Part shown: piece by piece, positions 1 through 64,000 of the stretch
Layout of the letters: every line of letters begins with the position of its first letter
Position numbering within the stretch: position 1 is the first letter of the stretch
Origin: Rhizomicrobium sp.
Lineage (GTDB): Bacteria; Pseudomonadota; Alphaproteobacteria; Micropepsales; Micropepsaceae
NCBI GenBank assembly: GCA_037200385.1
Contig: JBBCGL010000001.1
Coordinates: 1,922,001-1,986,000 of the forward strand
Reading direction: 5' to 3'
DNA length: 64,000 nucleotides
Notes under the pieces: generated by a model
Told to the model about the DNA's origin: nothing
The model's database searches: none
What the model saw: the letters and a program-made list of their open reading frames with translations, nothing else
Position numbers and translations under genes: made by a program

Positions 1-742
1 TGCCGGAGCGTTCGTTGACCAGCAGGAACTTGGCGTAGGTCCAGCCCTTGTTCTCCTCCCCGACACGGTTCTCGACCGGCACCTTGACGTTGTCGAAGAA
101 GACCTCGTTCACCTCATGCGCGCCGTCGAGCACGATGATCGGCTTGACCGTGATGCCCGGCGTCTTCATGTCGATGAGCAGGAAGGTGATGCCTTCCTGC
201 TGCTTCACATTCGGGTCGGTGCGGACGAGGCAGAAAATCCAGTCGGCGAACTGCGCCAGCGTGGTCCAGGTCTTCTGGCCGTTGACGATGTAGAAATCGC
301 CGTCCCGCACCGCCTTGGTGCGGAGCGATGCGAGATCGGAGCCGGAGCCGGGCTCGGAATAGCCCTGGCACCACCAATCCTCGCCGGAAAGGATGCGCGG
401 GAGATACTTCTTCTTCTGCTCTTCATTGCCGTAGGTGAAGATCACCGGCGCGACCATGTTGAGGCCGAAGGGCAACGTCGTCGGCATCCCGGCGTCGGCG
501 ACTTCCTCATTGAAGATGTAGCGCTGGGTGACGTTCCAGCCGGTGCCGCCGTACTGCTTGGGCCAGAGTGGCGCGACCCAGCCCTTCTTGTAGAGCAGCT
601 TGTGCCAGGCGAGGTAGTCCTCCTTGGTCCGGTTGGCGAGCTCGGGGGCGCCGACATCGGGAAGCTGCGGCCGCGCATCGGCGATGAAGGCGCGGACTTC
701 CTGGCGGAAGGCTTCTTCTTCGGGGGAAAAGGTCAGGTCCAT
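1..742 (-). CDS. Acyl-CoA dehydrogenase family protein (3' end beyond window)
   Basis: This is the first 247 residues of a flavin-dependent acyl-CoA dehydrogenase, which forms a trans-2,3 double bond in an acyl-CoA thioester. The reading frame opens at ATG 742 and is still open at the window edge, so the C-terminal helical domain with the catalytic base is not visible. The N-terminal helices (residues 1-120) lead into the characteristic flavin and substrate loop at residues 125-141 (WCQGYSEPGSGSDLASL), followed by the beta-domain (NGQKTWT near 154-160). The large-chain subfamily with this loop is often linked to sterol, branched-chain or unusual acid degradation, but the substrate cannot be read here. 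A sigma70-like promoter lies just upstream. Identity is firm at family level only. Confidence 0.93.
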   Translation of the reverse strand, partial: MDLTFSPEEEAFRQEVRAFIADARPQLPDVGAPELANRTKEDYLAWHKLLYKKGWVAPLWPKQYGGTGWNVTQRYIFNEEVADAGMPTTLPFGLNMVAPVIFTYGNEEQKKKYLPRILSGEDWWCQGYSEPGSGSDLASLRTKAVRDGDFYIVNGQKTWTTLAQFADWIFCLVRTDPNVKQQEGITFLLIDMKTPGITVKPIIVLDGAHEVNEVFFDNVKVPVENRVGEENKGWTYAKFLLVNERSG

Positions 743-778
743 GGGCACTCCCGGCGGCTTATCGACATTTTGTCAGGC

Positions 779-806
779 ATGATAGCGAGCGCGACCGGCG
801 CTTCAA
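779..806 (-). promoter_or_regulatory. Candidate sigma70 promoter of the acyl-CoA dehydrogenase
   Basis: On the minus strand TTGAAG (806-801) is followed after 16 bases by TATCAT (784-779), five of six matches to the -10 consensus. The predicted transcript start is about 30 bases before ATG 742. The site lies between this gene and the sulfotransferase gene upstream, so the dehydrogenase probably has its own promoter rather than depending on the upstream operon. Confidence 0.45.
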
Positions 807-833
807 GGGTGCAAAGCGCGACCGATGGCGCGG

Positions 834-1577
834 TCAGATCCGATCATAGCCGAAAGCGTCGAATTCCCCGGCAAAAGCCTCGTTGATGCGGGCGATCTGG
901 TCGAGACGGAGGACGTCGCGCGGGTCGAGCGTGTCGGACATGGGGCCTTTCTTGGCGTGCGGCAGGGACGGCGGATCGTCGACCCCCAGGCTGCGGACAA
1001 AAGCCGTGAACTCCTCGCGCAGGGCGGCATAGCGCAAAGGCTGCGTGGCGAGCCGGCCGTCGGGAAGCCGGTAGCGGTCGATGTTGCGCGCGGCGAGGAC
1101 GAGGCCCGTCTCGAAACCCTTGTCGATGGCGGACCGGACGTCTTCGGCGCGCGCGCGCATTTCGCCGCCGATGCGGTAGGCGCCATAGCTCAGTCGCATA
1201 TTCGCCCACGAGATCACCTTGGCGTAAGGCGAACGCTCGATCGCGACGACGCGGTAGCCGTCCAGCGGCCGGGCGGCCTTCGCCAGCACCTCGCGCAGCA
1301 TCATGTGGTTGTAGTAGACCAGCGGCGGTTGCTGCAGCGCCGCCAACTCGACCGGATGCGAGGCGGCGAGCCGCTCCAGATAGTCCGCTTCGGCCCTACG
1401 GTCGGCGGCGTAGTTGCGGCAGGCGCCGGCCGGCAGCCGCGCCAACTCGTCGATCGGCGAAATCGGCGTGACGATATCGTCCGGGCCGCAGAGCGGGGCG
1501 ACCGCCATCTCGAAGCTGGTGCCGGCGACCTTCATGCCCTTGATGAAGATGAAGCGGTGCCGGTGCGAGAGGATCAT
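834..1577 (-). CDS. Sulfotransferase-like protein, last gene of a three-gene operon
   Basis: This 247-residue protein resembles the Sulfotransfer_2 group, which moves a sulfate group from PAPS to carbohydrates or other acceptors. An N-terminal loop at about residues 8-20 (FIFIKGMKVAGTSFE) matches the 5'-phosphosulfate loop, with the usual K-x-A-G-T core. A second segment, IERSPYAKVISW, resembles the 3'-phosphate site (RxPYxRxxS). I start it at ATG 1577 because that codon overlaps the stop of the preceding gene as ATGA; the open frame runs further upstream only as a shadow of that gene. Four-base overlaps link it to a hydroxylase-like and a chorismate mutase gene. The acceptor is unknown. It could also be a sulfotransferase-fold protein without PAPS activity. 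Confidence 0.75.
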   Translation of the reverse strand: MILSHRHRFIFIKGMKVAGTSFEMAVAPLCGPDDIVTPISPIDELARLPAGACRNYAADRRAEADYLERLAASHPVELAALQQPPLVYYNHMMLREVLAKAARPLDGYRVVAIERSPYAKVISWANMRLSYGAYRIGGEMRARAEDVRSAIDKGFETGLVLAARNIDRYRLPDGRLATQPLRYAALREEFTAFVRSLGVDDPPSLPHAKKGPMSDTLDPRDVLRLDQIARINEAFAGEFDAFGYDRI

Positions 1578-2128
1578 ACGACGAGTTCGGCGGGAAGGAT
1601 GTCGCACATCAGATGGATGCGCGGGCTGTCGCTGTCGTTGTCGACCGCGTGGCGGCGGGTGTTGTCGAACTCGTAGGCGATGCCGGGCTCCAGATAGTGC
1701 GCGACGTCGTCGATGAAGAACTTGACGCCCGGATTGCTCACGACCGGCACGTGCAGGCGATGGACGAGGACGACGCCCGGCCCCCTGTCCTTGTGCGGCG
1801 CGACCTTCGCACGCGGCTTCAGTTCGGCGAGGAGCAGGCGGATGATCTGGCCGTTGTAGCGGCGGTTCAGCGTCTCGGCGCAGGCATAGGCGGCGCGCGT
1901 CAGGGCGGGCGGCGCCGGGTCGGAATGCAGCACGATCGCTTCCTGTCCGGGCTGCCAGGAATCGCTGATCCATTCGAAGATGATCGAACGGGTCTGGCTG
2001 TGCACCGCGTGCTTGGTCTGGCGATATGGGTTCACGTCCCACAGCGGCGACGCGGCGTCCGGCATCGCCGCGGCGATGTCGCCGACCGGATAGTCGAACA
2101 GCTCGATCAGGCGCTCGGGCAGCTTCAT
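1574..2128 (-). CDS. Aspartyl/asparaginyl beta-hydroxylase-like 2OG oxygenase
   Basis: This 184-residue protein matches the Asp_Arg_Hydrox cupin family of 2-oxoglutarate and Fe(II) dependent oxygenases. The two expected iron-binding histidines lie in APHKDRG and in NTRRHAVDNDSDSPRIHL, the latter a classic signature with the Arg thought to bind 2-oxoglutarate. Family members hydroxylate Asp or Asn side chains, or free amino acids and peptides in biosynthetic pathways; the substrate here is unknown. ATG 2128 overlaps the chorismate mutase stop (ATGA) and its own stop overlaps the sulfotransferase start, so the three genes are probably translationally coupled. No signal peptide is visible, so it should act in the cytoplasm. 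Confidence 0.85.
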   Translation of the reverse strand: MKLPERLIELFDYPVGDIAAAMPDAASPLWDVNPYRQTKHAVHSQTRSIIFEWISDSWQPGQEAIVLHSDPAPPALTRAAYACAETLNRRYNGQIIRLLLAELKPRAKVAPHKDRGPGVVLVHRLHVPVVSNPGVKFFIDDVAHYLEPGIAYEFDNTRRHAVDNDSDSPRIHLMCDILPAELVV

Positions 2129-2418
2129 GCGCGTTGCTGGCGGATCGCTTCGTGGTGGCGGATGACCTCCTTGACGATGAAATTGAGGAATTTCTCCGCG
2201 AAATCGGGATCGAGCTTGGCGGTGTCCGCCAGCCGGCGCAGGCGGGCGATCTGCTGCTCCTCGCGCGCGGGATCGGCCGGCGGCAGGTCGTGCTTCGCCT
2301 TGTACTCGCCGACCGCCTGGGTGCACTTGAAGCGCTCCGCCAGCAGATGGATCAGAGCGGCATCGATATTGTCGATGCTGTCGCGCAGCCGGAGCAGTTC
2401 GGGATGTGGCGCGGTCAT
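2125..2418 (-). CDS. Chorismate mutase, AroQ type
   Basis: This 97-residue all-helical protein is the size of a monofunctional AroQ chorismate mutase, which converts chorismate to prephenate, the branch point to Phe and Tyr. The active-site residues of the AroQ fold can be placed: R12, R29, K40, R52, E53 and Q94, closely matching the numbering of the E. coli domain. It heads an operon with a hydroxylase-like and a sulfotransferase-like gene through ATGA overlaps, which is not a standard aromatic amino acid context. A minus-strand TTGCCG-N17-TATGAC pair about 40 bases upstream is a weak promoter candidate. It may supply a specialised pathway or simply be housekeeping. Confidence 0.9.
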   Translation of the reverse strand: MTAPHPELLRLRDSIDNIDAALIHLLAERFKCTQAVGEYKAKHDLPPADPAREEQQIARLRRLADTAKLDPDFAEKFLNFIVKEVIRHHEAIRQQRA

Positions 2419-2517
2419 GGCAAAGGCCCCTGTTTCGAGGGCCCAGTCATAAGCAAGCCCTGGTTTGACGGCAACAGCCGGGGCATAAGGGCGGCAGCAA
2501 AACCATCGGAGGACCGC

Positions 2518-3288
2518 ATGAAAGACCTGTTTTCGCTGGCCGGAAAGACCGCGCTGATCACCGGCGGCTCCAGAGGCATCGGCAAGATGATCGCCGAAGG
2601 GTTCCTGCATCAGGGCGCCAAGGTCTACATCTCGGCCCGCAAGGGCGGCCAGCTCGAGGAGACGGCGGCGGAGTTGTCGAAGATCGGGCCCTGCGTTGCG
2701 ATCACCAGCAACGCCTCGGGCGCGGACGGCGCCAAGGCCATGGCCGAGGCCTATCTCAAGCACGAGCGGACCCTGGACATCCTGGTGAACAATGCGGGCG
2801 CGGCCTGGGGCGCCGATTTCGACGAGTTCCCCGAGAGCGGCTGGGACAAGGTCATGGACCTCAACGTCAAGACGCCGTTCTTCCTCACGCAGGCGCTGCA
2901 CGGCGCACTGCGCGCGGCGGGCACCAAGGAGCGGCTGGCCAAGGTGATCAACATCGCCTCGATCGACGGCATCTCGGTCAACATGCAGGAGACCTACTCC
3001 TACGCCGCGTCGAAGTCGGGATTGATCCACCTGACCAAGCGCATGGCGATGCGGCTGATCAAGGACAACATCGCGGTGACCGCGATCGCGCCGGGCGCCT
3101 TCGCCTCCGACATGAACCGCGACGCGCGCGATCACGGCGATGCGGTGTCCAAGGGCATTCCGGCGCGCCGCATCGGCACGACGGAGGACATGGCGGGCGC
3201 CGCCATCTATCTCGCCTCGCGAGCGGGCGATTACGTCGTGGGCTCGACCGTGGTGGTGGACGGCGGCGTCAGCTATTCGCGGGGCTGA
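2518..3288 (+). CDS. SDR family oxidoreductase
   Basis: This is a 256-residue classical short-chain dehydrogenase/reductase. The nucleotide-binding TGGSRGIG motif is at residues 15-22, NNAG at about 91-94, and the catalytic Ser148 and Tyr162-x3-Lys166 are all present. The C-terminal VVDGGVSYSRG is typical of the FabG-like group. The start at ATG 2518 follows a GGAGG-like site (cggaggacc). It is followed after one base by a phytanoyl-CoA dioxygenase gene, so the two are probably co-transcribed and may act on the same hydroxylated lipid or alcohol. The exact substrate is not readable. It is divergent from the chorismate mutase operon. Confidence 0.93.
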   Translation: MKDLFSLAGKTALITGGSRGIGKMIAEGFLHQGAKVYISARKGGQLEETAAELSKIGPCVAITSNASGADGAKAMAEAYLKHERTLDILVNNAGAAWGADFDEFPESGWDKVMDLNVKTPFFLTQALHGALRAAGTKERLAKVINIASIDGISVNMQETYSYAASKSGLIHLTKRMAMRLIKDNIAVTAIAPGAFASDMNRDARDHGDAVSKGIPARRIGTTEDMAGAAIYLASRAGDYVVGSTVVVDGGVSYSRG

Positions 3289-3289
3289 C

Positions 3290-4102
3290 ATGTCGATGCT
3301 CCGCGAGATCAAGCCGCATCCGCTCAATGTCGATTTTGCATGGTCGATGCCGCAGCCACAGGGCCTGCGCGCCCTGACGCCGGAGCAGTACCGGCAGTTC
3401 GACGCGCAGGGCTTCGTCAAGCTCGAGAGCGTGTTCTCGGCGGCGGAGATCGCGGCCGTCACCGCGGCGATCGATCCCCTGGAGCAGGCGGGCGAAGCGC
3501 ATCTGCGCAGCCTGGGCGGCCGCATCTCGATCTCCGAGGCGGACGTCATCACCTTCACCACCCATATCGTCACCAAGTCGGAGACGCTGAAAGCCTTCGC
3601 GGCGCATCCCAGGATCAAGGACATCTGCCATGACCTGATCGGCGGCGGGGTGCGACTTTATTGGGACCAGTCGGTCTACAAGAAGACCGGCAAGGCGCAG
3701 GAATTCCCCTGGCACCAGGACAATGGCTACACCTTCATCGAGCCGCAGCAATATCTCACGCTGTGGATTCCGCTGGTGGATGTCGACGCGGAAAACGGCT
3801 GCCCCTGGATCGCGCCGGGGCTGCACAGGCGCGGCACGCTGGAACACTGGCTGACGCCGCTCGGGTTCAAGTGCCTCGAACAGGCCGAGGATGCGGTCTG
3901 CGTGCCAGCCAAGGCGGGCGACGTGATCGCGTTCTCCTCGCTGGCGCCGCACCGGACGGGGCCGAACCTGAAGACCGGGTCGGTGCGCAAGGCCTATATC
4001 CTGCAATATGCGCCGGAGGACGCTTACACGACGCGCAGCGGCGTGCGGGTGCGGCAGGACGATCCCGCGCGGCAGTTCAAGATCTTGGACGGCGGAATCT
4101 GA
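3290..4102 (+). CDS. Phytanoyl-CoA dioxygenase (PhyH) family protein
   Basis: This 270-residue protein belongs to the PhyH family of Fe(II)/2-oxoglutarate dioxygenases, which hydroxylate acyl-CoAs or diverse secondary metabolites. The HxD pair is in FPWHQDNGY (about residue 143), and the distal histidine is in SSLAPHRTGPN, followed by the Arg that normally binds 2-oxoglutarate. The N-terminal LTPEQYRQFDAQGFVKLESVFS is also typical. I take ATG 3290 as start because it follows the SDR stop by one base; the frame extends upstream only inside the SDR gene. An operon with the SDR suggests sequential hydroxylation and oxidation. The gene converges on the cytochrome bd operon. Confidence 0.9.
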   Translation: MSMLREIKPHPLNVDFAWSMPQPQGLRALTPEQYRQFDAQGFVKLESVFSAAEIAAVTAAIDPLEQAGEAHLRSLGGRISISEADVITFTTHIVTKSETLKAFAAHPRIKDICHDLIGGGVRLYWDQSVYKKTGKAQEFPWHQDNGYTFIEPQQYLTLWIPLVDVDAENGCPWIAPGLHRRGTLEHWLTPLGFKCLEQAEDAVCVPAKAGDVIAFSSLAPHRTGPNLKTGSVRKAYILQYAPEDAYTTRSGVRVRQDDPARQFKILDGGI

Positions 4103-4119
4103 AGACCGCTAGATCGTGA

Positions 4120-4236
4120 TCATTGTTTGCCGACCTCGGGGCGTTCTTCCGCGCTGTCGAACTCGAGCCACATCGCGTTGAGGACGGCGAAGGCGCAAGC
4201 GAAGCCGAGGCCCAGGATCCATGCGAAATACCACAT
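4120..4236 (-). CDS. cydX: Cytochrome bd small subunit CydX
   Basis: This 38-residue protein starts MWYFAWILGLGFACAF, with one transmembrane helix and then a short charged tail (EERPEVGKQ). It is the size and pattern of CydX/YbgT, the single-helix subunit that stabilises the haem arrangement of cytochrome bd. Conserved features are the early Trp-Tyr-Phe-Trp segment, Leu-Gly-x3-Ala and the MWLE after the helix. It lies 9 bases after cydB on the same strand, the usual last position of the operon. Genes this short are easily missed by automatic callers. Alternative: none likely. Confidence 0.93.
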   Translation of the reverse strand: MWYFAWILGLGFACAFAVLNAMWLEFDSAEERPEVGKQ

Positions 4237-4245
4237 GGCGCGCTC

Positions 4246-5364
4246 CTAATAGTGATGGTCGGTGATGTCGGCGGTCCGGACCGGGCCGCGCATCACGCGA
4301 TAGACCCAGCCGGTATAGGCCAGGACGATGGGCAGGAAGAGGGCCGTCACGCCCAGCATGATCTCCAGAGTCAGCTTGCTGGACGAGGCGTCCCAGATGG
4401 TGAGGCTGGCATTCGGCTCGCTCGAGGAGGGCAGCAGGAAGGGAAAGAGCGCCAGGCCGGCCGTCGCGATGGTGGCGGCGCAGGCAAGACCCGAGCCGAG
4501 AAAGGCCAGCACCGGGCGCCGGCGCGAGACGATCGCGACGAGGGCGCCGGCAATGGCCAGCACCGGCGCGAACCACAACAGCGGATGGCCGCCGGCGTTG
4601 AGCAGCCAGCCGCGCGGCTGCAGCATCACCGTCTTGAGCATCGGGTTCGAGACGCCGTCATGCGGGATCCGCGATGCAATCACATAGCCGTCGAGCGCAA
4701 GGAGCCAGACGCCAGCCAGCGCGAAGAGCGCGATGAAGACGGCGGCCGCGACGGGCACGACGCTGCGGGCGCGCAAGGCGACCGGTCCGTCGGTCTTCAG
4801 GGCGAGCCAGGTCGCGCCGTGCAGCGTCAGCATCGCGAGGCTGACGAGACCGGCGACCAGCGGGAACGGGCGCAGCAGCGACAGCAGCGTGATCGTCGAA
4901 TGGAAGCGCAGATCGCCGTCGAAGCCGAACGGCACGCCGAGGAAGAGATTGCCGAAGGCGACGCCGAAGATCAGGGCCGGCACGACGCCGGTGACGAACC
5001 AGGTCCAGTCCCACCAGGCGCGCCAGCGCGGATGCGCGACCTTGCTGCGATAGGTGATGGCCAGCGGACGGAAGATCAGCGCCGCCAGCACGGCGAACAT
5101 CGCGAGATAGAATCCCGAGAAGGACGCGGCATAGAGCATCGGCCAGGCGGCGAAGATCGCGCCGCCGCCGAGGATGAACCAGACCTGGTTGCCTTCCCAC
5201 ACCGGGCCGATCGTGTTGACGACCTGCCGCCGCTCCAGGTCGCTGCGCGCCACGAAGGGGCTGAGGATGGCGCTGCCGAGATCGAAACCGTCGGTGACGG
5301 CGAAGCCGATCAGCAGGATGCCGAGCAGCGCCCACCAGATGAGACGGAGGAGTTCGTAGCTCAT
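4246..5364 (-). CDS. cydB: Cytochrome bd ubiquinol oxidase subunit II
   Basis: This 372-residue membrane protein is the CydB subunit of cytochrome bd quinol oxidase, the cofactor-poor partner of CydA. It starts [30 protein letters not shown], where the TDGFDLG segment is a family hallmark, and continues with [20 protein letters not shown] and about eight hydrophobic segments. Its length is normal for the family (about 379 in E. coli). ATG 5364 overlaps the cydA stop by four bases, indicating translational coupling, and cydX follows. The oxidase reduces O2 to water at the inner membrane with high oxygen affinity and without pumping protons. Confidence 0.97.
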
Positions 5365-6920
5365 GGCGTCACCACCTCGCGGGCGCCGGCCGGGGCGACG
5401 GGGTGACCGATCGTCCCGTCGGGTCCAAGGCGGATATATTTCACCATCAGGTAGACGTCGGCGACGGCGAGGCCGGAATAGAAGAGGACGAAGCCGAGCA
5501 AGCTGAACAGGACGTTGTGGGCATCGGTGCCGGAGACGCCGAGGAAGGTGGGCAGCACGCCCTCGATCACCCAGGGCTGGCGGCCATATTCGGCGACGAT
5601 CCAGCCGAGTTCGGCCGCGAGCCAGGGCAGCGGCAGGCTGAACAGCGCCGCGTAGAGGAAGAGCCGGTAGCGGTCGAGCCGGCGGGTGGCGGAGAAGTAG
5701 AACGCCGTGCCGAACAGCGCGATGAACCAGAATCCGCAGGCGACCATCAGGCGGAAGGACCAGAACAGCACCGGGACATCGGGAACCGTGGAGTCCGCCG
5801 CCCGCGCGATGTCGGCCGCGGTGGCGTTCTCGATATCGGGGCGGTAGCGCTTGAGCAGGAGCGCGTAGCCGAGATCGGCGACATGGGCGTCGAGCTGTTG
5901 CCGCAGAACCGCATTGCCGCGATCGCCGCGCAGCCTGGCCAGGGTCTCATAGGCGATGAGGCCGTTGCGGATGCGCTGCTGCGCGAGCTTCACGAGATCG
6001 TTGATGCCCGGGACCTGGCGATCGACCGAGCGCGTCGTGATGAGGCCCAGCACCCAGGGGATCTTGACCGCGTAGTCGGTCCTGCGGCCCGCGCGGTCGG
6101 GAATGCCGACCAGGGTGAAGGACGCCGGCGCAGGCTCGGTGTCCCACATCGATTCGATGGCGGCGATCTTCATCTTCTGGTTCTCGGACGCGGTGTAGCC
6201 GCTCTCGTCGCCCAGCACGACGACGCAGAGCGCGCCGGCGAACCCGAAGCTGGCGGCCACCGTCATCGAGCGCAGCGCGAGCGCGCGGTGGCGGCGGGCG
6301 AGAAGATAGAAGGCGCTGACCGCGAGCACGAACATCGAGCCGGTGACATAGCCGGCGGCGACGGTATGCACGAATTTGGCCTGTGCCACGGGGTTCAGCA
6401 GCACGGCGCTGAAATCGGCGACCTCCATGCGCATCGTGTCCGGATTAAACTTCGCGCCGACCGGAAACTGCATCCAGGCATTGGCGATGAGGATCCAGAG
6501 CGCCGAGAACTGGCTGGCGACGGCGACCGCGGCGGTGACCGCGAGATGGCCGACCTTCGAGAGGCGGTCCCAGCCGAAGAAGAAGAGCCCGATCAGCGTC
6601 GCCTCGAGGAAGAAGGCCATCAGGCCCTCGATCGCCAGCGGGGCGCCGAAGACGTCGCCGACATAGTGGGCGTAGTAGGCCCAGTTGGTGCCGAACTGGA
6701 ATTCCATGGTGACGCCGGTGGCGACGCCCATGGCGAAGTTGATGCCGAACAGCGTGCCCCAGAACTTGACCATGTCGCGCCAGATGGTGCGGCCGGTCAT
6801 CACATAGACGCACTCCATGATCACCAGGATCACGGAGAGGCCGAGCGTCAGCGGCACGAACAGGAAATGATAGAGCGCGGTGGTCGCGAATTGCAGGCGG
6901 GAGAGGACGACGATGTCCAT
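5361..6920 (-). CDS. cydA: Cytochrome bd ubiquinol oxidase subunit I
   Basis: This 519-residue protein is the haem-bearing, quinol-oxidising subunit. The N-terminus carries the b595 ligand histidine in [12 protein letters not shown]. The periplasmic quinol loop is of the long (E. coli-like) type: the segment [19 protein letters not shown] onward to the [18 protein letters not shown] region is closely E. coli-like. The highly conserved [12 protein letters not shown] near residue 435 is intact. The start at ATG 6920 directly abuts the cydP stop. The order cydP-cydA-cydB-cydX forms one operon; cydDC assembly genes are not in this window. No FNR/ANR-type box was seen upstream. Confidence 0.97.
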
Positions 6921-7073
6921 TCAGCGGACTCCCATGATGTGCGCGCCGGTGGCGGCCGGCCCGTTCGGCGCATGCTGCGAGAAAAAGAGGAAATAGAGCG
7001 CGGCGAGAAGAACGAGCTTGGCGGCGAGCAAGGCGCCGATTTCCAAACCGAGACGGCGACGCGCGAGGATCAT
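6921..7073 (-). CDS. cydP: Cytochrome bd small subunit CydP-like
   Basis: This 50-residue protein has a basic N-terminus (MILARRRLGLE), one transmembrane helix (about residues 12-31, ending LYFLFFSQHAP) and a short tail. A single-helix protein with this pattern immediately before cydA is annotated as CydP in many proteobacteria. The gene starts at ATG 7073 and its TGA touches the cydA ATG. The frame continues far upstream but only as an antisense shadow of the monooxygenase gene. Function by family: accessory subunit of cytochrome bd; position supports this, while sequence identity of so short a protein gives limited proof. Confidence 0.75.
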   Translation of the reverse strand: MILARRRLGLEIGALLAAKLVLLAALYFLFFSQHAPNGPAATGAHIMGVR

Positions 7074-7421
7074 GCGCTCATTCCCTTCGGAACCATATCT
7101 TCTCCTTATGCGCGCGAAAGTCCATGCGCGGGCTGCCGCGCGCGGGAATGCCGCGACTGTTGAGCGGGGCGGTGGGGGATTGGGGCGGCACTCTGCTGTC
7201 CTCCCCGGCCGAGCAGGAGCGAGGCGAGTGCGAGGGGAAGGGGAGCCAGGCATCAAACACCGTGACGGTATCTCCCACCTGGGTCCCCTTCCCCTCACGC
7301 CGCTACGCGGCGTTCGGCCGGGGATGACAATGGTTCCTCTACGGAATTGCCGGCGGATGCTTTGTGGTTTGGTTCGGCGGGGATTCTCCTTAAACTCCCC
7401 GAAAATATCGGGAGCACGCTC
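7074..7421. other. 348-base divergent intergenic region holding repeat A1
   Basis: This gap separates the cytochrome bd operon from the divergent monooxygenase gene. Its centre is occupied by a roughly 133-base palindromic repeat (7197-7329). A 15-codon frame (7125-7078, minus) ends just before cydP but has no supporting signal. The 3' end includes GGGAG, eight bases before ATG 7422, as ribosome-binding site. I see no tRNA, no FNR-like box and no convincing promoter hexamers. Confidence 0.6.
7197..7329. repeat. Dispersed palindromic repeat, family A copy 1
   Basis: The ends are inverted copies of each other: TGTCCTCCCCGGCCGA at 7197-7212 against TCGGCCGGGGATGACA at 7314-7329, 15 of 16 positions complementary. 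Inside, GGGGAAGGGGAGCC and CCCACCTGGGTCCCC pair in the same way, so the unit can fold into one long hairpin. A second copy with the same ends and the same ACCTGGGTCCCCTTCCC core lies at 44811-44935. It has no coding capacity. It resembles the REP-like intergenic palindromes common in alphaproteobacteria. Confidence 0.75.
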
Positions 7422-9368
7422 ATGTCCACCCCGCCGGTCACGGATGGCGACGATGTCATCGCGAATGCCGTCGAGCAGGCGCATCTGCCCAGCCTGATCG
7501 CGGCGCTGGTGCACGTCACCGGCGACGAGAGCCTGGTCACCGGCGAGATCAAGCCGGTCTACGATTTCTTCGGCGACGGCCAGGGCGGATTGACGGAGGC
7601 GCAGCGCGCCGACACCAAAGCGCGGGCGGTCGCGGCGCTGAAGGCGCTGCGCGACGGCAAGGCGGTCCCGGCCCAGCCCAATTCCGCGACCGTGCGCAAG
7701 ATGATGAACTTCGTCGCGGGCGCGGACATCCCGGAGCGCTACGTCCCGTTCCTCGAAGAAGAGCTGGCGCTGACGGCGACCGACGTGAAGGCGGTGCCGA
7801 CACTGGCGTCGCTGCCGGCGGCGAAGAAGGAAGACTTCCACGTCCTGATCATCGGGGCGGGGATGTCGGGCCTGCTGGCGGCGATACGGCTCAAGCAGGC
7901 GGGCATTCCCTATGTGATGGTCGACAAGAACACGGAGGTCGGCGGGACGTGGTTCGTGAACACCTATCCGGGCTGCCGGGTCGACAATCCGAACCATCTC
8001 TATTCCTACTCCTTCGAGCCGAACCATGACTGGCCCTATCACTTCTCGACCCAGCCCTTGCTGTGGAAATATTTCCAGGGCGTGGCGGACAAGTACGGGC
8101 TGAAGCCCGCGATCCGCTTCCAGACCGAGGTGATCGAGAGCGCCTATGACGAGGCGACGGCGCAGTGGCATACGCGGGTGCGCGCCGCGGACGGTAAAGA
8201 GGACACCATTGTCACCAATGCGGTGATCACCGCGGTAGGACAGCTGTCGCGGCCGCGCCTGCCGGACATCAAGGGAATCGAGAGCTTCAAGGGCCGGTCG
8301 TTCCACTCGGCGACCTGGGATCATTCCGTCGACCTGAAAGGCAAGCGCGTCGCGGTGATCGGCACCGGCGCGAGCGCCTTTCAGTTCGTTCCGGAGATCG
8401 CGCCCGATGCGGCGCGGCTCACCGTCTTCCAGCGCAATCCGCCCTGGCTGGGACCGACCGAAAACTACCATCACAAGGTCGACGAAGGTAAGAAGTGGCT
8501 GCTCAAGCACGTGCCCTTCTATGCCAAGTGGTACCGCTTCTGGCTGTTCTGGATGCTGACCGACGGCATCTATGAGTTCGTCAAGGCCGATCCGGACTGG
8601 ACGGCGCGCAAGGACAGCGTGGGGGCGCAGAACGACATGCTCCGCGAGCTGCTCACGCAATACACGCACAGCCAGCTCGAGGGGCGCCCCGACCTGCAGG
8701 CGGCGGCGACGCCGAACTATCCGCCCGGCGGCAAGCGCAGCGTGCGCGACAACGGCGTGTGGCTGGCGGCGCTCAAGCGGCCGAACGTCGAGACGGTGAC
8801 CGATCCGATCGCCGAGATCACGCCGACCGGACTCAAGACCCGGGACGGACGGAACTTCGAGGTCGACGTCATCATCTATGGCACCGGCTTCACCGCAAGC
8901 CAGTTCCTGGAGCCGATGACGTTCAAGGGCAAGGGCGGGATCGACCTGCACGCGCAATGGGCCGGCGATGCGCGGGCCTATCTGGGCATCGCGGTGCCGA
9001 ACTTCCCGAACCTGTTCATCATGTACGGGCCGAACACCAACATCGTGGTCAACGGCTCGATCATCTTCTTTTCCGAATGCGAAATCCGCTACATCCAGGG
9101 CCTGCTCGAGCTGCTGCTGCGCTCCCATGCGCGCGCGATCGAGGTGAAGAAGGACGTGCATGACGCGTTCAACATCCGGGTGGACCAGAGCAATGCGCAG
9201 ATGGCCTGGGGCGTGCCGCAGGTCACCTCCTGGTACAAGAACCAGAACGGCCGGGTGACGCAGAACTGGCCGTGGCCGCTGGTGGATTACTGGGATGCGA
9301 CGCGCACGCCCAATCCGGCGGACTATGAACTCTCCGGCGCGCCGGACGCGAAGGTCGCGGCACAGTAG
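7422..9368 (+). CDS. Flavin-containing monooxygenase, Baeyer-Villiger type
   Basis: This 648-residue protein has two dinucleotide folds: FAD site VLIIGAGMSGLLAA at residues 141-154 and NADPH site VAVIGTGASAFQFV near 310. Between them FKGRSFHSATW matches the FxGxxxHxxxW fingerprint of Baeyer-Villiger monooxygenases, which insert oxygen next to a ketone. The first 135 residues are an extra N-terminal helical region, as in the larger type I enzymes acting on bulky or cyclic ketones. I choose ATG 7422, preceded by GGGAG, rather than the upstream ATG 7347 whose extension is not protein-like. The nitroreductase gene follows after 10 bases, probably in one operon. Substrate unknown. Confidence 0.92.
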   Translation: MSTPPVTDGDDVIANAVEQAHLPSLIAALVHVTGDESLVTGEIKPVYDFFGDGQGGLTEAQRADTKARAVAALKALRDGKAVPAQPNSATVRKMMNFVAGADIPERYVPFLEEELALTATDVKAVPTLASLPAAKKEDFHVLIIGAGMSGLLAAIRLKQAGIPYVMVDKNTEVGGTWFVNTYPGCRVDNPNHLYSYSFEPNHDWPYHFSTQPLLWKYFQGVADKYGLKPAIRFQTEVIESAYDEATAQWHTRVRAADGKEDTIVTNAVITAVGQLSRPRLPDIKGIESFKGRSFHSATWDHSVDLKGKRVAVIGTGASAFQFVPEIAPDAARLTVFQRNPPWLGPTENYHHKVDEGKKWLLKHVPFYAKWYRFWLFWMLTDGIYEFVKADPDWTARKDSVGAQNDMLRELLTQYTHSQLEGRPDLQAAATPNYPPGGKRSVRDNGVWLAALKRPNVETVTDPIAEITPTGLKTRDGRNFEVDVIIYGTGFTASQFLEPMTFKGKGGIDLHAQWAGDARAYLGIAVPNFPNLFIMYGPNTNIVVNGSIIFFSECEIRYIQGLLELLLRSHARAIEVKKDVHDAFNIRVDQSNAQMAWGVPQVTSWYKNQNGRVTQNWPWPLVDYWDATRTPNPADYELSGAPDAKVAAQ

Positions 9369-9378
9369 GAGACCCGCG

Positions 9379-10047
9379 GTGCATCTCATCGACGTCCTGC
9401 ATGCGCGCAGATCCGTGCGCGCCTTCCGCCCCGATCCCGTCTCGCGCGAGACGGTGGAGGAACTGCTGCGGCTGGCGTCGCGGGCGCCATCGGGCACCAA
9501 CATCCAGCCGTGGAACGTGCATGTCGTGGCGGGCGCGGTGCGGGCCCGGCTCGAGGCCGAAGTCCTGGCGCATCGCGACTCCAATCCGCCCGACGACCGC
9601 GCCGAGTTTCCGCGCACCGGCAAGCGCAAGGAGCCCTATGTCGGGCGCATGCGCAAGCTCGGCAAGGACATGTACTCCCTGATCGGCATCCCCAAGGGCG
9701 ACCAGGCCGCGAACTGGGCGCAATGGGGCCGCAACTACAAATTCTTCGACGCGCCGGTCGGCCTGATCTTCACCATCGACAAGGATCTCGACGCGATGAG
9801 CTTCGTCGACATCGGGATGTTCATGCAGAGCTTCATGCTGGCGGCCAAGCTGCACGGCCTCGACACCTGCGCCCAGGGCGCGTGGAACAACTACTGGAGC
9901 GTGACGCGGCGGGTGCTGAACGTGCCGGAGGACGAATACATCCTCTGCGGCATCTCGCTGGGCTATGCCGACGAGGCGTCGCCCGTGAACACGCTGGTCT
10001 CGGAGCGCGAGCCGGTGGAGCGTTTTGCGACGTTCCACGGGTTTTGA
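9379..10047 (+). CDS. Nitroreductase family protein
   Basis: This 222-residue protein has the FMN-dependent nitroreductase fold. The opening RRSVRAFRPDPVSRETVEELLRLA and RAPSGTNIQPW segments form the FMN phosphate and isoalloxazine site, and the C-terminal GISLGYADEASPVN is also typical. Family members reduce nitro compounds, quinones or enoates with NAD(P)H. I start it at GTG 9379, which has AGGAG nine bases upstream overlapping the stop of the monooxygenase gene; the next ATG would remove the FMN-binding region. It probably belongs to an operon with the monooxygenase. The natural substrate is not deducible. Confidence 0.9.
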   Translation: MHLIDVLHARRSVRAFRPDPVSRETVEELLRLASRAPSGTNIQPWNVHVVAGAVRARLEAEVLAHRDSNPPDDRAEFPRTGKRKEPYVGRMRKLGKDMYSLIGIPKGDQAANWAQWGRNYKFFDAPVGLIFTIDKDLDAMSFVDIGMFMQSFMLAAKLHGLDTCAQGAWNNYWSVTRRVLNVPEDEYILCGISLGYADEASPVNTLVSEREPVERFATFHGF

Positions 10048-10077
10048 GCCCCAACTCCTCGCGGGAGAGGCGAGGCA

Positions 10078-10103
10078 GGAACGAAACCTCTGTTGCCACC
10101 GTT
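10078..10103 (+). promoter_or_regulatory. EcfG-type general stress promoter
   Basis: GGAAC at 10078-10082 and CGTT at 10100-10103 are separated by exactly 17 bases, a full match to the alphaproteobacterial sigma-EcfG consensus (GGAAC-N16/17-CGTT). The start of a small membrane protein gene lies 30 bases downstream at 10134. Such promoters drive the PhyR-NepR-EcfG general stress response; those regulators are outside this window. A nine-base exact match in a GC-rich genome can occur by chance, but position and direction fit a promoter. Confidence 0.6.
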
Positions 10104-10133
10104 ATCTTCGGTGGGTTCCCACAAGGCCGTCTC

Positions 10134-10325
10134 ATGTCCGCATTTACGCTCTATGTCGTCGGCTTCTTCGTCCTGCTGGCAGGACTGATCTATGCGGCCT
10201 TCCTGGTCCATGTTCCGCAGACCTGGATCATCGTGGGCGCGCTGATCGTGGTGGGACTGGGGATCATGTCCGCGGTGTCACACACCAAGCGGCGCGATCC
10301 GCCGAGCGTCGCGCCGGAGCCCTAG
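10134..10325 (+). CDS. Small two-helix membrane protein, putative stress-induced
   Basis: This 63-residue protein is unrecognised. Two hydrophobic stretches (about residues 4-24 and 30-47) predict two inner-membrane helices, followed by a positively charged and proline-rich tail (KRRDPPSVAPEP). No catalytic or metal motif is visible. The ATG follows a perfect EcfG-type promoter and the gene stands alone between the nitroreductase gene and a convergent SDR. Small membrane proteins of this kind are common members of the general stress regulon, but no specific function can be assigned. Its codon use resembles that of neighbouring genes, supporting a real gene. Confidence 0.7.
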   Translation: MSAFTLYVVGFFVLLAGLIYAAFLVHVPQTWIIVGALIVVGLGIMSAVSHTKRRDPPSVAPEP

Positions 10326-10328
10326 GAC

Positions 10329-11030
10329 CTACCACACTTCCCTGAACGGCCTGATCTCGACGTTGAAGCTCCAGGCGCTCCTGTCCTGGTGCGCGAGGTG
10401 CCAGATCTCATCGGCGATCGCCGCAGGCTTGATGAACGCATCCGACGGCTTGGCCTTCAGCCGATCACGCGCCGACAGCGTGTCGATCACGGCGTCGATC
10501 ACGACATAAGCCACATGCACGCCCTTGGGGCCCACCTCGCGCGCGATGGCTTCGGCGAGGATGCGCTGGGCGGCCTTGGTCGGCGCCAGTCCGGCCAGGT
10601 CGACGCGGCCGCGCCGGGCGCTCATGTTGCCCGTGACGATCAGCGCGCCGTCGCCCTTGGCGATCATGCCGGGGACGAAGCGTTGCGCGAGCGAGAGCAG
10701 GACCATCGTGTTGGTCTGGAAATTCTGGTTCAGGACCTCCGGCTTGAGGTCGAGGAAACTGCCGAACGTGCCGCCGACCGCGTTGTGGACCACGACGGAG
10801 GGGGCGCCGAGGTCGCGCTCGACGGCGTCGCAGGTTGCGGCGATCTGGGCCGGATCGGTCACGTCGCAAGGATAGGCGCTGGTACCGGGCACCGTCCGTT
10901 CGAGGGCCACGAGCCGTTCGGCGACGCGGGCGAGCATCGCGACCTTGTAGCCGCCGGCCGCGAAACGACGGGCCAGTGCGGCGCCGGTTCCAGGCCCCAC
11001 GCCGGCGATGAGGCAGACTTTATCAGACAT
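10329..11030 (-). CDS. SDR-fold protein lacking the catalytic tyrosine
   Basis: This 233-residue protein keeps the SDR nucleotide-binding start (CLIAGVGPGTGAALARRF) and the overall length. However, the segment that should read Tyr-x3-Lys is LAPTKAAQRI: the lysine is present, but the tyrosine position is leucine. The serine motif is also weak (VTGNMSARRG). It therefore may bind NAD(P) without the standard hydride-transfer chemistry, or use another acid. The start ATG 11030 is preceded by GGAGACC. It is divergent from a 2OG oxygenase gene and converges on a small membrane protein gene. The fold assignment is firm, the enzymatic role open. Confidence 0.85.
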   Translation of the reverse strand: MSDKVCLIAGVGPGTGAALARRFAAGGYKVAMLARVAERLVALERTVPGTSAYPCDVTDPAQIAATCDAVERDLGAPSVVVHNAVGGTFGSFLDLKPEVLNQNFQTNTMVLLSLAQRFVPGMIAKGDGALIVTGNMSARRGRVDLAGLAPTKAAQRILAEAIAREVGPKGVHVAYVVIDAVIDTLSARDRLKAKPSDAFIKPAAIADEIWHLAHQDRSAWSFNVEIRPFREVW

Positions 11031-11127
11031 GCAGGTCTCCAATAGACGGCGCGGGCGGAGCGGCTCGCCCTGAAAGCCGCGCCGGCGGCTTTGCCCAATG
11101 CGGCGGAAGACGCATATATTATCTCCT

Positions 11128-12108
11128 ATGTCCCAAACCCTGCCAGTCATCAATGTCGCGCCGCTGTTCGGCAGCGACGATGCGGCGCGCGCCGCGACGG
11201 CGCTCGCGATCGGGCGGGCCTGCCGCGAGAACGGGTTCTTCTATGCGACCGGCCACGGCGTCGATTCCACGCCGCTCGACGGGCTGGCGCGGCAATTCTT
11301 CGCGCTGCCGGAAGCCGAGAAGATGCAGATCGCCATGGCGCGCGGCGGACGTGCCTGGCGCGGCTATTTCCCCGTCGGCGGCGAACTGACCTCCGGCAAG
11401 CCCGACCGCAAGGAGGGCATCTATTTCGGCAGCGAGCTTGCGGCGGAGCACCCGCGGGTGCGCGCCGGCGTTCCGCTGCATGGCGCCAACCAGTTTCCGG
11501 CGCGGCCGACGGGCTTGCGCGCGGCGGTGCTCGACTATCTGGACGCCAACACACGCGCGGCGCATGCGATCCTCGAAGGGATCGCGCTGAGCCTCGGCCT
11601 GGAGGCGGGATATTTCCGCGACCACTACACCGCCGACCCGACGATCCTGTTCCGCATCTTCCACTATCCGCCCGACGTGCCGGCGTCGGCGCAATGGGGC
11701 GTCGGCGAGCATACCGACTACGGCCTGCTCACCCTGCTGGCGCAGGACGATGCGGGCGGGCTGCAGGTGAAGGCGCCGCAGGGCTGGCTCGAGGCGCCGC
11801 CGCTGCCCGGCACGCTGGTGTGCAACATCGGCGACATGCTGGACCGCCTGACCGGCGGCCTCTACCGCTCGACGCCGCATCGCGCCAAGAACACGAGCGG
11901 ACGCGGGCGGCTGTCCTTTCCCTTTTTCTTCGATCCCGGCTGGGAGACGCAGATCGTGCCGCTGCCCGCGCATGCGACGGCGCAGGACGACCGCGCGACG
12001 CGGTGGGACGGCGAGAGCGTGCATGCATTCCGCGGCAGCTATGGCGCCTATCTCCTGGGAAAGGTCGGAAAGGTGTTTCCGGACCTCAAGCGGGACGTGA
12101 TGTCGTAG
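11128..12108 (+). CDS. Isopenicillin N synthase-like 2OG-Fe(II) oxygenase
   Basis: This 326-residue protein has the DIOX_N plus 2OG-FeII_Oxy architecture of the isopenicillin N synthase family. The N-terminal [10 protein letters not shown] and [10 protein letters not shown] segments match this group. The iron triad is visible as HTD in [13 protein letters not shown] and His in STPHRAKNT, with the 2-oxoglutarate-binding Arg in [13 protein letters not shown] (R-x-S). Bacterial relatives hydroxylate or desaturate small molecules, and some make ethylene. ATG 11128 is preceded by atctcct, a weak ribosome site; ATG 11098 is an alternative adding ten residues. The gene stands alone. Confidence 0.9.
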
Positions 12109-12344
12109 CGCCGCGCAACGGCGTGTGCAGGAAACGCGCTCGTTACGCACCTGTGGGGATTTGGCGGAAATGGGGCTTGGACCGACTCGGTTCAAGGGGC
12201 GCCGAAAAATAATTCCGTAGACGGACTATCCCCCGGAGACGCGCGTGAAAGCGGCGGCGCGGCTGACGGAAACCGGAACGCGTGGGGGATAAGTCCGCGC
12301 CCGCGCCGCAGCGGACGATATTTTGTTGCGGCAAAAGAATCTTC
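12109..12344. other. Convergent intergenic region with two palindromes
   Basis: This gap lies between convergent genes. At 12176-12196 is a 21-base near-perfect palindrome centred on ACCGACTCGGT. At 12223-12234 and 12284-12296, GGACTATCCCCC and GGGGGATAAGTCC are inverted with one extra base, enclosing a GC-rich segment, so about 74 bases can fold together. No uridine tract follows either, so they are not textbook terminators. They may act as a bidirectional transcription stop or be part of a small RNA. No open frame looks coding. Confidence 0.4.
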
Positions 12345-13076
12345 TCAGGTCGTCCAGCCGCCGTCGATCGCCAGCGTCTGGCCGGTGACGAAGCCGCTCT
12401 CGTCGCTCGCGAGATAGACCGCGGCGGCGGCGATCTCCTCCGCGCGGCCGAAGCGGCCCATGGGCTGTCGGGCGATGAAGGACGCGAGGGCCGCCTTGGG
12501 ATCGGGCTGGGCGGCGAGGCGGGCCTGCAGCGAGGGCGTGTCGACCGTGCCGGGACAGATCGCGTTGCAGCGGATGCCCTGCGCCACGAAATCGGCGGCG
12601 ACCGATTTGGTGAGCCCGATCACGGCCGCCTTGGTGGTGCCATAGGCGCTGCGGTTGGGCACGCCGGTGAGGCTGGACGCCACCGACGCGATGTTCACGA
12701 TCGAGCCATGGCCGCGCGCCAGCATGCCGGGCAGCACGGCGCGGATGGTGCGGACCATGGAGAGGACGTTCAGGTCCCAGGCCCGGTTGAAGGTCTCCGG
12801 CGCGGTGTCGAGCACGGTACCGTTCGGCACCATTCCGGCACAGTTGAACACCACGTCGCAGCGGCCAAGCGCGGCGAAGAAGCCGTTCACCTCGGCTTCG
12901 TCGACGACATTGAGCGGCGCGACGCGGATGCCGCCGGCTTCCAGCGACGCCAGTGCCGCTTCGTCGATGTCGGTCGCCCAGACCGTCGCGCCTTCGGCGG
13001 CGAAGGCGAGCGCGGTGGCGCGGCCGATACCGGCGCCGGCCGCGGTCACGACGGCGATCTTGTCCTTCAAACGCAT
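12345..13076 (-). CDS. SDR oxidoreductase, DHRS6/BDH2-like
   Basis: This 243-residue classical SDR is strikingly like the vertebrate DHRS6/BDH2 group in the segments I can recall: VASSLTGVPNRSAYGTTKAA contains the active-site Tyr-x3-Lys, GLTKSVAADF follows, and CPGTVDTPSLQ is nearly identical. The N-terminal TAAGAGIG binds NAD. BDH2-type enzymes have been described as 3-hydroxybutyrate or 4-hydroxyproline-related dehydrogenases, while bacterial relatives oxidise hydroxy acids or sugars, so the substrate stays open. It lies seven bases downstream of the retropepsin gene on the same strand and may be co-transcribed with it. Confidence 0.9.
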   Translation of the reverse strand: MRLKDKIAVVTAAGAGIGRATALAFAAEGATVWATDIDEAALASLEAGGIRVAPLNVVDEAEVNGFFAALGRCDVVFNCAGMVPNGTVLDTAPETFNRAWDLNVLSMVRTIRAVLPGMLARGHGSIVNIASVASSLTGVPNRSAYGTTKAAVIGLTKSVAADFVAQGIRCNAICPGTVDTPSLQARLAAQPDPKAALASFIARQPMGRFGRAEEIAAAAVYLASDESGFVTGQTLAIDGGWTT

Positions 13077-13083
13077 GGGTGCA

Positions 13084-14073
13084 TCAGCCGCGGCTCGCCA
13101 TCATGAATTGCGCCAGCTTGAAGCGCAGCTCCTTACGGCCGTAATCGATAGTGACCGAAGAGGTCTGGCGCAAGAAGTTCATGCCGATGAACAGCGCCGG
13201 CTTGTCGGCCAGCCCCCAGACGTCGAAGACGTCGAGGTCGGAGACCACCAGCACCGAATTGTTGAAGGCGAGCGCGCCGAGCTTGATGTGCTCGACGAAG
13301 GTCAGGCGGCCGCCGGCCGAGCCGCCGGTGACGCCGAGGAGCTGGATCACCGAATCGCCGAGATATTTGCCGCCGTTCTTCTGAAGCTGGTTGAACAGAT
13401 GCGTGTTGGCGATCGAGATCTGCGCCCCGGAATCGACGAAGGCGAAGGCCTTGCTGCCGTCGACGCTGCAATTGAACGCGGTGAGCTTGCCGTTCGAGCC
13501 GTTGACGCGGACGACCGCCTGGTCCGACACGATCGACCGCCAGCCGGCGTCGACATCGGAGGGCGCGACCGTCAGCCGATGATGCAGGAAGTCGAAGGTC
13601 ACCGCCTGGCGGTCGATCACGTCGATGCCGAGATAGCCGTCCGCCCCCAGCCAGCCATGGGGCAGGACGGGCATGGGCAGCGAGTCCACGTTGACATGCC
13701 CGACGCGCAGATTGTCGAGATGCACCGACGGCGCGGGGAGCGCCCGCGCGATGCCCTGGACGATCACATTCTCGCCCGGCACCAGCCCGAGCGCGGCGGC
13801 GACGTCGTCGGCGATCACGCTGCGGTCGGCGCCGGTGTCGACCACGAAGCGGAACGGACCCTTCTGGTTGATATAGGTCTCGACGGTCAGGCGATCCTGC
13901 GCGTCGGCGACGCCCTGGATGTTCTCGGTCGCGGGCGGCAGTGCAAGCGGCGGCAGGACGAGCGGCGGGAGCGGCGCCAGGCGCGGCCCGGTTGCGGCGC
14001 GGGCCAGCGGCGGCACCAGCGCGAGCGCCGCGGCGCCCGTTCCCAAGAGGCTCCGGCGGGAAAACTGCGACAT
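13084..14073 (-). CDS. Exported protein with two retropepsin-like aspartic protease domains
   Basis: This 329-residue protein starts with a twin-arginine signal (SRRSLLGTGAAALALV, cleavage probably after the ARA near residue 27), so a folded export via Tat is predicted. It then carries two aspartyl protease half-domains: DTGADRSV with D79 and DSGAQIS with D214. Retropepsins normally dimerise; here both halves lie in one chain, as in pepsin-like tandem arrangements. Whether the Ser in the second motif keeps activity is open, but DSG is used by several active enzymes. A proline and leucine rich linker (residues 32-48) follows the signal. ATG 14073 is preceded by GGGAGGG. Confidence 0.8.
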   Translation of the reverse strand: MSQFSRRSLLGTGAAALALVPPLARAATGPRLAPLPPLVLPPLALPPATENIQGVADAQDRLTVETYINQKGPFRFVVDTGADRSVIADDVAAALGLVPGENVIVQGIARALPAPSVHLDNLRVGHVNVDSLPMPVLPHGWLGADGYLGIDVIDRQAVTFDFLHHRLTVAPSDVDAGWRSIVSDQAVVRVNGSNGKLTAFNCSVDGSKAFAFVDSGAQISIANTHLFNQLQKNGGKYLGDSVIQLLGVTGGSAGGRLTFVEHIKLGALAFNNSVLVVSDLDVFDVWGLADKPALFIGMNFLRQTSSVTIDYGRKELRFKLAQFMMASRG

Positions 14074-14116
14074 GGTCCCTCCCAGGCGTCCATCGGCGAC
14101 GCGTCTTTGGGCGGAG

Positions 14117-14217
14117 CCTAGCACCGGCCCGGGGGGCCGGCGATCACGCTCGCGTCACTTCGGTCCGCCGGCGGCGGCGGCTTCGCGGCGTGCCGCTGGG
14201 CCGCGTTCCGGTGCTAG
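14117..14217. promoter_or_regulatory. Mirror-image -10 elements between divergent genes
   Basis: CTAGCACCGG at 14117-14126 and CCGGTGCTAG at 14208-14217 are exact inverted copies 81 bases apart. Each reads outward as CCGGTGCTAGG(A/C)T, which can serve as an extended -10 (TAGGAT to the right, TAGGCT to the left), about 30-45 bases before the divergent start codons. The -35 hexamers are weak. Alternatively the pair could bind a shared regulator. Confidence 0.3.
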
Positions 14218-14247
14218 GATCGGCGAAAACCATAGCGGAGACGCCAC

Positions 14248-14808
14248 GTGAGACTGACCCAGCCGCGCATCGCGCCCCTGACCGACGCCGAGCTCACGCC
14301 GGAGCAGCAGGAGATCCTGGCGCCGATGGGCGGACGGGTGCTGAACATCTTCCGCACCCTGGTACGCGAGCCCAAGGCGATCCGGGGCTTCCTCGCCTGG
14401 GGCAATTATGTGCTGTCGAAGCGCAACGCCCTGCCCGCCCGCGAGCGGGAGATCGTGATCCTGCGCATCGGGTTCCTCTGCAGATCGGGCTATGAGTGGA
14501 CGCAGCATGTCGGCATCGGCAAGCGCGAAGGGCTCAACGACGACGAGATCGCGCGGATCAAGCAAGGCGCGGACGCCGGCTGGGGCGCGGCCGACGCGGC
14601 GCTGATCCGGGCGAGCGACGAGCTGCATGCGGGCCAGTTCGTCACCGACGCGACCTGGAAGGCGCTCGGCGCGCATTTCACCCAGAAGCAATGCATGGAC
14701 GTCGTGTTCACCGCAGGGCAGTACACCCAGGTCTCGATGATCCTCAATTCCTTCGGCGTGCAGCTCGACGAGGGCCAGACCCTCGATCCCGACCTCAAGG
14801 GCTTCTAG
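14248..14808 (+). CDS. Carboxymuconolactone decarboxylase family protein
   Basis: This 186-residue all-helical protein is of the CMD/AhpD-like superfamily. The core segment ALPAREREIVILRIGFLCRSGYEWTQHVGIGKREGL is typical, with the Glu and the His of the proton-relay (EWTQH), but a single Cys replaces the CxxC redox pair of AhpD. So it is more probably a decarboxylase-like or unassigned CMD protein than a peroxidase. It starts at GTG 14248 preceded by GCGGAGACGCC. An SDR start fragment follows directly after its stop, suggesting a former partner gene was lost. The substrate is not identifiable. Confidence 0.88.
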   Translation: MRLTQPRIAPLTDAELTPEQQEILAPMGGRVLNIFRTLVREPKAIRGFLAWGNYVLSKRNALPAREREIVILRIGFLCRSGYEWTQHVGIGKREGLNDDEIARIKQGADAGWGAADAALIRASDELHAGQFVTDATWKALGAHFTQKQCMDVVFTAGQYTQVSMILNSFGVQLDEGQTLDPDLKGF

Positions 14809-14883
14809 ATGCGGCTGCAGGACAAGACCGCTGTGGTGATCGGCGCCGGCATGAGGCTGGCCGCGTCGGATCGGATCGGTTGA
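14809..14883 (+). pseudogene. 5' remnant of a short-chain dehydrogenase gene
   Basis: Directly after the CMD gene an ATG opens a 24-codon frame reading MRLQDKTAVVIGAG, which is exactly how a classical SDR begins (beta-1 strand and first glycines of the NAD site). After residue 14 it departs from any SDR pattern (MRLAASDRIG) and stops at 14881-14883. The rest of the gene is absent: the methyltransferase gene begins three bases later. The simplest reading is a deletion that removed an SDR and fused its first 40-45 bases to downstream sequence. Confidence 0.6.
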
Positions 14884-14885
14884 CC

Positions 14886-16319
14886 ATGGCTTCGGAAGCG
14901 GCACGGGGCTTTTGGAAGGACGGCGCGATCCCCGATGCGCTGCGCGAGGCGCTGCGGGCCTATGATGCGTCGCCGGGGCCGGGCGAAAAGATCTTCCTGG
15001 CGCGGATCTATCGCGACGCGCCGGATCTTCTGACCGCGGACCGCATCGGATTGCTGATCGAGCTGCTCACGCGGCGCGAGATCGATCCGTCGGCGGTGAG
15101 CGGCGCGGGATGGCGCTATCTGGCGCGCGAGACGGACCTGCTGACGGCGCCGCCGCCGGAGATGGCGCGCCGGATCGCGGCCGACGCGCTGGTCCTGACG
15201 CTGTTGCAAGAGGACGTCGTGGCGCATGTCGGCGCGGAGCTGGCGCTGACCGCGGTGCGGCGCTGGCTGCTGCTGCAGGGTGGGGATTTTCCGAATTTGC
15301 GCGCGGCGCTGATCGCGCAGGCCGCGCTGAACGGCGGCGCCTGGCCGTTCGACGAAGAGGAACGGGCCGCGCTGGCGGCGGCCGAGGATTTCGCCCGCGC
15401 CTATCTGCCGCCGGCACCGCATCGGCGGGCCGAACCCGCCTTCGCCGACCCCGTGACGCGCGCCGTCGCAGAACAATATGAGGCGTGGCCCTATCCGGCC
15501 TGGACACGCATCCTTCAGGGCGGCACCCGATCCGTCGCGGCGCGGCTGCGCGATTTAGATCCCAGCGGCCCCGATACGATCGCCACGCCCGCCGAAATCC
15601 TGATCGCGGGCTGCGGCACCGGGCGCCAGGTAGCGCTGTGGGCGCTGCGCGCGCCGCAAGACCGCTTCACCTGCATCGACATTTCCCATGCGAGCCTGGG
15701 TCGCGCGGAGGAACGCTGCGCCGCGTTCGGAATCGGCAATGCGACGTTCCGCATGCTGGACCTGCACGATGCCGCCGCGCTCGGGCGCCGTTTCGACGTC
15801 GTGATGTGCACCGGCGTGCTGCATCACCTGCCGGATCCCGAGGCGGGCTGGACGGCGCTGGCCGGGGTGCTCAAGCCCGGCGGCCTGATGCATGTCATGG
15901 TCTATAGCCGGGTGGGGCGGCTGCGCGTCGCGGCGCTGCGCCAAACCCTGGGCGACATCGTCAAGGGGCCGATGAGCGACGACACGTTGCGCGAGATCCG
16001 TCGCCGCGTGCTGGCGCTGCCCCCGACCCGGACGCATCTGCGCACGCGCGACTTCCATTCGCTGGCGGGGGCACACGACCTCCTGGCGCACCGCCACGAG
16101 GACCCGTTCGACATACCGCGCATCCGGCGCGGGCTGGACAACCTCGGGCTCGAGCTCATCCGCTTCGAGCTGCCGCGCCAGGCGCACCGTGCGCGCTATC
16201 GGCGGGAGCATCCCGGCGATCCGTTGCAGCGCGACTTCGCGGCATGGGTGCAGGCCGAGCGCGACGATCCGGGCCTGTTCACGGCCATGTACGACTTCTG
16301 GTGCCGCAAGCCGCTATGA
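14886..16319 (+). CDS. Class I SAM-dependent methyltransferase with N-terminal helical region
   Basis: In this 477-residue protein, residues about 225-400 form a SAM-binding Rossmann domain: motif I ILIAGCGTGRQV (near 238), the acidic CIDISHASL, and the post-motif VVMCTGVLHHLPDPEAGW. The first 220 residues are helical and not recognised; they include a hydrophobic-plus-charge pattern resembling TPR-like scaffolds. The C-terminal 80 residues include a conserved-looking LAHRHEDPFDIPRI. The substrate is unknown. The start ATG 14886 lies just after the SDR remnant and has no strong ribosome site, which may reflect the rearrangement there. Confidence 0.85.
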   Translation: MASEAARGFWKDGAIPDALREALRAYDASPGPGEKIFLARIYRDAPDLLTADRIGLLIELLTRREIDPSAVSGAGWRYLARETDLLTAPPPEMARRIAADALVLTLLQEDVVAHVGAELALTAVRRWLLLQGGDFPNLRAALIAQAALNGGAWPFDEEERAALAAAEDFARAYLPPAPHRRAEPAFADPVTRAVAEQYEAWPYPAWTRILQGGTRSVAARLRDLDPSGPDTIATPAEILIAGCGTGRQVALWALRAPQDRFTCIDISHASLGRAEERCAAFGIGNATFRMLDLHDAAALGRRFDVVMCTGVLHHLPDPEAGWTALAGVLKPGGLMHVMVYSRVGRLRVAALRQTLGDIVKGPMSDDTLREIRRRVLALPPTRTHLRTRDFHSLAGAHDLLAHRHEDPFDIPRIRRGLDNLGLELIRFELPRQAHRARYRREHPGDPLQRDFAAWVQAERDDPGLFTAMYDFWCRKPL

Positions 16320-16460
16320 GCGCGGACGCCGCCCAAACCCGCGCCGCGGGCGTTCGCGCGCAATGGTTCGTCTTTCACATCCGTGAAAACGGCGGTAATC
16401 GGTTGCCGTGGCTTCGCGTCACGGCCGGGCAAGGATCGCCATGCAAAGGGAAGAACGCTG

Positions 16461-17627
16461 ATGGATTTCGAGCTGTCCGAAGAACACCGCATGCTGAAGG
16501 ACCTGGTGCATCGCTTCGTCGAGGACGAGCTGATGCCGCTGGAGGCCGGCGTGCTCGACCGCGAGGCGAAGGGCCAGGGATTGACCATCGGCGCGGCCGA
16601 AACGGCGCGGATCGACAAGGTGTCGAAGGAATTGGGACTGTGGGGGCTCGACGCGCCCGAGGATATCGGCGGCGCCGACCTGCCGGCGGTCGCGATGATC
16701 GGGGTGAACGAGGAGCTTGGGCGGACGGTGACGCCCTACACCCTGCCGCCGGACTCGCCCAATCTGCGCATGCTGATGGCGACGGTGAACGAGCGGCAGC
16801 GCGTCGCCTATCTCGAGCCTTATGTGCGCGGCGAGACGGTGTCGGCGATCGGCATCTCGGAGCCGGGCGCGGGCGCCGACCCGGCCGGGATGATCACGCG
16901 CGCGACACGCGACGGCGAGGACTGGGTGCTGAACGGGCGCAAGATCTGGATCAGCCGCGCCGACCATGCCGACTTCACCATCGTGATGGCGGTGACCAAC
17001 AAGGAGAAGCGGGCGCGCGGCGGCATCTCGGCCTTCCTGGTCGACCGCGACGCGCCGGGGTTCAATGTGCTGCGGCGCATCCCGATGATCGGCGGCGCGG
17101 CGACCTATGAGATCGCGCTGGAGGACTGCCGGGTCGAGGGCTGGAAATTGCTCGGCGCGGAAGGCAACGGCTTCGCGCCGATGCAGCTGCGGCTCGGCAC
17201 GCGGCGGCTGGAGATGGCGGCGTGGTCGATCGGCATGGCGCAGCGCGCCCTCGACATGATCTGCGCGTTTGCGCCGACGCGCGTGACCTTCGGCCAGCCC
17301 CTGTCGGAGCGCCAGGCGATCCAGTGGTGGGTGGCCGACGCGGCGACCAAGATCCATGCGACGCGGCTGATGACGTACGACTGCGCCTGGAAGCTCGACC
17401 AGGGGCGCGACGTGCGCGTCGAGATCTCGATGATCAAGGCCTTCGCGACCGAGATGGCCTACGAGATCGTCGACCGCGCGATGCAGGCGCATGGCGCGAT
17501 GGGCATGACCAAGGAGCTGCCGCTGCAGCTGATGCAGGCCAGGCTGCGCACCATGCGCATCTATGACGGCCCGACCGAGGTGCACAAATGGGTGGTGGCG
17601 CGCAATCTCCTGGGGTCGAAGCGATGA
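16461..17627 (+). CDS. Acyl-CoA dehydrogenase family protein
   Basis: This 388-residue protein is a complete acyl-CoA dehydrogenase. The N-terminal MDFELSEEHRMLKDLV, the flavin loop AIGISEPGAGADPAGM, and the C-terminal QAHGAMGMTKELPLQLMQARLR with RIYDGPTEVHKWVVAR are all present. The residue following YDGPTEV is Trp-rich rather than the Gln-rich helix of short-chain members, as in the ACAD10/11-like and FadE-like groups. The catalytic base cannot be assigned with confidence. The ATG at 16461 follows GAAGAACGCTG. No enoyl-CoA hydratase or ETF gene is adjacent, so its pathway stays unknown. Confidence 0.93.
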   Translation: MDFELSEEHRMLKDLVHRFVEDELMPLEAGVLDREAKGQGLTIGAAETARIDKVSKELGLWGLDAPEDIGGADLPAVAMIGVNEELGRTVTPYTLPPDSPNLRMLMATVNERQRVAYLEPYVRGETVSAIGISEPGAGADPAGMITRATRDGEDWVLNGRKIWISRADHADFTIVMAVTNKEKRARGGISAFLVDRDAPGFNVLRRIPMIGGAATYEIALEDCRVEGWKLLGAEGNGFAPMQLRLGTRRLEMAAWSIGMAQRALDMICAFAPTRVTFGQPLSERQAIQWWVADAATKIHATRLMTYDCAWKLDQGRDVRVEISMIKAFATEMAYEIVDRAMQAHGAMGMTKELPLQLMQARLRTMRIYDGPTEVHKWVVARNLLGSKR

Positions 17628-17761
17628 GGGATCGCGGCGCGGCCGCGGCGCGGGCGGGGAATTTCACGGCGACCTGAACCGGGCGTTTTCGTTTGCGGCG
17701 GAATGTGCTTGTCTCGCGCACGAGGGTGCGTCTTGCCCGTTGTTCGTGCGACGAGGACAGC

Positions 17762-19414
17762 ATGTTCAAGGACCGCAAGACGCCGGGCGTCTACATCACC
17801 GAGCTCGACGCCTTCCCGCCCGGCATCGTGGGCGTGGCGACGGCGGTGCCGGTCTTCATCGGCTATACCCAGACGGCGGCGGCGGACGGCAAGAGCGTGG
17901 CGCTCACGCCGGTGGCGATCACATCGCTGGCGGCGTATGAGCGCGTGTTCGGCGGCGCGGCGCCCGCGCAATGTCCGATCCTGACGACGGCGCAAGGCGC
18001 GGAGCCCGACATCGTGGCGCCACTCTGGAACGGCGACGCCTTCGTGGGAGGCAGCTTCACCCTCGCCGTGCCGATTCGGTTCCAGCTCTACAACAGCCTG
18101 CGCCTGTTCTTCGCCAATGGCGGCGGTTCCTGTTTCGTGGTGTCGGTCGGCGGCTATGACGGCATGGTGACGCCCGAGGCGCTGCTGCAAGGGGTGAAGG
18201 CGGCGGGCGATCAGGCCGGGATCACCCTGGTTGCCGTGCCGGACGCCGTCTCGCTGCCGGCGGACGGCGCCGCGGACGGCATCCCCACCTCGACGGCCTT
18301 CGGCGCGCTGATCCGCGCGGTGCTGGCGCAATGCGCGGCGCGGACCGATCGTCTGGCGCTGCTCGATCTCTACGGGACGCAAGCGATCGACACGCGGACG
18401 CCGACGGCAAACGCGGCCGGCGTGACGGCCTGCGCCGCGGCGTTCCGCGCCCAGACCGGCGATGCGGGCCTGGGTTATGGCGCGGCCTATTTTCCGTTCC
18501 TGGTGACGACCGTCGTGCAGGCGGCCGAGATCGACTACACCTGTTTCGCGACCGACGCGAAGAACCTGGCGCTGCTCGCGAGCCTGCTGACGGCCCAGGC
18601 GAACACCCTCTATCCCGACGGCGCCGCGACCTCGCCTGCGACAAACCGCAATCCGGAATATCTCGAGGTGGCGGCAGCGATCGCCGCGATGAAGACCACG
18701 CTGCCCGGATCGAGCCCGCCGGCCGATGCGGCGGCGATCGCACAGCTGAACGCGGCGCTGGTCGCGGCGCTGCCGCTGCTGCGGGAGATGGAGGCCATCG
18801 TCGCGGGCAAGCTGAGCCTGCTGCCGCCGAGCGGGGCGATGGCGGGCCTCTTCGCCGCCAACGACGCGATGCGCGGGGTGTGGAACGCGCCGGCCAATAT
18901 CGCCGTCCAGATGGTGCAAAAGGCCAGCGCGCCGATCGACGACCAGCTCCAGGGCGACCTGAACGTGCCGCTCGACGGCAAGGCGATCGACGCGATCCGC
19001 GACTTTCCGGGGCGCGGCACCATCGTATGGGGCGCGCGCACGCTGGACGGCAACAGCAATGACTGGCGCTATATCCAGGTGCGGCGGACGATCATCTACA
19101 TCGAGCAGTCGATCAAGAGCGCGCTGGCGCCCTTCGTCTTCGCGGCCAATGATGCGACGACCTGGGCCGCCGTCACCGCGATGATCTCCAACTTCCTGAA
19201 CGGGGTGTGGTCGCAGGGCGGCTTGATGGGCGCCCGGGCGAGCGAGGCCTACACGGTGCAATGCGGGCTGGGCAGCACGATGACGGCCCAGGACGTCCTC
19301 AACGGCTACATGATCGTCCAGGTGACGCTGCAGATGGTCCATCCCGCCGAGTTCATCGCGCTGACCTTCACGCAGCAGATGCAGGGCGCCGCAGCCGCAC
19401 CGGGCAAGGCATAG
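17762..19414 (+). CDS. Orphan contractile-tail sheath protein
   Basis: This 550-residue protein is a phage-type tail sheath. It opens with KTPGVYITELDAFPPGIVGVATAVPVFIGYT, the classic N-terminal sheath signature. The C-terminal 170 residues carry the polymerisation domain: NDWRYIQVRRTIIYIEQSIK, FLNGVWSQGGLMGARASEAYTVQCG and a final beta strand (VHPAEFIALTFTQQ). The middle (about residues 90-380) is an Ala-rich inserted domain. Sheaths form the contracting outer tube of myophages, R-type pyocins and extracellular injection systems and need a tube, baseplate and cap, yet none of these lies within 17 kb on the left or 44 kb on the right. Codon use is like the neighbours. AGGACAGC precedes ATG 17762. 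Confidence 0.92.
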   Translation: MFKDRKTPGVYITELDAFPPGIVGVATAVPVFIGYTQTAAADGKSVALTPVAITSLAAYERVFGGAAPAQCPILTTAQGAEPDIVAPLWNGDAFVGGSFTLAVPIRFQLYNSLRLFFANGGGSCFVVSVGGYDGMVTPEALLQGVKAAGDQAGITLVAVPDAVSLPADGAADGIPTSTAFGALIRAVLAQCAARTDRLALLDLYGTQAIDTRTPTANAAGVTACAAAFRAQTGDAGLGYGAAYFPFLVTTVVQAAEIDYTCFATDAKNLALLASLLTAQANTLYPDGAATSPATNRNPEYLEVAAAIAAMKTTLPGSSPPADAAAIAQLNAALVAALPLLREMEAIVAGKLSLLPPSGAMAGLFAANDAMRGVWNAPANIAVQMVQKASAPIDDQLQGDLNVPLDGKAIDAIRDFPGRGTIVWGARTLDGNSNDWRYIQVRRTIIYIEQSIKSALAPFVFAANDATTWAAVTAMISNFLNGVWSQGGLMGARASEAYTVQCGLGSTMTAQDVLNGYMIVQVTLQMVHPAEFIALTFTQQMQGAAAAPGKA

Positions 19415-19441
19415 CGAAAGCCGTCAAGGACGGCGGACGGG

Positions 19442-20452
19442 CTACACAGTCTTGCCCGCGAGCAGGCTCCGGGCGCAGTCGAGGACCGTCTGCGTCGCCG
19501 GACGCGGCGCGAAGCCCAGCATCCGCCGGGCTTTCGCGGTCGAGAGATCGGTCTTCACGCCGAGGAGCGGCCGGATCATGCGCAGCCGCGCGACGAACAG
19601 CGCAAGGACGCGGACGGCGAAATCCGGCAGGCGCCGCGCCGGGATCTTCGCGCCCCGGGCGGCAAGAGCCGCGCGCAGCGTCGCCGCGATCTGTGCCATC
19701 CAAAGGAAGTCTCCGGCGGCGAGGAAACGCTCGCCGGCGGCCTGCGGCGCGAGCATGGCGCGGATGTGCAGGTCGGCGAGATCGCGCACGTCCACGATCC
19801 AGAAGCCGATCCGGGGGATGCCCGGCGGCCGGCCATGCAGCAGGCCGGCGATCACGCCCACCGAGCCCAGACTTTCTTTCGTCAGCACCGGACCGAACAC
19901 GGCGCCCGGCAGGATCGTCGTGAAGGCGGTCGGCTTGCCCGCCATGAAAGCCCAGGCGGCGCGCTCCGCGAGGATCTTGGAGCGGCGATAGGAATCGAAC
20001 TGGCGATCGTCCGGATCGGCCCAGACGGTCTCGTCGCTGGCATTGCTGACATCCAGCGGCGGACGGGCCGTCGCGGCGGCGGACGTCATCACCACGCGCC
20101 GGACGCCGGCCTTCACCGCGGCGGCCAGCACGCGCAGGGCCCCGTCGCGCGCCGCGGCGACGAAGGCGCCCGGATCGTCGGAAACACCGGTGCCGAGCGG
20201 CGAGGCGACGTGAAGCACATAGTCGCAACCGCGCATGGCGTCGTCCCAGCCGGCATCGCGGGTCAGGTCGGCGACATGGACGTTCAGGCGATCGCCGGAA
20301 GCGCCGGCCGCCGCGACGGCGGAGCGCAGCGCAGGCTCTTTCGCCAGGCTGCGCAAGGTGGTGCGCACCGCATAGCCGCGCTTGAGGAGTTCGGCGATGC
20401 ACCAGCCGCCGATGAAGCCGCTGCCGCCCGTCACGAGGACCGTCTCGGTCAT
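19442..20452 (-). CDS. NAD(P)-dependent epimerase/dehydratase (extended SDR)
   Basis: This 336-residue protein is an extended SDR of the dihydroflavonol 4-reductase-like group. It has the NAD(P) motif VTGGSGFIGGWCIAELL at residues 6-22, the typical DLTRDAGWDDAMRGCDYVLHVASP segment and the catalytic Tyr-x3-Lys in FDSYRRSKILAE. Bacterial members reduce aldehydes or ketones or act in lipid metabolism. The substrate cannot be read. It lies 14 bases downstream of the aldo/keto reductase gene on the same strand, so both probably share the TetR-controlled promoter at 21.5 kb. ATG 20452 is preceded by a weak site (GGACTTTAAATCC). Confidence 0.9.
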   Translation of the reverse strand: MTETVLVTGGSGFIGGWCIAELLKRGYAVRTTLRSLAKEPALRSAVAAAGASGDRLNVHVADLTRDAGWDDAMRGCDYVLHVASPLGTGVSDDPGAFVAAARDGALRVLAAAVKAGVRRVVMTSAAATARPPLDVSNASDETVWADPDDRQFDSYRRSKILAERAAWAFMAGKPTAFTTILPGAVFGPVLTKESLGSVGVIAGLLHGRPPGIPRIGFWIVDVRDLADLHIRAMLAPQAAGERFLAAGDFLWMAQIAATLRAALAARGAKIPARRLPDFAVRVLALFVARLRMIRPLLGVKTDLSTAKARRMLGFAPRPATQTVLDCARSLLAGKTV

Positions 20453-20466
20453 GGATTTAAAGTCCT

Positions 20467-21531
<1,065 letters not shown>

Positions 21532-21546
21532 TCATTGGCACAAAAG

Positions 21547-21560
21547 TCTACGGTCGTAGA
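21547..21560. promoter_or_regulatory. Candidate TetR operator 2 and reductase -35 region
   Basis: TCTACGGTCGTAGA is a palindrome with 6-base perfect arms, ending three bases before the tetR start codon at 21564. On the minus strand TAGACT (21550-21545) is followed by 17 bases and TATACA (21527-21522), giving a plausible promoter for the aldo/keto reductase overlapped by both operators. Autoregulation of tetR is implied by position. Confidence 0.5.
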
Positions 21561-21563
21561 ATT

Positions 21564-22220
21564 ATGCGGAAATCCTCCACGAAAGCCCCGCCCAAGCGAC
21601 GCCGGAACGCGGCCGCGACGCGCGACGCGATCCTCGCTTCGGCGCGACGGGCCTTCGCACGGTCCGGCTATGACGGCGCCGGGGTGCGGGAGATCGCGCA
21701 GGGCGCCGGCGTCACCGCGATGCTGGTCAATCGCTATTTCGGCTCGAAGGAGCAGCTCTTCGCGGAGGTCACCGCCGACACCATGGCGGCGCCCATCATC
21801 CTCGTGCCGGAGATCCTGGGTTCGGCGACCCCGGGCGCCGACATCGCCGCCGCGCTCATCGGGTTGACCGCGGCGGGGCAGACGCCACTCGACGGCTTCC
21901 TGATCATGCTGCACTCGGCCTCCAGCAGGCGCGCCGCCGAAATCGGCCGCGCGGAGATCGAAAAAGGGCATCAGAAGTCGCTGACCGGCGCGCTCAGCGG
22001 TCGGTTCGCGCCCCAGCGGGCGGCGCTGGTGCTGTCGCTGGTCGCGGGCGTCCAGGTGATGCGGCAGATGATCGGCCTGTCGGCCCTGGCGCAGGCCGAG
22101 CCCGAGGTCCTCATCGCGCTTCTCGCACCGCTCATCCAGCAGCTCATCGACGGCGAGGACTCGCCGGCAGCAAAGAGGCCGAGCGCGCGCCGCCCGAGCC
22201 GAAGGGGATCTTCGAGATGA
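21564..22220 (+). CDS. TetR/AcrR family transcriptional regulator
   Basis: This 218-residue protein has the TetR N-terminal DNA-binding domain: TRDAILASARRAFARSGYDGAGVREIAQGAGVTAMLVNRYFGSKEQLF (about residues 19-66) is a full match to the helix-turn-helix pattern. The C-terminal ligand domain (res. 75-200) is not recognised, and the last 20 residues are strongly basic. Such proteins repress neighbouring genes and are released by small molecules. It is divergent from the aldo/keto reductase, with two palindromic candidate operators between them. The start ATG is fixed by the operator and lacks a strong Shine-Dalgarno sequence. Confidence 0.95.
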   Translation: MRKSSTKAPPKRRRNAAATRDAILASARRAFARSGYDGAGVREIAQGAGVTAMLVNRYFGSKEQLFAEVTADTMAAPIILVPEILGSATPGADIAAALIGLTAAGQTPLDGFLIMLHSASSRRAAEIGRAEIEKGHQKSLTGALSGRFAPQRAALVLSLVAGVQVMRQMIGLSALAQAEPEVLIALLAPLIQQLIDGEDSPAAKRPSARRPSRRGSSR

Positions 22221-22222
22221 TC

Positions 22223-22253
22223 GCGGCGGAGAGCGTCGGACGCTCTCCGCCGC
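22223..22253 (+). terminator. Perfect 15-bp hairpin after tetR
   Basis: GCGGCGGAGAGCGTC at 22223-22237 and its exact inverse at 22239-22253 are separated by one base, beginning three bases after the tetR stop. There is no T-run, so it would be a GC-strong but non-canonical terminator. It also lies downstream of the convergent DUF2182-like gene and could stop both transcripts. Confidence 0.6.
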
Positions 22254-22274
22254 GGCGTGCGCTGCGGGGGGTCG

Positions 22275-23138
22275 TCAGCGCACTTCGAAGTGGAATGGCG
22301 TCGCGGGGCACGGCAGGCGGAGCTGGCGGCCGCAGGAGCGCGCTTCCACTTGGACTTCCGATCGCGAGGCGATGCCGTCATCGGCACGGCCGTGTTTCGT
22401 GTCGGCGCTCGTCGCCACCCGAACCCGGCGATCCGGCGCCGCGCCCGCGCTCCGCTGCCACCGCCAATGGGCGAATGCGCCGGCCACCGCTCGGCGTTCC
22501 ATCAGCAGCAGGGCCGCGACCGCGATCATGACGAGACGGCTGCCGCCGTTCAGCACCAGCGGCGCCAGCATCAGGGCCCAGCCGGATCCGACACAGCCGG
22601 CCCCCGCACGGGCGCCGAAGCGTAGAGCCACGACGGGCATCGGCCGGCTGCGACTGGCATGCGGCGGCGCCTGCAGGCTGAGCCGAAGCGCGGCCCGCTT
22701 GGGCGGCATGACCTGCCACAAGAGCGCCAGCGCCGCGACGAGACCGAGTGCCGGTACCCCCAGGGCCGCCGCAGCGACGCCGATGACAAGTGCCAGCGGC
22801 ACCAGCACCGCACCTGCCGCCAGCCAGATCGCGAGATATGAACAGAGGAACAGACCCAGCGCCAAGCCATGGCGCGTTCGGCGCCACAATTGTTCGGCAG
22901 GGCCCGCGGCCAGGGGAAGCGTCATCGCAAGAAGCAGGACGAGCCAGGACAGGGCGATCTGCAGCGGCGGATGCAAGGCAAGCGCGAGCTGGGCGGCCGC
23001 CCAGGCCGCGGCAAGATCGGAAGCGGTGCCGCACAGGCTGGGCATGGCCAAGGCCGCGCTTGCCCCGCGCCAAAGCGCCGTCCAGGCCAGCGCGCTCGTC
23101 AGGAGCAGAAGCAGCGGGACGGGCGGCACGGCATTCAT
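22275..23138 (-). CDS. DUF2182-like integral membrane protein
   Basis: This 287-residue protein has about seven hydrophobic segments. Although diverged, it keeps the DUF2182 landmarks: a LVLLLAMTLPLAAGP helix (family form MxxAMMxPS), PPKRAALRLSLQ (family PxKxxCLRxC) and GAGCVGSGWALMLAPLVLNG (family GxxCxGCCWALM) followed by MIAVAALLLMERR. Two of the usual cysteines are replaced (LRLS for LRHC, VGSGW for VGCCW), so proposed metal binding is doubtful. DUF2182 genes often neighbour DUF1326 genes; none is here. The final 60 residues are hydrophilic and may be cytoplasmic. Function unknown. Confidence 0.7.
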   Translation of the reverse strand: MNAVPPVPLLLLLTSALAWTALWRGASAALAMPSLCGTASDLAAAWAAAQLALALHPPLQIALSWLVLLLAMTLPLAAGPAEQLWRRTRHGLALGLFLCSYLAIWLAAGAVLVPLALVIGVAAAALGVPALGLVAALALLWQVMPPKRAALRLSLQAPPHASRSRPMPVVALRFGARAGAGCVGSGWALMLAPLVLNGGSRLVMIAVAALLLMERRAVAGAFAHWRWQRSAGAAPDRRVRVATSADTKHGRADDGIASRSEVQVEARSCGRQLRLPCPATPFHFEVR

Positions 23139-23368
23139 GCCGCGACCCGGGACAGCCGACCGCCGCGTTACGCCGTGGAGCCCACTCCTCAAGCGACGCC
23201 CCCTTGGTCGAAATCTCTATTTCAGATTGCGCCCAATACTTGAATATATCAATGGTAATACATGTCCGAATACTTCGAATATTTCGGCAATCGCCGCGCT
23301 TGTCGCATAGGAAGGGACCGCCGACGCGGTGCGCCAGCGGTCCCGGTCTCGTTGCTTCCCGGCCTTTG

Positions 23369-23551
23369 TCAGCCTTTCGTCGTCACACCGTCGGGAACGT
23401 TCTTGCCCGGTTCCGGGCGAACGAGCTTCAAATTGCCGTTTTCCGGATCGACGGTCGACGGCTCCGCGCCGGCCAGGCGCTCGTCGGTGTTCGTAACAGT
23501 CGTGCGCGGCGCATAGATGTCGTCGCGCAGATCGTGCTGTTTCGCAGCCAT
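23369..23551 (-). CDS. Small hydrophilic protein of unknown function
   Basis: This 60-residue protein is not recognised. It is rich in Asp, Glu, Lys, Thr and Pro, with no hydrophobic core (for example AEPSTVDPENGNLKLVRPEPG), so it is probably intrinsically disordered. The ATG at 23551 has a fair ribosome site (CCGGAGAAAGTCCC). An EcfG-like promoter (GCAAC-N16-CGTT) sits about 30 bases upstream, which together with the composition suggests a stress-related protein. It is on the same strand as the ABC exporter, 59 bases downstream of it, and could instead be its last gene. Confidence 0.6.
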   Translation of the reverse strand: MAAKQHDLRDDIYAPRTTVTNTDERLAGAEPSTVDPENGNLKLVRPEPGKNVPDGVTTKG

Positions 23552-23580
23552 GGGACTTTCTCCGGTTGTTCCAAAGAGAA

Positions 23581-23605
23581 AACGGCCGCGCGACGCAATC
23601 GTTGC
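23581..23605 (-). promoter_or_regulatory. EcfG-like promoter candidate
   Basis: On the minus strand GCAAC (23605-23601) and CGTT (23584-23581) are 16 bases apart, one mismatch from the sigma-EcfG consensus GGAAC-N16/17-CGTT. The small hydrophilic protein gene starts 30 bases downstream at 23551. Confidence 0.35.
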
Positions 23606-23610
23606 ACGGC

Positions 23611-24387
23611 CTAAGCCGCAGCCACGAGACCGCGCCGATAGCGCCGCAATCCAAGATGGAACGCCGCGAGCGCCAGCGCGGCATAGCCGGCCGCCGAGGC
23701 AAGCAGCACCGCCAATGTCGCGACGGACGGCGCACGCAGGAACGAGACCGGCGCCAGCACGACGAAGCCCGCCGGCAGCAACGTATAGGCGACGATCCTG
23801 GTCGCGCCGGAATAGACCGATCCGGGATAGCTCGAGAACAGCAGCATGAAATCCGTCAGGTCGCGCGCGAAGCTGCGCGCCCCGGCGAACCCGAAGGCGA
23901 GGCTCGCATACACGACGGCGGACGCGACATAGACCGTCGTGCCGCACGCCAGGCCGAGCAGCACGAACGGAACGTCGCGCCAGGCAAGGTCCGCGAAGGT
24001 CGCCAGCATCCAGATGCCCATGACGAGGTCGCCCCAGGCGGTCGCGATGCTCTCGCGCGCGAGCAGCCGCGCCAGCACCGGCTTGGGCTGGGTCAGCAGC
24101 GCGTCGAGCTCGCCGCGCAGGATGACGGCCGCCATGTCGCGATAGCCGCCGAAGAACACGCCCGAAACGGCGACGATCGTCATGACGAGGCCGAGCAGGA
24201 GCGCGACGTCGTGCAGGCCCCAGCCGCCGACCCGGCGGAACCCCGCGAAGAACATGTACCAGAGCGCCAGGAAGAAGATGTCGTTCAGGACCATCCCGAA
24301 CGCGTTGAGGAAGAAATTGACGCGGTCCGTCAGCGACGTGCGGATCGCGGCGCGGACATTGGCGGCATAGGTCGAGACGATGCCCAT
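23611..24387 (-). CDS. ABC-2 type transporter permease (second permease)
   Basis: This 258-residue protein has six hydrophobic segments and the features of the ABC-2 permease group COG3694: an early RTSLTDRVNFFLNAFGMVLNDIFFLALWYMFF and the conserved GELDALLTQPKPVLARLLAR, where the LLTQP loop after the second helix contacts the ATPase. It abuts the upstream permease gene (stop 24388, start 24387). With the ATPase and first permease it forms a three-gene exporter known in many bacteria and streptomycetes but without a defined substrate. Substrates of relatives include antibiotics and lipids. Confidence 0.88.
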   Translation of the reverse strand: MGIVSTYAANVRAAIRTSLTDRVNFFLNAFGMVLNDIFFLALWYMFFAGFRRVGGWGLHDVALLLGLVMTIVAVSGVFFGGYRDMAAVILRGELDALLTQPKPVLARLLARESIATAWGDLVMGIWMLATFADLAWRDVPFVLLGLACGTTVYVASAVVYASLAFGFAGARSFARDLTDFMLLFSSYPGSVYSGATRIVAYTLLPAGFVVLAPVSFLRAPSVATLAVLLASAAGYAALALAAFHLGLRRYRRGLVAAA

Positions 24388-25227
24388 CTACAGCCCCTCC
24401 CGGAGGATCTTCTTCAGGCCCGCGTGCCAGAGCAGCGCGATCAGCCCGCTCAGGAGCGCGAGCCAGATCAGCTGCAACGCGAGGGACGCCGCGAAGGCGG
24501 CGGCGGACGGCGCGATCATCTGGTTGCCGGCGACGAACAGGTTCGCCGCGAAGGGCGTCACCGCCGCCCAGCGATAGAGCCAGCCGGGATACAGGGTGAT
24601 GGGCGCGAACAGACCGCCGAGCAGGAAAGTCGCCTTCTGCACGATCAGATAGGGCGGCAGGACGCGGCGCACCCAGAACGCCGCGAGGCCGACGACCGTG
24701 AAGAGCAGCACGCCGATCATGGTCGCGAACACGCCGAGGATGGCGGCATAGCCGAAGGCGGCGGGCGGCGGCAGGGCGCGGCCCGACAGCGCGAGCGCAA
24801 CGAGCGCCGCGGTGCCGATCCCGATCAGGCGGCCGAACGAGTCGCCGAACGATTCCGCGATCTTCTGCAGCAGATAGGATTTGGGCCGCAGCAGATGCGG
24901 CTCCAGCAGGCCGAGGCGGATGTCGTCTTCCAGGCGCAGATGGATCGCGGCCACCGACAGCGCGATCCACTCCGTCGTTCCGAAATAGAGGGTGAGGCCG
25001 CCGGACGGCAGCGTGGTCGCGAGCGTCCCGGCCAGGCGCTGCGCCGCGACCTTGTCCCACAGCCCCGACAGCACGGCCATCGCGACGAGATAGAACAGCG
25101 CGCGGCCCATCAGGATCGGCCAGTTCGCGAAATTGCGCCGCAGGCCCAATGCGAAGGCCGAGAACGCCGCTGCAAGCGCGGCGCCGGCCGGCGCCTCAGC
25201 GCGCGCCGTTTGCGTCGTAGATCGCAC
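24388..25227 (-). CDS. ABC-2 type transporter permease (first permease), GTG start
   Basis: This 279-residue protein resembles the COG4587 permease group, with about six transmembrane segments and the loop RLEDDIRLGLLEPHLLRPKSYLLQKIAESFG, equivalent to the coupling helix of the partner permease. The start is set by sequence: GTG 25227 is preceded by GGAGGAGGTGG, one of the strongest ribosome sites in the window, five bases upstream. This gives a 32-base overlap with the ATPase gene. The next candidates (TTG 25149, ATG 25110) have no such site and would cut the N-terminal helix. It pairs with the downstream permease to form the channel. Confidence 0.85.
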   Translation of the reverse strand: MRSTTQTARAEAPAGAALAAAFSAFALGLRRNFANWPILMGRALFYLVAMAVLSGLWDKVAAQRLAGTLATTLPSGGLTLYFGTTEWIALSVAAIHLRLEDDIRLGLLEPHLLRPKSYLLQKIAESFGDSFGRLIGIGTAALVALALSGRALPPPAAFGYAAILGVFATMIGVLLFTVVGLAAFWVRRVLPPYLIVQKATFLLGGLFAPITLYPGWLYRWAAVTPFAANLFVAGNQMIAPSAAAFAASLALQLIWLALLSGLIALLWHAGLKKILREGL

Positions 25228-26170
25228 GGACCACCTCCTCCATCGGCGGGTCTTCGATGGTGATGTCCTCGATGCCGCCCAGCGCCAGCGCCGCGGCGAC
25301 CACGGCTTCGACGCGCGCCTTGCCCGTGTCGACTTCGAAGATCGCGATATGCGGCCCGCTGGGGCGGCGCAGGACGCCGGGCAGCGACAATTCGAGCCGC
25401 GGCGCAACGGAGCGCAGGGTCACCAGGCGATGGCCGAGGAAGCGGCGGCGGAGCTGGTCGGTCGGCTGGTCGACCACGATGCGCCCCTCGTTGATCACGA
25501 TCACCCGGTCGCAGACGAGCTCGATGTCGCGCGTGTCGTGCGACGTCAGCAGCACGGTCTGGCCTTCGGCGCCGGCCTGCTCGCGGATGAAGTCGCGGAT
25601 CGCCGCCTTGGCGGTGATGTCCAGGCCGATGGTCGGCTCATCGAGGAAGAGCAGCGCCGGGCCGTGCAGCAGGCTCGCGACGATCTCGCAGCGCATGCGC
25701 TGGCCGAGCGACAGGCGCTGCACCGGCTGGTCGAGCAGGCTGCCGAGCCCGAAGCGTTCGACGAGCTGGTCGCGGCGGCGATCGAACGCCGCCCGGTCGA
25801 TGTCGTAGATGCGCCGGAGCAGCGCGAAGGCGTCGCGCGCCGGCAGTTCGGGCCAGAGCTGCGAGCGCTGCCCGAACACCACGCCGATGCGGCGGTTGAG
25901 CGCGCGGCGCTGCTTCCAGGGCACCAGTCCAAGCACCTGCGCGGTTCCGCCGGCAGGCTCGAGAATGCCGGACAGCATCTTGAGCGTGGTCGACTTGCCG
26001 GCGCCGTTCGGCCCGATGATGGCGACGCGTTCGCCCTGCGCGACTTCGAAGGAGATGCCGCTGACCGCCGTGACGACGCGGATGTCGCGCCGAAACAGGC
26101 CGCTCAGGCCGGGTTTGCGCCGGACGTAGCGATAGGTCTTGCGGAGGTTCTCGACGGAGACGATGGACAT
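25196..26170 (-). CDS. ABC transporter ATP-binding protein
   Basis: This 324-residue protein is an ABC ATPase of the COG4586 group, which has an extended N-terminus (YRYVRRKPGLSGLFRRD). Walker A GPNGAGKST lies near residue 53, the Q-loop in VVFGQRSQLWPELP, the signature in QRLSLGQRMRCEIVASLL and Walker B in LLFLDEPTIGLD with the switch His in LTSHDTRDIE. The last 90 residues form a C-terminal domain typical of exporters of this group. The two following genes supply the permeases. ATG 26170 was chosen; the frame extends upstream but without protein-like sequence. Substrate unknown. Confidence 0.95.
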   Translation of the reverse strand: MSIVSVENLRKTYRYVRRKPGLSGLFRRDIRVVTAVSGISFEVAQGERVAIIGPNGAGKSTTLKMLSGILEPAGGTAQVLGLVPWKQRRALNRRIGVVFGQRSQLWPELPARDAFALLRRIYDIDRAAFDRRRDQLVERFGLGSLLDQPVQRLSLGQRMRCEIVASLLHGPALLFLDEPTIGLDITAKAAIRDFIREQAGAEGQTVLLTSHDTRDIELVCDRVIVINEGRIVVDQPTDQLRRRFLGHRLVTLRSVAPRLELSLPGVLRRPSGPHIAIFEVDTGKARVEAVVAAALALGGIEDITIEDPPMEEVVRAIYDANGAR

Positions 26171-26240
26171 GGGATCGGTTCGGCAACAGGAGGAACGAAG
26201 CGGAGCGTGCGAGCTTGCGCGCACATAAGCATCGTCGCCA

Positions 26241-27200
26241 TCATTGCTTTCCCCCCTTCTCGATCCACGCCACCACATCCTGCCACACGGCAGGACCTTC
26301 GAGATCCCGCAAAAGCATATGGTAGCCATGATCGTAGCGGTGGACCTGGGCCTTCGTGCCGAGATCCGCGAGCACCGCTTCGGTGGGCGGCGCGGGGATC
26401 ACCTGGTCGTTCTTGCCATAGAGAAACAGGAGCGGCGGCGGATCGCCGAGGCGCGGCGCGGCCTTGCGCGCATCGTCCATCAGGTTGGTCAGGCCATAGA
26501 CCGCGTCGGTGCGGGTCGCCTTCTGCACCAAGGGGTCGCGCGCATAGGCGCGCAGCATCGGGATGTTGTCCGAGGGCCAGATCTGCACCACGCCCCGGCC
26601 GGAGACCGTGAGTCCGGGCATTGTGTGCGCGGTGAGCCAGAGCACCACGCGATAGGACAGCGGCATGTCGGAGCGCGACCACACGGCCGGCGCCACCAGG
26701 ATCACGCCGTCGGGCCGCGGCGGATCGGGCTCCGCCAGCGCCGAGAGCACGACGGCGCCGCCCATGCTCTCGCCCAGCGCATAGACCGGCAGGCCCGGAT
26801 AGCGGGCGCGCGCGGCGCGGAGCGCATCGGCGAAGTCCCGGCGCATCGTGTCGCCGCCGGCCCACAAGCCAGGGTTCGGCGCCCTGCCGAAGCCGCGCTG
26901 ATCATAGGCGAGCGTGACGATGCCGTGTCCCGCCCAGAACGGCGCGGGCATGGCGAAAGCGTTGGAATAATCGCCCATGCCGTGCAGCGCGACGATGACG
27001 GCCTTGGGCGGGCCGGGAGGCGCCCAGACGCGCAGCGGCAGCCTCTCGCCGTCCCGGGCGACGAGCGCGCCGTCCGCGAGCGCGGGCGCCGCATCACCGA
27101 TCCCGCGCGGCGCCAGCACCGGCGCGCAGGCGGCGATCAGGAGGAGAGCAAGGCCCGCACACGCTTTCGCAAATAGGGCAGCAGTTCGTCCTCGAACCAT
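26241..27200 (-). CDS. Alpha/beta hydrolase lipoprotein, monoacylglycerol lipase-like
   Basis: This 319-residue protein begins with a signal and lipobox (LALLLIAAC, lipidated Cys near residue 25), so it is probably anchored in a membrane facing the periplasm. The body is an alpha/beta hydrolase of the Hydrolase_4 group: oxyanion loop VALHGMGDYSNAF, GFGRAPNPGLW, nucleophile elbow ALGESMGGAV, acid in FLYGKNDQVIP and His in DHGYHMLL. Relatives cleave monoacylglycerols and lysophospholipids. ATG 27200 lies inside the 3' end of the glycosylase gene, a 64-base overlap; no other start keeps the full signal peptide. Confidence 0.88.
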   Translation of the reverse strand: MVRGRTAALFAKACAGLALLLIAACAPVLAPRGIGDAAPALADGALVARDGERLPLRVWAPPGPPKAVIVALHGMGDYSNAFAMPAPFWAGHGIVTLAYDQRGFGRAPNPGLWAGGDTMRRDFADALRAARARYPGLPVYALGESMGGAVVLSALAEPDPPRPDGVILVAPAVWSRSDMPLSYRVVLWLTAHTMPGLTVSGRGVVQIWPSDNIPMLRAYARDPLVQKATRTDAVYGLTNLMDDARKAAPRLGDPPPLLFLYGKNDQVIPAPPTEAVLADLGTKAQVHRYDHGYHMLLRDLEGPAVWQDVVAWIEKGGKQ

Positions 27201-27730
27201 GGGTTCTTCTTCAGCCAAGCATTGTTGCGCCACGACGGATGCGGCAGCGGGATATGGCGGGGCGCATAGTCGCGCCACGCCTTCACGGTCTCCGTCATAT
27301 TGGATTTCGCGGCGTCGCCCAAATGCCAGGTCTGCGCATAGGAGCCGACGAGGAGCAGCAGGCGCGGCGGCGGCAGCGCCTCCATCAGCCGGTGGCGCCA
27401 ATGCTGGGCGCAGATCTTCGGCGGCGGCAGGTCGGAGCCGGCGGCGTCATAGCCCGGGAAGCAGAAGGCCATGCCGGTGATCGCGATGCGCGAGAGATCG
27501 TAGAAGGTCGCGCGGTCGACGCCCATCCAGTCGCGCAGCCGGTCGCCGGAAGGATCATTGAAGGAGATGCCGGTCCGGTGGACGCGCAGGCCCGGCGCCT
27601 GCGAAGCGATCAGGAGGCGCGCCGTGGGCGAGACGTGCACGATCGGATGCGGATCGAGGATGTCGGCGCAGATGCGGCAGGCGCGGATTTCGGCGACGAG
27701 GCGGGCAAGTTCGCGCGGCGTGGCGGTCAT
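27137..27730 (-). CDS. Uracil-DNA glycosylase family protein, Fe-S type
   Basis: This 197-residue protein is of the uracil-DNA glycosylase superfamily, which removes uracil from DNA. Motif A appears as ASQAPGLRVHRTGISFNDPSG and motif B as LPHPSWRN. Four cysteines (C18-x2-C21, C90, C107) are spaced like those that bind a 4Fe-4S cluster in family 4/5 enzymes. It also resembles the less-studied proteobacterial COG1573 members, whose activity has not always been shown. ATG 27730 overlaps the VapC stop (ATGA) and the 3' end overlaps the hydrolase gene, giving a compact cluster with the toxin-antitoxin pair. Confidence 0.88.
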   Translation of the reverse strand: MTATPRELARLVAEIRACRICADILDPHPIVHVSPTARLLIASQAPGLRVHRTGISFNDPSGDRLRDWMGVDRATFYDLSRIAITGMAFCFPGYDAAGSDLPPPKICAQHWRHRLMEALPPPRLLLLVGSYAQTWHLGDAAKSNMTETVKAWRDYAPRHIPLPHPSWRNNAWLKKNPWFEDELLPYLRKRVRALLSS

Positions 27731-28104
27731 CGGAAAAGAGTGATGGTCAAATCCATCCCGACCCTCGTCATCTCGCGATCGGAGGTCATGATCTCGGCAT
27801 TCTTGTCGAATGCCAGGGCGAGACACAGTTTGTCGCCAAGGGAGAGATTCAGCGTCGGATGGGCACGCCAGATCTGCGCGGCAATACGAGCGTGGCCAAT
27901 CGTGACCGGAACGATGTCCAGACCAAGACCGAGAACATCGTGGCAGATCGCTTCGCTATCCAAGCCTTTGCGAGACGCGACGAGCAGCACTTCGGCAAGA
28001 TTGGCCGACGACATCAAAGCCGATGCCGCGATCCGGACGACGGCGTCGGCGCCCGGCTCGCGCAATGCGACGGCCAGGATCGCGGAGCTGTCGAGCACAA
28101 TCAC
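27727..28104 (-). CDS. vapC: PIN-domain ribonuclease toxin VapC
   Basis: This 125-residue PIN-domain protein carries the four acidic residues that bind Mg2+/Mn2+: D5 (VLDSSA), E38 (SANLAEVL), D91 (LSLGDKLCLALA) and D109 (IMTSDREM). VapC toxins cleave specific RNAs, often initiator tRNA or rRNA, and are held inactive by the cognate antitoxin. The start ATG 28104 overlaps the antitoxin stop by four bases. The next gene downstream, the glycosylase, overlaps its stop in the same way, so the toxin transcript may extend into DNA repair genes. Target RNA is unknown. Confidence 0.93.
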   Translation of the reverse strand: MIVLDSSAILAVALREPGADAVVRIAASALMSSANLAEVLLVASRKGLDSEAICHDVLGLGLDIVPVTIGHARIAAQIWRAHPTLNLSLGDKLCLALAFDKNAEIMTSDREMTRVGMDLTITLFR

Positions 28105-28400
28105 TTTTCGAACGGCCTCGGCTCATCCGCGAATTCACGCCGCGCCTCTTCGCGCTTTTCGGCGATGAACTCATCGACGGAATAGCGACTGCGAAGCGGT
28201 GCGAACGCCGCTTGCAGACGCTTCACCGCCGCGTCGATTTCGTCGGGCGTCTTGGCATTCTTGTGTTCGGCTCCTGGCCCTACCTGCTCCGCGAGGATGC
28301 GGCGGATTTCTTCCTCCACGCTGCGGCCGTTCTCGGCTGCGCGCAGGCGAAGGCCCTTGTGGACATCGTCCGGGACGTTGCGGATTGTCAGTGTTGCCAT
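28101..28400 (-). CDS. vapB: VapB/FitA-like ribbon-helix-helix antitoxin
   Basis: This 99-residue protein starts MATLTIRNVPDDVHKGLRLRAAENGRSVEEEIRRILAEQ, a ribbon-helix-helix DNA-binding domain typical of FitA/VapB antitoxins. The C-terminal half (about residues 60-99) is charged and likely wraps the VapC active site. It would repress its own operon together with VapC. The gene begins at ATG 28400, immediately next to a 37-base palindrome. No Shine-Dalgarno sequence lies upstream, and the promoter position suggests a leaderless message. It is clearly coupled to vapC by overlap. Confidence 0.93.
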   Translation of the reverse strand: MATLTIRNVPDDVHKGLRLRAAENGRSVEEEIRRILAEQVGPGAEHKNAKTPDEIDAAVKRLQAAFAPLRSRYSVDEFIAEKREEARREFADEPRPFEK

Positions 28401-28436
28401 GACAGCAGTGCTAGCATAATGCTGGCACTGCTGTCA
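28400..28436 (-). promoter_or_regulatory. vapBC operator palindrome and promoter
   Basis: An 18-base arm (28400-28417) and its inverse (28419-28436) around one central base differ by a single position, a 37-base operator. On the minus strand a perfect -35 TTGACA (28437-28432) is followed by a weak -10 (CTAGCA or TAGCAC) ending about seven bases before ATG 28400. Transcription would start at or near the ATG. Binding of the VapB-VapC complex here would cover the whole promoter, giving standard autoregulation. Confidence 0.75.
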
Positions 28437-28445
28437 ATGAAAGCG

Positions 28446-29591
28446 CTAATCGCTCCGAAGCAAAGCCCGCGCGATCACGATCTGCTGGATCTGGCTGGTG
28501 CCCTCGTAGAGCCGGAAAATGCGGACGTCGCGGTAGAAGCGCTCGATGCCGTAATCGGCGACATAGCCGGCGCCGCCGAAGATCTGCACCGCCTTGTCGG
28601 CGACGCGGCCGACCATCTCGGAGGCGAAATATTTGGTGCAGGCCGCTTCCATCGTGATGCTCTCGCCGCGGTCGCGCTTGCGGGCGGCGTCCATCACCAT
28701 GCAGGTCGCGGCATAGGTCTCGGTCTTGCAGTCCGCCAGCATGCCCTGGATGAGCTGGAACTCGGCGATCTTCTGGCCGAACTGTTCGCGCTCGCGGGCG
28801 TAGTTCACGCTGTCCTGGATGAGGCGCTCGGCGACGCCGACGCAGACGCCCGAGATGTGCAGCCGGCCGCGGTCGAGGACCTGCATCGCGACCTTGAAGC
28901 CCTCCCCCTCCTTGCCGAGCCGCAGCGACGCGGGCACGCGGACATTGTCGAAGTGGATGTCGCAGATATGGGCGCCCTGCTGGCCCATCTTCTTCTCGGG
29001 CTTGCCGACCGTGATGCCGGGCAGGTTCGACGGCACGATGAAGGCCGAGATGCCGCCGGCGCCCTTGCGCTCCGGATTGCTGCGCGCCATCAGGGTGAAC
29101 ATGCCGGCGCGGTTGGCGTTGGTGATGAAGCGCTTGGTGCCGTTGACGACATAGTGGTCGCCGTCACGGATCGCCGTGGTGCGGACCGAGGCCGCATCGG
29201 AGCCGGCGCCCGGCTCGGTCAGCGCGAAGCTCGCGATCACTTCGCCGCTGGCGAGCCTGGGCAGCCATTCGGACTTCTGCGCGTCGTTGCCGAACATCAC
29301 GACGCCCTGGCTGCCGATGCCGACATTGGTGCCGATCACCGAGCGGAAGGCCGGCGAGGTGCGGCCGAGCTCCATGGCGACGAGGACCTCTTCCTCCATG
29401 GTGAGGCCGAGGCCGCCATATTCGACCGGGATCGACAGGCCGAACAGGCCGAGCTCGCGCATCTGGGCGATCACCGCGTCGGGGACGCGGTCCTCCTCCG
29501 CCACCTTGGCCTCGATCGGCACGCAGGTCTCGCGCACGAAGCGGCGCACGGTGTCCAGAAGCTGGTCGCGGGTCTCGAGGTCGAGCGGCAT
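28446..29591 (-). CDS. Acyl-CoA dehydrogenase
   Basis: This 381-residue protein is a complete acyl-CoA dehydrogenase of the classical short/medium-chain group: FALTEPGAGSDAASVRT flavin loop, NGTKRFITNAN, and the C-terminal QIFGGAGYVADYGIERFYRDVRIFRLYEGTSQIQQIV with the catalytic Glu363 in YEGTS. ATG 29591 is preceded by AAGGAGATCCCC, a good ribosome site. It lies 36 bases downstream of the first PAS gene on the same strand, so it might be co-transcribed with it. The 3' end is followed by the vapBC promoter. The chain-length preference is not deducible. Confidence 0.95.
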   Translation of the reverse strand: MPLDLETRDQLLDTVRRFVRETCVPIEAKVAEEDRVPDAVIAQMRELGLFGLSIPVEYGGLGLTMEEEVLVAMELGRTSPAFRSVIGTNVGIGSQGVVMFGNDAQKSEWLPRLASGEVIASFALTEPGAGSDAASVRTTAIRDGDHYVVNGTKRFITNANRAGMFTLMARSNPERKGAGGISAFIVPSNLPGITVGKPEKKMGQQGAHICDIHFDNVRVPASLRLGKEGEGFKVAMQVLDRGRLHISGVCVGVAERLIQDSVNYAREREQFGQKIAEFQLIQGMLADCKTETYAATCMVMDAARKRDRGESITMEAACTKYFASEMVGRVADKAVQIFGGAGYVADYGIERFYRDVRIFRLYEGTSQIQQIVIARALLRSD

Positions 29592-29627
29592 GGGGATCTC
29601 CTTGTGGAAAGGAGCGTAGCAAAAAGA

Positions 29628-30152
29628 TCAGTCCGCCGCGCGTGGGACATAAAGGCTGACCACCAGGATATGGTCGACGGTTTCGCCGTCTTCGCCCAGC
29701 GGCAGGAAGGCGCTTTCGTAATAGACGAAACGCGCATCGGGGATTTCCCGGCCGACCCAGCCGCGCACGGCGAAGGGCTCGGCGGTCGTGCGGACGTGCT
29801 CGTAGACGCTGTACATCATGTTGCCGAGCGCGGGCTCCGCCGTCCGGATATGGCTGATGCGCAGGTCCTTGAACGAGATGCCATAGGCCTGGACATGGGC
29901 GTCGCCGGCGATGCGGTATTCGTAGTCCTTGCCGCCGTCCACGACGCGAAGCAGGACGATGTTGCGCAGGAAGCCCGCCATGTCGCGGGGGCGAAGCTGC
30001 GAGCGGGCCGGCAGCCGGCGCGGCCCTTTCAGGGCCCGCCAAAGCGCGGCGGCGTTGCGCAGGATCGCATGGTCCAGCGCGTCGAGCGAAACAACGTAGA
30101 CGGACGATCGGTCGCGTCGGTTCGGCGAGGCACTTCCCAGAACTGGCGGCAT
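29628..30152 (-). CDS. PAS_5-like single-domain protein, copy 1
   Basis: This 174-residue protein has one PAS-like domain of the alphaproteobacterial PAS_5 type. Shared blocks with its two neighbours are FLRNIVLLRVVDGG, YEYRIAGDAHVQAYG and EHVRTTAEPFAVRGWVGR, followed by RFVYYESAFLPLG and DHILVVSLYVP. No kinase, cyclase or DNA-binding domain is attached, so it may signal by partner binding. ATG 30152 has GGGGAAT before it, and a TATATT -10-like sequence (30233-30228, minus) lies upstream. A longer GTG start (30227) is possible but would begin within that promoter. A ligand cannot be named. Confidence 0.8.
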   Translation of the reverse strand: MPPVLGSASPNRRDRSSVYVVSLDALDHAILRNAAALWRALKGPRRLPARSQLRPRDMAGFLRNIVLLRVVDGGKDYEYRIAGDAHVQAYGISFKDLRISHIRTAEPALGNMMYSVYEHVRTTAEPFAVRGWVGREIPDARFVYYESAFLPLGEDGETVDHILVVSLYVPRAAD

Positions 30153-30254
30153 CGGATTCCCCGGATGCGGAAGGTTCGGCCAGAAACTCCTAAGATTTGA
30201 TGGAAGCGTTCGACCGCCGCGCAGCACAATATACCGTACACGGATAGGTTGCGG

Positions 30255-30824
30255 TCACTCCGGCGCCTTGGGCACGTGGAAGGCGCAGACCAGGACATGG
30301 TCGACCGTTCGCCCGTCATCGGCGAAGGGCAGCAGGACGCTCTCGTAATAGACGAACAGCGAATTGGGCCGGTCGCGGCCGATCCAGCCCTGCAGGCCGA
30401 GCGGCTCGGCCGTCACGCGCACATGCTCGTAGAGTTCGCGCATCCGCGCGCCATGGCCGGGGTCGGCCCGTTCGATCTGGGTCAGGCGCATGCCGCGGAA
30501 GCGCAGGCCATAAGCCCAGACGAAGTCGTCGCCCACGATGCGGTATTCGTAGTCGGCACCGCCGTCGATCACGCGGAGCAGGACGATGTTGCGCAGGAGG
30601 GCGCGCATGTCCTTCGGGCTCAAAGCGCTGCGCGCCGGGAGCCCGCGACTTCCGCGCAGCATGCGCCAATAGTTCGCCGCCGTGCGCGTCGCCGCGTTGT
30701 CGAGCGCGTCGAGCGCCACCGCCGTCACCGAGGATTGCTCGGGCGCCGCCTGCATCTCCAGCGTGTGCGGCGGCGGGACGCGCCACGGCGCCACGTCCAG
30801 TTTCGGTGCCCCCTGCATCGCCAT
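30255..30824 (-). CDS. PAS_5-like single-domain protein, copy 2
   Basis: This 189-residue protein is a paralogue of its neighbours. It shares LLRNIVLLRVIDGGADYEYR, GDDFVWAYGLRFRGM and YEHVRVTAEPLGLQGWIGRDRP with FVYYESVLLPFADD. Its N-terminal 35 residues are unique and Pro-rich. The start ATG at 30824 shares one base with the stop of copy 3 (TGATG), so the two are probably translationally coupled. PAS domains of this type in alphaproteobacteria have been linked to cell-cycle and motility control in at least one case; whether that holds here is unknown. Confidence 0.83.
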   Translation of the reverse strand: MAMQGAPKLDVAPWRVPPPHTLEMQAAPEQSSVTAVALDALDNAATRTAANYWRMLRGSRGLPARSALSPKDMRALLRNIVLLRVIDGGADYEYRIVGDDFVWAYGLRFRGMRLTQIERADPGHGARMRELYEHVRVTAEPLGLQGWIGRDRPNSLFVYYESVLLPFADDGRTVDHVLVCAFHVPKAPE

Positions 30825-31354
30825 CAGCCGTCGAAGCTGTCGCGCGGGGTGTAGACCGAGAAATTCAGCACATGGTCGATCGTCGCCTCGTCCGGGCCCA
30901 TCGGCATGAAGACGCTCTCGCTGTAGATGTATTGCTTGTGCTTGTCGCCGCGCTCCAGCCAGCCGCGGAAGGCATAGATCTCGCGGCGGCGCACGGCGCG
31001 GTCGTACAGGCTCCGCAGCACCGGGCCGTAGCCCGGCGAGAATTTGTCGACGTCGCTGACCTTCAGCCCCTGCATGGTGAAGCCATGGCTGATGACATGG
31101 GCGTCGCCCACGATGCGATACTCATAGTCGGCGCCGCCGTCGACCAGGCGCAGCAGCACGATGTTGCGCAGCAGCGGCGAGAGATCGCGCGGCGTGAGGT
31201 CGGCGCGGGTCGGATAGGTGCGGGCGCCCTTGAGCCGGCGCCAATAGTCGACGCCCTGGCGAAGGATGGGACTTTCGATCGCGTCCAGCGCTATGATCCC
31301 GGATGCGCTTTCCGGGACGCCAGTTGCGAGCGTTATGACGTTCGGTGCGGGCAC
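30824..31354 (-). CDS. PAS_5-like single-domain protein, copy 3 (GTG start)
   Basis: This 176-residue protein is the first gene of the PAS run in transcription order. It carries LLRNIVLLRLVDGGADYEYRIVGDAHVISHG and the block SLYDRAVRRREIYAFRGWLERG, then YIYSESVFMPMGPDEATIDHVLNFSVYTP. The start is GTG 31354: no ATG is available upstream of the conserved region, and the long upstream extension is an antisense shadow of the luciferase-like gene. It overlaps copy 2 by one base. The three copies differ clearly in sequence, so the duplication is not recent. Confidence 0.8.
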   Translation of the reverse strand: MPAPNVITLATGVPESASGIIALDAIESPILRQGVDYWRRLKGARTYPTRADLTPRDLSPLLRNIVLLRLVDGGADYEYRIVGDAHVISHGFTMQGLKVSDVDKFSPGYGPVLRSLYDRAVRRREIYAFRGWLERGDKHKQYIYSESVFMPMGPDEATIDHVLNFSVYTPRDSFDG

Positions 31355-31438
31355 GGCGGGTTTCTTGGTTGGTCCGCCACAGGCTGCGTGATAGTGGTTA
31401 ACGGAGTGCGAACGGCACTCGGAAATAGTCAGTGTGCG

Positions 31439-32467
31439 ATGCTTCTTTCGGTCCTCGACCAATCCCCCATCCGCAAGGACGGCACAGCCGCCGACGCCGT
31501 GGCGGAGACCATCGCACTTGCGAAGGCCTGCGACCGGCTGGGTTATCACCGCTACTGGCTGGCGGAGCACCACAACAGCAATTCCTTCGCGGGCTCTTGC
31601 CCGGAGATCCTGATCGGACGGGTGGCGCAGGAGACGACGCGGCTGCGGGTCGGCTCCGGAGGCGTGATGCTGACGCATTACAGCCCGCTCAAGGTGGCGG
31701 AGCAGTTCCGCATGCTCGATGTGCTGAACCCGGGACGCATCGATCTGGGCCTCGGGCGCGCGCCGGGCACCGACCAGATGACGGCGCGGGCGCTGCAGGC
31801 GGGTCCGCAAGCCTGGCCGATCGATGCCTTCCCGAGCCAGGTGCAGTTGCTGCGGCAATTCCTCGACGATTCGTCGGGCCGCGCGCCCTTGGCCGAGGAT
31901 CATCCCTATCGCGGCATCCATGCGATGCCGCGCGCGGACACCCCCGGCCCCGAATTGTGGATGCTGGGCTCCGGCATCCATGGCGCCGTGTATGCGGCGG
32001 AGCTCGGGCTGCCGTTCAGCCATGCCTATTTCATCTCCAATGAGGGCAGCGAGGACGCGGTCGCCGAATACCGCGCGCGCTTCAAGCCCAGCGCCGCCTG
32101 CCCGGAGCCGCGCGTCTCGCTGGGCGTCGCGGCCCTGGTCGGCGAGACGGAGGACGAGGCGCGGCGGCTCGCGGCGTCGCGCAATCTGTGGGTCGTGCGG
32201 CTGCTGAGCGGGCGGCCGATCCCGTTTCCCTCGCCCGAGGAGGCGCTGGCCCAGCCGCTGTCGGCGCAGGAGGAGAAGCTGCTGGCGACGGTGGCGAAGC
32301 GCTCCATCGTCGGCACCAAGGATGTGGTGCAGGACAAGCTGAGCGAACTGGCACGGGCGCATGGCGCCGACGAGCTCGTCGTCCTCACCATCACCTACGA
32401 CTACGCATCGCGGCTGCGCTCCTATGAGCTGCTGGCCGAGGCGTTCGGATTGGTGGCTGCGGCCTAA
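31439..32467 (+). CDS. LLM class flavin-dependent oxidoreductase
   Basis: This 342-residue protein belongs to the bacterial luciferase-like monooxygenase superfamily, in the YhbW/MsnO8-like subgroup. It starts MLLSVLDQSPIRKDGTAADA, followed by LAEHHNSNSFAGSCPEILIGRVA and the motif VGSGGVMLTHYSPLKVAEQF, which shapes the FMN pocket. Such proteins use reduced flavin and O2 to oxidise organic substrates, though many have no known activity. ATG 31439 is chosen since the sequence before it is not protein-like. The gene is divergent from the PAS run and converges on the nucleoside transporter with a four-base overlap. Confidence 0.92.
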   Translation: MLLSVLDQSPIRKDGTAADAVAETIALAKACDRLGYHRYWLAEHHNSNSFAGSCPEILIGRVAQETTRLRVGSGGVMLTHYSPLKVAEQFRMLDVLNPGRIDLGLGRAPGTDQMTARALQAGPQAWPIDAFPSQVQLLRQFLDDSSGRAPLAEDHPYRGIHAMPRADTPGPELWMLGSGIHGAVYAAELGLPFSHAYFISNEGSEDAVAEYRARFKPSAACPEPRVSLGVAALVGETEDEARRLAASRNLWVVRLLSGRPIPFPSPEEALAQPLSAQEEKLLATVAKRSIVGTKDVVQDKLSELARAHGADELVVLTITYDYASRLRSYELLAEAFGLVAAA

Positions 32468-33741
32468 CCCGGCGTCAGCAGGCCGATCATCGCGCCGCTG
32501 AGGCCGCTGGCCATCGTGCCGGAGACGATGGCGCGCATCGCGAGCGGCACGATCTCGTCGCGGCGGTTCGGGATCAGCGTGCCGAAGCCGGCGATCAGGA
32601 TGCCGACGCTGGCGAAATTGGCGAAGCCGCACATCGCATAGACCATGATCTGCGTGGCGCGCGGGTCCAGCGTGTTGGCCGGCAGGGCCGCGAGCTGCGA
32701 ATAGGCGATAAACTCGTTGAGGATGGTCTTGACGCCCAAAAGGCTGCCGGCCTGCACCGCCTCGTTCCCCGGCACGCCGTAGAGCCAGACCAGGGGCGCG
32801 AACACCCAGCCCAGGATGCGCTGCAGGGTCAGCGGCGCGCCGGCGACGGCGGGGACATGGCCGAGGATGGAATTGACGATCGCGACCAGCGCGGTGGTGA
32901 CGATCAGCATCGCCACGATCTGCAGATAGATCCTGAGGCCGTCCTCGGTGCCGCGCGCCATCGCATCCATGGTGGAGTGGTATTTGTGCTCTTCATCGAC
33001 CTGGCTGACGTCGGTCACCGCGTCGCCCGGCACCATGATGCAAGCGACGACGATCGCTGCCGGCAAGGACATCATCGAAGCGACCAGGATGTGGCCGAGC
33101 GCGCCGGGCAGGACCTTCTCCAGCATGTTGGCGTAGACCACGAACACGGTGCCGGCGACGACGGAAAGGCCGGTGGTCATCAGGATGAAAAGCTCGGTGC
33201 GGGTGATGCGCGGCAGGTAGGGCCGCACCACGAGAGAACCCTCGATATTGCCGAGGAAGACGGTGGCCGCCGAGCCGAGGCCGACCGCGCCGCCGATGCC
33301 CAGCGTGTGGCGCAGCACGAACGCCATGGCGCCGACGATCAGCGGCAGGATGCGCCAATACCACAGGATCGCCGACAGCGCGGAGATGATGATCACCAGC
33401 GGCAGGATGCCGAAGGCGAAGGTCGTCAGGCTGCGCGGATCGACGACGCTGGCCGGAAAGGGCGATGGGCCGCCGCCGACGAAGCCGTAGACGAAGCCCG
33501 TCCCCGCCCGGGTCGCCTCGGTCAGGACGGTCACCACGCCGTTGAGGCCGAACAGGGCGTCGCGCGCCAGCGGCACCTTGAGCAGCAGCAGCGCGATGCC
33601 CGCCTGCAGCGCGATGCCGACGATCGCGATCCGCCAGGGAAAGAGGCGCCGGTTCTCCGAGAACAGCCAAGCGGCCAGAAGGATGACGAATATGCCCAAC
33701 GCCGACTGCAATTGCGACATGAAAGGCTGAAGCTGCGCCAT
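32464..33741 (-). CDS. Concentrative nucleoside transporter, NupC/CNT family
   Basis: This 425-residue membrane protein is a CNT-family nucleoside symporter. About ten hydrophobic segments are visible, with the hallmark GNIEGSLVVRPYLPRITRTELFILMTTG, the GNEAVQAGSLLGVKTILNEFIAY segment and YAMCGFANFASVGILI, which form the nucleoside and Na+/H+ sites. It takes up purine and/or pyrimidine nucleosides. I choose ATG 33741 with GGGGGGATTC before it; a TTG four codons upstream is less likely. It is divergent from pnuC-nadR, so nucleoside and nicotinamide riboside uptake lie side by side. Confidence 0.93.
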   Translation of the reverse strand: MAQLQPFMSQLQSALGIFVILLAAWLFSENRRLFPWRIAIVGIALQAGIALLLLKVPLARDALFGLNGVVTVLTEATRAGTGFVYGFVGGGPSPFPASVVDPRSLTTFAFGILPLVIIISALSAILWYWRILPLIVGAMAFVLRHTLGIGGAVGLGSAATVFLGNIEGSLVVRPYLPRITRTELFILMTTGLSVVAGTVFVVYANMLEKVLPGALGHILVASMMSLPAAIVVACIMVPGDAVTDVSQVDEEHKYHSTMDAMARGTEDGLRIYLQIVAMLIVTTALVAIVNSILGHVPAVAGAPLTLQRILGWVFAPLVWLYGVPGNEAVQAGSLLGVKTILNEFIAYSQLAALPANTLDPRATQIMVYAMCGFANFASVGILIAGFGTLIPNRRDEIVPLAMRAIVSGTMASGLSGAMIGLLTPG

Positions 33742-33828
33742 GAATCCCCCCAAAGCGCTGCCAGCTTACGCGAAACCGTGGGCAGAGGAAGCGGCGCCGT
33801 GGTAGAAGGCCGGTCGCAAGGGGTTTTC

Positions 33829-34410
33829 ATGTCGCCGATCGAGATCATCGCGGCCGTCCTGGGCGTGGCCAATGTCGCGCTGCTGGTCCGGCGCAGCATC
33901 TGGAACTATCCGTTCGGGATCGCAATGGTGGTCCTCTACGGCGTCGTGTTCTTTCAGGCCAAGCTTTATTCCGATGCGGCACTGCAGGTGTTCTTCTTGG
34001 CGGTGCAGATTTATGGCTGGTGGAACTGGCTGCGCGCCCGCGGCGCGGACGGGCTGGCGCGGGTCGAACTCATGAGTAACAGCGCGCGGCTGATCGCCCT
34101 GGCGGTGATCGCAGTCGCGACCGTAGGCGAGGGCTGGTACCTGGCGCGCTACACCCCGGACGCCGCGCCCTGGATGGACGCCAACACCACGGCGGTGAGC
34201 GTGGTGGCGCAGTATCTTCTGTCGGTGCGCAAGCTCGAGAACTGGGTCCTGTGGATCGCGACGGATGTGGTGCAGATCGGGCTCTATTATTGGAAGGGGC
34301 TTTATCCGACGACGGCGCTTTATGCCGTGTTCCTGGTGCTCTCGGTGATCGGGTTCATCGAATGGCGGCGGCAGCTGGACGGCGCGAGCAGGCTCGCGGC
34401 GGCGGCATGA
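33829..34410 (+). CDS. pnuC: Nicotinamide riboside transporter PnuC
   Basis: This 193-residue protein has seven or so short hydrophobic segments with the PnuC landmarks: RRSIWNYPFGIAMVVLYGVVFFQAKLYSDAALQVFF, YGWWNWLR and the C-terminal ENWVLWIATDVVQIGLYYWKGLYPT. PnuC lets nicotinamide riboside enter by facilitated diffusion, and phosphorylation by NadR traps it. The nadR-like gene starts inside the pnuC stop (ATGA), which strongly supports this pairing. No NAD-related riboswitch or NrtR box was recognised upstream. ATG 33829 is preceded by AAGGGGTTTTC. Confidence 0.95.
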   Translation: MSPIEIIAAVLGVANVALLVRRSIWNYPFGIAMVVLYGVVFFQAKLYSDAALQVFFLAVQIYGWWNWLRARGADGLARVELMSNSARLIALAVIAVATVGEGWYLARYTPDAAPWMDANTTAVSVVAQYLLSVRKLENWVLWIATDVVQIGLYYWKGLYPTTALYAVFLVLSVIGFIEWRRQLDGASRLAAAA

Positions 34411-35393
34411 CGCGCGGCTTCCTGCTCGGCAAGTTCATGCCACCGCATCTGGGCCACGTCGCGCTGTGCGATTTCGCGCGCGCCTATTGCGACGAGCTGA
34501 CCGTGCTGGTCTGCACACGGCCCTCGGAGCCGATCGACGGCACGGCGCGCTTTGCCTGGATGCGCGAGCTGTGCCCCGGCGCGCGGGTGGTGCATTACGA
34601 CCGGGAGGTGCCGCAGGAGCCGTCGGAGCATCCCGACTTCTGGGACATCTGGCGCGGCATCGCGCGGGCGGCGCATCCGGAAGCCATCGATTTCGTCTTC
34701 GCGTCCGAAGAATATGGCGCGCGGCTGGCGCATGAACTGCGGGCCGATTTCGTGCCGTTCGACCCCAAGCGGCTGACCCTGCCGGTGTCGGCGACGCAGG
34801 TGCGCGACGATCCGTTCGCCGCCTGGCGTTTCCTGCCGCCGCCGGTGCGGGCGCACTACGTCAAGACGGTGTGCCTGCACGGTCCCGAGAGCACCGGCAA
34901 AAGCACGCTGTCGGCGGCGCTGGCGGCACATTTCGATACGGTGGCGGCGCCGGAATACGGCCGGACCTATTGCGAGGTGTTCGGCAGCGAATGCGACGAA
35001 GACGATCTTCGCGCCATCGTGCGCGGCCATGTGGCGCAGGATTTCGCGGCGCGGCGCGAGGCGAACAAGCTGTTGGTCCTCGACACCGACGCGGTGGAGA
35101 CGGCGGTGTGGGCCGACATGCTGCTGGGTCGGCGGCCGGCCGATCTCGACAGCGTGGCGCGGACCGCCGACCTCTACCTTCTGTGCGACATCGACGTGCC
35201 ATGGACCTTCGACGGGACGCGCTACAGCCATCTGGCGGCGATGGAAGAGCGCAAACGCTTCTTCGCGCTGTGCCGCGACGAATTGGAGAGGCGTCGCCTG
35301 CCCTATGTGCTGGTCTCCGGGCCGCATGAGACGCGGCTCAAGACCGCCGTGGACGCGATCACGGCACGCTTTCCGGAGGTGGCGACGCCATGA
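34407..35393 (+). CDS. nadR: NadR-like NMN adenylyltransferase / ribosylnicotinamide kinase
   Basis: In this 328-residue bifunctional protein the N-terminal domain is an NMN adenylyltransferase: GKFMPPHLGHVALCDFA has the nucleotide H-x-G-H motif (residues 14-17), and VSATQVR (127-133) is the ISxTxxR motif. The C-terminal domain is a P-loop kinase, GPESTGKST at 159-167, that phosphorylates nicotinamide riboside. Unlike enterobacterial NadR there is no N-terminal helix-turn-helix, so no repressor role is expected. It overlaps pnuC by four bases and the acyltransferase gene start by four bases. Together PnuC and NadR form a salvage route from nicotinamide riboside to NAD. Confidence 0.95.
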   Translation: MTRGFLLGKFMPPHLGHVALCDFARAYCDELTVLVCTRPSEPIDGTARFAWMRELCPGARVVHYDREVPQEPSEHPDFWDIWRGIARAAHPEAIDFVFASEEYGARLAHELRADFVPFDPKRLTLPVSATQVRDDPFAAWRFLPPPVRAHYVKTVCLHGPESTGKSTLSAALAAHFDTVAAPEYGRTYCEVFGSECDEDDLRAIVRGHVAQDFAARREANKLLVLDTDAVETAVWADMLLGRRPADLDSVARTADLYLLCDIDVPWTFDGTRYSHLAAMEERKRFFALCRDELERRRLPYVLVSGPHETRLKTAVDAITARFPEVATP

Positions 35394-36550
35394 GCGAAAG
35401 GCCCGGCGAAATCCGCGCCCTCGCGGGGGCGCGCGCCATCCCGCCGCTGATCCTGGTGCTCTATCATTTCTGCGAGGGGCACGGCTATCGCGACTTCAAG
35501 CCGTTCGACCTGGTGGTCGGGCACGGCTATCTGTGGGTCGAGTTCTTCTTCGCGCTGTCGGGATTCATCCTGACCTATGTCTACGGGGCGCGCGTCCGGG
35601 ACTTCTGGCGCGGCCGGACCTACAAGGAATTCCTCATCGCGCGGCTCGCGCGGCTCTACCCGCTGCACCTGGCGATGCTGCTGCTGATGCTCGTCCTGAT
35701 GCTCGTCATCGACGGCGTCGCGCATGCGACGGGCGGGCATTCGATCTTCGAGCTGCCCTATCACCCCATCCTGACCTGGCCAAGCTTCGTCGCGAACCTC
35801 TTCCTGGTGCAGGCGTGGAACATCTTTCCCTACCTGACCTGGAACGGCGCGAGCTGGTTCGTAAGCGTGGAGTTCCTGCTCTGCCTGCTGTTTCCCGCCT
35901 ATCTCGTGCTGGCGCAGCGCGGCTGGCTGAGCGCCATCGGGTTGGTCGCAGCCGGCGTCGCCGGGCTGGCCTGGCTCTCCTTCACCGGCAAGCACGGCCT
36001 CGACATCACCTTCCACAACGGCATCTTCCGCGGGATGAGCGCCTTCGCCGCCGGCGTCGGGATGAGCGTGCTGCACGGCAAGACGAAAGCCGCCGGCGAC
36101 GCCCTGCCCGAAACGGTGCTCTCGCTGCTGCAGCTCGGTGTGCTGGTCTGGCTGGGTTACGGCCTGTTCGACAATGGCTGGTCGCACACCGCACGCGACA
36201 TCTACACCGTGCTGCCGATGTTCGCGCTGGTCTATGCGCTCAGCTTCGACCGCGGCTTCCTGGCGCGGTTCTTTCAGACCGGCGTACTGCGGCGGCTGGG
36301 CGAATGGTCCTATGCGATCTATATCGGCCAGACGATCTTCCTGCAGCTGATCCGCGTCGCCGAGAGCTTCTATCCGGCGGACGCCACGCCGATCTTCGGG
36401 ATGCGCTTCGCCGACCTCATCTGGTGGCCGGAGCCCTTCGCCCTGCTGGCGGTCTGCATCGCCTGGGGTTGGTTCCTCAGCACCTATGGCGAGATCCCGG
36501 CAAACCGCGCACTGCGGCGCTTTTTCGCGCCCAAACCCGCCACGGCTTGA
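35390..36550 (+). CDS. Acyltransferase family 3 membrane protein
   Basis: This 386-residue protein has about ten hydrophobic segments and the acyltransferase 3 pattern: early EIRALAGARAIPPLILVLYHFCEGHG with the conserved His, then WVEFFFALSGFILTYVY, FLIARLARLYPLHLAML and SWFVSVEFLLCLLFP. These enzymes O-acylate sugars, lipids or polysaccharides at the membrane. It overlaps the nadR-like gene by four bases, though no functional link is evident, so the operon may be fortuitous. The C-terminus is short with no SGNH domain attached. A small CCCCG-AAA-CGGGG hairpin follows the gene at 36551-36563. Confidence 0.9.
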   Translation: MSERPGEIRALAGARAIPPLILVLYHFCEGHGYRDFKPFDLVVGHGYLWVEFFFALSGFILTYVYGARVRDFWRGRTYKEFLIARLARLYPLHLAMLLLMLVLMLVIDGVAHATGGHSIFELPYHPILTWPSFVANLFLVQAWNIFPYLTWNGASWFVSVEFLLCLLFPAYLVLAQRGWLSAIGLVAAGVAGLAWLSFTGKHGLDITFHNGIFRGMSAFAAGVGMSVLHGKTKAAGDALPETVLSLLQLGVLVWLGYGLFDNGWSHTARDIYTVLPMFALVYALSFDRGFLARFFQTGVLRRLGEWSYAIYIGQTIFLQLIRVAESFYPADATPIFGMRFADLIWWPEPFALLAVCIAWGWFLSTYGEIPANRALRRFFAPKPATA

Positions 36551-36618
36551 CCCCGAAACGGGGCTGCGCCATCACTCTGCCCCTGCCATTCCACCCTCTT
36601 TCCAACGGAGTTTTCGCC

Positions 36619-37530
36619 ATGACCATCGAGTTCAAGGGCAAGGTCGCCATCGTCACCGGCGCCGGCGGCGGGCTGGGCCGCGCACACGCGCTCGACCTGG
36701 CCAAGCGCGGCGCCAAGGTCGTGGTCAACGACCTGGGCGGCTCGGTCGACGGCACGGGCGGCAACTCCGCCGCGGCGGAAGCCGTGGTGAAGGAGATCAC
36801 GGATGCCGGCGGCGAGGCGATCGCCAATGGCGCGTCGGTCAGCGACGACGCGGGCGTCGCCCATCTCGTCGCCCAGGTGATGGACAAGTGGGGCCGGGTC
36901 GACATCCTGGTCGCCAATGCCGGCATCCTGCGCGACAAGTCCTTCGCCAAGATGGAGATGAAGGATTTCGACGCGGTGATGGCCGTGCACCTGATGGGCA
37001 CGGTCAAGCCCTGCAAGGCGCTGTGGGAGATCTTCAAGAAGCAGCAATATGGCCGCATCGTCGTGACGACCTCGTCGACCGGCCTGTACGGCAATTTCGG
37101 CCAGACCAATTACGGCGCGGCGAAGCTCTCGCTGATCGGCTTCATGAACACGCTGAAGCTCGAAGGCGCCAAGGACAACATCAAGGTCAACGCGATCTGC
37201 CCGGTCGCCGGCACGCGCATGACCGAAGGCCTGATGCCGCCGAACATCCTCGCCATGCTCAAGCCGGAATATGTCACGCCGGCGGTGGTGTACCTGGTGA
37301 GCGAGGACGCGCCGACCGGCACGATCCTGACGGCGGCAGCGGGCGTGTTCGCGGCGGCGCAGATCGTGGAGACCGACGGCGTCAATCTCGGCCATGCCGC
37401 GACGGCCGACGACGTGGCGGCGAACATCGCCAAGATCACGGACTTCAAGGACGCGAAGCACTACAACCAGGGCGGCGAGCAGAGCCAGAAGTTCTTCGCG
37501 CGGGTGCAGGACACGCCGGCGGTGGGATAG
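36619..37530 (+). CDS. SDR, MFE-2-like (3R)-hydroxyacyl-CoA dehydrogenase
   Basis: In this 303-residue SDR, TGAGGGLGRAHALDLAKRGAKV and VNDLGGSVDGTG are diagnostic of the dehydrogenase domain of peroxisomal multifunctional enzyme 2 and its bacterial relatives. NAGILRD, the Ser in TTSSTGLYGN and the Tyr-x3-Lys in NYGAAKLSL complete the active site. The C-terminal 50 residues, beyond an ordinary SDR, resemble the segment linking the domains in MFE-2. It would oxidise 3-hydroxyacyl-CoA in beta-oxidation of unusual acids or steroid side chains. ATG 36619 is preceded by CGGAG. No hydratase domain gene is adjacent. Confidence 0.92.
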   Translation: MTIEFKGKVAIVTGAGGGLGRAHALDLAKRGAKVVVNDLGGSVDGTGGNSAAAEAVVKEITDAGGEAIANGASVSDDAGVAHLVAQVMDKWGRVDILVANAGILRDKSFAKMEMKDFDAVMAVHLMGTVKPCKALWEIFKKQQYGRIVVTTSSTGLYGNFGQTNYGAAKLSLIGFMNTLKLEGAKDNIKVNAICPVAGTRMTEGLMPPNILAMLKPEYVTPAVVYLVSEDAPTGTILTAAAGVFAAAQIVETDGVNLGHAATADDVAANIAKITDFKDAKHYNQGGEQSQKFFARVQDTPAVG

Positions 37531-37573
37531 ACGCTGCGCCGCCCCCTCCGTCTCGGCGCTGCGCGCCGAGCCA

Positions 37574-37597
37574 CCTCCCCCGTAACCACGGGGGAGG
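37574..37597. terminator. Bidirectional terminator hairpin
   Basis: A 10-base perfect stem, CCTCCCCCGT with ACGGGGGAGG, around an AACC loop lies between the convergent SDR and antiporter genes. A second hairpin, CTCGGCGC with GCGCCGAG, sits just before it (37552-37570). There are no long T-runs, but position between convergent genes and stem strength support transcription termination on both strands. Confidence 0.6.
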
Positions 37598-37609
37598 AAA
37601 GGAAGCGGT

Positions 37610-39388
37610 TCAGCCCTCTTTTTTTCCGATCCATTTCCTGAACAAGGCGCGGAGCCGCGGGGCGGGCCGCGCCTTTTGTTCTTCGTCGAAGCGCAGGCCC
37701 GCTTCGGCGACCTCGTCGCCGTCCAGCGCGCGCACCGTCAGGATGCAATTGCCGAGCGGCAGGCGATCGCCGATCTCGGGTGCCTGGTCGAAGCGCTCGG
37801 CGAACAGCCCGGCGATGGTCTGCTTGCCGTCGAGTCCCGCGAGACTGAGATCGTACATCGCCGACAGCATCGCCAGCGGCGCCGAGCCGTGGAGCGCGAA
37901 CTCGCAATCGCAATCATCGGCCGCGCCCGCCTCGGCCAGGGGGGCGAACAAGCTGTCGAGCCGCGCGACGCGCAGGGCCGACGCCAGAAGATAAGCGTAG
38001 TCGCCGCTCTTCAGCTTGCCCGCTTCGGACGGCTCCAGGATCTGGCGATTGCGCACGACCAGCGCGGTGCGCGCCCAGCGCGGCATCGCCGCCACGTTGA
38101 GCACGCGGCTGTCGGGCAGGATGGGGTAGCCCACCAGTTCGACATCGGTCTGGCCGGGGAGATCGATCTCGATCCGCTGCACCGCGGCGGTGCGGCGCGG
38201 CAGGACCTGGCGCAGGCGGCCCGCCACGGCTTTCGTGGTCCAGCCCTGCAGGAGCAGCGACACCAGCACGACGAAGAAGGCGGTGTCGAAATAGAGCTCG
38301 GCATGCGGCAGATGCGCCAGGGTCGGCACGGCCGCGAGGAAGATGCTGACCGCGCCGCGCAGGCCGACCCAGCTCACGAAGGTCTTCTCGCGCCAATCGA
38401 AGCCGAAGGGCTGCAAGCTCGCCCAGGTCGCGACGGGCCGCGCGACGAAGATGAGGAACAGCGAAAGGCCCAATGCGGGAAGCGCGATGCCGACCAGGCG
38501 GTGCGGCGCCGCCAGCAGGCCGAGCATGAGGAACATCACGATCTGCGCCAGCCACATCACCGCGTCGTTCAGCGACAGGATGCCGGCATAGGCCCGCACC
38601 GGACGGTTGCCGACGACCAGCCCCGCGATATAGGCGGCAAAGAAGCCGGAGCCGCCCGCCGTCGCCGCGAGCGCGAAGATCAGCACCGCTCCGGCGATGG
38701 CGAGCAGCGGATGCAGTCCGCTCGGCAGCTTGGCCCGGTTGAGCAGCTCGACCAGCGCGAAGCCGCCGCCCAAGCCGATGGCGGCACCGATCCCGGCCTG
38801 CTGGAGCAGCGATCCGGCAATGGCGAGAGCGCCCATCCCGCCCGGCGCGGCGATGAAGGCGATGGTCGTCATGGTCAGGAACACCGCGACCGGATCGTTG
38901 GTGCCGGATTCCAGCTCGAGGATCGCGCCGGCGCGGCGGCGCAATTGCACGCCGCCGGCCCGCAACAGGAAGAAGACGGCGGCCGCATCGGTCGACGCCA
39001 CCACGGCGCCGAGGAGGAAGCTCTGGGCCGGGCCCAGACGGAGGAGATAGGCCGCGGCGACCGCCGTCAGCGCCGCGGTGACGAGCACGCCGAAGGTCGC
39101 CAGCACCAGCGCCGGCGCGAGCAGGCCGCGAAACGCCGCCAGCCGGGTGCGCAAACCGCCATCGAACAGGATGACGCTCAGCGCCAGGGATCCGATCAGA
39201 TTGGCGAGATGGTAATCGGAGAAGTGGAGCCCGCCCGGGCCATCCTCGCCCGCGAGCATGCCGACGCCGAGGAAGACCAGCAGCATGGGCGCACCGAAGC
39301 GCGTCGCGATCAGGCTCGACAGGATGCCCGCGATGATCAGCGCGGCGCCGAGCAGCAGGACGGTGTTGGCGGTTTCCAAGGCTTCCAT
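37610..39388 (-). CDS. Potassium/proton antiporter, CvrA/NhaP2 type
   Basis: This 592-residue protein is of the CPA1 family. Residues about 5-385 form the 12-13 helix Na+/H+ exchanger domain, with GAVVASTDAAAVFFLLR and ELESGTNDPVAVFLT, the ion-binding and transport motifs of NhaP2. A TrkA_C domain follows (about 400-480; IEIDLPGQTDVELVGYPI), then a CorC/HlyC-like region. This is the architecture of CvrA (formerly NhaP2), a K+/H+ antiporter that lowers cytosolic K+ and pH. I choose ATG 39388, since the longer frame lacks transmembrane sequence. It converges on the SDR gene across the terminator hairpins. Confidence 0.93.
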   Translation of the reverse strand: MEALETANTVLLLGAALIIAGILSSLIATRFGAPMLLVFLGVGMLAGEDGPGGLHFSDYHLANLIGSLALSVILFDGGLRTRLAAFRGLLAPALVLATFGVLVTAALTAVAAAYLLRLGPAQSFLLGAVVASTDAAAVFFLLRAGGVQLRRRAGAILELESGTNDPVAVFLTMTTIAFIAAPGGMGALAIAGSLLQQAGIGAAIGLGGGFALVELLNRAKLPSGLHPLLAIAGAVLIFALAATAGGSGFFAAYIAGLVVGNRPVRAYAGILSLNDAVMWLAQIVMFLMLGLLAAPHRLVGIALPALGLSLFLIFVARPVATWASLQPFGFDWREKTFVSWVGLRGAVSIFLAAVPTLAHLPHAELYFDTAFFVVLVSLLLQGWTTKAVAGRLRQVLPRRTAAVQRIEIDLPGQTDVELVGYPILPDSRVLNVAAMPRWARTALVVRNRQILEPSEAGKLKSGDYAYLLASALRVARLDSLFAPLAEAGAADDCDCEFALHGSAPLAMLSAMYDLSLAGLDGKQTIAGLFAERFDQAPEIGDRLPLGNCILTVRALDGDEVAEAGLRFDEEQKARPAPRLRALFRKWIGKKEG

Positions 39389-39487
39389 CCGTTCGAGATA
39401 GGACAGACGGCGGCGCAATTCCAGTCGCGCCGCCTTGTCGCGTGCGATATCGGATGAAACACTGGCGACGAAGATGGACGCCAAGTC

Positions 39488-40330
39488 ATGATCACCGGCA
39501 TCGACCACATCGCGATCGAAGTGAAGGACTTCGAAGCCGCGCTACGCGGCTATCAGGCGGTCTTCGGCGTCGTGCCGAACTGGCGCGGGCGCCTGGACGG
39601 CGTGCAACATGCCTGGTTCCAGTTCTCCAACATGGCGCTGGATGTCATCGGCGCCGACGGCGAAAGCGAAGCTGCCGATGCCGTCCGCGCCGAAATCGCA
39701 CGGTTCGGGGAGGGTATCTGGGGACTGGGCTTTGCGGTGCCGGACCTCGAGGGCGCGCGGCGGCTTTTCGAACGGCGCGGACTCGCGTTCGTGCCGTCGC
39801 ATGTCGCGCGCTCCGTCGCGGATGACGGACGCGTGCGCGAATGGCGGATCGCCGTGCTGCGGCGCAACTCCGCGCACGGCCTGGCGCAATTCCTGGTCGA
39901 GAGCGGCGCCGAGCGCTGGCCGGCCGCCGCGCCGCAGTTCGGCGCGGCCTCCGTCACGGCGCTCGATCACGTCGTGATCGCCACCACCGATCCGGAGCGT
40001 GCGGTGGCCTATTATGGCGGCCGGCTCGGACTCGACCTGCGGCTCGACCGCACGAATGAGGAATGGGGCGCGCGCCAGCTGTTCTTCCGCTGCGGCGACG
40101 CGGTCGTCGAGATCGGCGCGAGCCTGAAGGCGCCGGCGAGCGGTGCGAGAGACCGCTTCGGCGGCCTCGCCTGGCGGGTGCGCGATCCGGACGGCGCGCG
40201 GGCACGCATCGCGGCGGCCGGCCTCGACGTGTCGGAGGTGCGGAGCGGGCGCAAGCCGGGAACGAAGGTCTTCACGGTGCGCAGCGGCACCGGCGGCGTA
40301 CCGACCCTGATGCTGTCGGGCAACGATTAG
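39488..40330 (+). CDS. VOC superfamily protein with two glyoxalase-fold modules
   Basis: This 280-residue protein has two vicinal oxygen chelate repeats. The first starts ITGIDHIAIEVKDFEAALRGYQAVFG, the second VTALDHVVIATTDPERAVAYYGGRLGLDLRL, each with the His at the start of the fold that often binds metal. Members include glyoxalases, dioxygenases and resistance proteins. The second module keeps Glu in DAVVEIGAS. The substrate cannot be assigned. It starts 99 bases from the antiporter gene, divergently, and likely has its own promoter. It is followed by a small membrane protein gene. Confidence 0.87.
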   Translation: MITGIDHIAIEVKDFEAALRGYQAVFGVVPNWRGRLDGVQHAWFQFSNMALDVIGADGESEAADAVRAEIARFGEGIWGLGFAVPDLEGARRLFERRGLAFVPSHVARSVADDGRVREWRIAVLRRNSAHGLAQFLVESGAERWPAAAPQFGAASVTALDHVVIATTDPERAVAYYGGRLGLDLRLDRTNEEWGARQLFFRCGDAVVEIGASLKAPASGARDRFGGLAWRVRDPDGARARIAAAGLDVSEVRSGRKPGTKVFTVRSGTGGVPTLMLSGND

Positions 40331-40440
40331 AGCCTGTCGCGATCGGCCGATTCGCTCGCACTGACGGCGCCGCCTCAAAGCCGCTCTTCTTCGCGCGGCG
40401 ATGCCGTGATAAAAATCGCCTCCGAGCGGTGGAGACGCAG

Positions 40441-40665
40441 ATGTTCAAGCTGGGCGTATTCCTGGAGTATTTGGGTGGCGGCATCCTGGCATTGCTTCTG
40501 CTCTCGACGATCGGCTTGCTCCTGACGGGCGGATCGTTCGAACACGTCAAGGAGCCGGACCGGACGATGATGTCCGTCTCGGTCTTCCTGGGCCCGGCGC
40601 TCCTGTTCGCGGGCTGGGCCATGAAGAAGGCGTCCCTTACCGAACCGCCAAGGCAAAAGGACTGA
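40441..40665 (+). CDS. Small membrane protein of unknown function
   Basis: This 74-residue protein is not recognised. It has two predicted transmembrane helices (about residues 9-29 and 44-63) joined by a short loop with FEHVKEPDRTM, then a basic tail ending RQKD. The start ATG 40441 follows GGTGGAGACGCAG, a good ribosome site, and upstream GATAAAAAT is AT-rich for this region and could be a -10. Codon use looks genuine. It stands between the VOC gene and a convergent small membrane protein gene. Confidence 0.65.
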   Translation: MFKLGVFLEYLGGGILALLLLSTIGLLLTGGSFEHVKEPDRTMMSVSVFLGPALLFAGWAMKKASLTEPPRQKD

Positions 40666-40671
40666 GGCAAA

Positions 40672-41043
40672 TCAGCCCCGCTTGAGGCGTCCGCCCGCGA
40701 CGCTCAGCAGGACCAGCGAGACGAAGAAGGTCAGGTGGTACCAGAGCGGAAACTGGTGCCAGATCATCGTGACGTGGTAGTAGCCCCAGAAGAGCAGCAA
40801 TAGCACGCCGGCGATCAGCGGCGCACGCGAACGCTCACCGCTCGCCAGTGCGGCGATGAAGCCCGCCGCCAGCGTCCCCAGGAAGCTGATGGCGAGACGC
40901 TCCGCCTGCGCGGCGGTCGTCGCGTGCGCGAGCAGTGCGGCATTCAGCGCCGGGTCGGCCGCCCGGATCGCGAAACTGATGCCCAGCACGACGACGAACC
41001 AGGCCGCGATGCCCAGCACGACGCCCAAAATCCTGCGAACCAT
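40672..41043 (-). CDS. Four-helix membrane protein of unknown function
   Basis: This 123-residue protein is not recognised. Four hydrophobic stretches (about residues 5-25, 50-68, 75-92 and 98-116) fill most of the chain, with short polar loops including MIWHQFPLWYH. The C-terminus is basic (GRLKRG). ATG 41043 has GGGGGAATGAC before it. There is no catalytic motif. Such small proteins are often annotated as hypothetical membrane proteins. It is convergent with the preceding small membrane protein gene with a six-base gap. Confidence 0.7.
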   Translation of the reverse strand: MVRRILGVVLGIAAWFVVVLGISFAIRAADPALNAALLAHATTAAQAERLAISFLGTLAAGFIAALASGERSRAPLIAGVLLLLFWGYYHVTMIWHQFPLWYHLTFFVSLVLLSVAGGRLKRG

Positions 41044-41314
41044 GTCATTCCCCCTCCACGCGGTGTTCGCGGCGCCCAAACGGGGGCTCGCGCTCCGGTA
41101 AAGGCAGCGTGGCACGGCGCGCAGGCCGGTTGAAGGCCGCACCCACCCTATCTGGAGAGCGATGCGCCGGGGACAAGGATTGGATGCATTCGATTTTCGC
41201 ATGGCTCGCATTCGGTGCAATGCAGCATGCCCGCTATTGTGGACTCCCCAACGCGCCCCATTTCCCGGTCATGGCCAGGCGAGACGGTCTCGCCGGCCGA
41301 TAATGGAGTGGGTC

Positions 41315-41497
41315 ATGCGTGACGAAAGCTATACCGACAGTTTCGGCGCCAAGGTGCTGATGTTCGCGATGATCGCAGGCGCGGCGCTGCTGTTCCTGGA
41401 GGCGACCTGGTCGCCGGTGATCCAGGGCGGCGAGAAGCATGCCACGGTGCAGACCGTGACCATGCCGCCGGCGCCCCAGCGGCTCGCACGCAACTAG
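41315..41497 (+). CDS. Small single-helix membrane protein
   Basis: This 60-residue protein has one hydrophobic helix (about residues 11-28, AKVLMFAMIAGAALLFLEA) and a periplasmic or cytoplasmic tail. I prefer ATG 41315 with GGAG seven bases before it; ATG 41303 adds four residues. Upstream, an 8-base palindrome (GGCGAGAC with GTCTCGCC, 41278-41294) may be an operator. It converges on the spoVR gene with a four-base overlap (41494-41497). Not recognised in any family. Confidence 0.6.
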   Translation: MRDESYTDSFGAKVLMFAMIAGAALLFLEATWSPVIQGGEKHATVQTVTMPPAPQRLARN

Positions 41498-42978
41498 GCG
41501 GCGCATTCCTCGAGCTTCACGTCGTGGCCCCAGAGCCGTTCGACGTGGGCGAGGACGAGCTCCTTGGTCTGATTGTGCAGGGGGATGCCGCGATGCATCG
41601 TGTGGGACAGATACAAAGTTCGGTTGCCTTTGAGGTCGGCGCCGGTGACCTGGATGTTCGGGTCGGCGGCGCCGACGTCGTATTGCCGCGCCAGCATGGC
41701 GCGCACCGCGCGGTAGCCCTTCTCGTCATGGATCGCTGACACCTTATAGGCGCCCGCATCCGCCTTGTCGTAGAGCGCGAAGAGCCGGAAGTCGCGCATC
41801 AGCTTTGGCGAGAGGAACTGCTCGATGAAGCTCTCGTCGCGATAATTCGCCCAGGCGTCCTTCAGCGTGCCCATCCAGTCGCCCTTGCCCGCGAAGTCCG
41901 GGAACCAGTCGCGGTCTTCCGGGGTCGGCGTCTCGCAGATGCGGCGGATGTCCGCCATCATGCCGTAGCCCAGCGCATAGGGATTGAAGCCGCTGTAGCG
42001 GCGATCCGAGAATTCCGGCTGGAACACCACCGAGGTGTGGCTGTGCATGAACTCCAGCCACGAGCCTTCGGTGATCTGGCCGCGATCGTACAGCGTGTTC
42101 ATGATCGTGTAGTGCACGAAGGTGGCGCAGCCCTCGTTCATCACCTTGAGCTGGCGCTGCGGATAGAAATACTGCGCCAGGTTGCGCACGATGCGCAGCG
42201 TCTCGCGCTGCCACGGTCGCAGGCCCGGCGAATTCTTCTCGAGGAAGTAGAGAAGGTTCTCTTCGGGCAGCTTGGCATCGCCGCCGTATTCGTCCTCGGG
42301 GTCCGGCGTCGGCGGCGCTGCCGGCGGCTCGATGCCGGCGGGCAGGGTGCGCCAGAGCTCGCTATAGGCCTCTTCTTCGTATTCGGCGCGGCGGCGGCGC
42401 TTTTCCTGGATGCGTTCGCGCGACGCGCGGGGCGGGCGGCGATAGCGGAACACGCCCTGGTCCATCAGGGCATGGGCGGAGTCGAGCACCGCCTCGACCT
42501 CGTCGCGGCCATAGCGCTCCTCGCAGGCGGCGATGTAGCGCTTGGCGAAGGCGAGATAGTCCATGATCCCCTCGGCATTGGTCCATTGCCGGAAGAGGTA
42601 GTTGTTCTTGAAGAAGTGGTTGTGGCCGAACGCGGCATGCGCCATCACCAGCGCCTGCATGGTCATGCTGTTCTCCTCCAGCAGGTAGGAGATGCACGGG
42701 CTGGAGTTGATGACCACCTCATAGGCCAGCGCGCTGTAGCCGGCGCGGTACATCGCCTCCTCGCGCGCGAACATCTTGCCGAACGACCAGTGATTGTACA
42801 TCAGCGGCATGGCGATGGAGGAATAGGCGTCGAGCATCTGCTCGGACGAGATGATCTCGATCTGATTGGGATAGACGTCGAGCTTGAGGTCGTTCAGCGC
42901 GATGTCCTCGATCGCACGGTAGGTGCGGTCGATGGTGGGAAAGTCCCATTCGGATTCTTCAAACAGAAGGCGGCTCAT
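41494..42978 (-). CDS. spoVR: SpoVR family protein
   Basis: This 494-residue protein is of the SpoVR/YcgB family, named for a Bacillus protein involved in spore cortex formation but also widespread in non-sporulating proteobacteria. It starts MSRLLFEESEWDFPTIDRTYRAIEDIALNDLKLDVYPNQ and has the conserved HAAFGHNHFFKNNYLFRQW and CATFVHYTIMNTLYDRG. With yeaH and prkA it forms a conserved stress-linked cluster. Here the GIY-YIG gene and repeats intervene, overlapping the spoVR start codon by four bases. The biochemical role is not established. Confidence 0.95.
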   Translation of the reverse strand: MSRLLFEESEWDFPTIDRTYRAIEDIALNDLKLDVYPNQIEIISSEQMLDAYSSIAMPLMYNHWSFGKMFAREEAMYRAGYSALAYEVVINSSPCISYLLEENSMTMQALVMAHAAFGHNHFFKNNYLFRQWTNAEGIMDYLAFAKRYIAACEERYGRDEVEAVLDSAHALMDQGVFRYRRPPRASRERIQEKRRRRAEYEEEAYSELWRTLPAGIEPPAAPPTPDPEDEYGGDAKLPEENLLYFLEKNSPGLRPWQRETLRIVRNLAQYFYPQRQLKVMNEGCATFVHYTIMNTLYDRGQITEGSWLEFMHSHTSVVFQPEFSDRRYSGFNPYALGYGMMADIRRICETPTPEDRDWFPDFAGKGDWMGTLKDAWANYRDESFIEQFLSPKLMRDFRLFALYDKADAGAYKVSAIHDEKGYRAVRAMLARQYDVGAADPNIQVTGADLKGNRTLYLSHTMHRGIPLHNQTKELVLAHVERLWGHDVKLEECAA

Positions 42979-43418
42979 GCGGTTTCTCCGCCGTCATCCT
43001 TCGAGGCTCGCTGCGCTCGCACCTCAGGATGACGATTACAACTGCTGGCGCCTGTTTTCGCGTCGCGGGTGCGTTCTCTCAAAAGCGCGTCACCCTGAGG
43101 TGGCCGCGAAGCGGCCCTCGAAGGGCGACGCGCGGCCGGGCGCCTGGCCAGATCGGGCAGCGCGTTCCAATCGCGCCGGATCAGCGCTTCCTTCTTTTCG
43201 CGCCGCCAGCCCTTGATTCGGCGCTCCGCCGCATGCGCCTGCATGAGGTCTTCGTATCGCTCAGACCAAACAAGCGTCACCGGTCGGCGCTTCGACGTGT
43301 AACCCTCGAAGCGACCGTCATCATGCTCGCCGACGCGCACGTCGATCTCGTCATAGGACGTCGAACCGACATAGTAGCTGTCGTCGGAGCAGCGCAGCAT
43401 GTAGCACCGGCCGCCCAT
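42975..43418 (-). CDS. GIY-YIG nuclease family protein with a repeat-encoded tail
   Basis: This 147-residue protein begins with a GIY-YIG domain (about residues 1-92): the two strands as CYML (5-8) and YYVG (16-19), Arg28, His32, and the metal-binding Glu65 in AAERRIKGWRREKKEAL. These are endonuclease fold residues, so it probably cuts DNA or RNA. Residues from 97 onward are translated from two family B palindromes (for example RHPEVRAQRASKDD), so the natural tail may be shorter. ATG 43418 is preferred; TTG 43421 adds one codon. It sits between yeaH and spoVR, overlapping the spoVR start by four bases, in a place where this operon normally has no gene. Confidence 0.85.
   Translation of the reverse strand: MGGRCYMLRCSDDSYYVGSTSYDEIDVRVGEHDDGRFEGYTSKRRPVTLVWSERYEDLMQAHAAERRIKGWRREKKEALIRRDWNALPDLARRPAARRPSRAASRPPQGDALLRERTRDAKTGASSCNRHPEVRAQRASKDDGGETA
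42993..43033 (-). repeat. Family B palindromic repeat, unit B1
   Basis: This 41-base unit reads, on the minus strand, GTCATCCTGAGGTGC at one end and TCGAAGGATGAC at the other, with an internal GC hairpin. It overlaps the last codons of the GIY-YIG gene next to the spoVR start. Related units B2 to B5 are at 43089, 43430, 51283-51370 and 53192-53298. Confidence 0.8.
43089..43129 (+). repeat. Family B palindromic repeat, unit B2
   Basis: This 41-base unit, with ends GTCACCCTGAGGTGG and CTCGAAGGGCGAC, lies within the GIY-YIG coding frame, opposite in orientation to B1 and to B3. The pair B3/B2 flanks the catalytic domain in inverted orientation. Internal GGCCGC-GAAGC-GGCC can form a hairpin. Confidence 0.8.
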
Positions 43419-43429
43419 CAACGGCCCTG

Positions 43430-43470
43430 CGTGCTTCGAGGCACCGCTTCGCGGTGCACCTCAGCATGAC
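43430..43470 (-). repeat. Family B palindromic repeat, unit B3
   Basis: This unit reads GTCATGCTGAGGTGC to CTCGAAGCACG on the minus strand, eleven bases upstream of the GIY-YIG ATG. It is inverted relative to B2, which lies at the other side of the catalytic domain, so the two form a flanking inverted pair. Confidence 0.75.
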
Positions 43471-43500
43471 GAGAGCGGTGGTTGGGGGCAAGCAATGCCA

Positions 43501-44799
43501 TCATGCCTCCGCCTTCTTGAACAGTTCGCGGAACACCGGGAAGATGTCGGCCGGCTTGGCGATGCGCTTGGTCGCGAAATTCTCCCATTCCTCGGCCACG
43601 GTGCGATAGGCGCGCCAGAGCTCGGCGCCGGATTCCTCGCTCGCGAAGACCTCCATCTCGCGCTCGTCGAGGATCTCGATATAGGCATAGTACTGGCACA
43701 GCGGCATGATCATCTGGTTCAGCAGGTCGACGCAGTGGCGCGCGTCGCCGGACTGGGTGTAGCCGTCGGAGGCCTGGGCGGCGTAGATGTTCCAGTCGGC
43801 CGAAGTGTAGCGCTCCTTCTGGATCTCCAGCATCTTGTCCAGCGCGGTCGAGACGATGGTGCCGCCCGATTGGCGCGAATAGAAGAACTCGTGCTCGTCC
43901 ACCTCCTGCGCGTCATGGGTGTGGCGGATGAAGACGACGTCGACCTTCTTGTAGCGCCGCCGCAGGAAGAGGTGCAGCAGCATGTAGAAGCGCTTGGCGA
44001 GATCCTTCTCGCGCTCGCCCATCGAGCCGGACACGTCCATCAGGCAGAACATCACCGCCTGGCTGGTCGGCACGGGCTGTTCGGTGAAGGCATTGAAGCG
44101 CACGTCGATCGGATCGATGAAGCCGACCCATTTGCGCCGCGCATTCGCCTGGGCAAGGCGCGCCTTCACGTCGGAGATCCGGGCGGGCTCGACCGGCGTC
44201 TCGCGCTCGGCGGCCTCGAGCTCGGCCTCCAGCGCGACGATGTCGTCGGTGGTGGGGCGGCGGAGCGCGAGGCGGCGGCCGAAGGAGTTGCGCATGGTGC
44301 GCACCAGGTTGATCTGGGTCGGCGAGCCGGCGGTCGTGATTCCGGCGCGCTTCCAGAGCTTGTTCGGCGTCTCCTTGAGCGTGGTGCGGACCAGGTTCGG
44401 CAGTTCGAGGTCCTCGAAGAAGATGTCGAGCACCTCGTCCTGCGTCATGGTGAATTCGAAATCGTCGTCGCCTTCGCCGGAATCGGCAGCGTCCTTGCCG
44501 CCCTGGCCGCCGCCGGATTTCGGCTTGTCGATGGCGTCGCCGGGCGTGAACTCGCGGTTGCCGGGCAGCACGAAGTCGCGCTCGCCCGAGGCGCGCGGAT
44601 CGAGCCGGAAGCGCGGCTCCTTGGTGCCCTTGGTCGAGATCCGGATCTTGCGATCCTTGTCGAGGTCGGCGACGCCCGAATCCTTGAGCGATTTCTGCAC
44701 CGCCTCGCGAATCTGGGTGCGGGCGCGGCGCAGGAAGCGCTGCCGGTTCGCGAGGCTCTTGCCCTTGGGATTGAGGCGGCGGTCGACGAAGTGGGTCAT
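43501..44799 (-). CDS. yeaH: YeaH/YhbH family protein (DUF444)
   Basis: This 432-residue protein is of the DUF444 family, with a C-terminal von Willebrand A-like domain: CLMDVSGSMGEREKDLAKRF has the DxSxS metal site. The N-terminal half carries MTHFVDRRLNPKGKSLANRQRFLRR and RISTKGTKEPRFRLDP, typical of the family, with a Gly/Asp-rich linker. It is regularly encoded beside the PrkA kinase and SpoVR and is thought to be part of a stress response complex; a direct biochemical role is not settled. ATG 44799 is chosen; the longer frame runs into repeat A2. Confidence 0.95.
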   Translation of the reverse strand: MTHFVDRRLNPKGKSLANRQRFLRRARTQIREAVQKSLKDSGVADLDKDRKIRISTKGTKEPRFRLDPRASGERDFVLPGNREFTPGDAIDKPKSGGGQGGKDAADSGEGDDDFEFTMTQDEVLDIFFEDLELPNLVRTTLKETPNKLWKRAGITTAGSPTQINLVRTMRNSFGRRLALRRPTTDDIVALEAELEAAERETPVEPARISDVKARLAQANARRKWVGFIDPIDVRFNAFTEQPVPTSQAVMFCLMDVSGSMGEREKDLAKRFYMLLHLFLRRRYKKVDVVFIRHTHDAQEVDEHEFFYSRQSGGTIVSTALDKMLEIQKERYTSADWNIYAAQASDGYTQSGDARHCVDLLNQMIMPLCQYYAYIEILDEREMEVFASEESGAELWRAYRTVAEEWENFATKRIAKPADIFPVFRELFKKAEA

Positions 44800-44810
44800 G
44801 TCAGCACCGC

Positions 44811-44935
44811 TGTCATTCCCGGCCGAGCAATGCGCAAGCATTGCGAGGGGAAGCGAACCCAGGTGGAGAGACCGGACCCGGTCTTCCCACCTGGGTCCCC
44901 TTCCCTCGCCGCTTCGCGGCTCGCCGGGGATGGCA
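44811..44935. repeat. Dispersed palindromic repeat, family A copy 2
   Basis: This copy lies between prkA and yeaH, inside the operon. Its ends TGTCATTCCCGGCCGAG and CTCGCCGGGGATGGCA are inverted, and the AGGTGG/CCACCTGGGTCCCCTTCCC core matches copy 1 at 7197-7329. It can fold into a long hairpin that might affect the stability or read-through of the prkA-yeaH message. Confidence 0.75.
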
Positions 44936-44941
44936 TCGGAG

Positions 44942-46885
44942 TCACCCCGCCTTGTTGACGCGCATGTACCACTCGACCAGCCGGCGCACCTGGCGCGGGG
45001 TATAGCCGCGGGACAGCATGCGCTTGATGAACTCGTTGTGCTTGTTCGCCGTGTCGTTGTCCTTCTTGGATTCGAAGCTGATCACCGGCAGCAGGTCCTC
45101 GACCTGGGTGAACATGCGCTTCTCGATCACCGAGCGGATCTTCTCATAGGCCGTCCAGGCCGGATTCCGGCCGTCGTTCTGGGCACGGTAGCGGAGCGCG
45201 AACTTCACCACCTCGTTGCGGAAATCCTTCGGATTGGCGATGCCGGCCGGCTTCTCGATCTTGCTGAGCTCGTTGTCGAGCGACTCGCGGTTCAGCAGCT
45301 GGCCGGTGTCGGCGTCCTTGAAATCCTGGTCCTCGATCCAGGCGTCGGCATAGGCGATGTAGCGATCGAACAGGTTCTGGCCGTATTCGCCATAGGATTC
45401 CAGATAGGCCTTCTGGATCTCCTTGCCGATGAACTCGGCGTAACGCGGCGCGAGGTCGGCCTTGATAAATTCGAGATAGCGCTTCTCGGTCTCGTCCGGC
45501 ATCTGCTCCCGCTTGATCGCCTGCTCCAGCACGTACATCAGATGCACCGGATCGGCCGCGACCTCGGAGTGGTCGTAGTTGAAGGTCTCCGACAGCGTCT
45601 TGTAGGCGAAGCGGGTCGAGATGCCGGTCATGCCCTCGTCGACGCCGGCCATGTCCTTGTATTCCTGCAGCGTCTTGGCCTTCGGATCGGTGTCCTTCAG
45701 CTTCTCGCCGTCATAGACCCGCATCTTGGAGGTGATGTTGGAGTTCTCATGCTCCTTCAACCGGGTCGCGACGCAGAATTTGGCGAGCATCTCCAGCGTC
45801 TCGGGCGCGGTATGCGCGCTGACGAGATTGGAGCCCACCAGCAGCTTGCGGTAGATCGCGGTCTCCTCCGTCACGCGCAGGCAATAGGGCACCGTGACGA
45901 CGCAGATGCGGTCGAGGAACGCCTCGTTGTTGCGGTTGTTCTTGAAGACGGTCCATTCCGCCTCGTTCGAATGGGCGAGGATCGTGCCGTTGAAGGGAAT
46001 CGGGCCGAGCGTCTCGGTGCCGGTGTAGTTGCCTTCCTGCGTCGCGGTCAGCAGCGGATGCAGGACCTTGATCGGCGCCTTGAACATCTCGACGAATTCG
46101 AGAAGCCCCTGGTTCGCCAGGCACAGGCCGCCAGAGAAGGAATAGGCGTCGGGATCGTTCTGGCTGAAATGCTCGAGCTTGCGGATGTCGACCTTGCCGA
46201 CCAGCGCCGAGATGTCCTGGTTGTTGTCGTCGCCCGGCTCGGTCTTGGCGATGGCGTATTGGCGCAGCTTCGAGGGATAGATCTTGGCGACCTCGAATTT
46301 CGAGATGTCGCCGCCGAACTCGTCCAGCCGCTTCACCGCCCAGGGGCTCATGATGCCGCCGACGCGGTGGCGCTCGATGCCGTAGCGTTCGGCCAGCAGG
46401 TTGCCGAGCTCGGCCGAGCGGAAGAGACCCAGCGGACTCTCGAACACCGGACTGATCCGCTCGCCGGCCTTGAGGACGTAGATGGGATGCGTCTCCATCA
46501 GGTCCTTGAGCCGCTCGGCGAGTGAGGACTTGCCGCCGCCCACAGGGCCCAGGAGATAGAGTATCTGCCGCTTCTCCTCGAGACCCTGCGCCGCGTGCTT
46601 GAAGTAGCCGACGATGCGCTCGATGGTGTCTTCCATCCCGAAGAAGCCTTCGAAAGCCTTGTAGGTCTTGATCGTGCGGTTCGAGAACAGCCGGGCGAGG
46701 CGCGGATCCTGTGCCGTGTCGACCAGCTCGGCCTCGCCGATCGCGGCGACCATGCGTTCGGGCGGCGTGGCATAGAGCATCTTGTCGTCGCGGGCGGCGA
46801 GCAGCCAGTCCCGCAGGGACATGGTCTCGAACCGCTCCCGCGCGTAATCGCGGGTAAAGATGTCAAAGACGTCGAGCGAACTCAT
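44942..46885 (-). CDS. prkA: PrkA family serine protein kinase
   Basis: This 647-residue protein is of the PrkA/YeaG family. The N-terminal AAA-like domain carries the P-loop GPVGGGKSS at residues 113-121 and FSQNDPDAYSFSGGLCLANQGLLEFVEMFK in the conserved core; the C-terminal domain (about 450-640) is the PrkA C-terminal region with HEFIKRMLSRGYTPRQVRRLVEWY. It phosphorylates serine residues or, by some reports, acts as an AAA+ protease. Its operon partners are YeaH and SpoVR; in E. coli the system responds to starvation. An EcfG-like promoter lies about 100 bases upstream. Confidence 0.96.
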   Translation of the reverse strand: MSSLDVFDIFTRDYARERFETMSLRDWLLAARDDKMLYATPPERMVAAIGEAELVDTAQDPRLARLFSNRTIKTYKAFEGFFGMEDTIERIVGYFKHAAQGLEEKRQILYLLGPVGGGKSSLAERLKDLMETHPIYVLKAGERISPVFESPLGLFRSAELGNLLAERYGIERHRVGGIMSPWAVKRLDEFGGDISKFEVAKIYPSKLRQYAIAKTEPGDDNNQDISALVGKVDIRKLEHFSQNDPDAYSFSGGLCLANQGLLEFVEMFKAPIKVLHPLLTATQEGNYTGTETLGPIPFNGTILAHSNEAEWTVFKNNRNNEAFLDRICVVTVPYCLRVTEETAIYRKLLVGSNLVSAHTAPETLEMLAKFCVATRLKEHENSNITSKMRVYDGEKLKDTDPKAKTLQEYKDMAGVDEGMTGISTRFAYKTLSETFNYDHSEVAADPVHLMYVLEQAIKREQMPDETEKRYLEFIKADLAPRYAEFIGKEIQKAYLESYGEYGQNLFDRYIAYADAWIEDQDFKDADTGQLLNRESLDNELSKIEKPAGIANPKDFRNEVVKFALRYRAQNDGRNPAWTAYEKIRSVIEKRMFTQVEDLLPVISFESKKDNDTANKHNEFIKRMLSRGYTPRQVRRLVEWYMRVNKAG

Positions 46886-47329
46886 GACTCTGACTCCTGC
46901 TGTTCGCCGCTAGCGGCGATGATGTCCGATCCTGGAAAATTCCCCGTCTGCCGCGTCCCACTCTCGTAATCGCACCTTGTTAAAGCTGACGGGAACCATT
47001 GGTTCCCTCGCAGCCCACGTGCCAAACCTTCGCCCGCGCGACTCTCGCGCGACCGTCCGTCCCGGCGTTTCCTGTCATCTGTTTTCGCAGCTCGCATGCT
47101 AACCCCTTCGAAGGAAAGCTCGGCTGATCGTTGATTCGAGCATACGCCGCTTCGCACGCTTCGCAAATGCTTACTGCGCGACATTGTTACCGGCCGCGAA
47201 TTCGCCATGATTTCCCGGCTGTCCGTGTTGCGCCCGCAACAACCATCCGTTCATGAAGATGAACGAAGACGCTTCGTTCATCTTACGAATCCGCTTGCCG
47301 GTTCGATTTTGTTGGGCGAAGCTTCGCGC
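46886..47329. other. 444-base divergent intergenic region
   Basis: This gap lies between prkA and the divergent acetyltransferase gene. It contains a 17-base palindrome (GGGAACCATTGGTTCCC, 46991-47007) and an EcfG-like promoter pointing at prkA. It also has AT-rich sequence around 47200-47310 that could hold the acetyltransferase promoter. Frames across it have poor codon use, and I see no further gene. Confidence 0.5.
46982..47006 (-). promoter_or_regulatory. EcfG-like promoter of prkA
   Basis: On the minus strand GGAAC (47006-47002) is followed after 16 bases by CTTT (46985-46982), one mismatch from the consensus CGTT. The spacing is right and the direction is toward prkA, whose start codon lies 97 bases on. 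The site also lies in a 17-base palindrome (46991-47007), which could bind a regulator instead. General stress control of prkA would fit its known role. Confidence 0.35.
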
Positions 47330-47875
47330 ATGGATGAGCTCGCCCTTTCGGTACGAGTGGCGCGTCCCAAGGACGCGGCGGACGTTGCACGCGTCTATAT
47401 CGACAGTTGGCACGATACCTATCCCGCGGTTTTGTCGCGCGCGATGCTGTGCGCGATGACGCCGGCGGGGCAGACCGCGCGCTGGCAGGCGGCGATCCGG
47501 GCGCAGAAGCGCGAGACCGTGCTGGTGGCGGAGGATGCGAAGGCGGGCATCGTCGCGATGTCGAGCCTTGGCCCGTCGCGCGACCGCACGCTCGGCTATG
47601 ACGGCGAGGTCTACACGCTCTACGTCGATCCGAACCATTTCGGGCGTGGCGCGGGGCGCACGCTGCTGCAGGGCGGCTTCGCCGTGCTGCGGGCGCGCGG
47701 CTTCTCCTCCTGCGTGATCTGGGCGCATGCGAAGAACAATGCGCGTTTCTTCTACGAGTCGATGGGCGGGCGCAGCGTGGCCGAGCGTACGGAGCGCATG
47801 ATGGGCGACATGGTGCCCGAGGTCGCGTTCGGCTGGAAGACGCTGGCGCTGGCCGAGCGCAGCCACGCGCGATGA
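47330..47875 (+). CDS. GNAT family N-acetyltransferase
   Basis: This 181-residue protein has the GCN5-related acetyltransferase fold. The early VRVARPKDAADVARVYIDSWHDTYPAVLS is characteristic of a frequent bacterial subgroup, and the acetyl-CoA loop is VYTLYVDPNHFGRGAGRTLLQGGF (Q/R-x-x-G-x-G/A pattern). The C-terminal NNARFFYESMGGRSV is the usual final strand and helix. The substrate is unknown. ATG 47330 is the first start that keeps the domain. Its stop overlaps the sulfatase start by four bases (ATGA), so both are probably co-expressed. Confidence 0.9.
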   Translation: MDELALSVRVARPKDAADVARVYIDSWHDTYPAVLSRAMLCAMTPAGQTARWQAAIRAQKRETVLVAEDAKAGIVAMSSLGPSRDRTLGYDGEVYTLYVDPNHFGRGAGRTLLQGGFAVLRARGFSSCVIWAHAKNNARFFYESMGGRSVAERTERMMGDMVPEVAFGWKTLALAERSHAR

Positions 47876-49395
47876 CCAAGGCACCGGTCGCGAAGAACGC
47901 GATCGTCCTTCTGCTGGACAGCCTCAACCGGCACATGGTCGGCGCTTATGGCGGACGGGAGTTCGCCACCCCCAATCTCGACCGGTTGGCACAGCGCTCG
48001 TTGCGGTTCACAAAGCACTACGCGGCCTCGCTGCCCTGCATGCCGGCGCGGCACGACATCCTGTGCGGCGCATGGGATTTCCTGTGGCGGCCCTGGGGCT
48101 CGGTCGAGCTGTGGGAAGACGCGATCACCTATCCGCTGCGCAAGGCGGGCGTGGTCAGCCAGCTGATCAGCGATCACCCGCACCTGTTCGAGACCGGCGG
48201 CGAGAACTACCACGTCGACTTCACCGCCTGGGATTATCAGCGCGGCCATGAAGGCGACGCGTGGAAGACCAAGGCCGATCCGAGCTGGGCCGGCGCGCCG
48301 CATATCGGCCTGCAGCGCGACATGCCCTATGACAAGTCGCGCGGCTATTTCCGCGGCGAGGCGGACTTTCCCGGGCCGCGCACCATGCGGGCGGCGGCGG
48401 ACTGGCTGGCCGACAATGCCGGGGCGCATGAGCGGTTCTTCCTGTTCGTCGACGAGTTCGATCCGCATGAGCCGTTCGACACGCCGGACGATTACATCAA
48501 GCGCTACGATCCCGACTGGGACGGGCCGCCGCTGATCTGGCCGCCCTATGGCGTGGGCCTCGTCAGGCGCGGCGTGATGACGGCGCGCGAGGGGCAGCAG
48601 ATTCGCGCCCGCTATGGCGCCAAGCTCACCATGATCGACCGCTGGCTCGGCAAGGTGCTGGACCAGATCGATGCCAAGGGGCTGTGGGACGACACGCTTG
48701 TCGTCCTCTGCACCGACCACGGCCATTATCTCGGCGAGAAGGATGTCTGGGGCAAGCCGGGCGTGCCGATCTACGAGACGCTGGGACACATCCCGCTGAT
48801 GATCGCGGCGCCGGGCGTCGCGCCGGGGACCAACGACGCGCTGACCACCAGCGTCGACATCTTCGCGACGCTGGCCGCGCTGTTCGGCGTCGGCGACCGG
48901 GTGCGGCAGCGGACGCATGGCCGCTCGCTGCTGCCGCTGCTCTCGGGCGAGAAGACGGCGGTGCGCGACTGGCTGCTGGCGGGCGTGTGGGGCCGCGAGG
49001 TGCATTATATCGACGGGCGGCACAAATATGCCCGGGCGCCGGTGGCCGCGAACCGGCCGCTGGGCACCTGGTCCAATCGCTGGTCGACCATGCCGACGCA
49101 CGTCCTCAGCCGCGAGCAGGAGATGCCGCTGCCGGATGCGCGGGCGCGGCTGGACCGGATGCCGGGCAGCAAGGTGCCGGTGATCCGCCAGACCTGGGAC
49201 GAGAGCGACGCGGTGCCGTTCTGGGCGGCGGCGCGGTTCTCCGGCCATCATCTCTACGATCTGGCGCAGGATCCGGGCGAGGAGAACAATCTCGCGGGCG
49301 GCGGGCTGGAGAAGGATCTTGCGGCGATGCTGCGCGAGGCGCTGAAGACGGTCGAGGCGCCGGAGGAACAGTTCGCCCGGCTGGGGCTGGCCTGA
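47872..49395 (+). CDS. Sulfatase, formylglycine type
   Basis: This 507-residue protein is an arylsulfatase-like hydrolase. The sulfatase signature is intact: C56-x-P-x-R60 in LPCMPARHDIL, where Cys56 is converted to formylglycine by a maturation enzyme. Metal-binding D16 and the CTDHGHYLGEKDVWGK loop complete the site. The C-terminal LYDLAQDPGEENNLAG is also typical. No signal peptide is visible, so it may be cytoplasmic, unlike most family members. It cleaves sulfate esters, though phosphonate or phosphodiester activity is also known in this fold. The overlapping acetyltransferase gene suggests use in one pathway. Confidence 0.94.
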   Translation: MTKAPVAKNAIVLLLDSLNRHMVGAYGGREFATPNLDRLAQRSLRFTKHYAASLPCMPARHDILCGAWDFLWRPWGSVELWEDAITYPLRKAGVVSQLISDHPHLFETGGENYHVDFTAWDYQRGHEGDAWKTKADPSWAGAPHIGLQRDMPYDKSRGYFRGEADFPGPRTMRAAADWLADNAGAHERFFLFVDEFDPHEPFDTPDDYIKRYDPDWDGPPLIWPPYGVGLVRRGVMTAREGQQIRARYGAKLTMIDRWLGKVLDQIDAKGLWDDTLVVLCTDHGHYLGEKDVWGKPGVPIYETLGHIPLMIAAPGVAPGTNDALTTSVDIFATLAALFGVGDRVRQRTHGRSLLPLLSGEKTAVRDWLLAGVWGREVHYIDGRHKYARAPVAANRPLGTWSNRWSTMPTHVLSREQEMPLPDARARLDRMPGSKVPVIRQTWDESDAVPFWAAARFSGHHLYDLAQDPGEENNLAGGGLEKDLAAMLREALKTVEAPEEQFARLGLA

Positions 49396-49405
49396 GGCCC
49401 GGCCG

Positions 49406-50299
49406 TCAGAAGCCGAGCGCCGTCAGATGCGGCGCGATCTCGGCGAGCGCCCGTTCCGGCGTCAGCTGCCACTTCGCCAAGCCGTCATAATAAAGCTGGT
49501 TGATCAAATAGCGCAGGAAGGTCCAGTAGGACCGCCGCTTCAGGTCCCGGTCTTCCGCGAAGAGATCGTAGTGCGCGAACAGCGTGTCGACGGACTCCTC
49601 GCCCAGCCGCCAGAACCAGCCGAAGTCGATCGCGGCGTCGCCAAAGGATGCGTCGGAGAAATCGATGATGCCGGCCAGCCGGCCGCCGGCGACCAGGATA
49701 TGGTCGTCGCTGAGGTCGTCATGGATCAGGCGCGGGACGCCGGGCGCGATCTGGGCAAACGCGTCGTGGAAAGCATCGAAGCGGGCCAGCGTCCTCGCAT
49801 CGGCAAACCGCGCGATCTTCGCCCGGCGCCGGCCGCGATAAAGCGCGGCGAACTGCGCCCCGCTCCAGGCCGGCGGGATGTCGCCATCGGGCTGCGCGAT
49901 GGTTGCGGGCGGCAACCTGTGGAGCGCCGACAGGAAGACGCCCATCGCGACGAGGATCGCGCGGCCTTCCGCCGGCGTCAGCGCACGGAAGATCTCGGGC
50001 GTCAGGCGATCACCCCGTATCATCCGGTAGGCGCCGAAGCTGCGGTCCGGCGCGACATGCTCATAGGCCGGCACGGGCACCGCCGTCGCAGCGCGGACGC
50101 GTTCGAGCAGGTTCAGCTCCGCCGCGAAGCGGGCGCGGTATTCGTCGTTGCGCGGGAAACGCACGATCCAGCCCTCGTCCAGCACCACCACCCGGTTGTC
50201 GTCGCCCTCATCGATGAGGCGCGACTGCGTGAAGCCGAGCGCAGGAAAGGTTTCGCGGATGCGCGCGAGGAGAAGCTCCGGGGCTGCGTCAGAGGTCAC
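49406..50299 (-). CDS. Aminoglycoside phosphotransferase-like kinase
   Basis: This 297-residue protein is of the APH/ChoK kinase-like family. The catalytic loop is visible as LIHDDLSDDHILVAGG, followed by the metal motif IIDFSDASFGDAAIDFGWF. The N-terminal NDEYRARFAAELNLLERV segment matches the ATP-binding lobe. Such proteins phosphorylate small molecules such as antibiotics, sugars or choline, but many have housekeeping roles. It starts at GTG 50299, overlapping the SixA gene by 11 bases. The final gene of the TerB-SixA-APH operon, it probably has no own promoter. Confidence 0.9.
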   Translation of the reverse strand: MTSDAAPELLLARIRETFPALGFTQSRLIDEGDDNRVVVLDEGWIVRFPRNDEYRARFAAELNLLERVRAATAVPVPAYEHVAPDRSFGAYRMIRGDRLTPEIFRALTPAEGRAILVAMGVFLSALHRLPPATIAQPDGDIPPAWSGAQFAALYRGRRRAKIARFADARTLARFDAFHDAFAQIAPGVPRLIHDDLSDDHILVAGGRLAGIIDFSDASFGDAAIDFGWFWRLGEESVDTLFAHYDLFAEDRDLKRRSYWTFLRYLINQLYYDGLAKWQLTPERALAEIAPHLTALGF

Positions 50300-50810
50300 G
50301 GGGGCGCACGAAATCCTTCAGCACCCCCTGCCCCTGGCCGACGTCGCGCCAGCGCGCCACGTCGAAATCGAGCACGGCGAGCGCCGCGGTCGGAAATTTC
50401 TCCTCGATCAGGTCGAAGCGGTCGCGCTCCTTGCGCTTGACCGGCTCGCGCGCGAGGAAGGTGGCGATCTGCTCCAGGCCCGGATTGTGCCCGACGACCA
50501 TCAGCGTCTTCGTCTTGTCCAGTGCCAGGCGGACGATCGACAGGATCAGCTCCGGCTCGGCGAGATAGAGCGGCTCCAGATAATCGACGCGGCGCGTGCC
50601 GTTGAATTCGTCGGTCGCGAGCTCGACGGTCTCCATGGTGCGGCGGGCCGGCGAGGCGACGATGGTGTCGGGCGTATAGCGCTGCTGCCGGATATAGGTG
50701 CCGAGCTTGGGCGCATCCTCACGGCCGCGCGCGGTCAGCTCGCGCTCGAAATCGTCGCTTCCGCCGCCGGGAACGGCCTTGGCGTGGCGCAGCAGCAGCA
50801 GCCGCTTCAC
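50289..50810 (-). CDS. sixA: SixA-type histidine phosphatase
   Basis: This 173-residue protein belongs to the histidine phosphatase (phosphoglycerate mutase-like) superfamily, closest to SixA. The catalytic RHAKA motif is at residues 8-12, and the second His lies in VVGHNPGLEQI. SixA removes phosphate from phosphohistidine on HPt domains or on nitrogen-phosphotransferase proteins. The start is GTG 50810 (overlapping the TerB stop as GTGA); other starts would lose the active site. The following phosphotransferase gene overlaps by 11 bases. Family annotation as SixA is by motif. Confidence 0.85.
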   Translation of the reverse strand: MKRLLLLRHAKAVPGGGSDDFERELTARGREDAPKLGTYIRQQRYTPDTIVASPARRTMETVELATDEFNGTRRVDYLEPLYLAEPELILSIVRLALDKTKTLMVVGHNPGLEQIATFLAREPVKRKERDRFDLIEEKFPTAALAVLDFDVARWRDVGQGQGVLKDFVRPRDL

Positions 50811-51226
50811 GCGATTTGATACTTGGCGCGCGCCCCGCGTTCGATCGCGGCGGCGGTCAGCTTGTCGATGTCGAGGGCGCGGCGCAGCACGTCGAGCATC
50901 CGCACTTCCTCCAGCGCGATCCGGCGGTCGGCCAGCGCGACCTCGAGCGCCACCCAATAGGCGGTCTCGTGCAGCACGTCGGGCAGGCCTTCCTTCACCA
51001 GGCCGAGGATGGCGTCGATGCCGTCGGGTTCCTTGAGGATCTGGGCGCAATCCTGGCAGACCGCGAGCAGCCGGCTGTGGTCGAAGCCGGCGAACGAAGG
51101 CAGCGATTTGCTGAGCTCGCCGATGATCTTGAGCTCGCGCTCGCTCATGGAACCGTCGGCGGCGGACATGATCACCATCACGTAAACGAGCGCGGTGTGA
51201 TGGCTGATGGTGTTCATATTATTCAT
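50807..51226 (-). CDS. Tellurite resistance TerB family protein
   Basis: This 139-residue all-helical protein has the TerB fold: ALVYVMVIMSAADGSMSERELKIIGELSKSLP, with the acidic AADGSMSERE site where metal may bind, and EVALADRRIALEEVRMLDVLRRALDID repeated later. TerB domains are involved in stress sensing at membranes and are not tied to tellurite here. The gene heads the operon with sixA and a phosphotransferase gene. ATG 51226 is preferred, with CATGAATAAT before it; an alternative ATG is four codons downstream. Function unknown. Confidence 0.9.
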   Translation of the reverse strand: MNNMNTISHHTALVYVMVIMSAADGSMSERELKIIGELSKSLPSFAGFDHSRLLAVCQDCAQILKEPDGIDAILGLVKEGLPDVLHETAYWVALEVALADRRIALEEVRMLDVLRRALDIDKLTAAAIERGARAKYQIA

Positions 51227-51282
51227 GGTTGTCCTCGATGCGGCGCGACCTTATGAAACTTGACCCATCCTGCCAAGCGCCG

Positions 51283-51370
51283 CCATGGTTCGAGGCTCGC
51301 GATGCTCGCACCTCACCATGACGGCTTTGCGTCATCCTGAGGTGCCCGCGCAGGCGGCTCGAAGGATGAC
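51283..51370. repeat. Family B inverted repeat pair, unit B4
   Basis: Two family B units lie head to head: 51283-51322 (minus orientation) and 51331-51370 (plus, GTCATCCTGAGGTGC to CTCGAAGGATGAC), separated by eight bases. Such closely spaced inverted REP-like pairs are known as REPINs in other genera. The pair ends ten bases before the metZ start codon, so it could influence metZ translation. Confidence 0.8.
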
Positions 51371-51379
51371 GGTCAGGTT

Positions 51380-52573
51380 ATGGCAACGAACAAAAAGCCC
51401 GGAAAATGGCGCCCACGCACGCTCGCCGTGCGGGCCGGGACACAGCGCACCGCGTTCCAGGAGACCTCCGAAGCGCTCTTCCTGACGTCCGGCTATGCCT
51501 ATGAGGCGCCCGAGGAGGCGGAGGCCCGCTTCAAGGGCGAGATCGACGGCTATCAATACAGCCGTTTCGGCAATCCCACCGTGACCATGTTCGAGCAGCG
51601 CATGGCGGCGCTCGAAGGCGCTCCGGTGGCACGCGCCACGGCCAGCGGCATGGCGGCGGTGACCGCGACATTCCTCAGCGGACTCAACGCCGGCGACCAT
51701 GTCGTGGCGGCCAAGGCGATGTTCGGCTCCTGCCGCCATGTGGTGGAGGAGATCCTGCCGCGCTTCGGCATCGGCTTCACGCTGGTCGACGGCGGCGACG
51801 TCGATCAATGGGCCCAGGCGATGCGGCCCGAGACGAAAATGCTGTTCCTCGAGACCCCGTCCAATCCGACGCTGGCGATCGTGGACCTGAAAGCCGTGGC
51901 GCAGATCGCGCATCGCGGCGGCGCGCGCCTGGTGGTGGACAATGCCTTCGCGACACCCTGCCTGCAGCGGCCCTTCGAGTTCGGCGCCGACATCGTGGTG
52001 CACTCCTCGACCAAGTATATCGACGGCCAGGGCCGCGCCCTGGGCGGCGTGATCCTGTGCCAGGAGGATTTCCTCAAGGACCACCTGCAGAGCTTCATCC
52101 GCAACACCGGGCCGTCGATCAGCCCGTTCAACGCCTGGATCCATCTCAAGAGCCTGGAGACGCTCGACCTCAGGATGCGGGCGCATTCCGACGCGGCGGC
52201 GCAGGTCGCCGACTTCCTGGCGAAGCAGACGCGCGTGACGCGGGTGCTCTATCCCTTCCGGCCCGACCATCCGCAGCACAACCTGGCGCGGGCGCAGATG
52301 GAGTGCGGCGGCGGCGTGGTGGCCTTCGAGGTCGAGGGCGGCAAGACCGCCGCGTTCAAGATGGGCAACGCGCTCAAGATCATCGATATCTCCAACAATC
52401 TCGGCGACGCCAAGAGCCTGATCACCCACCCCGAGACCACGACGCACCAGAAGCTGAAGCCGGAGGCGCGTGCCGAGCTGGGCGTGACCTCGGGCCTGCT
52501 GCGGCTGTCGGTCGGGCTCGAGGATCCGGCCGATCTCTGCGAAGACCTGGCGCAGGCGCTGAACGCGGCATAG
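51380..52573 (+). CDS. metZ: O-succinylhomoserine sulfhydrylase
   Basis: This 397-residue PLP enzyme is of the Cys/Met metabolism family. The PLP lysine is K212 in SSTKYIDGQGRALGG, with the phosphate and ring contacts in SGMAAVTATFLSGL and ETPSNPTLAIVDL. Its overall sequence and length match MetZ, which makes homocysteine from O-succinylhomoserine and sulfide. In several alphaproteobacteria metZ and apaG are near each other, as here. ATG 51380 lies directly after the repeat pair and has no obvious ribosome site, a possible effect of the insertion. A hairpin follows the gene. Confidence 0.92.
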   Translation: MATNKKPGKWRPRTLAVRAGTQRTAFQETSEALFLTSGYAYEAPEEAEARFKGEIDGYQYSRFGNPTVTMFEQRMAALEGAPVARATASGMAAVTATFLSGLNAGDHVVAAKAMFGSCRHVVEEILPRFGIGFTLVDGGDVDQWAQAMRPETKMLFLETPSNPTLAIVDLKAVAQIAHRGGARLVVDNAFATPCLQRPFEFGADIVVHSSTKYIDGQGRALGGVILCQEDFLKDHLQSFIRNTGPSISPFNAWIHLKSLETLDLRMRAHSDAAAQVADFLAKQTRVTRVLYPFRPDHPQHNLARAQMECGGGVVAFEVEGGKTAAFKMGNALKIIDISNNLGDAKSLITHPETTTHQKLKPEARAELGVTSGLLRLSVGLEDPADLCEDLAQALNAA

Positions 52574-52593
52574 AACCCAGCGGGTAGCAGACC

Positions 52594-52622
52594 TTTCAAC
52601 TCCCCGCGAGGGGGAGGTGAAA
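52594..52622 (+). terminator. Hairpin terminator after metZ
   Basis: TTTCAACTCCCC (52594-52605) pairs with GGGGAGGTGAAA (52611-52622), one mismatch, around a GCGAG loop. It lies 20 bases after the metZ stop and ends with AAA. On the other strand the TTT end could act as a terminator tail as well. The next gene starts about 60 bases on. Confidence 0.5.
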
Positions 52623-52679
52623 AGCGTTTTGCGTTCGAATCCGCTTGGCATCGAAGCCGGGCCGCGGCAATTCTTCGCC

Positions 52680-53183
52680 ATGACCTCTTCCGACTTCGAG
52701 CACCCGCTCACGCGGGCCATCGCCATCTTCCTGGGGCAGATCGGACTCGATATCCGTGCCGGCGCGGTGCCGGACGAGACCGCGCTGCCGGGCATCGACA
52801 TCGACCATGGCGTCCTCGTCGTCGACGAGGCGCGGCTGGCCTATCCCGGCGACCTGCTGCATGAGGCCGGGCATCTCGCAGTCGCCGCGCCCGACCAGCG
52901 CGCGAGCTTCCATCATGACGTCGGCAATGACGGCGGCGAGGAGATGGGGGCGATCGCCTGGTCCTATGCCGCGGCACTGCATCTGGAGATCGACCCGGCG
53001 CTCGTCTTCCATGCAGCCGGCTATCGCGGCGGCGGCGCATCGATCCTGGAGAATTTCGCGGCGGGCAAGTATTTCGGCGTGCCGTACCTGGCCTGGTGCG
53101 GGATGACGAACCACACGGGACGGGCGGCGCGCGCCGACATGGCGCCGTTTCCCGCGATGCAGAAATGGCTGCGGGATGCATAG
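52680..53183 (+). CDS. Putative zinc-metallopeptidase-like protein (HExxH)
   Basis: This 167-residue protein is not recognised. It contains DLLHEAGHLAV, a perfect HExxH motif (His at about residues 61 and 65) of zincin metallopeptidases. A possible third ligand, such as Glu in NDGGEEMGAIAWSYA (about residue 90), follows at a distance seen in some families. The arrangement resembles ImmA/IrrE-like or toxin-associated peptidases but the rest has no clear homology to me. ATG 52680 has no strong Shine-Dalgarno sequence. No signal peptide is visible. It may equally be a catalytically inactive relative; a regulator to cleave is not obvious nearby. Confidence 0.7.
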   Translation: MTSSDFEHPLTRAIAIFLGQIGLDIRAGAVPDETALPGIDIDHGVLVVDEARLAYPGDLLHEAGHLAVAAPDQRASFHHDVGNDGGEEMGAIAWSYAAALHLEIDPALVFHAAGYRGGGASILENFAAGKYFGVPYLAWCGMTNHTGRAARADMAPFPAMQKWLRDA

Positions 53184-53191
53184 CTTTCATG

Positions 53192-53298
53192 CGCGCTTAG
53201 AGGCTCGACGCTGCGCACCGCATCTCGGCATGATGCGACCGAAGAATGCGTCGTCCTGAGGCCCCGGCCGAAGAGCGGGGGAAGCCGCGAAGGACGAC
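53192..53298. repeat. Family B inverted repeat pair, unit B5 (degenerate)
   Basis: A degraded family B unit (53192-53235, minus orientation, with GAGGCTCGACGCTGCGCACC) is followed by a longer one (53250-53298, plus, GTCGTCCTGAGG to CGAAGGACGAC). Orientation repeats the head-to-head pattern of B4. It ends 15 bases before the OsmC start codon, after which AAGGAG provides a ribosome site. Confidence 0.6.
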
Positions 53299-53313
53299 GG
53301 CAAGGAGCCGCCC

Positions 53314-53769
53314 ATGTCCGAACACCACGCGTCCGTCCGCTGGACCCGCAGCAGCGCCGACTTCACCTATGAGAGCTACAACCGCGCGCATGAGGTGCGG
53401 TTCAAGGGCGGCGCGATCATGCTGCCGGGCTCGGCTGCGCCGGCCTTCCGCGGCGACGCGGCGCGCGTCGATCCGGAGGAAGCGTTCGTCGCGGCGCTCA
53501 GCGCCTGTCACATGCTGAGCTTCCTCGCGATCTGCGCCCGCAAGCGGCTTGCGGTCGACGCTTACGAGGATGACGCGGTCGGTTTCCTGGAGAAGGGTTC
53601 CAACGGGAAACTGTGGATCGCGCGCGTGCGCCTTGCTCCCCGTGTCGCGTTCGCGGCGGGAACTTCGCCGGACATCGCGGTCCTGGCCGAGATTCATCAC
53701 CGAAGCCATGAGGAATGTTTCATCGCGAACTCGGTTAAGACGGACGTGTCGGTGGCGCCACAGTGGTGA
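53314..53769 (+). CDS. OsmC family protein
   Basis: This 151-residue protein is of the OsmC/Ohr superfamily. [25 protein letters not shown] carries one of the usual cysteines (Cys in SACHML) with the conserved Leu-rich helix, and the second Cys lies in [11 protein letters not shown], so the thiol peroxidase pair of OsmC/YhfA appears present. OsmC proteins reduce organic hydroperoxides, while YhfA-like members have no confirmed activity. ATG 53314 is preceded by AAGGAGCCGCCC. It lies 65 bases upstream of apaG, and its promoter would have to be within or after the repeat pair. Confidence 0.9.
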
Positions 53770-53834
53770 TGCGACGTTAACGACAGCGCTTTCAGGGCCT
53801 TGCGCCGGGGATTTCGCCTTAAGATACTTTAGGC

Positions 53835-54227
53835 ATGTACGAACGCTCCACCCGCAATATCCGTGTCGCCGTCCAACCGGCGTTTCTCGACGATCAATCC
53901 GATCCGGACGATCAGCGTTACCTCTGGTCCTACACGGTCACGATCGAGAACACGGGACCGGAGACGGTGCAGCTTCTGTCGCGCTATTGGCACATCACCG
54001 ACGGCCACGGCCAGACCAAGGAAGTGCGCGGCCCGGGCGTGGTCGGGGCGCAGCCGGTGATCGCGCCGGGGCAGAAATTCCAGTACACCAGCGGTTGTCC
54101 GCTGCCCACCGCCTCCGGCTATATGAGCGGCAAGTACCAGATGCGCTCAAGCAGCGGCGAGGCCTTCGAGGCCGATATCCCGGCGTTTCTCCTCGAAAGC
54201 CCCCACGAACAGCGGCAGATCCACTAG
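53835..54227 (+). CDS. apaG: ApaG (Co2+/Mg2+ efflux-associated) protein
   Basis: This 130-residue protein is ApaG, an FN3-like beta-sandwich. The whole signature is present: [46 protein letters not shown] and [31 protein letters not shown]. Deletions in Salmonella were linked to Co2+ and Mg2+ efflux, but its molecular action is unknown. Upstream, TTGCGC with GATACT at 17-base spacing gives a plausible promoter about 15 bases before ATG 53835. The closeness to metZ is seen in other alphaproteobacteria. A family C-like palindrome follows. Confidence 0.96.
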
Positions 54228-54253
54228 GGTCTGGACTCAATATAAATATCTGC

Positions 54254-54300
54254 GTCATGGCCCGCGCGGGCATGACAGGGTCGCGGCGCGCGGGCATGAC
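54254..54300. repeat. Degenerate family C palindrome
   Basis: GTCATGGCCCGCGCGGGCATGAC at 54254-54276 starts like the 36-base repeats around the second GIY-YIG gene (GTCATGGCCCGCG) but lacks the central and right part. The following GCGGCGCGCGGGCATGACAG is a second partial unit. It lies between apaG and folE, with no coding capacity. Confidence 0.5.
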
Positions 54301-54349
54301 AGCCCGGGTCGGGCATGCCTACAATCGGGTCCCCTCAAGAGACCGAGCC

Positions 54350-54961
54350 ATGTCCGAGTCCAAGACCCCTTTGCGCGACCGCCCGAGCCGGGAAGAAGCC
54401 GAGGCCGCCATCCGCACCATGCTGCGCTGGACCGGCGACGATCCGGACCGCGAGGGACTGAAGGAAACGCCGGCCCGCGTGGTGCGGGCCTTCGAGGACT
54501 GGTTCTCCGGCTACAGCGCCGATCCGGAAGAATATATGCGCCGGACCTTCGAGGAGGTCGAAGGCTACGACAACATGATCGTGCTGAAGGACATCCGCTT
54601 CGAGAGCCATTGCGAGCATCACCTGGCGCCGATCATCGGCAAGGCGCATGTCGGCTACCTGCCCAACAACAAGGTGGTGGGCATCTCCAAGCTGGCGCGG
54701 GTGGTCGAGGCCTATGCCCGGCGCCTGCAGGTGCAGGAGAAGATGAACGCCCAGATCGCCAACACCATCCAGCGCGTGCTCGAGCCCAAAGGGGTCGCGG
54801 TGGTGATCGAGGCGTCGCATCAATGCATGACGACGCGCGGGGTGCACAAGACCGGCGTGAGCATGGTGACCTCCACCATGCTGGGCGATTTCCGCAGCAA
54901 CGAGATCACGCGGCGCGAATTCCTCGCGGTGATCGGCAATCCCACTTCGCGGATGAGCTGA
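54350..54961 (+). CDS. folE: GTP cyclohydrolase I
   Basis: This 203-residue protein is FolE, which makes dihydroneopterin triphosphate from GTP for folate synthesis. Zinc ligands C88 and H91 ([12 protein letters not shown]) and C159 ([10 protein letters not shown]) are in place, and [19 protein letters not shown] is the strongly conserved core. ATG 54350 follows AAGAGACCGAGCC. The argE gene starts two bases after its stop, so the two are likely co-transcribed despite unrelated roles. Length is normal for the bacterial enzyme. Confidence 0.97.
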
Positions 54962-54963
54962 CT

Positions 54964-56106
54964 GTGGACGCGCTGCAATTGACGCAGAAGCTGATCGGCT
55001 TCGACACGACGAGCCGCGGCTCCAACCTCGCGCTGATCGATTTCGTTTCGGAGATGCTGGAGGCGGCCGGCGCGCGCTGCCGCCGCACCTTCGACGACGG
55101 CCGCACCAAGGCGAACCTGTTCGCGAGCTTCGGGCCCGACGCGCCGGGCGGCTATGTGCTCTCCGGCCATACCGACGTGGTGCCGGTCGACGGACAGGAC
55201 TGGTCATCCGACCCGTTCAAGGCGGAGGTGCGCGGCGACAAGCTGTTCGGGCGCGGCGCCTGCGACATGAAGGGCTTCCTCGGCGTGGCACTGTCGCTGC
55301 TGCCGCAGATCGCGCGGGCCAGGCTGACGCGGCCGATCCATTTCGCGCTGTCCTATGACGAGGAAGTCGGCTGCGTCGGGGTGCGCGGCCTGCTCGAGGA
55401 CCTGAAGGCGGCGGAGATCCGCCCCGCGCTCGCCATCGTGGGAGAGCCGACCCTCATGGCGGTGGTCGGCGCGCACAAGGCGGGCGCGGTGCTGCACACC
55501 CATTGCCACGGCCGCGAGGGCCATTCGAGCGCACCGGAGAAAGGCGCCAATGCGGTGATGATGGCGGGCGAGTTCGTCGCGCTGCTGGACGCGGTGTGGA
55601 ACGAGCTGCGCGCCGATGCCGATCCGCGTTTCGACCCGCCGCACACGACCCTGCAGGCGAACATGATCGCCGGCGGCTCGGCGGTGAACATCCTGGCGCG
55701 TGACGCGACGGTGACCTGGGAATACCGCGCCTTGCCCGACCGCGACGTGGACAGGATCGTCGAGACGGTGCGGGCGCGTGCCGATGCGGCGATCCTGCCG
55801 AAATACCGCGCCCGGGCCGCCGAGGCGCGCTTCGACACCGTGCTGCATGCGAGCTACCCGGGACTGGTGCTGGACGAGACGTCGCCCGCGGTGGCGCTGG
55901 CGCGCGAGATCAGCGGCGCCAACGCTGTCGAGACGGTCGCCTATGGCACGGAAGCGGGACATTTCCAGCGCGCCGGCATTCCGGCGGTGATCTGCGGCCC
56001 CGGCTCGATCGAGCAGGCGCACAAGGCGGATGAATTCGTGGCGCTGCGCGAGCTCGAGACATGCGAGACGTTCCTGCGCAAGGTGATCGCGAGGGCGGCG
56101 GCGTGA
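54964..56106 (+). CDS. argE: Acetylornithine deacetylase
   Basis: This 380-residue protein is of the M20 metallopeptidase family, best matched to ArgE, which cleaves N-acetylornithine to ornithine. Zinc-binding motifs include SGHTDVVPVDGQDW, GRGACDMKGFLG and SYDEEVGCVGVRG, followed by the catalytic Glu pair, then GEPT and YGTEAGHFQRAGIPAVICGPG. GTG 54964 is the only start that keeps the N-terminal segment (LTQKLIGFDTTSRGSN). ArgF and ArgD are encoded 7 kb away. It overlaps the following VOC gene by four bases. Confidence 0.93.
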   Translation: MDALQLTQKLIGFDTTSRGSNLALIDFVSEMLEAAGARCRRTFDDGRTKANLFASFGPDAPGGYVLSGHTDVVPVDGQDWSSDPFKAEVRGDKLFGRGACDMKGFLGVALSLLPQIARARLTRPIHFALSYDEEVGCVGVRGLLEDLKAAEIRPALAIVGEPTLMAVVGAHKAGAVLHTHCHGREGHSSAPEKGANAVMMAGEFVALLDAVWNELRADADPRFDPPHTTLQANMIAGGSAVNILARDATVTWEYRALPDRDVDRIVETVRARADAAILPKYRARAAEARFDTVLHASYPGLVLDETSPAVALAREISGANAVETVAYGTEAGHFQRAGIPAVICGPGSIEQAHKADEFVALRELETCETFLRKVIARAAA

Positions 56107-56594
56107 GCGATCTCCTGCCCGAGCGGGTCGAGGTGGTGGGGCTCGACCATGTCTATCTGACGGTGTCGGAGCTGGCGCGCTCGGAGGCGTTCTACGACAC
56201 GGTGCTGGGGCTGCTCGATTTCCGCAAGCTCGACGCGCCGGTCGGCGGCGCGCCGCACCGCCACTACTTCAACAGGATCATGCAGATCAGCATCCGCCCC
56301 GCGCAGGGCGGCAAGCACAATCCCTATGCGCCCGGGCTGCACCATCTGTGCCTGCAGGTCGCGGACGCGGCGGCGGTCGACACGCTGGCGCGCCTGCTGA
56401 AGGCGGCGGGGATCGAGACGACGGCGCCGGCCCTCTATCCGGAATATGCCGATGACTATTACGCGATCTTCTTCGGCGATCCGGACGGCCTGCGGCACGA
56501 GGTCGTGGCGCGGCGGGCGCGGCGCAAGCTGGCGGTCGAACGCTGGAACGAGCTGACCACCTGGCTCAATCCCTGGGCGGCGCTGAAGCGCTGA
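56103..56594 (+). CDS. VOC family protein, glyoxalase-like
   Basis: This 163-residue protein is a single glyoxalase-fold module pair. GLDHVYLTVSELARSEAFYDTVLGLLDFRKL and GLHHLCLQVADAAAVDTLARLLKAAG are its two halves, with His residues in the metal positions, and FFGDPDGLRHEVVARR near the end. Members include dioxygenases, isomerases and resistance proteins. GTG 56103 overlaps the argE stop (GTGA) and suggests translation coupling. Its 3' end overlaps the convergent HAD gene by 29 bases. The substrate is unknown. Confidence 0.88.
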   Translation: MSDLLPERVEVVGLDHVYLTVSELARSEAFYDTVLGLLDFRKLDAPVGGAPHRHYFNRIMQISIRPAQGGKHNPYAPGLHHLCLQVADAAAVDTLARLLKAAGIETTAPALYPEYADDYYAIFFGDPDGLRHEVVARRARRKLAVERWNELTTWLNPWAALKR

Positions 56595-57180
56595 GCGCAG
56601 CGCGCAGGTCGTCGGCGGTCCTGAACTGCGTCGCACGCCAGCCGAAGGCGGTCGCGGCTTCGACATTCGCGAGGGCATCGTCGAGGAAGATCACTTCATC
56701 CGGGACGCGGACCGGCAGCCGCGCCTGGACGCGCGCGTAGAACGCCCGGTCCGGCTTCAGCGCGCCCAGCGCGGCGGAATAGAGCATGCCGTCGAAATGA
56801 CGGGCGAGGCCGAGCGTCTCCATCAGATAGCGGGCGCGGTTGTGTTCCTGCACCGTGGCGAGCCAGGCTTGGCCGCCTTGCGCCCGCCAGGCATCGACCT
56901 GCGCCAGCACGGCGTCATCGAGCGCCGCGTCGCCGGCGAACCAGTAATCGACGAAGGCGCGCGGACTCGCCGCGCAGCCGAGCTCCGGCCAGACGCGTTC
57001 GAGCACCGCCAGCATCTCGGTCTCGCCGGCGGCGATGCGGCGCCAATGGGGCGCGAAGAAGCGTTTGTGCAGCCGTTCGGGATCGAGGCCGAGGTCGCGT
57101 TCGAGATTCCTGTCCCAGCGGCCGCCCTCCGCGTGCCCGCGCACCACCACGCCGTCGCAATCCAGGACCAGAACCGCCAT
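56566..57180 (-). CDS. HAD family hydrolase
   Basis: This 204-residue protein is a haloacid dehalogenase-like hydrolase. Motif I is LVLDCDGVV, with nucleophile D7 and second Asp D9. Later FLDDALANVEAATAFGWRATQF is motif IV with the paired Asp that bind Mg2+. The cap (about residues 20-90) is short and helical, as in subfamily IA. It removes phosphate from small metabolites, the natural one unknown. ATG 57180 is used. It converges on the VOC gene with an overlap of 29 bases, which is unusual but tolerated in compact regions. Confidence 0.9.
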   Translation of the reverse strand: MAVLVLDCDGVVVRGHAEGGRWDRNLERDLGLDPERLHKRFFAPHWRRIAAGETEMLAVLERVWPELGCAASPRAFVDYWFAGDAALDDAVLAQVDAWRAQGGQAWLATVQEHNRARYLMETLGLARHFDGMLYSAALGALKPDRAFYARVQARLPVRVPDEVIFLDDALANVEAATAFGWRATQFRTADDLRAALSASAPPRD

Positions 57181-57249
57181 CGCCGCCTTCCGCTTGAGCC
57201 GTCATGCCAGCCGGCCATACACTCGCCGGCCACGCAAGACAGGTCCGGC

Positions 57250-58107
57250 ATGTCGCGCAGGTTTCTGCTCATTCTGTCCATCGTGGTCGTCGCCGGCGCC
57301 GGCGCGATCTTCGGCTTCGTGCAGATCGACCGCGCCAATTTCGGCATTCCGCGCTTCTATGTCTGGCGCGCGCTGGGCGGCCAGTTCCATGGGGGCCATC
57401 GCGCAGCCGTCAACGGCGTGAGCATCTACTACGAGACCTATGGCAGCGGGCCGCCGGTGCTGGTGCTGCACGGCGCGGGCGCGTTCCTCGAGACCATGCA
57501 CTACTTCATCGGCGGTCTCAGCGGGACCCACACTGTGATCGCCGTCGACAGCCGCGGCCAGGGCCGCTCGACCGACGGACCGGAGCCGCTCACCTATGGC
57601 CGGATGGGCGACGACATGATCGCGCTGCTGGATACGCTGCATATCGGGCAGGCGGACGTGGTGGGATGGAGCGATGGCGGGATCGTCGGCCTCGACATGG
57701 CGATGAAGGGCCGCGTGCGCCGGCTGATCGCGATCGGTGGGAACTACGACGCGAACGGCGTCGACAAAAGCCAGGTCACGCCCGCGACGTTCGACGCGGA
57801 GATCAATGAGGTGCGGCCGTTCTACGAGGCCATCGCACCGGACCCGAAGCATTTCCCGGTGATGGTGCGCAAGATCCGCACCCTGATCGAGACCGAGCCG
57901 CACTACACGCCCGCGCAACTGGGGCGGATCAAGGCGCGGGTGCTGATCGTCGCGGGCGCGCATGACGCGATCCTGCGGGCGCACACCGACGCGCTGGCGC
58001 ACGCCATCCCGGGCGCGACGGAGATCATCGTGCCGGGCGCGAGCCATTTCGGGCCGCTGGAGCAGCCGGATGTCTACAACGCGATCGCGGTGGCGTTCTT
58101 GAAATAA
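57250..58107 (+). CDS. Alpha/beta hydrolase, membrane-anchored
   Basis: This 285-residue protein starts with a hydrophobic N-terminal segment (residues 5-24, LLILSIVVVAGAGAIFGFVQ) that may be a signal anchor or an uncleaved signal peptide. The body is an alpha/beta hydrolase: oxyanion loop LVLHGAGAFLETM, nucleophile elbow VGWSDGGIVGLDM (Ser with Asp next to it), acid in IVAGAHDAI and His in GASHFGP. The WSDG elbow is typical of a frequent esterase subgroup. It may act on lipophilic esters. ATG 57250 follows AGGTCCGGC. Divergent from the HAD gene. Confidence 0.9.
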   Translation: MSRRFLLILSIVVVAGAGAIFGFVQIDRANFGIPRFYVWRALGGQFHGGHRAAVNGVSIYYETYGSGPPVLVLHGAGAFLETMHYFIGGLSGTHTVIAVDSRGQGRSTDGPEPLTYGRMGDDMIALLDTLHIGQADVVGWSDGGIVGLDMAMKGRVRRLIAIGGNYDANGVDKSQVTPATFDAEINEVRPFYEAIAPDPKHFPVMVRKIRTLIETEPHYTPAQLGRIKARVLIVAGAHDAILRAHTDALAHAIPGATEIIVPGASHFGPLEQPDVYNAIAVAFLK

Positions 58108-58236
58108 CGCTCGTCCACAGCGAAGCGGGGCGGCGGATCGGCCCGTGGTGCCGAGACGGAGGGGGCAAGCGCCCAACCGCCCCTCCACGATCGCTTCGCG
58201 ATGGTCCCCCGCTGCGCGGTGGAGGAGCTAGAGACG
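58108..58236. other. Convergent intergenic region with nested hairpins
   Basis: This gap lies between the hydrolase and the convergent hslO gene. CCTCCAC (58182-58188) pairs with GTGGAGG (58219-58225), and inside lies ATCGC-TTC-GCGAT (58190-58202). The arrangement resembles other REP-like palindromes in the window. It probably ends transcription from both sides. No open frame is convincing. Confidence 0.45.
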
Positions 58237-59163
58237 CTACTTGCTCGCGCCTTCCAGCGTCTTCGGATCGATCGCGTGCACCGTGCCGCAGAACTCGCAG
58301 CGGGCGCGGATCATGCCATCGGGATCGGCGAGGCCGTCGCGGTCCTTGGGGCTGTAGGACTTCAGCACGGCGGAAATCCGGCTGGTGTCGCAGCCGCAGC
58401 GGAATTCGACCGGCTGGAAGGGCTGCACCCGCGTCTCGTCCTCGTGGAACAGCCGCCACAGCAACTGCTCGGCCGGAAGCTCGGTGTCGAGCAGTTCGAG
58501 ATCCTCGACCGAAGCGAGGAACATCGACAGGCGCTCCCAATCGTCGTCGGCGCCCAGGCCGTCCGGCGTCGCCTGCAGCATGATGCCGCCCGCGCGCCAG
58601 GTCGGCTCCGGCCTGCCCGCGACGAACAGCGGCCCGGCCGCGAGACGCAACACGGTCGGCAATTGCTCCGACTGCGCGAAATAGGTTTCGGCGGAAGCGG
58701 CGACGCCGGCGGGATTGAGCTCGACGATGCCCTGATAGGTCTTGCCGCCGCGCCGCGGCTCGATGGTGATCGCCATCGAGCCGTCGCCGGCCAGCGCCTC
58801 GAACGCCACCGGCGCCGGCAGGTCGGCGAAGCGCTGGGCATCGAGCCGGCCATAGCCGCGCAAGCCGATCGGCACGTCGCCATCGGCGCCGTAGTAGTCG
58901 GCGGTGATCAGGTCGAGCGGGCCGTCGCTCTTGGTCTGCACCGTCAGGCGGCCGTCGAGCTTGAGCGCGGTGCCGAGGATCGCCGCCAGCGCGAGCGCTT
59001 CGCCGGTGGCGCGCGCCGCAGGCTCCGGCAGGGCATGCGCCGACAGCGCACGGGTCGCGGTGGCGTCGAGCCGCACGAAGCGGCCGCGCAGGCCGACTTC
59101 CGGCAGGTCGAACGGCAGGACGAAGTCGGCCGCAGGGGCGTGGCGATAGGGTTTTTCGGGCAT
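58237..59163 (-). CDS. hslO: Hsp33 family redox-regulated chaperone
   Basis: This 308-residue protein is Hsp33, a holdase that becomes active on oxidation. The C-terminal zinc site is complete: C256-x-C258 (FRCGCDTSR) and C289-x2-C292 (ARCEFCGTV), which form the redox switch. The N-terminal domain begins FVLPFDLPEVGLRGRFVRLDATATR and carries the CORE features of the alphaproteobacterial form. In several relatives hslO follows argF directly; here about 3.5 kb with the HscC and GIY-YIG genes separates them. ATG 59163 is preceded by a fair ribosome site. Its role: protect proteins during oxidative heat stress. Confidence 0.95.
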   Translation of the reverse strand: MPEKPYRHAPAADFVLPFDLPEVGLRGRFVRLDATATRALSAHALPEPAARATGEALALAAILGTALKLDGRLTVQTKSDGPLDLITADYYGADGDVPIGLRGYGRLDAQRFADLPAPVAFEALAGDGSMAITIEPRRGGKTYQGIVELNPAGVAASAETYFAQSEQLPTVLRLAAGPLFVAGRPEPTWRAGGIMLQATPDGLGADDDWERLSMFLASVEDLELLDTELPAEQLLWRLFHEDETRVQPFQPVEFRCGCDTSRISAVLKSYSPKDRDGLADPDGMIRARCEFCGTVHAIDPKTLEGASK

Positions 59164-59206
59164 GGGGTGGTTATATGGGGCACCCCCGGCCGCTTTTCAA
59201 TCGCGG

Positions 59207-60229
59207 CTAGCGACGGCGCGCGGCGCCGAAGAGATAGCGAAAGCCCAGCATCGCCGCGACGCCGATGCCGATGGGCCCGCCGCCGACGAGAAAGCCGAGG
59301 CCGGCGCCGACAATCGGTATGGCGATCAGCACCATCAGCGCGATGCGCGCCGCGCGACCCAGGACGGCGTCGCGGCGCAGGACGCGCTCGATCCGCGCCA
59401 CCGCCGCGGGCCGGCCGCGGTCGCCCAGCCATTTGGCGTAATAGGCGAATTCCGCCGCGCGCGCCTTGAGTTCCGCCGTCGTCGCCTGCGCGACGTTGAA
59501 CCAAGCGGGCTTGCCGGCGACGATCGCGGCGACGCGCCGCGTGCGGCGCCGCGCGATCCACCTGTGCCACCAGCGGTCCGGCTCGCCGCGCCGCTTGCGT
59601 CCGCCGATCCCTCCCGCCAGGGCGGCGATGTTGCGATACCAGAGTTCCGCCTCCAGCTTGGCGCTCGCCGCATTGCGCGCGCGCGAGAGGCGGTCCGAGG
59701 CCTTGGGGAACACATCCCAGCCGACCCGCTGCATGGCGGCGATGAACGCGCCGCCCGCGATCGCGGGATCGGCCGTCATCGCCGCCAGGATGCGCTCAGC
59801 GAGATATTCGCGCGCCCCGAAGGTGAAGGCGCCGTTGGCGAGGCCCCGGTCGTTGACCTCGAAGGCATCGGCATAGCGCCGGTCGCGCAGTGCGGCGTCC
59901 ATCGCATGCACCAGCAGCGTGGCCTCGTCGGGCTCTGGCGGTGCGGCCGGCGCAGGCACGGGCGTGGGACGCGGCTGCGGGACGGGCACGGCCGGCGGCG
60001 TCGCGGGCGTCTCCGCGATCTCTTCCGCGACGGCGGCGGCGTCCTCCTGCGCCGTCAGAACCGCCACCGCGCCGCGCTCGGCATGGTGCAGCGCGCCCTC
60101 GAAGGCGCGGCGCAAGGTCTGGAACGACCGCGCGTCCGGATCGGGGCCCAGCGCGCGCAGCTTCTGCGCATAGGCGCGGCGGATCGCCTTGGCGTCCGTC
60201 GTCGGCGCGATCCCCAGCGTCTTCCACAT
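59207..60229 (-). CDS. J-domain-like HscC partner, HPD motif absent
   Basis: This 340-residue protein begins WKTLGIAPTTDAKAIRRAYAQKLRALGPDPDARSFQTLRRAFEGAL, the J-domain helices II and III, but the essential His-Pro-Asp is replaced by GPDPD. In E. coli the HscC partners DjlB and DjlC likewise begin with an atypical J-domain and carry a C-terminal membrane region. Here residues about 300-335 form two hydrophobic helices (ALMVLIAIPIVGAGLGFLVGGG). A Pro-rich linker lies at 75-100. It starts two bases after the hscC stop, on the same strand, so a functional pair is likely. How it would stimulate an Hsp70 without HPD is unclear. Confidence 0.8.
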   Translation of the reverse strand: MWKTLGIAPTTDAKAIRRAYAQKLRALGPDPDARSFQTLRRAFEGALHHAERGAVAVLTAQEDAAAVAEEIAETPATPPAVPVPQPRPTPVPAPAAPPEPDEATLLVHAMDAALRDRRYADAFEVNDRGLANGAFTFGAREYLAERILAAMTADPAIAGGAFIAAMQRVGWDVFPKASDRLSRARNAASAKLEAELWYRNIAALAGGIGGRKRRGEPDRWWHRWIARRRTRRVAAIVAGKPAWFNVAQATTAELKARAAEFAYYAKWLGDRGRPAAVARIERVLRRDAVLGRAARIALMVLIAIPIVGAGLGFLVGGGPIGIGVAAMLGFRYLFGAARRR

Positions 60230-60231
60230 GG

Positions 60232-61941
60232 TCAGCGCAGCGCGTTGGTGTCGACCATGTCGAGCTGCTTGTCGAGGGCCGCGCGCGCCGCCGCGATGGC
60301 GTCGAGGTCCTGGCTCTCGATCACCATGGAGAAGGCATCGAGCCACTGGCCCACCGCCAAACGGACGTCGCCCAGCGATTCCTGGAAGATGCGCTCGGCC
60401 CGCGCGACGACCGCGACGTTCTGCGCCTCGTCGCGCGGATGCACTTTGAGCCTGGCCAGACCCGCCAGCCGCGTCGCGATCTCCTCGCGCGTGAGCACGC
60501 CCGGATTGCCCTCGATCAGCAGGTTGGCGCGCGCCCCGTTGCTGAGCACCGTCACGTCGACGTCGAGCAGGCCGCTGGAGTCGTAGGAGAAGCGCACTTC
60601 GAGCCGCTCCTTGCCCGCCGGCGCGCGCGGCACGTAGCACAGGAGCTCGCCGAGCCGGACATTGTCGCGCACGAAGCGCGCCTCGCCCTGATAAATCGGC
60701 ACCAGCACGCGATCCTGGTTGTCGCTCAGCGTGCTCAGGACATGCGAGCGGCTGGCGGGGATCATCGTGTTGCGCTCGATGATGGGCAGGAACAGGCCCT
60801 GCAGCAGGGCGCCGTTCTCGGTCCGGTTGGAGATCTCGACGCCCAGCGTGAACGGTGCGACGTCGGTGAGGACATGCTCCTCGAGGCCTTTGCCGCCCGC
60901 CAGCAGGCCGGCGCGCACCGCGGCGCCGCGCGCCACCACCTCGTCGGGATTGATGTGCGAGACCGGCAGCTGGCGGAACAGCCGCGCCACCAGCTTGCGG
61001 AACAGCGGCATGCGGGTCGCGCCGCCGGCGAAGACGATGCGGTCGATCTTGTCCGGCGCGATGCGCGCGTCGCGCAGCGCACGCTCCAGCGGCTGGCGCA
61101 CCTTGGCCAGCAGCGGCTCGCCGAGCCGGTCGAAGGCGTCGCGGGTCAGCGTCCAGCTGACGGGCTTGCCCTCATAGTTGAGGGTGAGGGTCGCCTCCTC
61201 CTTCTCGCTCAGCAGGCGCTTGGCGAGCTCGGCCTGGCGGCGCAGCGTCGCGTGCACCGCGAGGCCTTCGGCGAGCGGCGGGATGCCCGCGGCCTTGCCG
61301 GCCTCGGCCAGGAAGGCGGCGACGATGGCGTCGGTGAAATCCTCGCCGCCCAGCCAGATGTCGCCGGCGGTCGCCTTGACCTCCATGATGCCTTCGAAGG
61401 AATGCAGCAGCGAGATGTCGAGCGTGCCGCCGCCCAGGTCGATCACCAGCACGGTGCTCTCGTCCTCGCCGAGCGTGAAGCCGTAGGCGAGCGCCGCGGC
61501 GGTCGGCTCGGTGAGGAGGCGGTCGACTTTCAGGCCGGCGAGCTGCGCCGCCGCCTTGGTCGCCTTGCGCTGGGCGTCGTTGAAATAGGCGGGGACGGTG
61601 ACGACGGCCTCGGTGACGGGTTCGCCGAGGAAGGCCTCGGCATCGGATTTGAGGGCGCGCAGCACCAGGGCCGAAAGCTCGTCGGCACGATAGGTCTTCT
61701 TGCCGACGGGGATGGCGCGGTCGGTGCCCATGTAGCGCTTGAAGAACGCGGCGGCGGAGCCGGGATGGCTGACCATGCGGTCGCGCGCCGGCTGGCCGAC
61801 GAGGATGTTGCCGCCGTCGTCGGCCGCGACGACGGATGGGGTCAGGTATTGCCCGAGCGCATTGGGGATGAGGGTTGCTTCACCCTCCCGCCAGACGCCG
61901 ATCAGGCTGTTGGTGGTGCCGAGGTCTATGCCGACGATCAT
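60232..61941 (-). CDS. hscC: HscC-like Hsp70 chaperone
   Basis: This 569-residue protein is an Hsp70 of the HscC type, shorter than DnaK (about 640) and lacking most of the lid tail. It starts IVGIDLGTTNSLIGVWREGEATLIPNALGQYLTPSVV, has the phosphate loops VIDLGGGTLDISLL and VFAGGATRMPLFR, and the substrate domain with VEISNRTENGALLQGLFLPIIERNTMIPASR. HscC works with atypical J-proteins DjlB/DjlC; the next gene encodes such a partner. The clients are unknown. The neighbouring GIY-YIG element lies just upstream, so its promoter region may be disrupted by the insertion. Confidence 0.93.
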   Translation of the reverse strand: MIVGIDLGTTNSLIGVWREGEATLIPNALGQYLTPSVVAADDGGNILVGQPARDRMVSHPGSAAAFFKRYMGTDRAIPVGKKTYRADELSALVLRALKSDAEAFLGEPVTEAVVTVPAYFNDAQRKATKAAAQLAGLKVDRLLTEPTAAALAYGFTLGEDESTVLVIDLGGGTLDISLLHSFEGIMEVKATAGDIWLGGEDFTDAIVAAFLAEAGKAAGIPPLAEGLAVHATLRRQAELAKRLLSEKEEATLTLNYEGKPVSWTLTRDAFDRLGEPLLAKVRQPLERALRDARIAPDKIDRIVFAGGATRMPLFRKLVARLFRQLPVSHINPDEVVARGAAVRAGLLAGGKGLEEHVLTDVAPFTLGVEISNRTENGALLQGLFLPIIERNTMIPASRSHVLSTLSDNQDRVLVPIYQGEARFVRDNVRLGELLCYVPRAPAGKERLEVRFSYDSSGLLDVDVTVLSNGARANLLIEGNPGVLTREEIATRLAGLARLKVHPRDEAQNVAVVARAERIFQESLGDVRLAVGQWLDAFSMVIESQDLDAIAAARAALDKQLDMVDTNALR

Positions 61942-62099
61942 GATGGTCGCGAGGATGGCACGGAATGCGAGCGGGCGAAAACCTGCGATTGGTCACAGGA
62001 TTGCGACGGCGTCGTGCGCCAACAGGCTCTCGGTCACTTTTTGAGTTCAAAGGCGATGCAGGTATATTTTCCGAGCGGGGCTACCCCTCCACCTCAAAT

Positions 62100-62135
62100 T
62101 GTCATGGCCCGCGAATGCGGGCCACCCAGGTGACG
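62100..62135 (+). repeat. Family C palindrome, left flank of GIY-YIG gene
   Basis: This 36-base repeat is perfectly inverted at 62486-62521. It contains an internal hairpin, GGCCCGC-GAAT-GCGGGCC. It also holds an in-frame ATG (62115) and AGGTGA (62128-62133), eight bases before the GTG start of the GIY-YIG gene, so the repeat could supply its translation signals. Confidence 0.9.
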
Positions 62136-62141
62136 GCCGCT

Positions 62142-62432
62142 GTGTCGAAGACTTACTACGTCTATATTCTTGCGAGTAAGCGTAACGGCACGCTCTATAT
62201 CGGCGTCACCAACGATCTTGCTCGGCGCGTTTGGGAACATAAGCAGGGCTTGGTCGAAGGGTTTACGAAGAAGCATCACGTGACGACGTTGGTCTACTAT
62301 GAGGTCTTCGATGACATCGGCTTCGCTATCGCACGCGAGACGCGATTGAAGAAATACAAACGCGAATGGAAGATCAATTTGATCCAGGTACGGAATGTCG
62401 AATGGGAGGATTTATATGAGACGCTGTCCTGA
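62142..62432 (+). CDS. GIY-YIG nuclease family protein between inverted repeats
   Basis: This 96-residue protein is a minimal GIY-YIG nuclease of the COG2827 type. It reads VYIL (7-10) and LYIG (18-21), with the catalytic Arg28/29 and His33 in ARRVWEHKQG and the metal-binding Glu66 in ARETRLKKYKREWK. It would cut DNA with one divalent metal ion, target unknown. GTG 62142 is favoured, with AGGTGA eight bases before it; ATG 62115 within the repeat adds nine residues. It is flanked by perfect 36-base inverted repeats and inserted between hscC and argF. Such single-domain GIY-YIG proteins are frequent in bacteria with no known role. Confidence 0.9.
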   Translation: MSKTYYVYILASKRNGTLYIGVTNDLARRVWEHKQGLVEGFTKKHHVTTLVYYEVFDDIGFAIARETRLKKYKREWKINLIQVRNVEWEDLYETLS

Positions 62433-62627
62433 TCCTTGATGCTGGGCCAACCAGTTGGTGATCAATTCCTTCGACAGCTCGGCGGCGTCACCTGGGTGGC
62501 CCGCATTCGCGGGCCATGACACCGAAGGATTGGGGCTCGGAGCTCGAATTTTCATTGCCGTCGCTTTCCAGCACGCCGTTTCAGGCCGCGATAGGGCTTT
62601 CGGTCGATTGGCCGACACCCGATTTTG
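62433..62627. other. Gap between GIY-YIG gene and argF, with right repeat
   Basis: This 195-base gap holds the right inverted repeat (62486-62521). The remaining sequence shows no tRNA and no strong hairpin apart from the repeat. A minus-strand frame (ending AAELSKELITNWLAQHQ) is protein-like for about 20 residues, which might be a relic of a lost gene, but has no start signal. Confidence 0.4.
62486..62521 (-). repeat. Family C palindrome, right flank of GIY-YIG gene
   Basis: The inverse of 62100-62135 with all 36 bases complementary, 53 bases after the GIY-YIG stop. The complete identity of the two copies indicates that they arose together or are kept identical by conversion. Confidence 0.9.
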
Positions 62628-63578
62628 CTACCCCAGCGCCCACACCAGCACGGCCTTCTGCGCGTGCAGGCGGTTCTCCGCTTCGTCGAACACGACCGAG
62701 TGCGGGCCGTCCAGGACCTCGTCCGTCACCTCTTCGCCGCGATGCGCCGGCAGGCAGTGCATGAAGATCGCGTCCTTCGCGGCATGTGCCATCAGCCGCT
62801 CGTTCGCCTGATAGGGCTTGAGCAGGTTGTGGCGCTGGCGCGTCGTGTCCTCGTCGCCCATCGAGACCCAGGTGTCGGCGATCACGCAGTCCGCGCCGTC
62901 CAGCGCCGCCTCGGGGTCGCTCATGAACTGCACCTTGGCGCCGGCGGCCTCGGCCCATTGGCGCAGGCTCTCGCGCGGCGCCAGCTCTTTCGGCGTCGCG
63001 ATGCGGAAGGTGAAGCCCAGCGTCGCCGCGGCATGCACCCAGCTCGCCTGGACGTTGTTGGAGTCGCCGGTCCACGCGATCGTGCGGCCCTGGATCGGAC
63101 CGCGATGCTCCTCGAAGGTCATGATGTCGGCGAGCACCTGGCAGGGATGGCTGAGCTTGGTCATGCCGTTGATCACCGGCACGGTCGAGTTGTCGGCCAG
63201 CTCGTGCAGCATGTCCTGGTCGAGGGTGCGGATCATCACCGCGTCGACATAGCGCGACAGCACGCGCGCCGTGTCGGCCATGGTCTCGCCGCGGCCGAGC
63301 TGCATCTCGGCGCCGGTCAGCATGAGCGTCTTGCCGCCGAGCTGCTGCATGCCGACATCGAAGGAGATGCGGGTGCGGGTGGACGGCTTGTCGAAGATCA
63401 GCGCCAGCATCCGGCCGGCGAGCGGACGGTCGGCATCCTCCACGCCCTTGGGCAGATGGGCGCGCGCGTCCTTGCGCCGGCGGGCGTCGGCGATCAGCGC
63501 CGTCAGCGTCGCGGCGTCGAAATCGCTGAGGTCGAGGAAATGCTTCACCGTCCCGACCCGTCCCGTTGGCGCGTTCAT
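62628..63578 (-). CDS. argF: Ornithine carbamoyltransferase
   Basis: This 316-residue protein is ArgF, which makes citrulline from ornithine and carbamoyl phosphate. The carbamoyl phosphate loop STRTR is at residues 66-70 ([13 protein letters not shown]), the ornithine site includes DTWVSMGDE, and the [11 protein letters not shown] motif near the C-terminus carries the active-site Cys. It overlaps the argD stop by four bases (ATGA). The last residues run up to the gap with the repeat, where in related genomes hslO would follow. The enzyme has the normal length for this family. Confidence 0.97.
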
Positions 63579-64000
63579 GCCGCCACCGTCCTGGCCTGGG
63601 CCTCGAAATCCGCCGCGGCGGCCGAGAGCAGCGCGACGCCCTCGCGCACCTGTTCCTCGCCGATGACCAGCGGCGGCAACAGGCGCACGACGTTTTCGCC
63701 CGCGCCGACGATCAGCAGGCCGTGCTTGCGCGCGGCGGCGACGAACTCGACATTGGAGACGCGCAGCTTGAGGCCAAGCATCAGGCCCTCGCCGCGCAAC
63801 TCCTCGAACACCGTGGGATGTTCGGCGATCAGGCCGGAGAGCCGCTGGCGCATATAACCGCCGACCTGCTGCACATGCTCGAGGAAGCCGGGCTCCAGCA
63901 CCATATCGACCGCTTCGTTGCCGACCGCCATGCCCAGCGGATTGCCGCCATAGGTCGAGCCATGCGTGCCGGCCGTCATGCCCTTGGCGGCTTCGGCGGT
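63575..64000 (-). CDS. argD: Acetylornithine aminotransferase (5' end beyond window)
   Basis: The visible 141 residues are the C-terminal part of a class III aminotransferase, matching ArgD, which transfers an amino group to N-acetylglutamate semialdehyde. [26 protein letters not shown] and [12 protein letters not shown] are typical of the ArgD/AstC group, and the end ([19 protein letters not shown]) is also conserved. The PLP lysine lies before this segment and is outside the window. The stop overlaps argF by four bases, so argD-argF form an operon. Some ArgD enzymes also act in lysine synthesis. Confidence 0.92.

Follow-up and report, generated by a model that had tools for sequence, protein, structure and literature searches.

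The unit and its surroundings

The window (the whole 64-kb stretch of Rhizomicrobium sp. DNA that was analysed) carries a compact unit made up of one small gene for a predicted GIY-YIG nuclease and two palindromes, together with a second GIY-YIG gene of another lineage (Table 1). An earlier note on this DNA had described a GIY-YIG gene between perfect inverted 36-bp repeats, each with a hairpin of its own, and both parts of this description were borne out. The 36-nt arms are 100% complementary and are separated by 350 nt, and the 96 codons enclosed by them encode a protein that matches the Pfam GIY-YIG family (PF01541) at 59.8 bits, against a cut-off of 22.6. Folded singly as single-stranded DNA, the two arms give -13.1 and -12.7 kcal/mol (z -3.6 and -4.3); in the fold of the isolated 36-mer, GTCA is able to pair with TGAC of the tail. 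The letters also confirm that the left copy contributes AGGTGA ahead of the start codon and an in-frame ATG (at 62115), and the left REP probably supplies the ribosome-binding site of the nuclease gene. The full identity of the two flanks had been taken as a sign of recent origin or active maintenance; identity alone does not show recency.

Table 1. Positions of the GIY-YIG genes and associated palindromes in the window.
Feature	Position	Strand	Remarks
Second GIY-YIG gene, other lineage	42975..43418	-	Frame continues through a REP-like palindrome at the C-terminus
REP-like palindrome, 3' end of second GIY-YIG gene	42992..43034	-	CGTCATCCTGAGG...CCTCGAAGGATGACG
REP-like palindrome upstream of second GIY-YIG gene	43430..43471	-	CGTCATGCTGAGGTGC...
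Whole unit (left REP, GIY-YIG gene, right REP)	62100..62521	+	About 420 bp; ends TGTC...GACA
Left REP, CGTC type	62100..62135	+	TGTC tag outward; 8-bp stem TGGCCCGC/GCGGGCCA; loop GAAT; tail CCCAGGTGACG
AGGTGA, probable ribosome-binding site	62128..62133	+	Inside left REP, 8 bases before GTG
Minimal Slx1-like GIY-YIG nuclease gene	62142..62432	+	96 aa; GTG start, TGA stop
Right REP	62486..62521	-	Identical to left REP, inverted, tag outward

The unit is intergenic, and the nuclease gene is surrounded by neither an intron nor an intein. No Rfam match was obtained for the region 61500-63000 (E up to 1), and the sole NCBIfam match was a sub-threshold one to an intron-endonuclease. An hscC-like chaperone gene (60232-61941) lies beside the unit, which had been described as inserted between hscC and argF. 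Counterparts of argF and hslO are near each other in four relatives. A tblastn search (E up to 1e-5) found no hscC in 20 relative loci, including the four that contain argF and hslO. The hscC-like gene is perhaps a separate insertion.

The palindromes as members of a CGTC-type REP family

CGTC REPs have been described as multi-copy sequences, mostly head-to-head dimers, with an unpaired and terminal tag CGTC (often TGTC), a stem of 8-9 bp, a loop of 4-5 bases and a CCA tail (Di Nocera et al., 2013, PMC3733652). In that survey, the class includes dRS3 of Neisseria and RPE-6 and RPE-4 of Rickettsia, and occurs in every alphaproteobacterial order and also elsewhere; a dedicated transposase is 'apparently' absent, and RAYT or IS200 transposases flanked by CGTC REPs were not found (PMC3733652). 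Both arms of the window unit have the tag TGTC, an 8-bp stem, the loop GAAT and a CCCA tail, with A/C in place of the outermost A-T pair that is usual in CGTC REPs.

Within the 64-kb window, the 13-base head matches exactly only in the two arms of the unit, and five matches with up to two mismatches compare with 4.3 expected by chance. The picture is different in the whole genome (a single contig of 5.0 Mb), where the 25-nt head TGTCATGGCCCGCGAATGCGGGCCA has 78 copies at up to three mismatches, 33 of them exact, on both strands (40 plus and 38 minus), against 0 matches for the reversed pattern. This recurrence makes the repeat a REP family, with members far beyond the unit. The earlier note had overlooked that its palindromes are REPs of the already-known CGTC type and that the arrangement is widespread.

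Neighbouring copies less than 600 bp apart form 23 pairs, all 23 in plus-minus orientation with the tags outward. Their starts are 98-109 bp apart in 18 pairs and 73-77 bp apart in three; the remaining two are the unit itself (397 bp) and a lone palindrome that was counted once on each strand. Short outward pairs (REPINs, roughly 100-135 bp) hold 42 of the 78 copies, and gene-less pairs often have an inner CCCAGGTGA in common with the unit, besides the palindrome. One locus (L031) consists of one symmetrical palindrome, TGTCAT...ATGACA. At two places in the genome (L008/L009, about 189.6 kb, and L033/L034, 3541 kb, on G000:C1), the same REP pair recurs, with its spacer and outer flanks, in opposite orientation; these pairs belong to a larger duplication. 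Repeats without GIY-YIG genes had been named in advance as evidence against a mobile unit, and, taken literally, they are what this genome contains, as the majority of the 78 copies have no such gene next to them. However, many of them form pairs that resemble non-autonomous REPINs with the same ends, as known from REP/RAYT systems, and the link to GIY-YIG genes is both strong and specific to the REP type, as set out below.

REPs on both sides of nuclease genes in other bacteria

A scan of named genomes gave at least 576 confirmed relatives of the nuclease gene, of which 80 were kept; these come from alphaproteobacteria and from records titled as many other phyla, mostly metagenome bins, and the matches outside the host phylum may be misassigned. 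The flanks were searched with a strict REP motif (GTC, stem, loop, stem, CCA) in 75 usable loci, five having been dropped for short flanks. Among these listed relatives, strict REPs with tags outward lie on both sides of the gene in 45/75 loci and on at least one side in 62/75, the two-sided test being failed by 30. The corresponding two-sided counts are 4 at 1391 shifted positions in the same loci, 0/75 with the reversed motif and 4/75 with tags inward. Grouped by record title, two-sided flanking is found in 18/26 of the listed loci outside Pseudomonadota and Deltaproteobacteria, in 5/5 from Deltaproteobacteria (Desulfobacteraceae and Smithella included), in one of two from Shewanella and in 21/42 of the rest. 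A measure of inverted similarity between the flanks gave scores of at least 16 in 41/75 listed loci versus 21/368 swapped pairs.

A second set, for which the phylum search supplied its 29 other top-scoring genomes and which has no gene in common with the set of 80, has strict REPs on both sides in 11/29 loci and on at least one side in 18/29; at 224 shifted positions the counts are 0 and 9. Eleven loci of this set without the strict motif were inspected by eye: longer REPs clearly enclose the gene in six, the orientation of the REPs is mixed in one, and the other four have REPs on one side only or none. Among named examples, strict CGTC REPs flank the gene on both sides in Rhizobium, Shinella and Azospirillum, and dRS3-like repeats in mixed orientation do so in N. 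gonorrhoeae. Related palindromes missed by the strict motif are visible by eye in the Sinorhizobium and Sphingobium flanks, and one R. tumorigenes locus shows, by eye, a palindrome downstream only.

Matching of nuclease and palindrome type

The genome of the window has seven GIY-YIG domain matches, three of which belong to the subgroup of the window gene. Each of these three lies between outward REPs of a different type, and the three types have 78, 91 and 9 copies in the genome, counted under differing search criteria; the strict motif is passed only by the REPs of the window unit. This one-to-one pairing was examined further in 12 genomes (of 16) with at least three such genes, comprising 42 units (39 of the 40 fetched plus the three of the window genome). 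The downstream flank that best matches a given upstream flank is its own in 36/42 units, where 12 are expected, and the observed sum was reached in 0/20000 permutations. These two results exclude the idea that the gene simply tends to lie close to any REP.

At the level of whole genomes, the GIY-YIG gene is present in 81/299 members of the phylum (E up to 1e-15). With a generic REP pattern whose reversed control gave 0 in all rows, and which misses many stem types (only two matches in the window genome), two or more REPs were found in 40/81 genomes with the gene versus 19/218 without it (OR 10.2, p 1e-13), a value reached in 0/5000 shuffles within families. Fewer than two generic matches were found in 41 of the 81 genomes with the gene, and 14 genomes have at least five generic REPs and no GIY-YIG match at E 1e-15, including G243 (158) and G344 (79). 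Such REP-rich genomes may reflect remnants, missing contigs or another mobiliser. The Y1_Tnp domain of the RAYT family was found in 139/299 genomes, with an OR of 1.75 for association with REPs (p 0.06); by class, the counts are 8/18 against 19/95 in the host class (p 0.036) and 26/121 against 6/65 in the other classes (p 0.041). No match to Y1_Tnp (PF01797) was obtained in the window genome at E 0.001.

The nuclease family

The predicted nuclease consists of a single GIY-YIG domain with the conserved Tyr, Tyr, Arg and Glu, and has no auxiliary domain. In an alignment of 29 sequences, Y8, Y19, R29 and H33 are invariant and E66 is at least 90% conserved; the subgroup has a conserved C-terminal block, WK..LI...N..W.DL. 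Between copies at different sites, dN/dS is 0.08-0.16 in five comparisons with dS of 0.9-1.5 (the ratio was computable for 12 of 17 comparisons, and dS was saturated in most others), and by this measure the GIY-YIG gene is under purifying selection. Minimal single-domain GIY-YIG proteins of the prokaryotic UPF0213 family, which are Slx1-like, are similar in build (PDB 1ywl and 1zg2, E about 2e-4); the window protein differs from them in belonging to a distinct subgroup with the C-terminal block and REP flanks. The records examined annotate small GIY-YIG relatives with the domain only or as an excinuclease subunit, or leave them without annotation, and the proposed partnership with REPs gives this protein family a probable role.

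One of the remaining GIY-YIG genes of the window genome (L003), which we take to be YhbQ-like, has no strict REP motif nearby. Another locus (L007, G000:C1:912111-915278) holds a GIY-YIG fragment without the full domain, with a REP pair of the window type about 1.1 kb away. Phage records gave 13 weak matches, each of less than 60% identity. In plasmid p1 of Planktothrix agardhii (L235), a GIY-YIG gene has the type IIL restriction enzyme MmeI on one side and, on the other, drmA of a DISARM system.

Presence, absence and possible remnants at orthologous sites

Some part of the query is matched in 59/60 genomes of the window genus. The units of the genus are at different places among relatives, and at least two genomes (G028 and G029) have two units. 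Of the 17 genus units fetched, 14 have a strict REP on at least one side, 12 of them on both. A comparison of empty sites had been proposed in the earlier note: three of the four relatives whose fetched stretch contains argF and hslO have no unit between these genes, and the fourth (G029) has a unit next to hslO instead.

In Azospirillum lipoferum 4B, the gene stands between sufB and sufC and is bordered left and right by an outward REP pair (sufB-[REPIN-gene-REPIN]-sufC), and in 11/12 Azospirillum records sufB and sufC are both present without it, judged by match length. No strict REP was found at the sufB-sufC junction in four inspected Azospirillum records, of which B510 has another short inverted repeat. 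The empty sites in plasmid neighbourhoods of Rhizobium and Shinella are less exact than those in Azospirillum.

A Bradyrhizobium site was searched in 146 genomes, and 20 regions were fetched. The unit is complete at this orthologous site in some genomes and partly decayed in others; its interior is inverted in G068, it is absent from G134, and one symmetrical palindrome stands in its place in G131, with the same flanks, and in G138 and G199, with diverged flanks. Such a solo palindrome would be the expected remnant of a loss between palindromic ends, comparable to a solo LTR; alternatively, the palindrome could be older than the unit at the site. By eye, no target-site duplication was seen at the Azospirillum and Bradyrhizobium sites, where the flanks have diverged. 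In one Bradyrhizobium genome (L220, G168:C1:4968190-4970160), a decayed unit precedes a complete one, after which part of the flank is repeated, as if the flank had been duplicated together with the unit. At four other Bradyrhizobium loci (L213, L223, L224 and L225), another repeat (GGATGGGTAGAGCG...AAACCCATC and similar) is found at the intergenic site of the unit; because another repeat occupies it in other species, this site may be a hot spot.

The earlier suggestion that a GIY-YIG nuclease takes the place of a transposase in a small mobile unit is thus supported by the different sites and by the empty, solo and inverted states, from which we infer mobility itself.

A G/T-rich outward flank

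The REPs of the window genome are bordered on the outside by a short G/T-rich tract: in 28 REPs (the exact copies fetched minus two in the larger duplication, the same data on which the signature was found), the outward positions 3-12 are G or T in 216/280 cases (77%), compared with 48% in the next ten bases and 49-51% past position 50. In three other sets, two of which overlap because the set of 80 relatives contains six of the 17 genus units, the counts are 671/1110, 174/290 and 182/260, with 46-51% in the next ten bases. Split by record, the set of 80 gives a strong signal in proteobacterial records (376/570) and a weak one in the others, Deltaproteobacteria included (295/540, p 0.03). The case for a G/T flank across phyla is weakened by this low count in the non-proteobacterial loci.

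The insertion sites differ from one another and share a composition but no long common sequence. Since the gene-less pairs of the window genome and the unit have the same G/T signature, a single insertion process is suggested. As a possible alternative reading, a REP followed by a G/T-rich (T-rich) tract is terminator-like.

A second GIY-YIG lineage

The second GIY-YIG gene of the window, which belongs to another lineage, sits among palindromes of the forms CGTCATCCTGAGG...CCTCGAAGGATGACG and CGTCATCCTGAGG...TCGAAGGATGACG. A set of 30 loci of this lineage, including the window copy, was assembled, 27 of which were usable and three too short. Inverted flanking repeats score at least 16 in 13/27 loci versus 12/123 swapped pairs, and many of these repeats take the form CCTCATCCTGAGC...GTCGAAGGATGAGG. 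The window copy itself has a flank score of only 11, and the CGTC motif occurs in 1/27 loci only, on one side. The partnership may therefore not be confined to a single lineage, another REP superfamily being involved here.

Proposed explanation

These comparisons of sequence point to the minimal Slx1-like GIY-YIG nuclease as, almost certainly, the dedicated partner gene of CGTC REPs. The strength of this reading, which the weakened G/T signal leaves as it was, rests mainly on the two-sided flanking, the co-occurrence of GIY-YIG genes with REPs and the matching of types. It is also likely that the nuclease drives the spread of its REPs, and the unit probably belongs, as an autonomous member, to a widespread class of mobile elements of very small size. 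On balance, we lean towards the broader proposal of a new class of transposable element, distributed across phyla, in which a stand-alone GIY-YIG nuclease without a transposase would recognise and spread its own palindrome; such a class would answer the question of what moves CGTC REPs, those of the Neisseria dRS3 kind included, and would comprise two or more GIY-YIG lineages, every one of them tied to a REP superfamily of its own.

In this proposal, the ends of the unit would be the CGTC REPs with their tags outward, and the nuclease encoded by the sole gene would act on its own REP type. The gene-less REPINs would be non-autonomous relatives with the same ends, mobilised in trans, and the single symmetrical palindromes would be remnants after loss of the interior. 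GIY-YIG enzymes cut by hydrolysis and, unlike RAYT, are not known to rejoin the strands, and the joining would therefore fall to host enzymes. The chemistry can be outlined tentatively and may well differ in detail: the nuclease would recognise the REP hairpin or cruciform and nick near the tag, after which the strand, once excised or exposed, might be copied or pasted into G/T-rich sites by host replication and repair. Recognition of the nuclease's own hairpin or cruciform is suggested because the pairing is type-specific; it is the later steps that we infer.

Each component was known before, namely REPs, RAYTs and small GIY-YIG proteins. New here is the partner gene proposed for CGTC REPs; among the matches listed from open-access papers, no earlier account connecting CGTC REPs to GIY-YIG genes was found. 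A partner gene is thereby named for a REP class that was thought to be without a dedicated transposase, and a testable rule of one nuclease and one palindrome follows. Were nuclease-dependent movement to be shown, the unit would count as a new class of element. The comparisons also suggest that DNA may be mobilised by an enzyme whose fold, to our knowledge, is not used by known transposases.

Alternative explanations

The strongest alternative, though an unlikely one, is a homing-like process, in which the nuclease would cut REP-free G/T-rich targets and repair would copy the element in, the REPs serving as repair tracts or expression signals. GIY-YIG is a classic fold of homing nucleases (PMC1564403), and the short, target-like G/T-rich flank as well as the lack of a visible target-site duplication would suit such a process. 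However, the insertion sites differ and are alike in composition and not in long sequence, and the type specificity of the REPs, together with the many gene-less REPINs that have these ends, suggests that it is the ends that are recognised. GIY-YIG homing endonucleases of the I-TevI type resemble the window unit in their fold and in a probable selfish spread; unlike them, the unit has no intron or intein and is bounded by its own palindromes, and its protein, at 96 aa, is too short to include the C-terminal NUMOD domains found in that group.

Rather less probable is a domesticated housekeeping nuclease that trims or resolves REP cruciforms and does not move REPs, the flanking copies being kept for expression control. 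SbcCD and Slx1 act likewise on other structures, and the Slx1-like, minimal character of the family, the probable ribosome-binding site carried by the left REP and the purifying selection on the gene would all be expected of such a nuclease. Against this, the gene is patchy (81/299 genomes) and often multi-copy, it is found at different places in sister species and is absent at orthologous sites, and a REP is present downstream of it as well; a separate REP type for each paralogue would also be needless for one cruciform nuclease.

It is very improbable that RAYT or other Y1 (HUH) transposases spread these REPs with the GIY-YIG gene as a passenger. The REP/RAYT systems provide a precedent (PMC3733652), and the weak associations between Y1_Tnp and REPs (p 0.036 for the host class, p 0.041 for the other classes) stay as a residue. 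A Y1 transposase as the main mobiliser was nevertheless rejected, as PF01797 is unmatched in the window genome and the OR of 1.75 stands against 10.2 for GIY-YIG; CGTC REPs around RAYT or IS200 transposases were, moreover, not found in the 2013 survey (PMC3733652). Coincidence, whereby a small gene would often fall between two REPs simply because REPs are common between genes, as they are in the window genome, has a negligible probability and is refuted by the shifted-position controls (4/1391, and 0/224 for the second set) and by the type matching within genomes.

Comparison with known systems

The arrangement preferred here, a nuclease paired with its own REPs, is most like that of the REP/RAYT (TnpA-REP) REPtrons, in which inverted recurring REPs likewise bracket a gene, pairing is type-specific and gene-less REP pairs act as non-autonomous forms. 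In contrast to these, the enzyme is of the GIY-YIG family, unrelated to HUH/Y1 transposases and in a genome without a Y1_Tnp match, and the tag is TGTC (CGTC class) instead of the GTAG of REPtrons. Because enzyme and tag differ, the window unit falls outside the REP/RAYT group, though it appears to work alike. The REPs themselves agree with CGTC REPs in the TGTC/CGTC tag, 8-bp stem, 4-nt loop, CCA tail and outward dimers; the difference from the class as published, for which no transposase gene is reported (PMC3733652), is the partner gene proposed here. Pairs of MITEs and insertion sequences offer another parallel, an autonomous unit accompanied by short gene-less derivatives with the same ends; unlike in those pairs, there is no transposase, the ends are self-complementary hairpins and no target duplication was seen. 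Presence and absence at orthologous sites, a mark of transposable elements in general, are found both at the sufB-sufC junction, occupied in one of 12 Azospirillum records, and at the Bradyrhizobium site.
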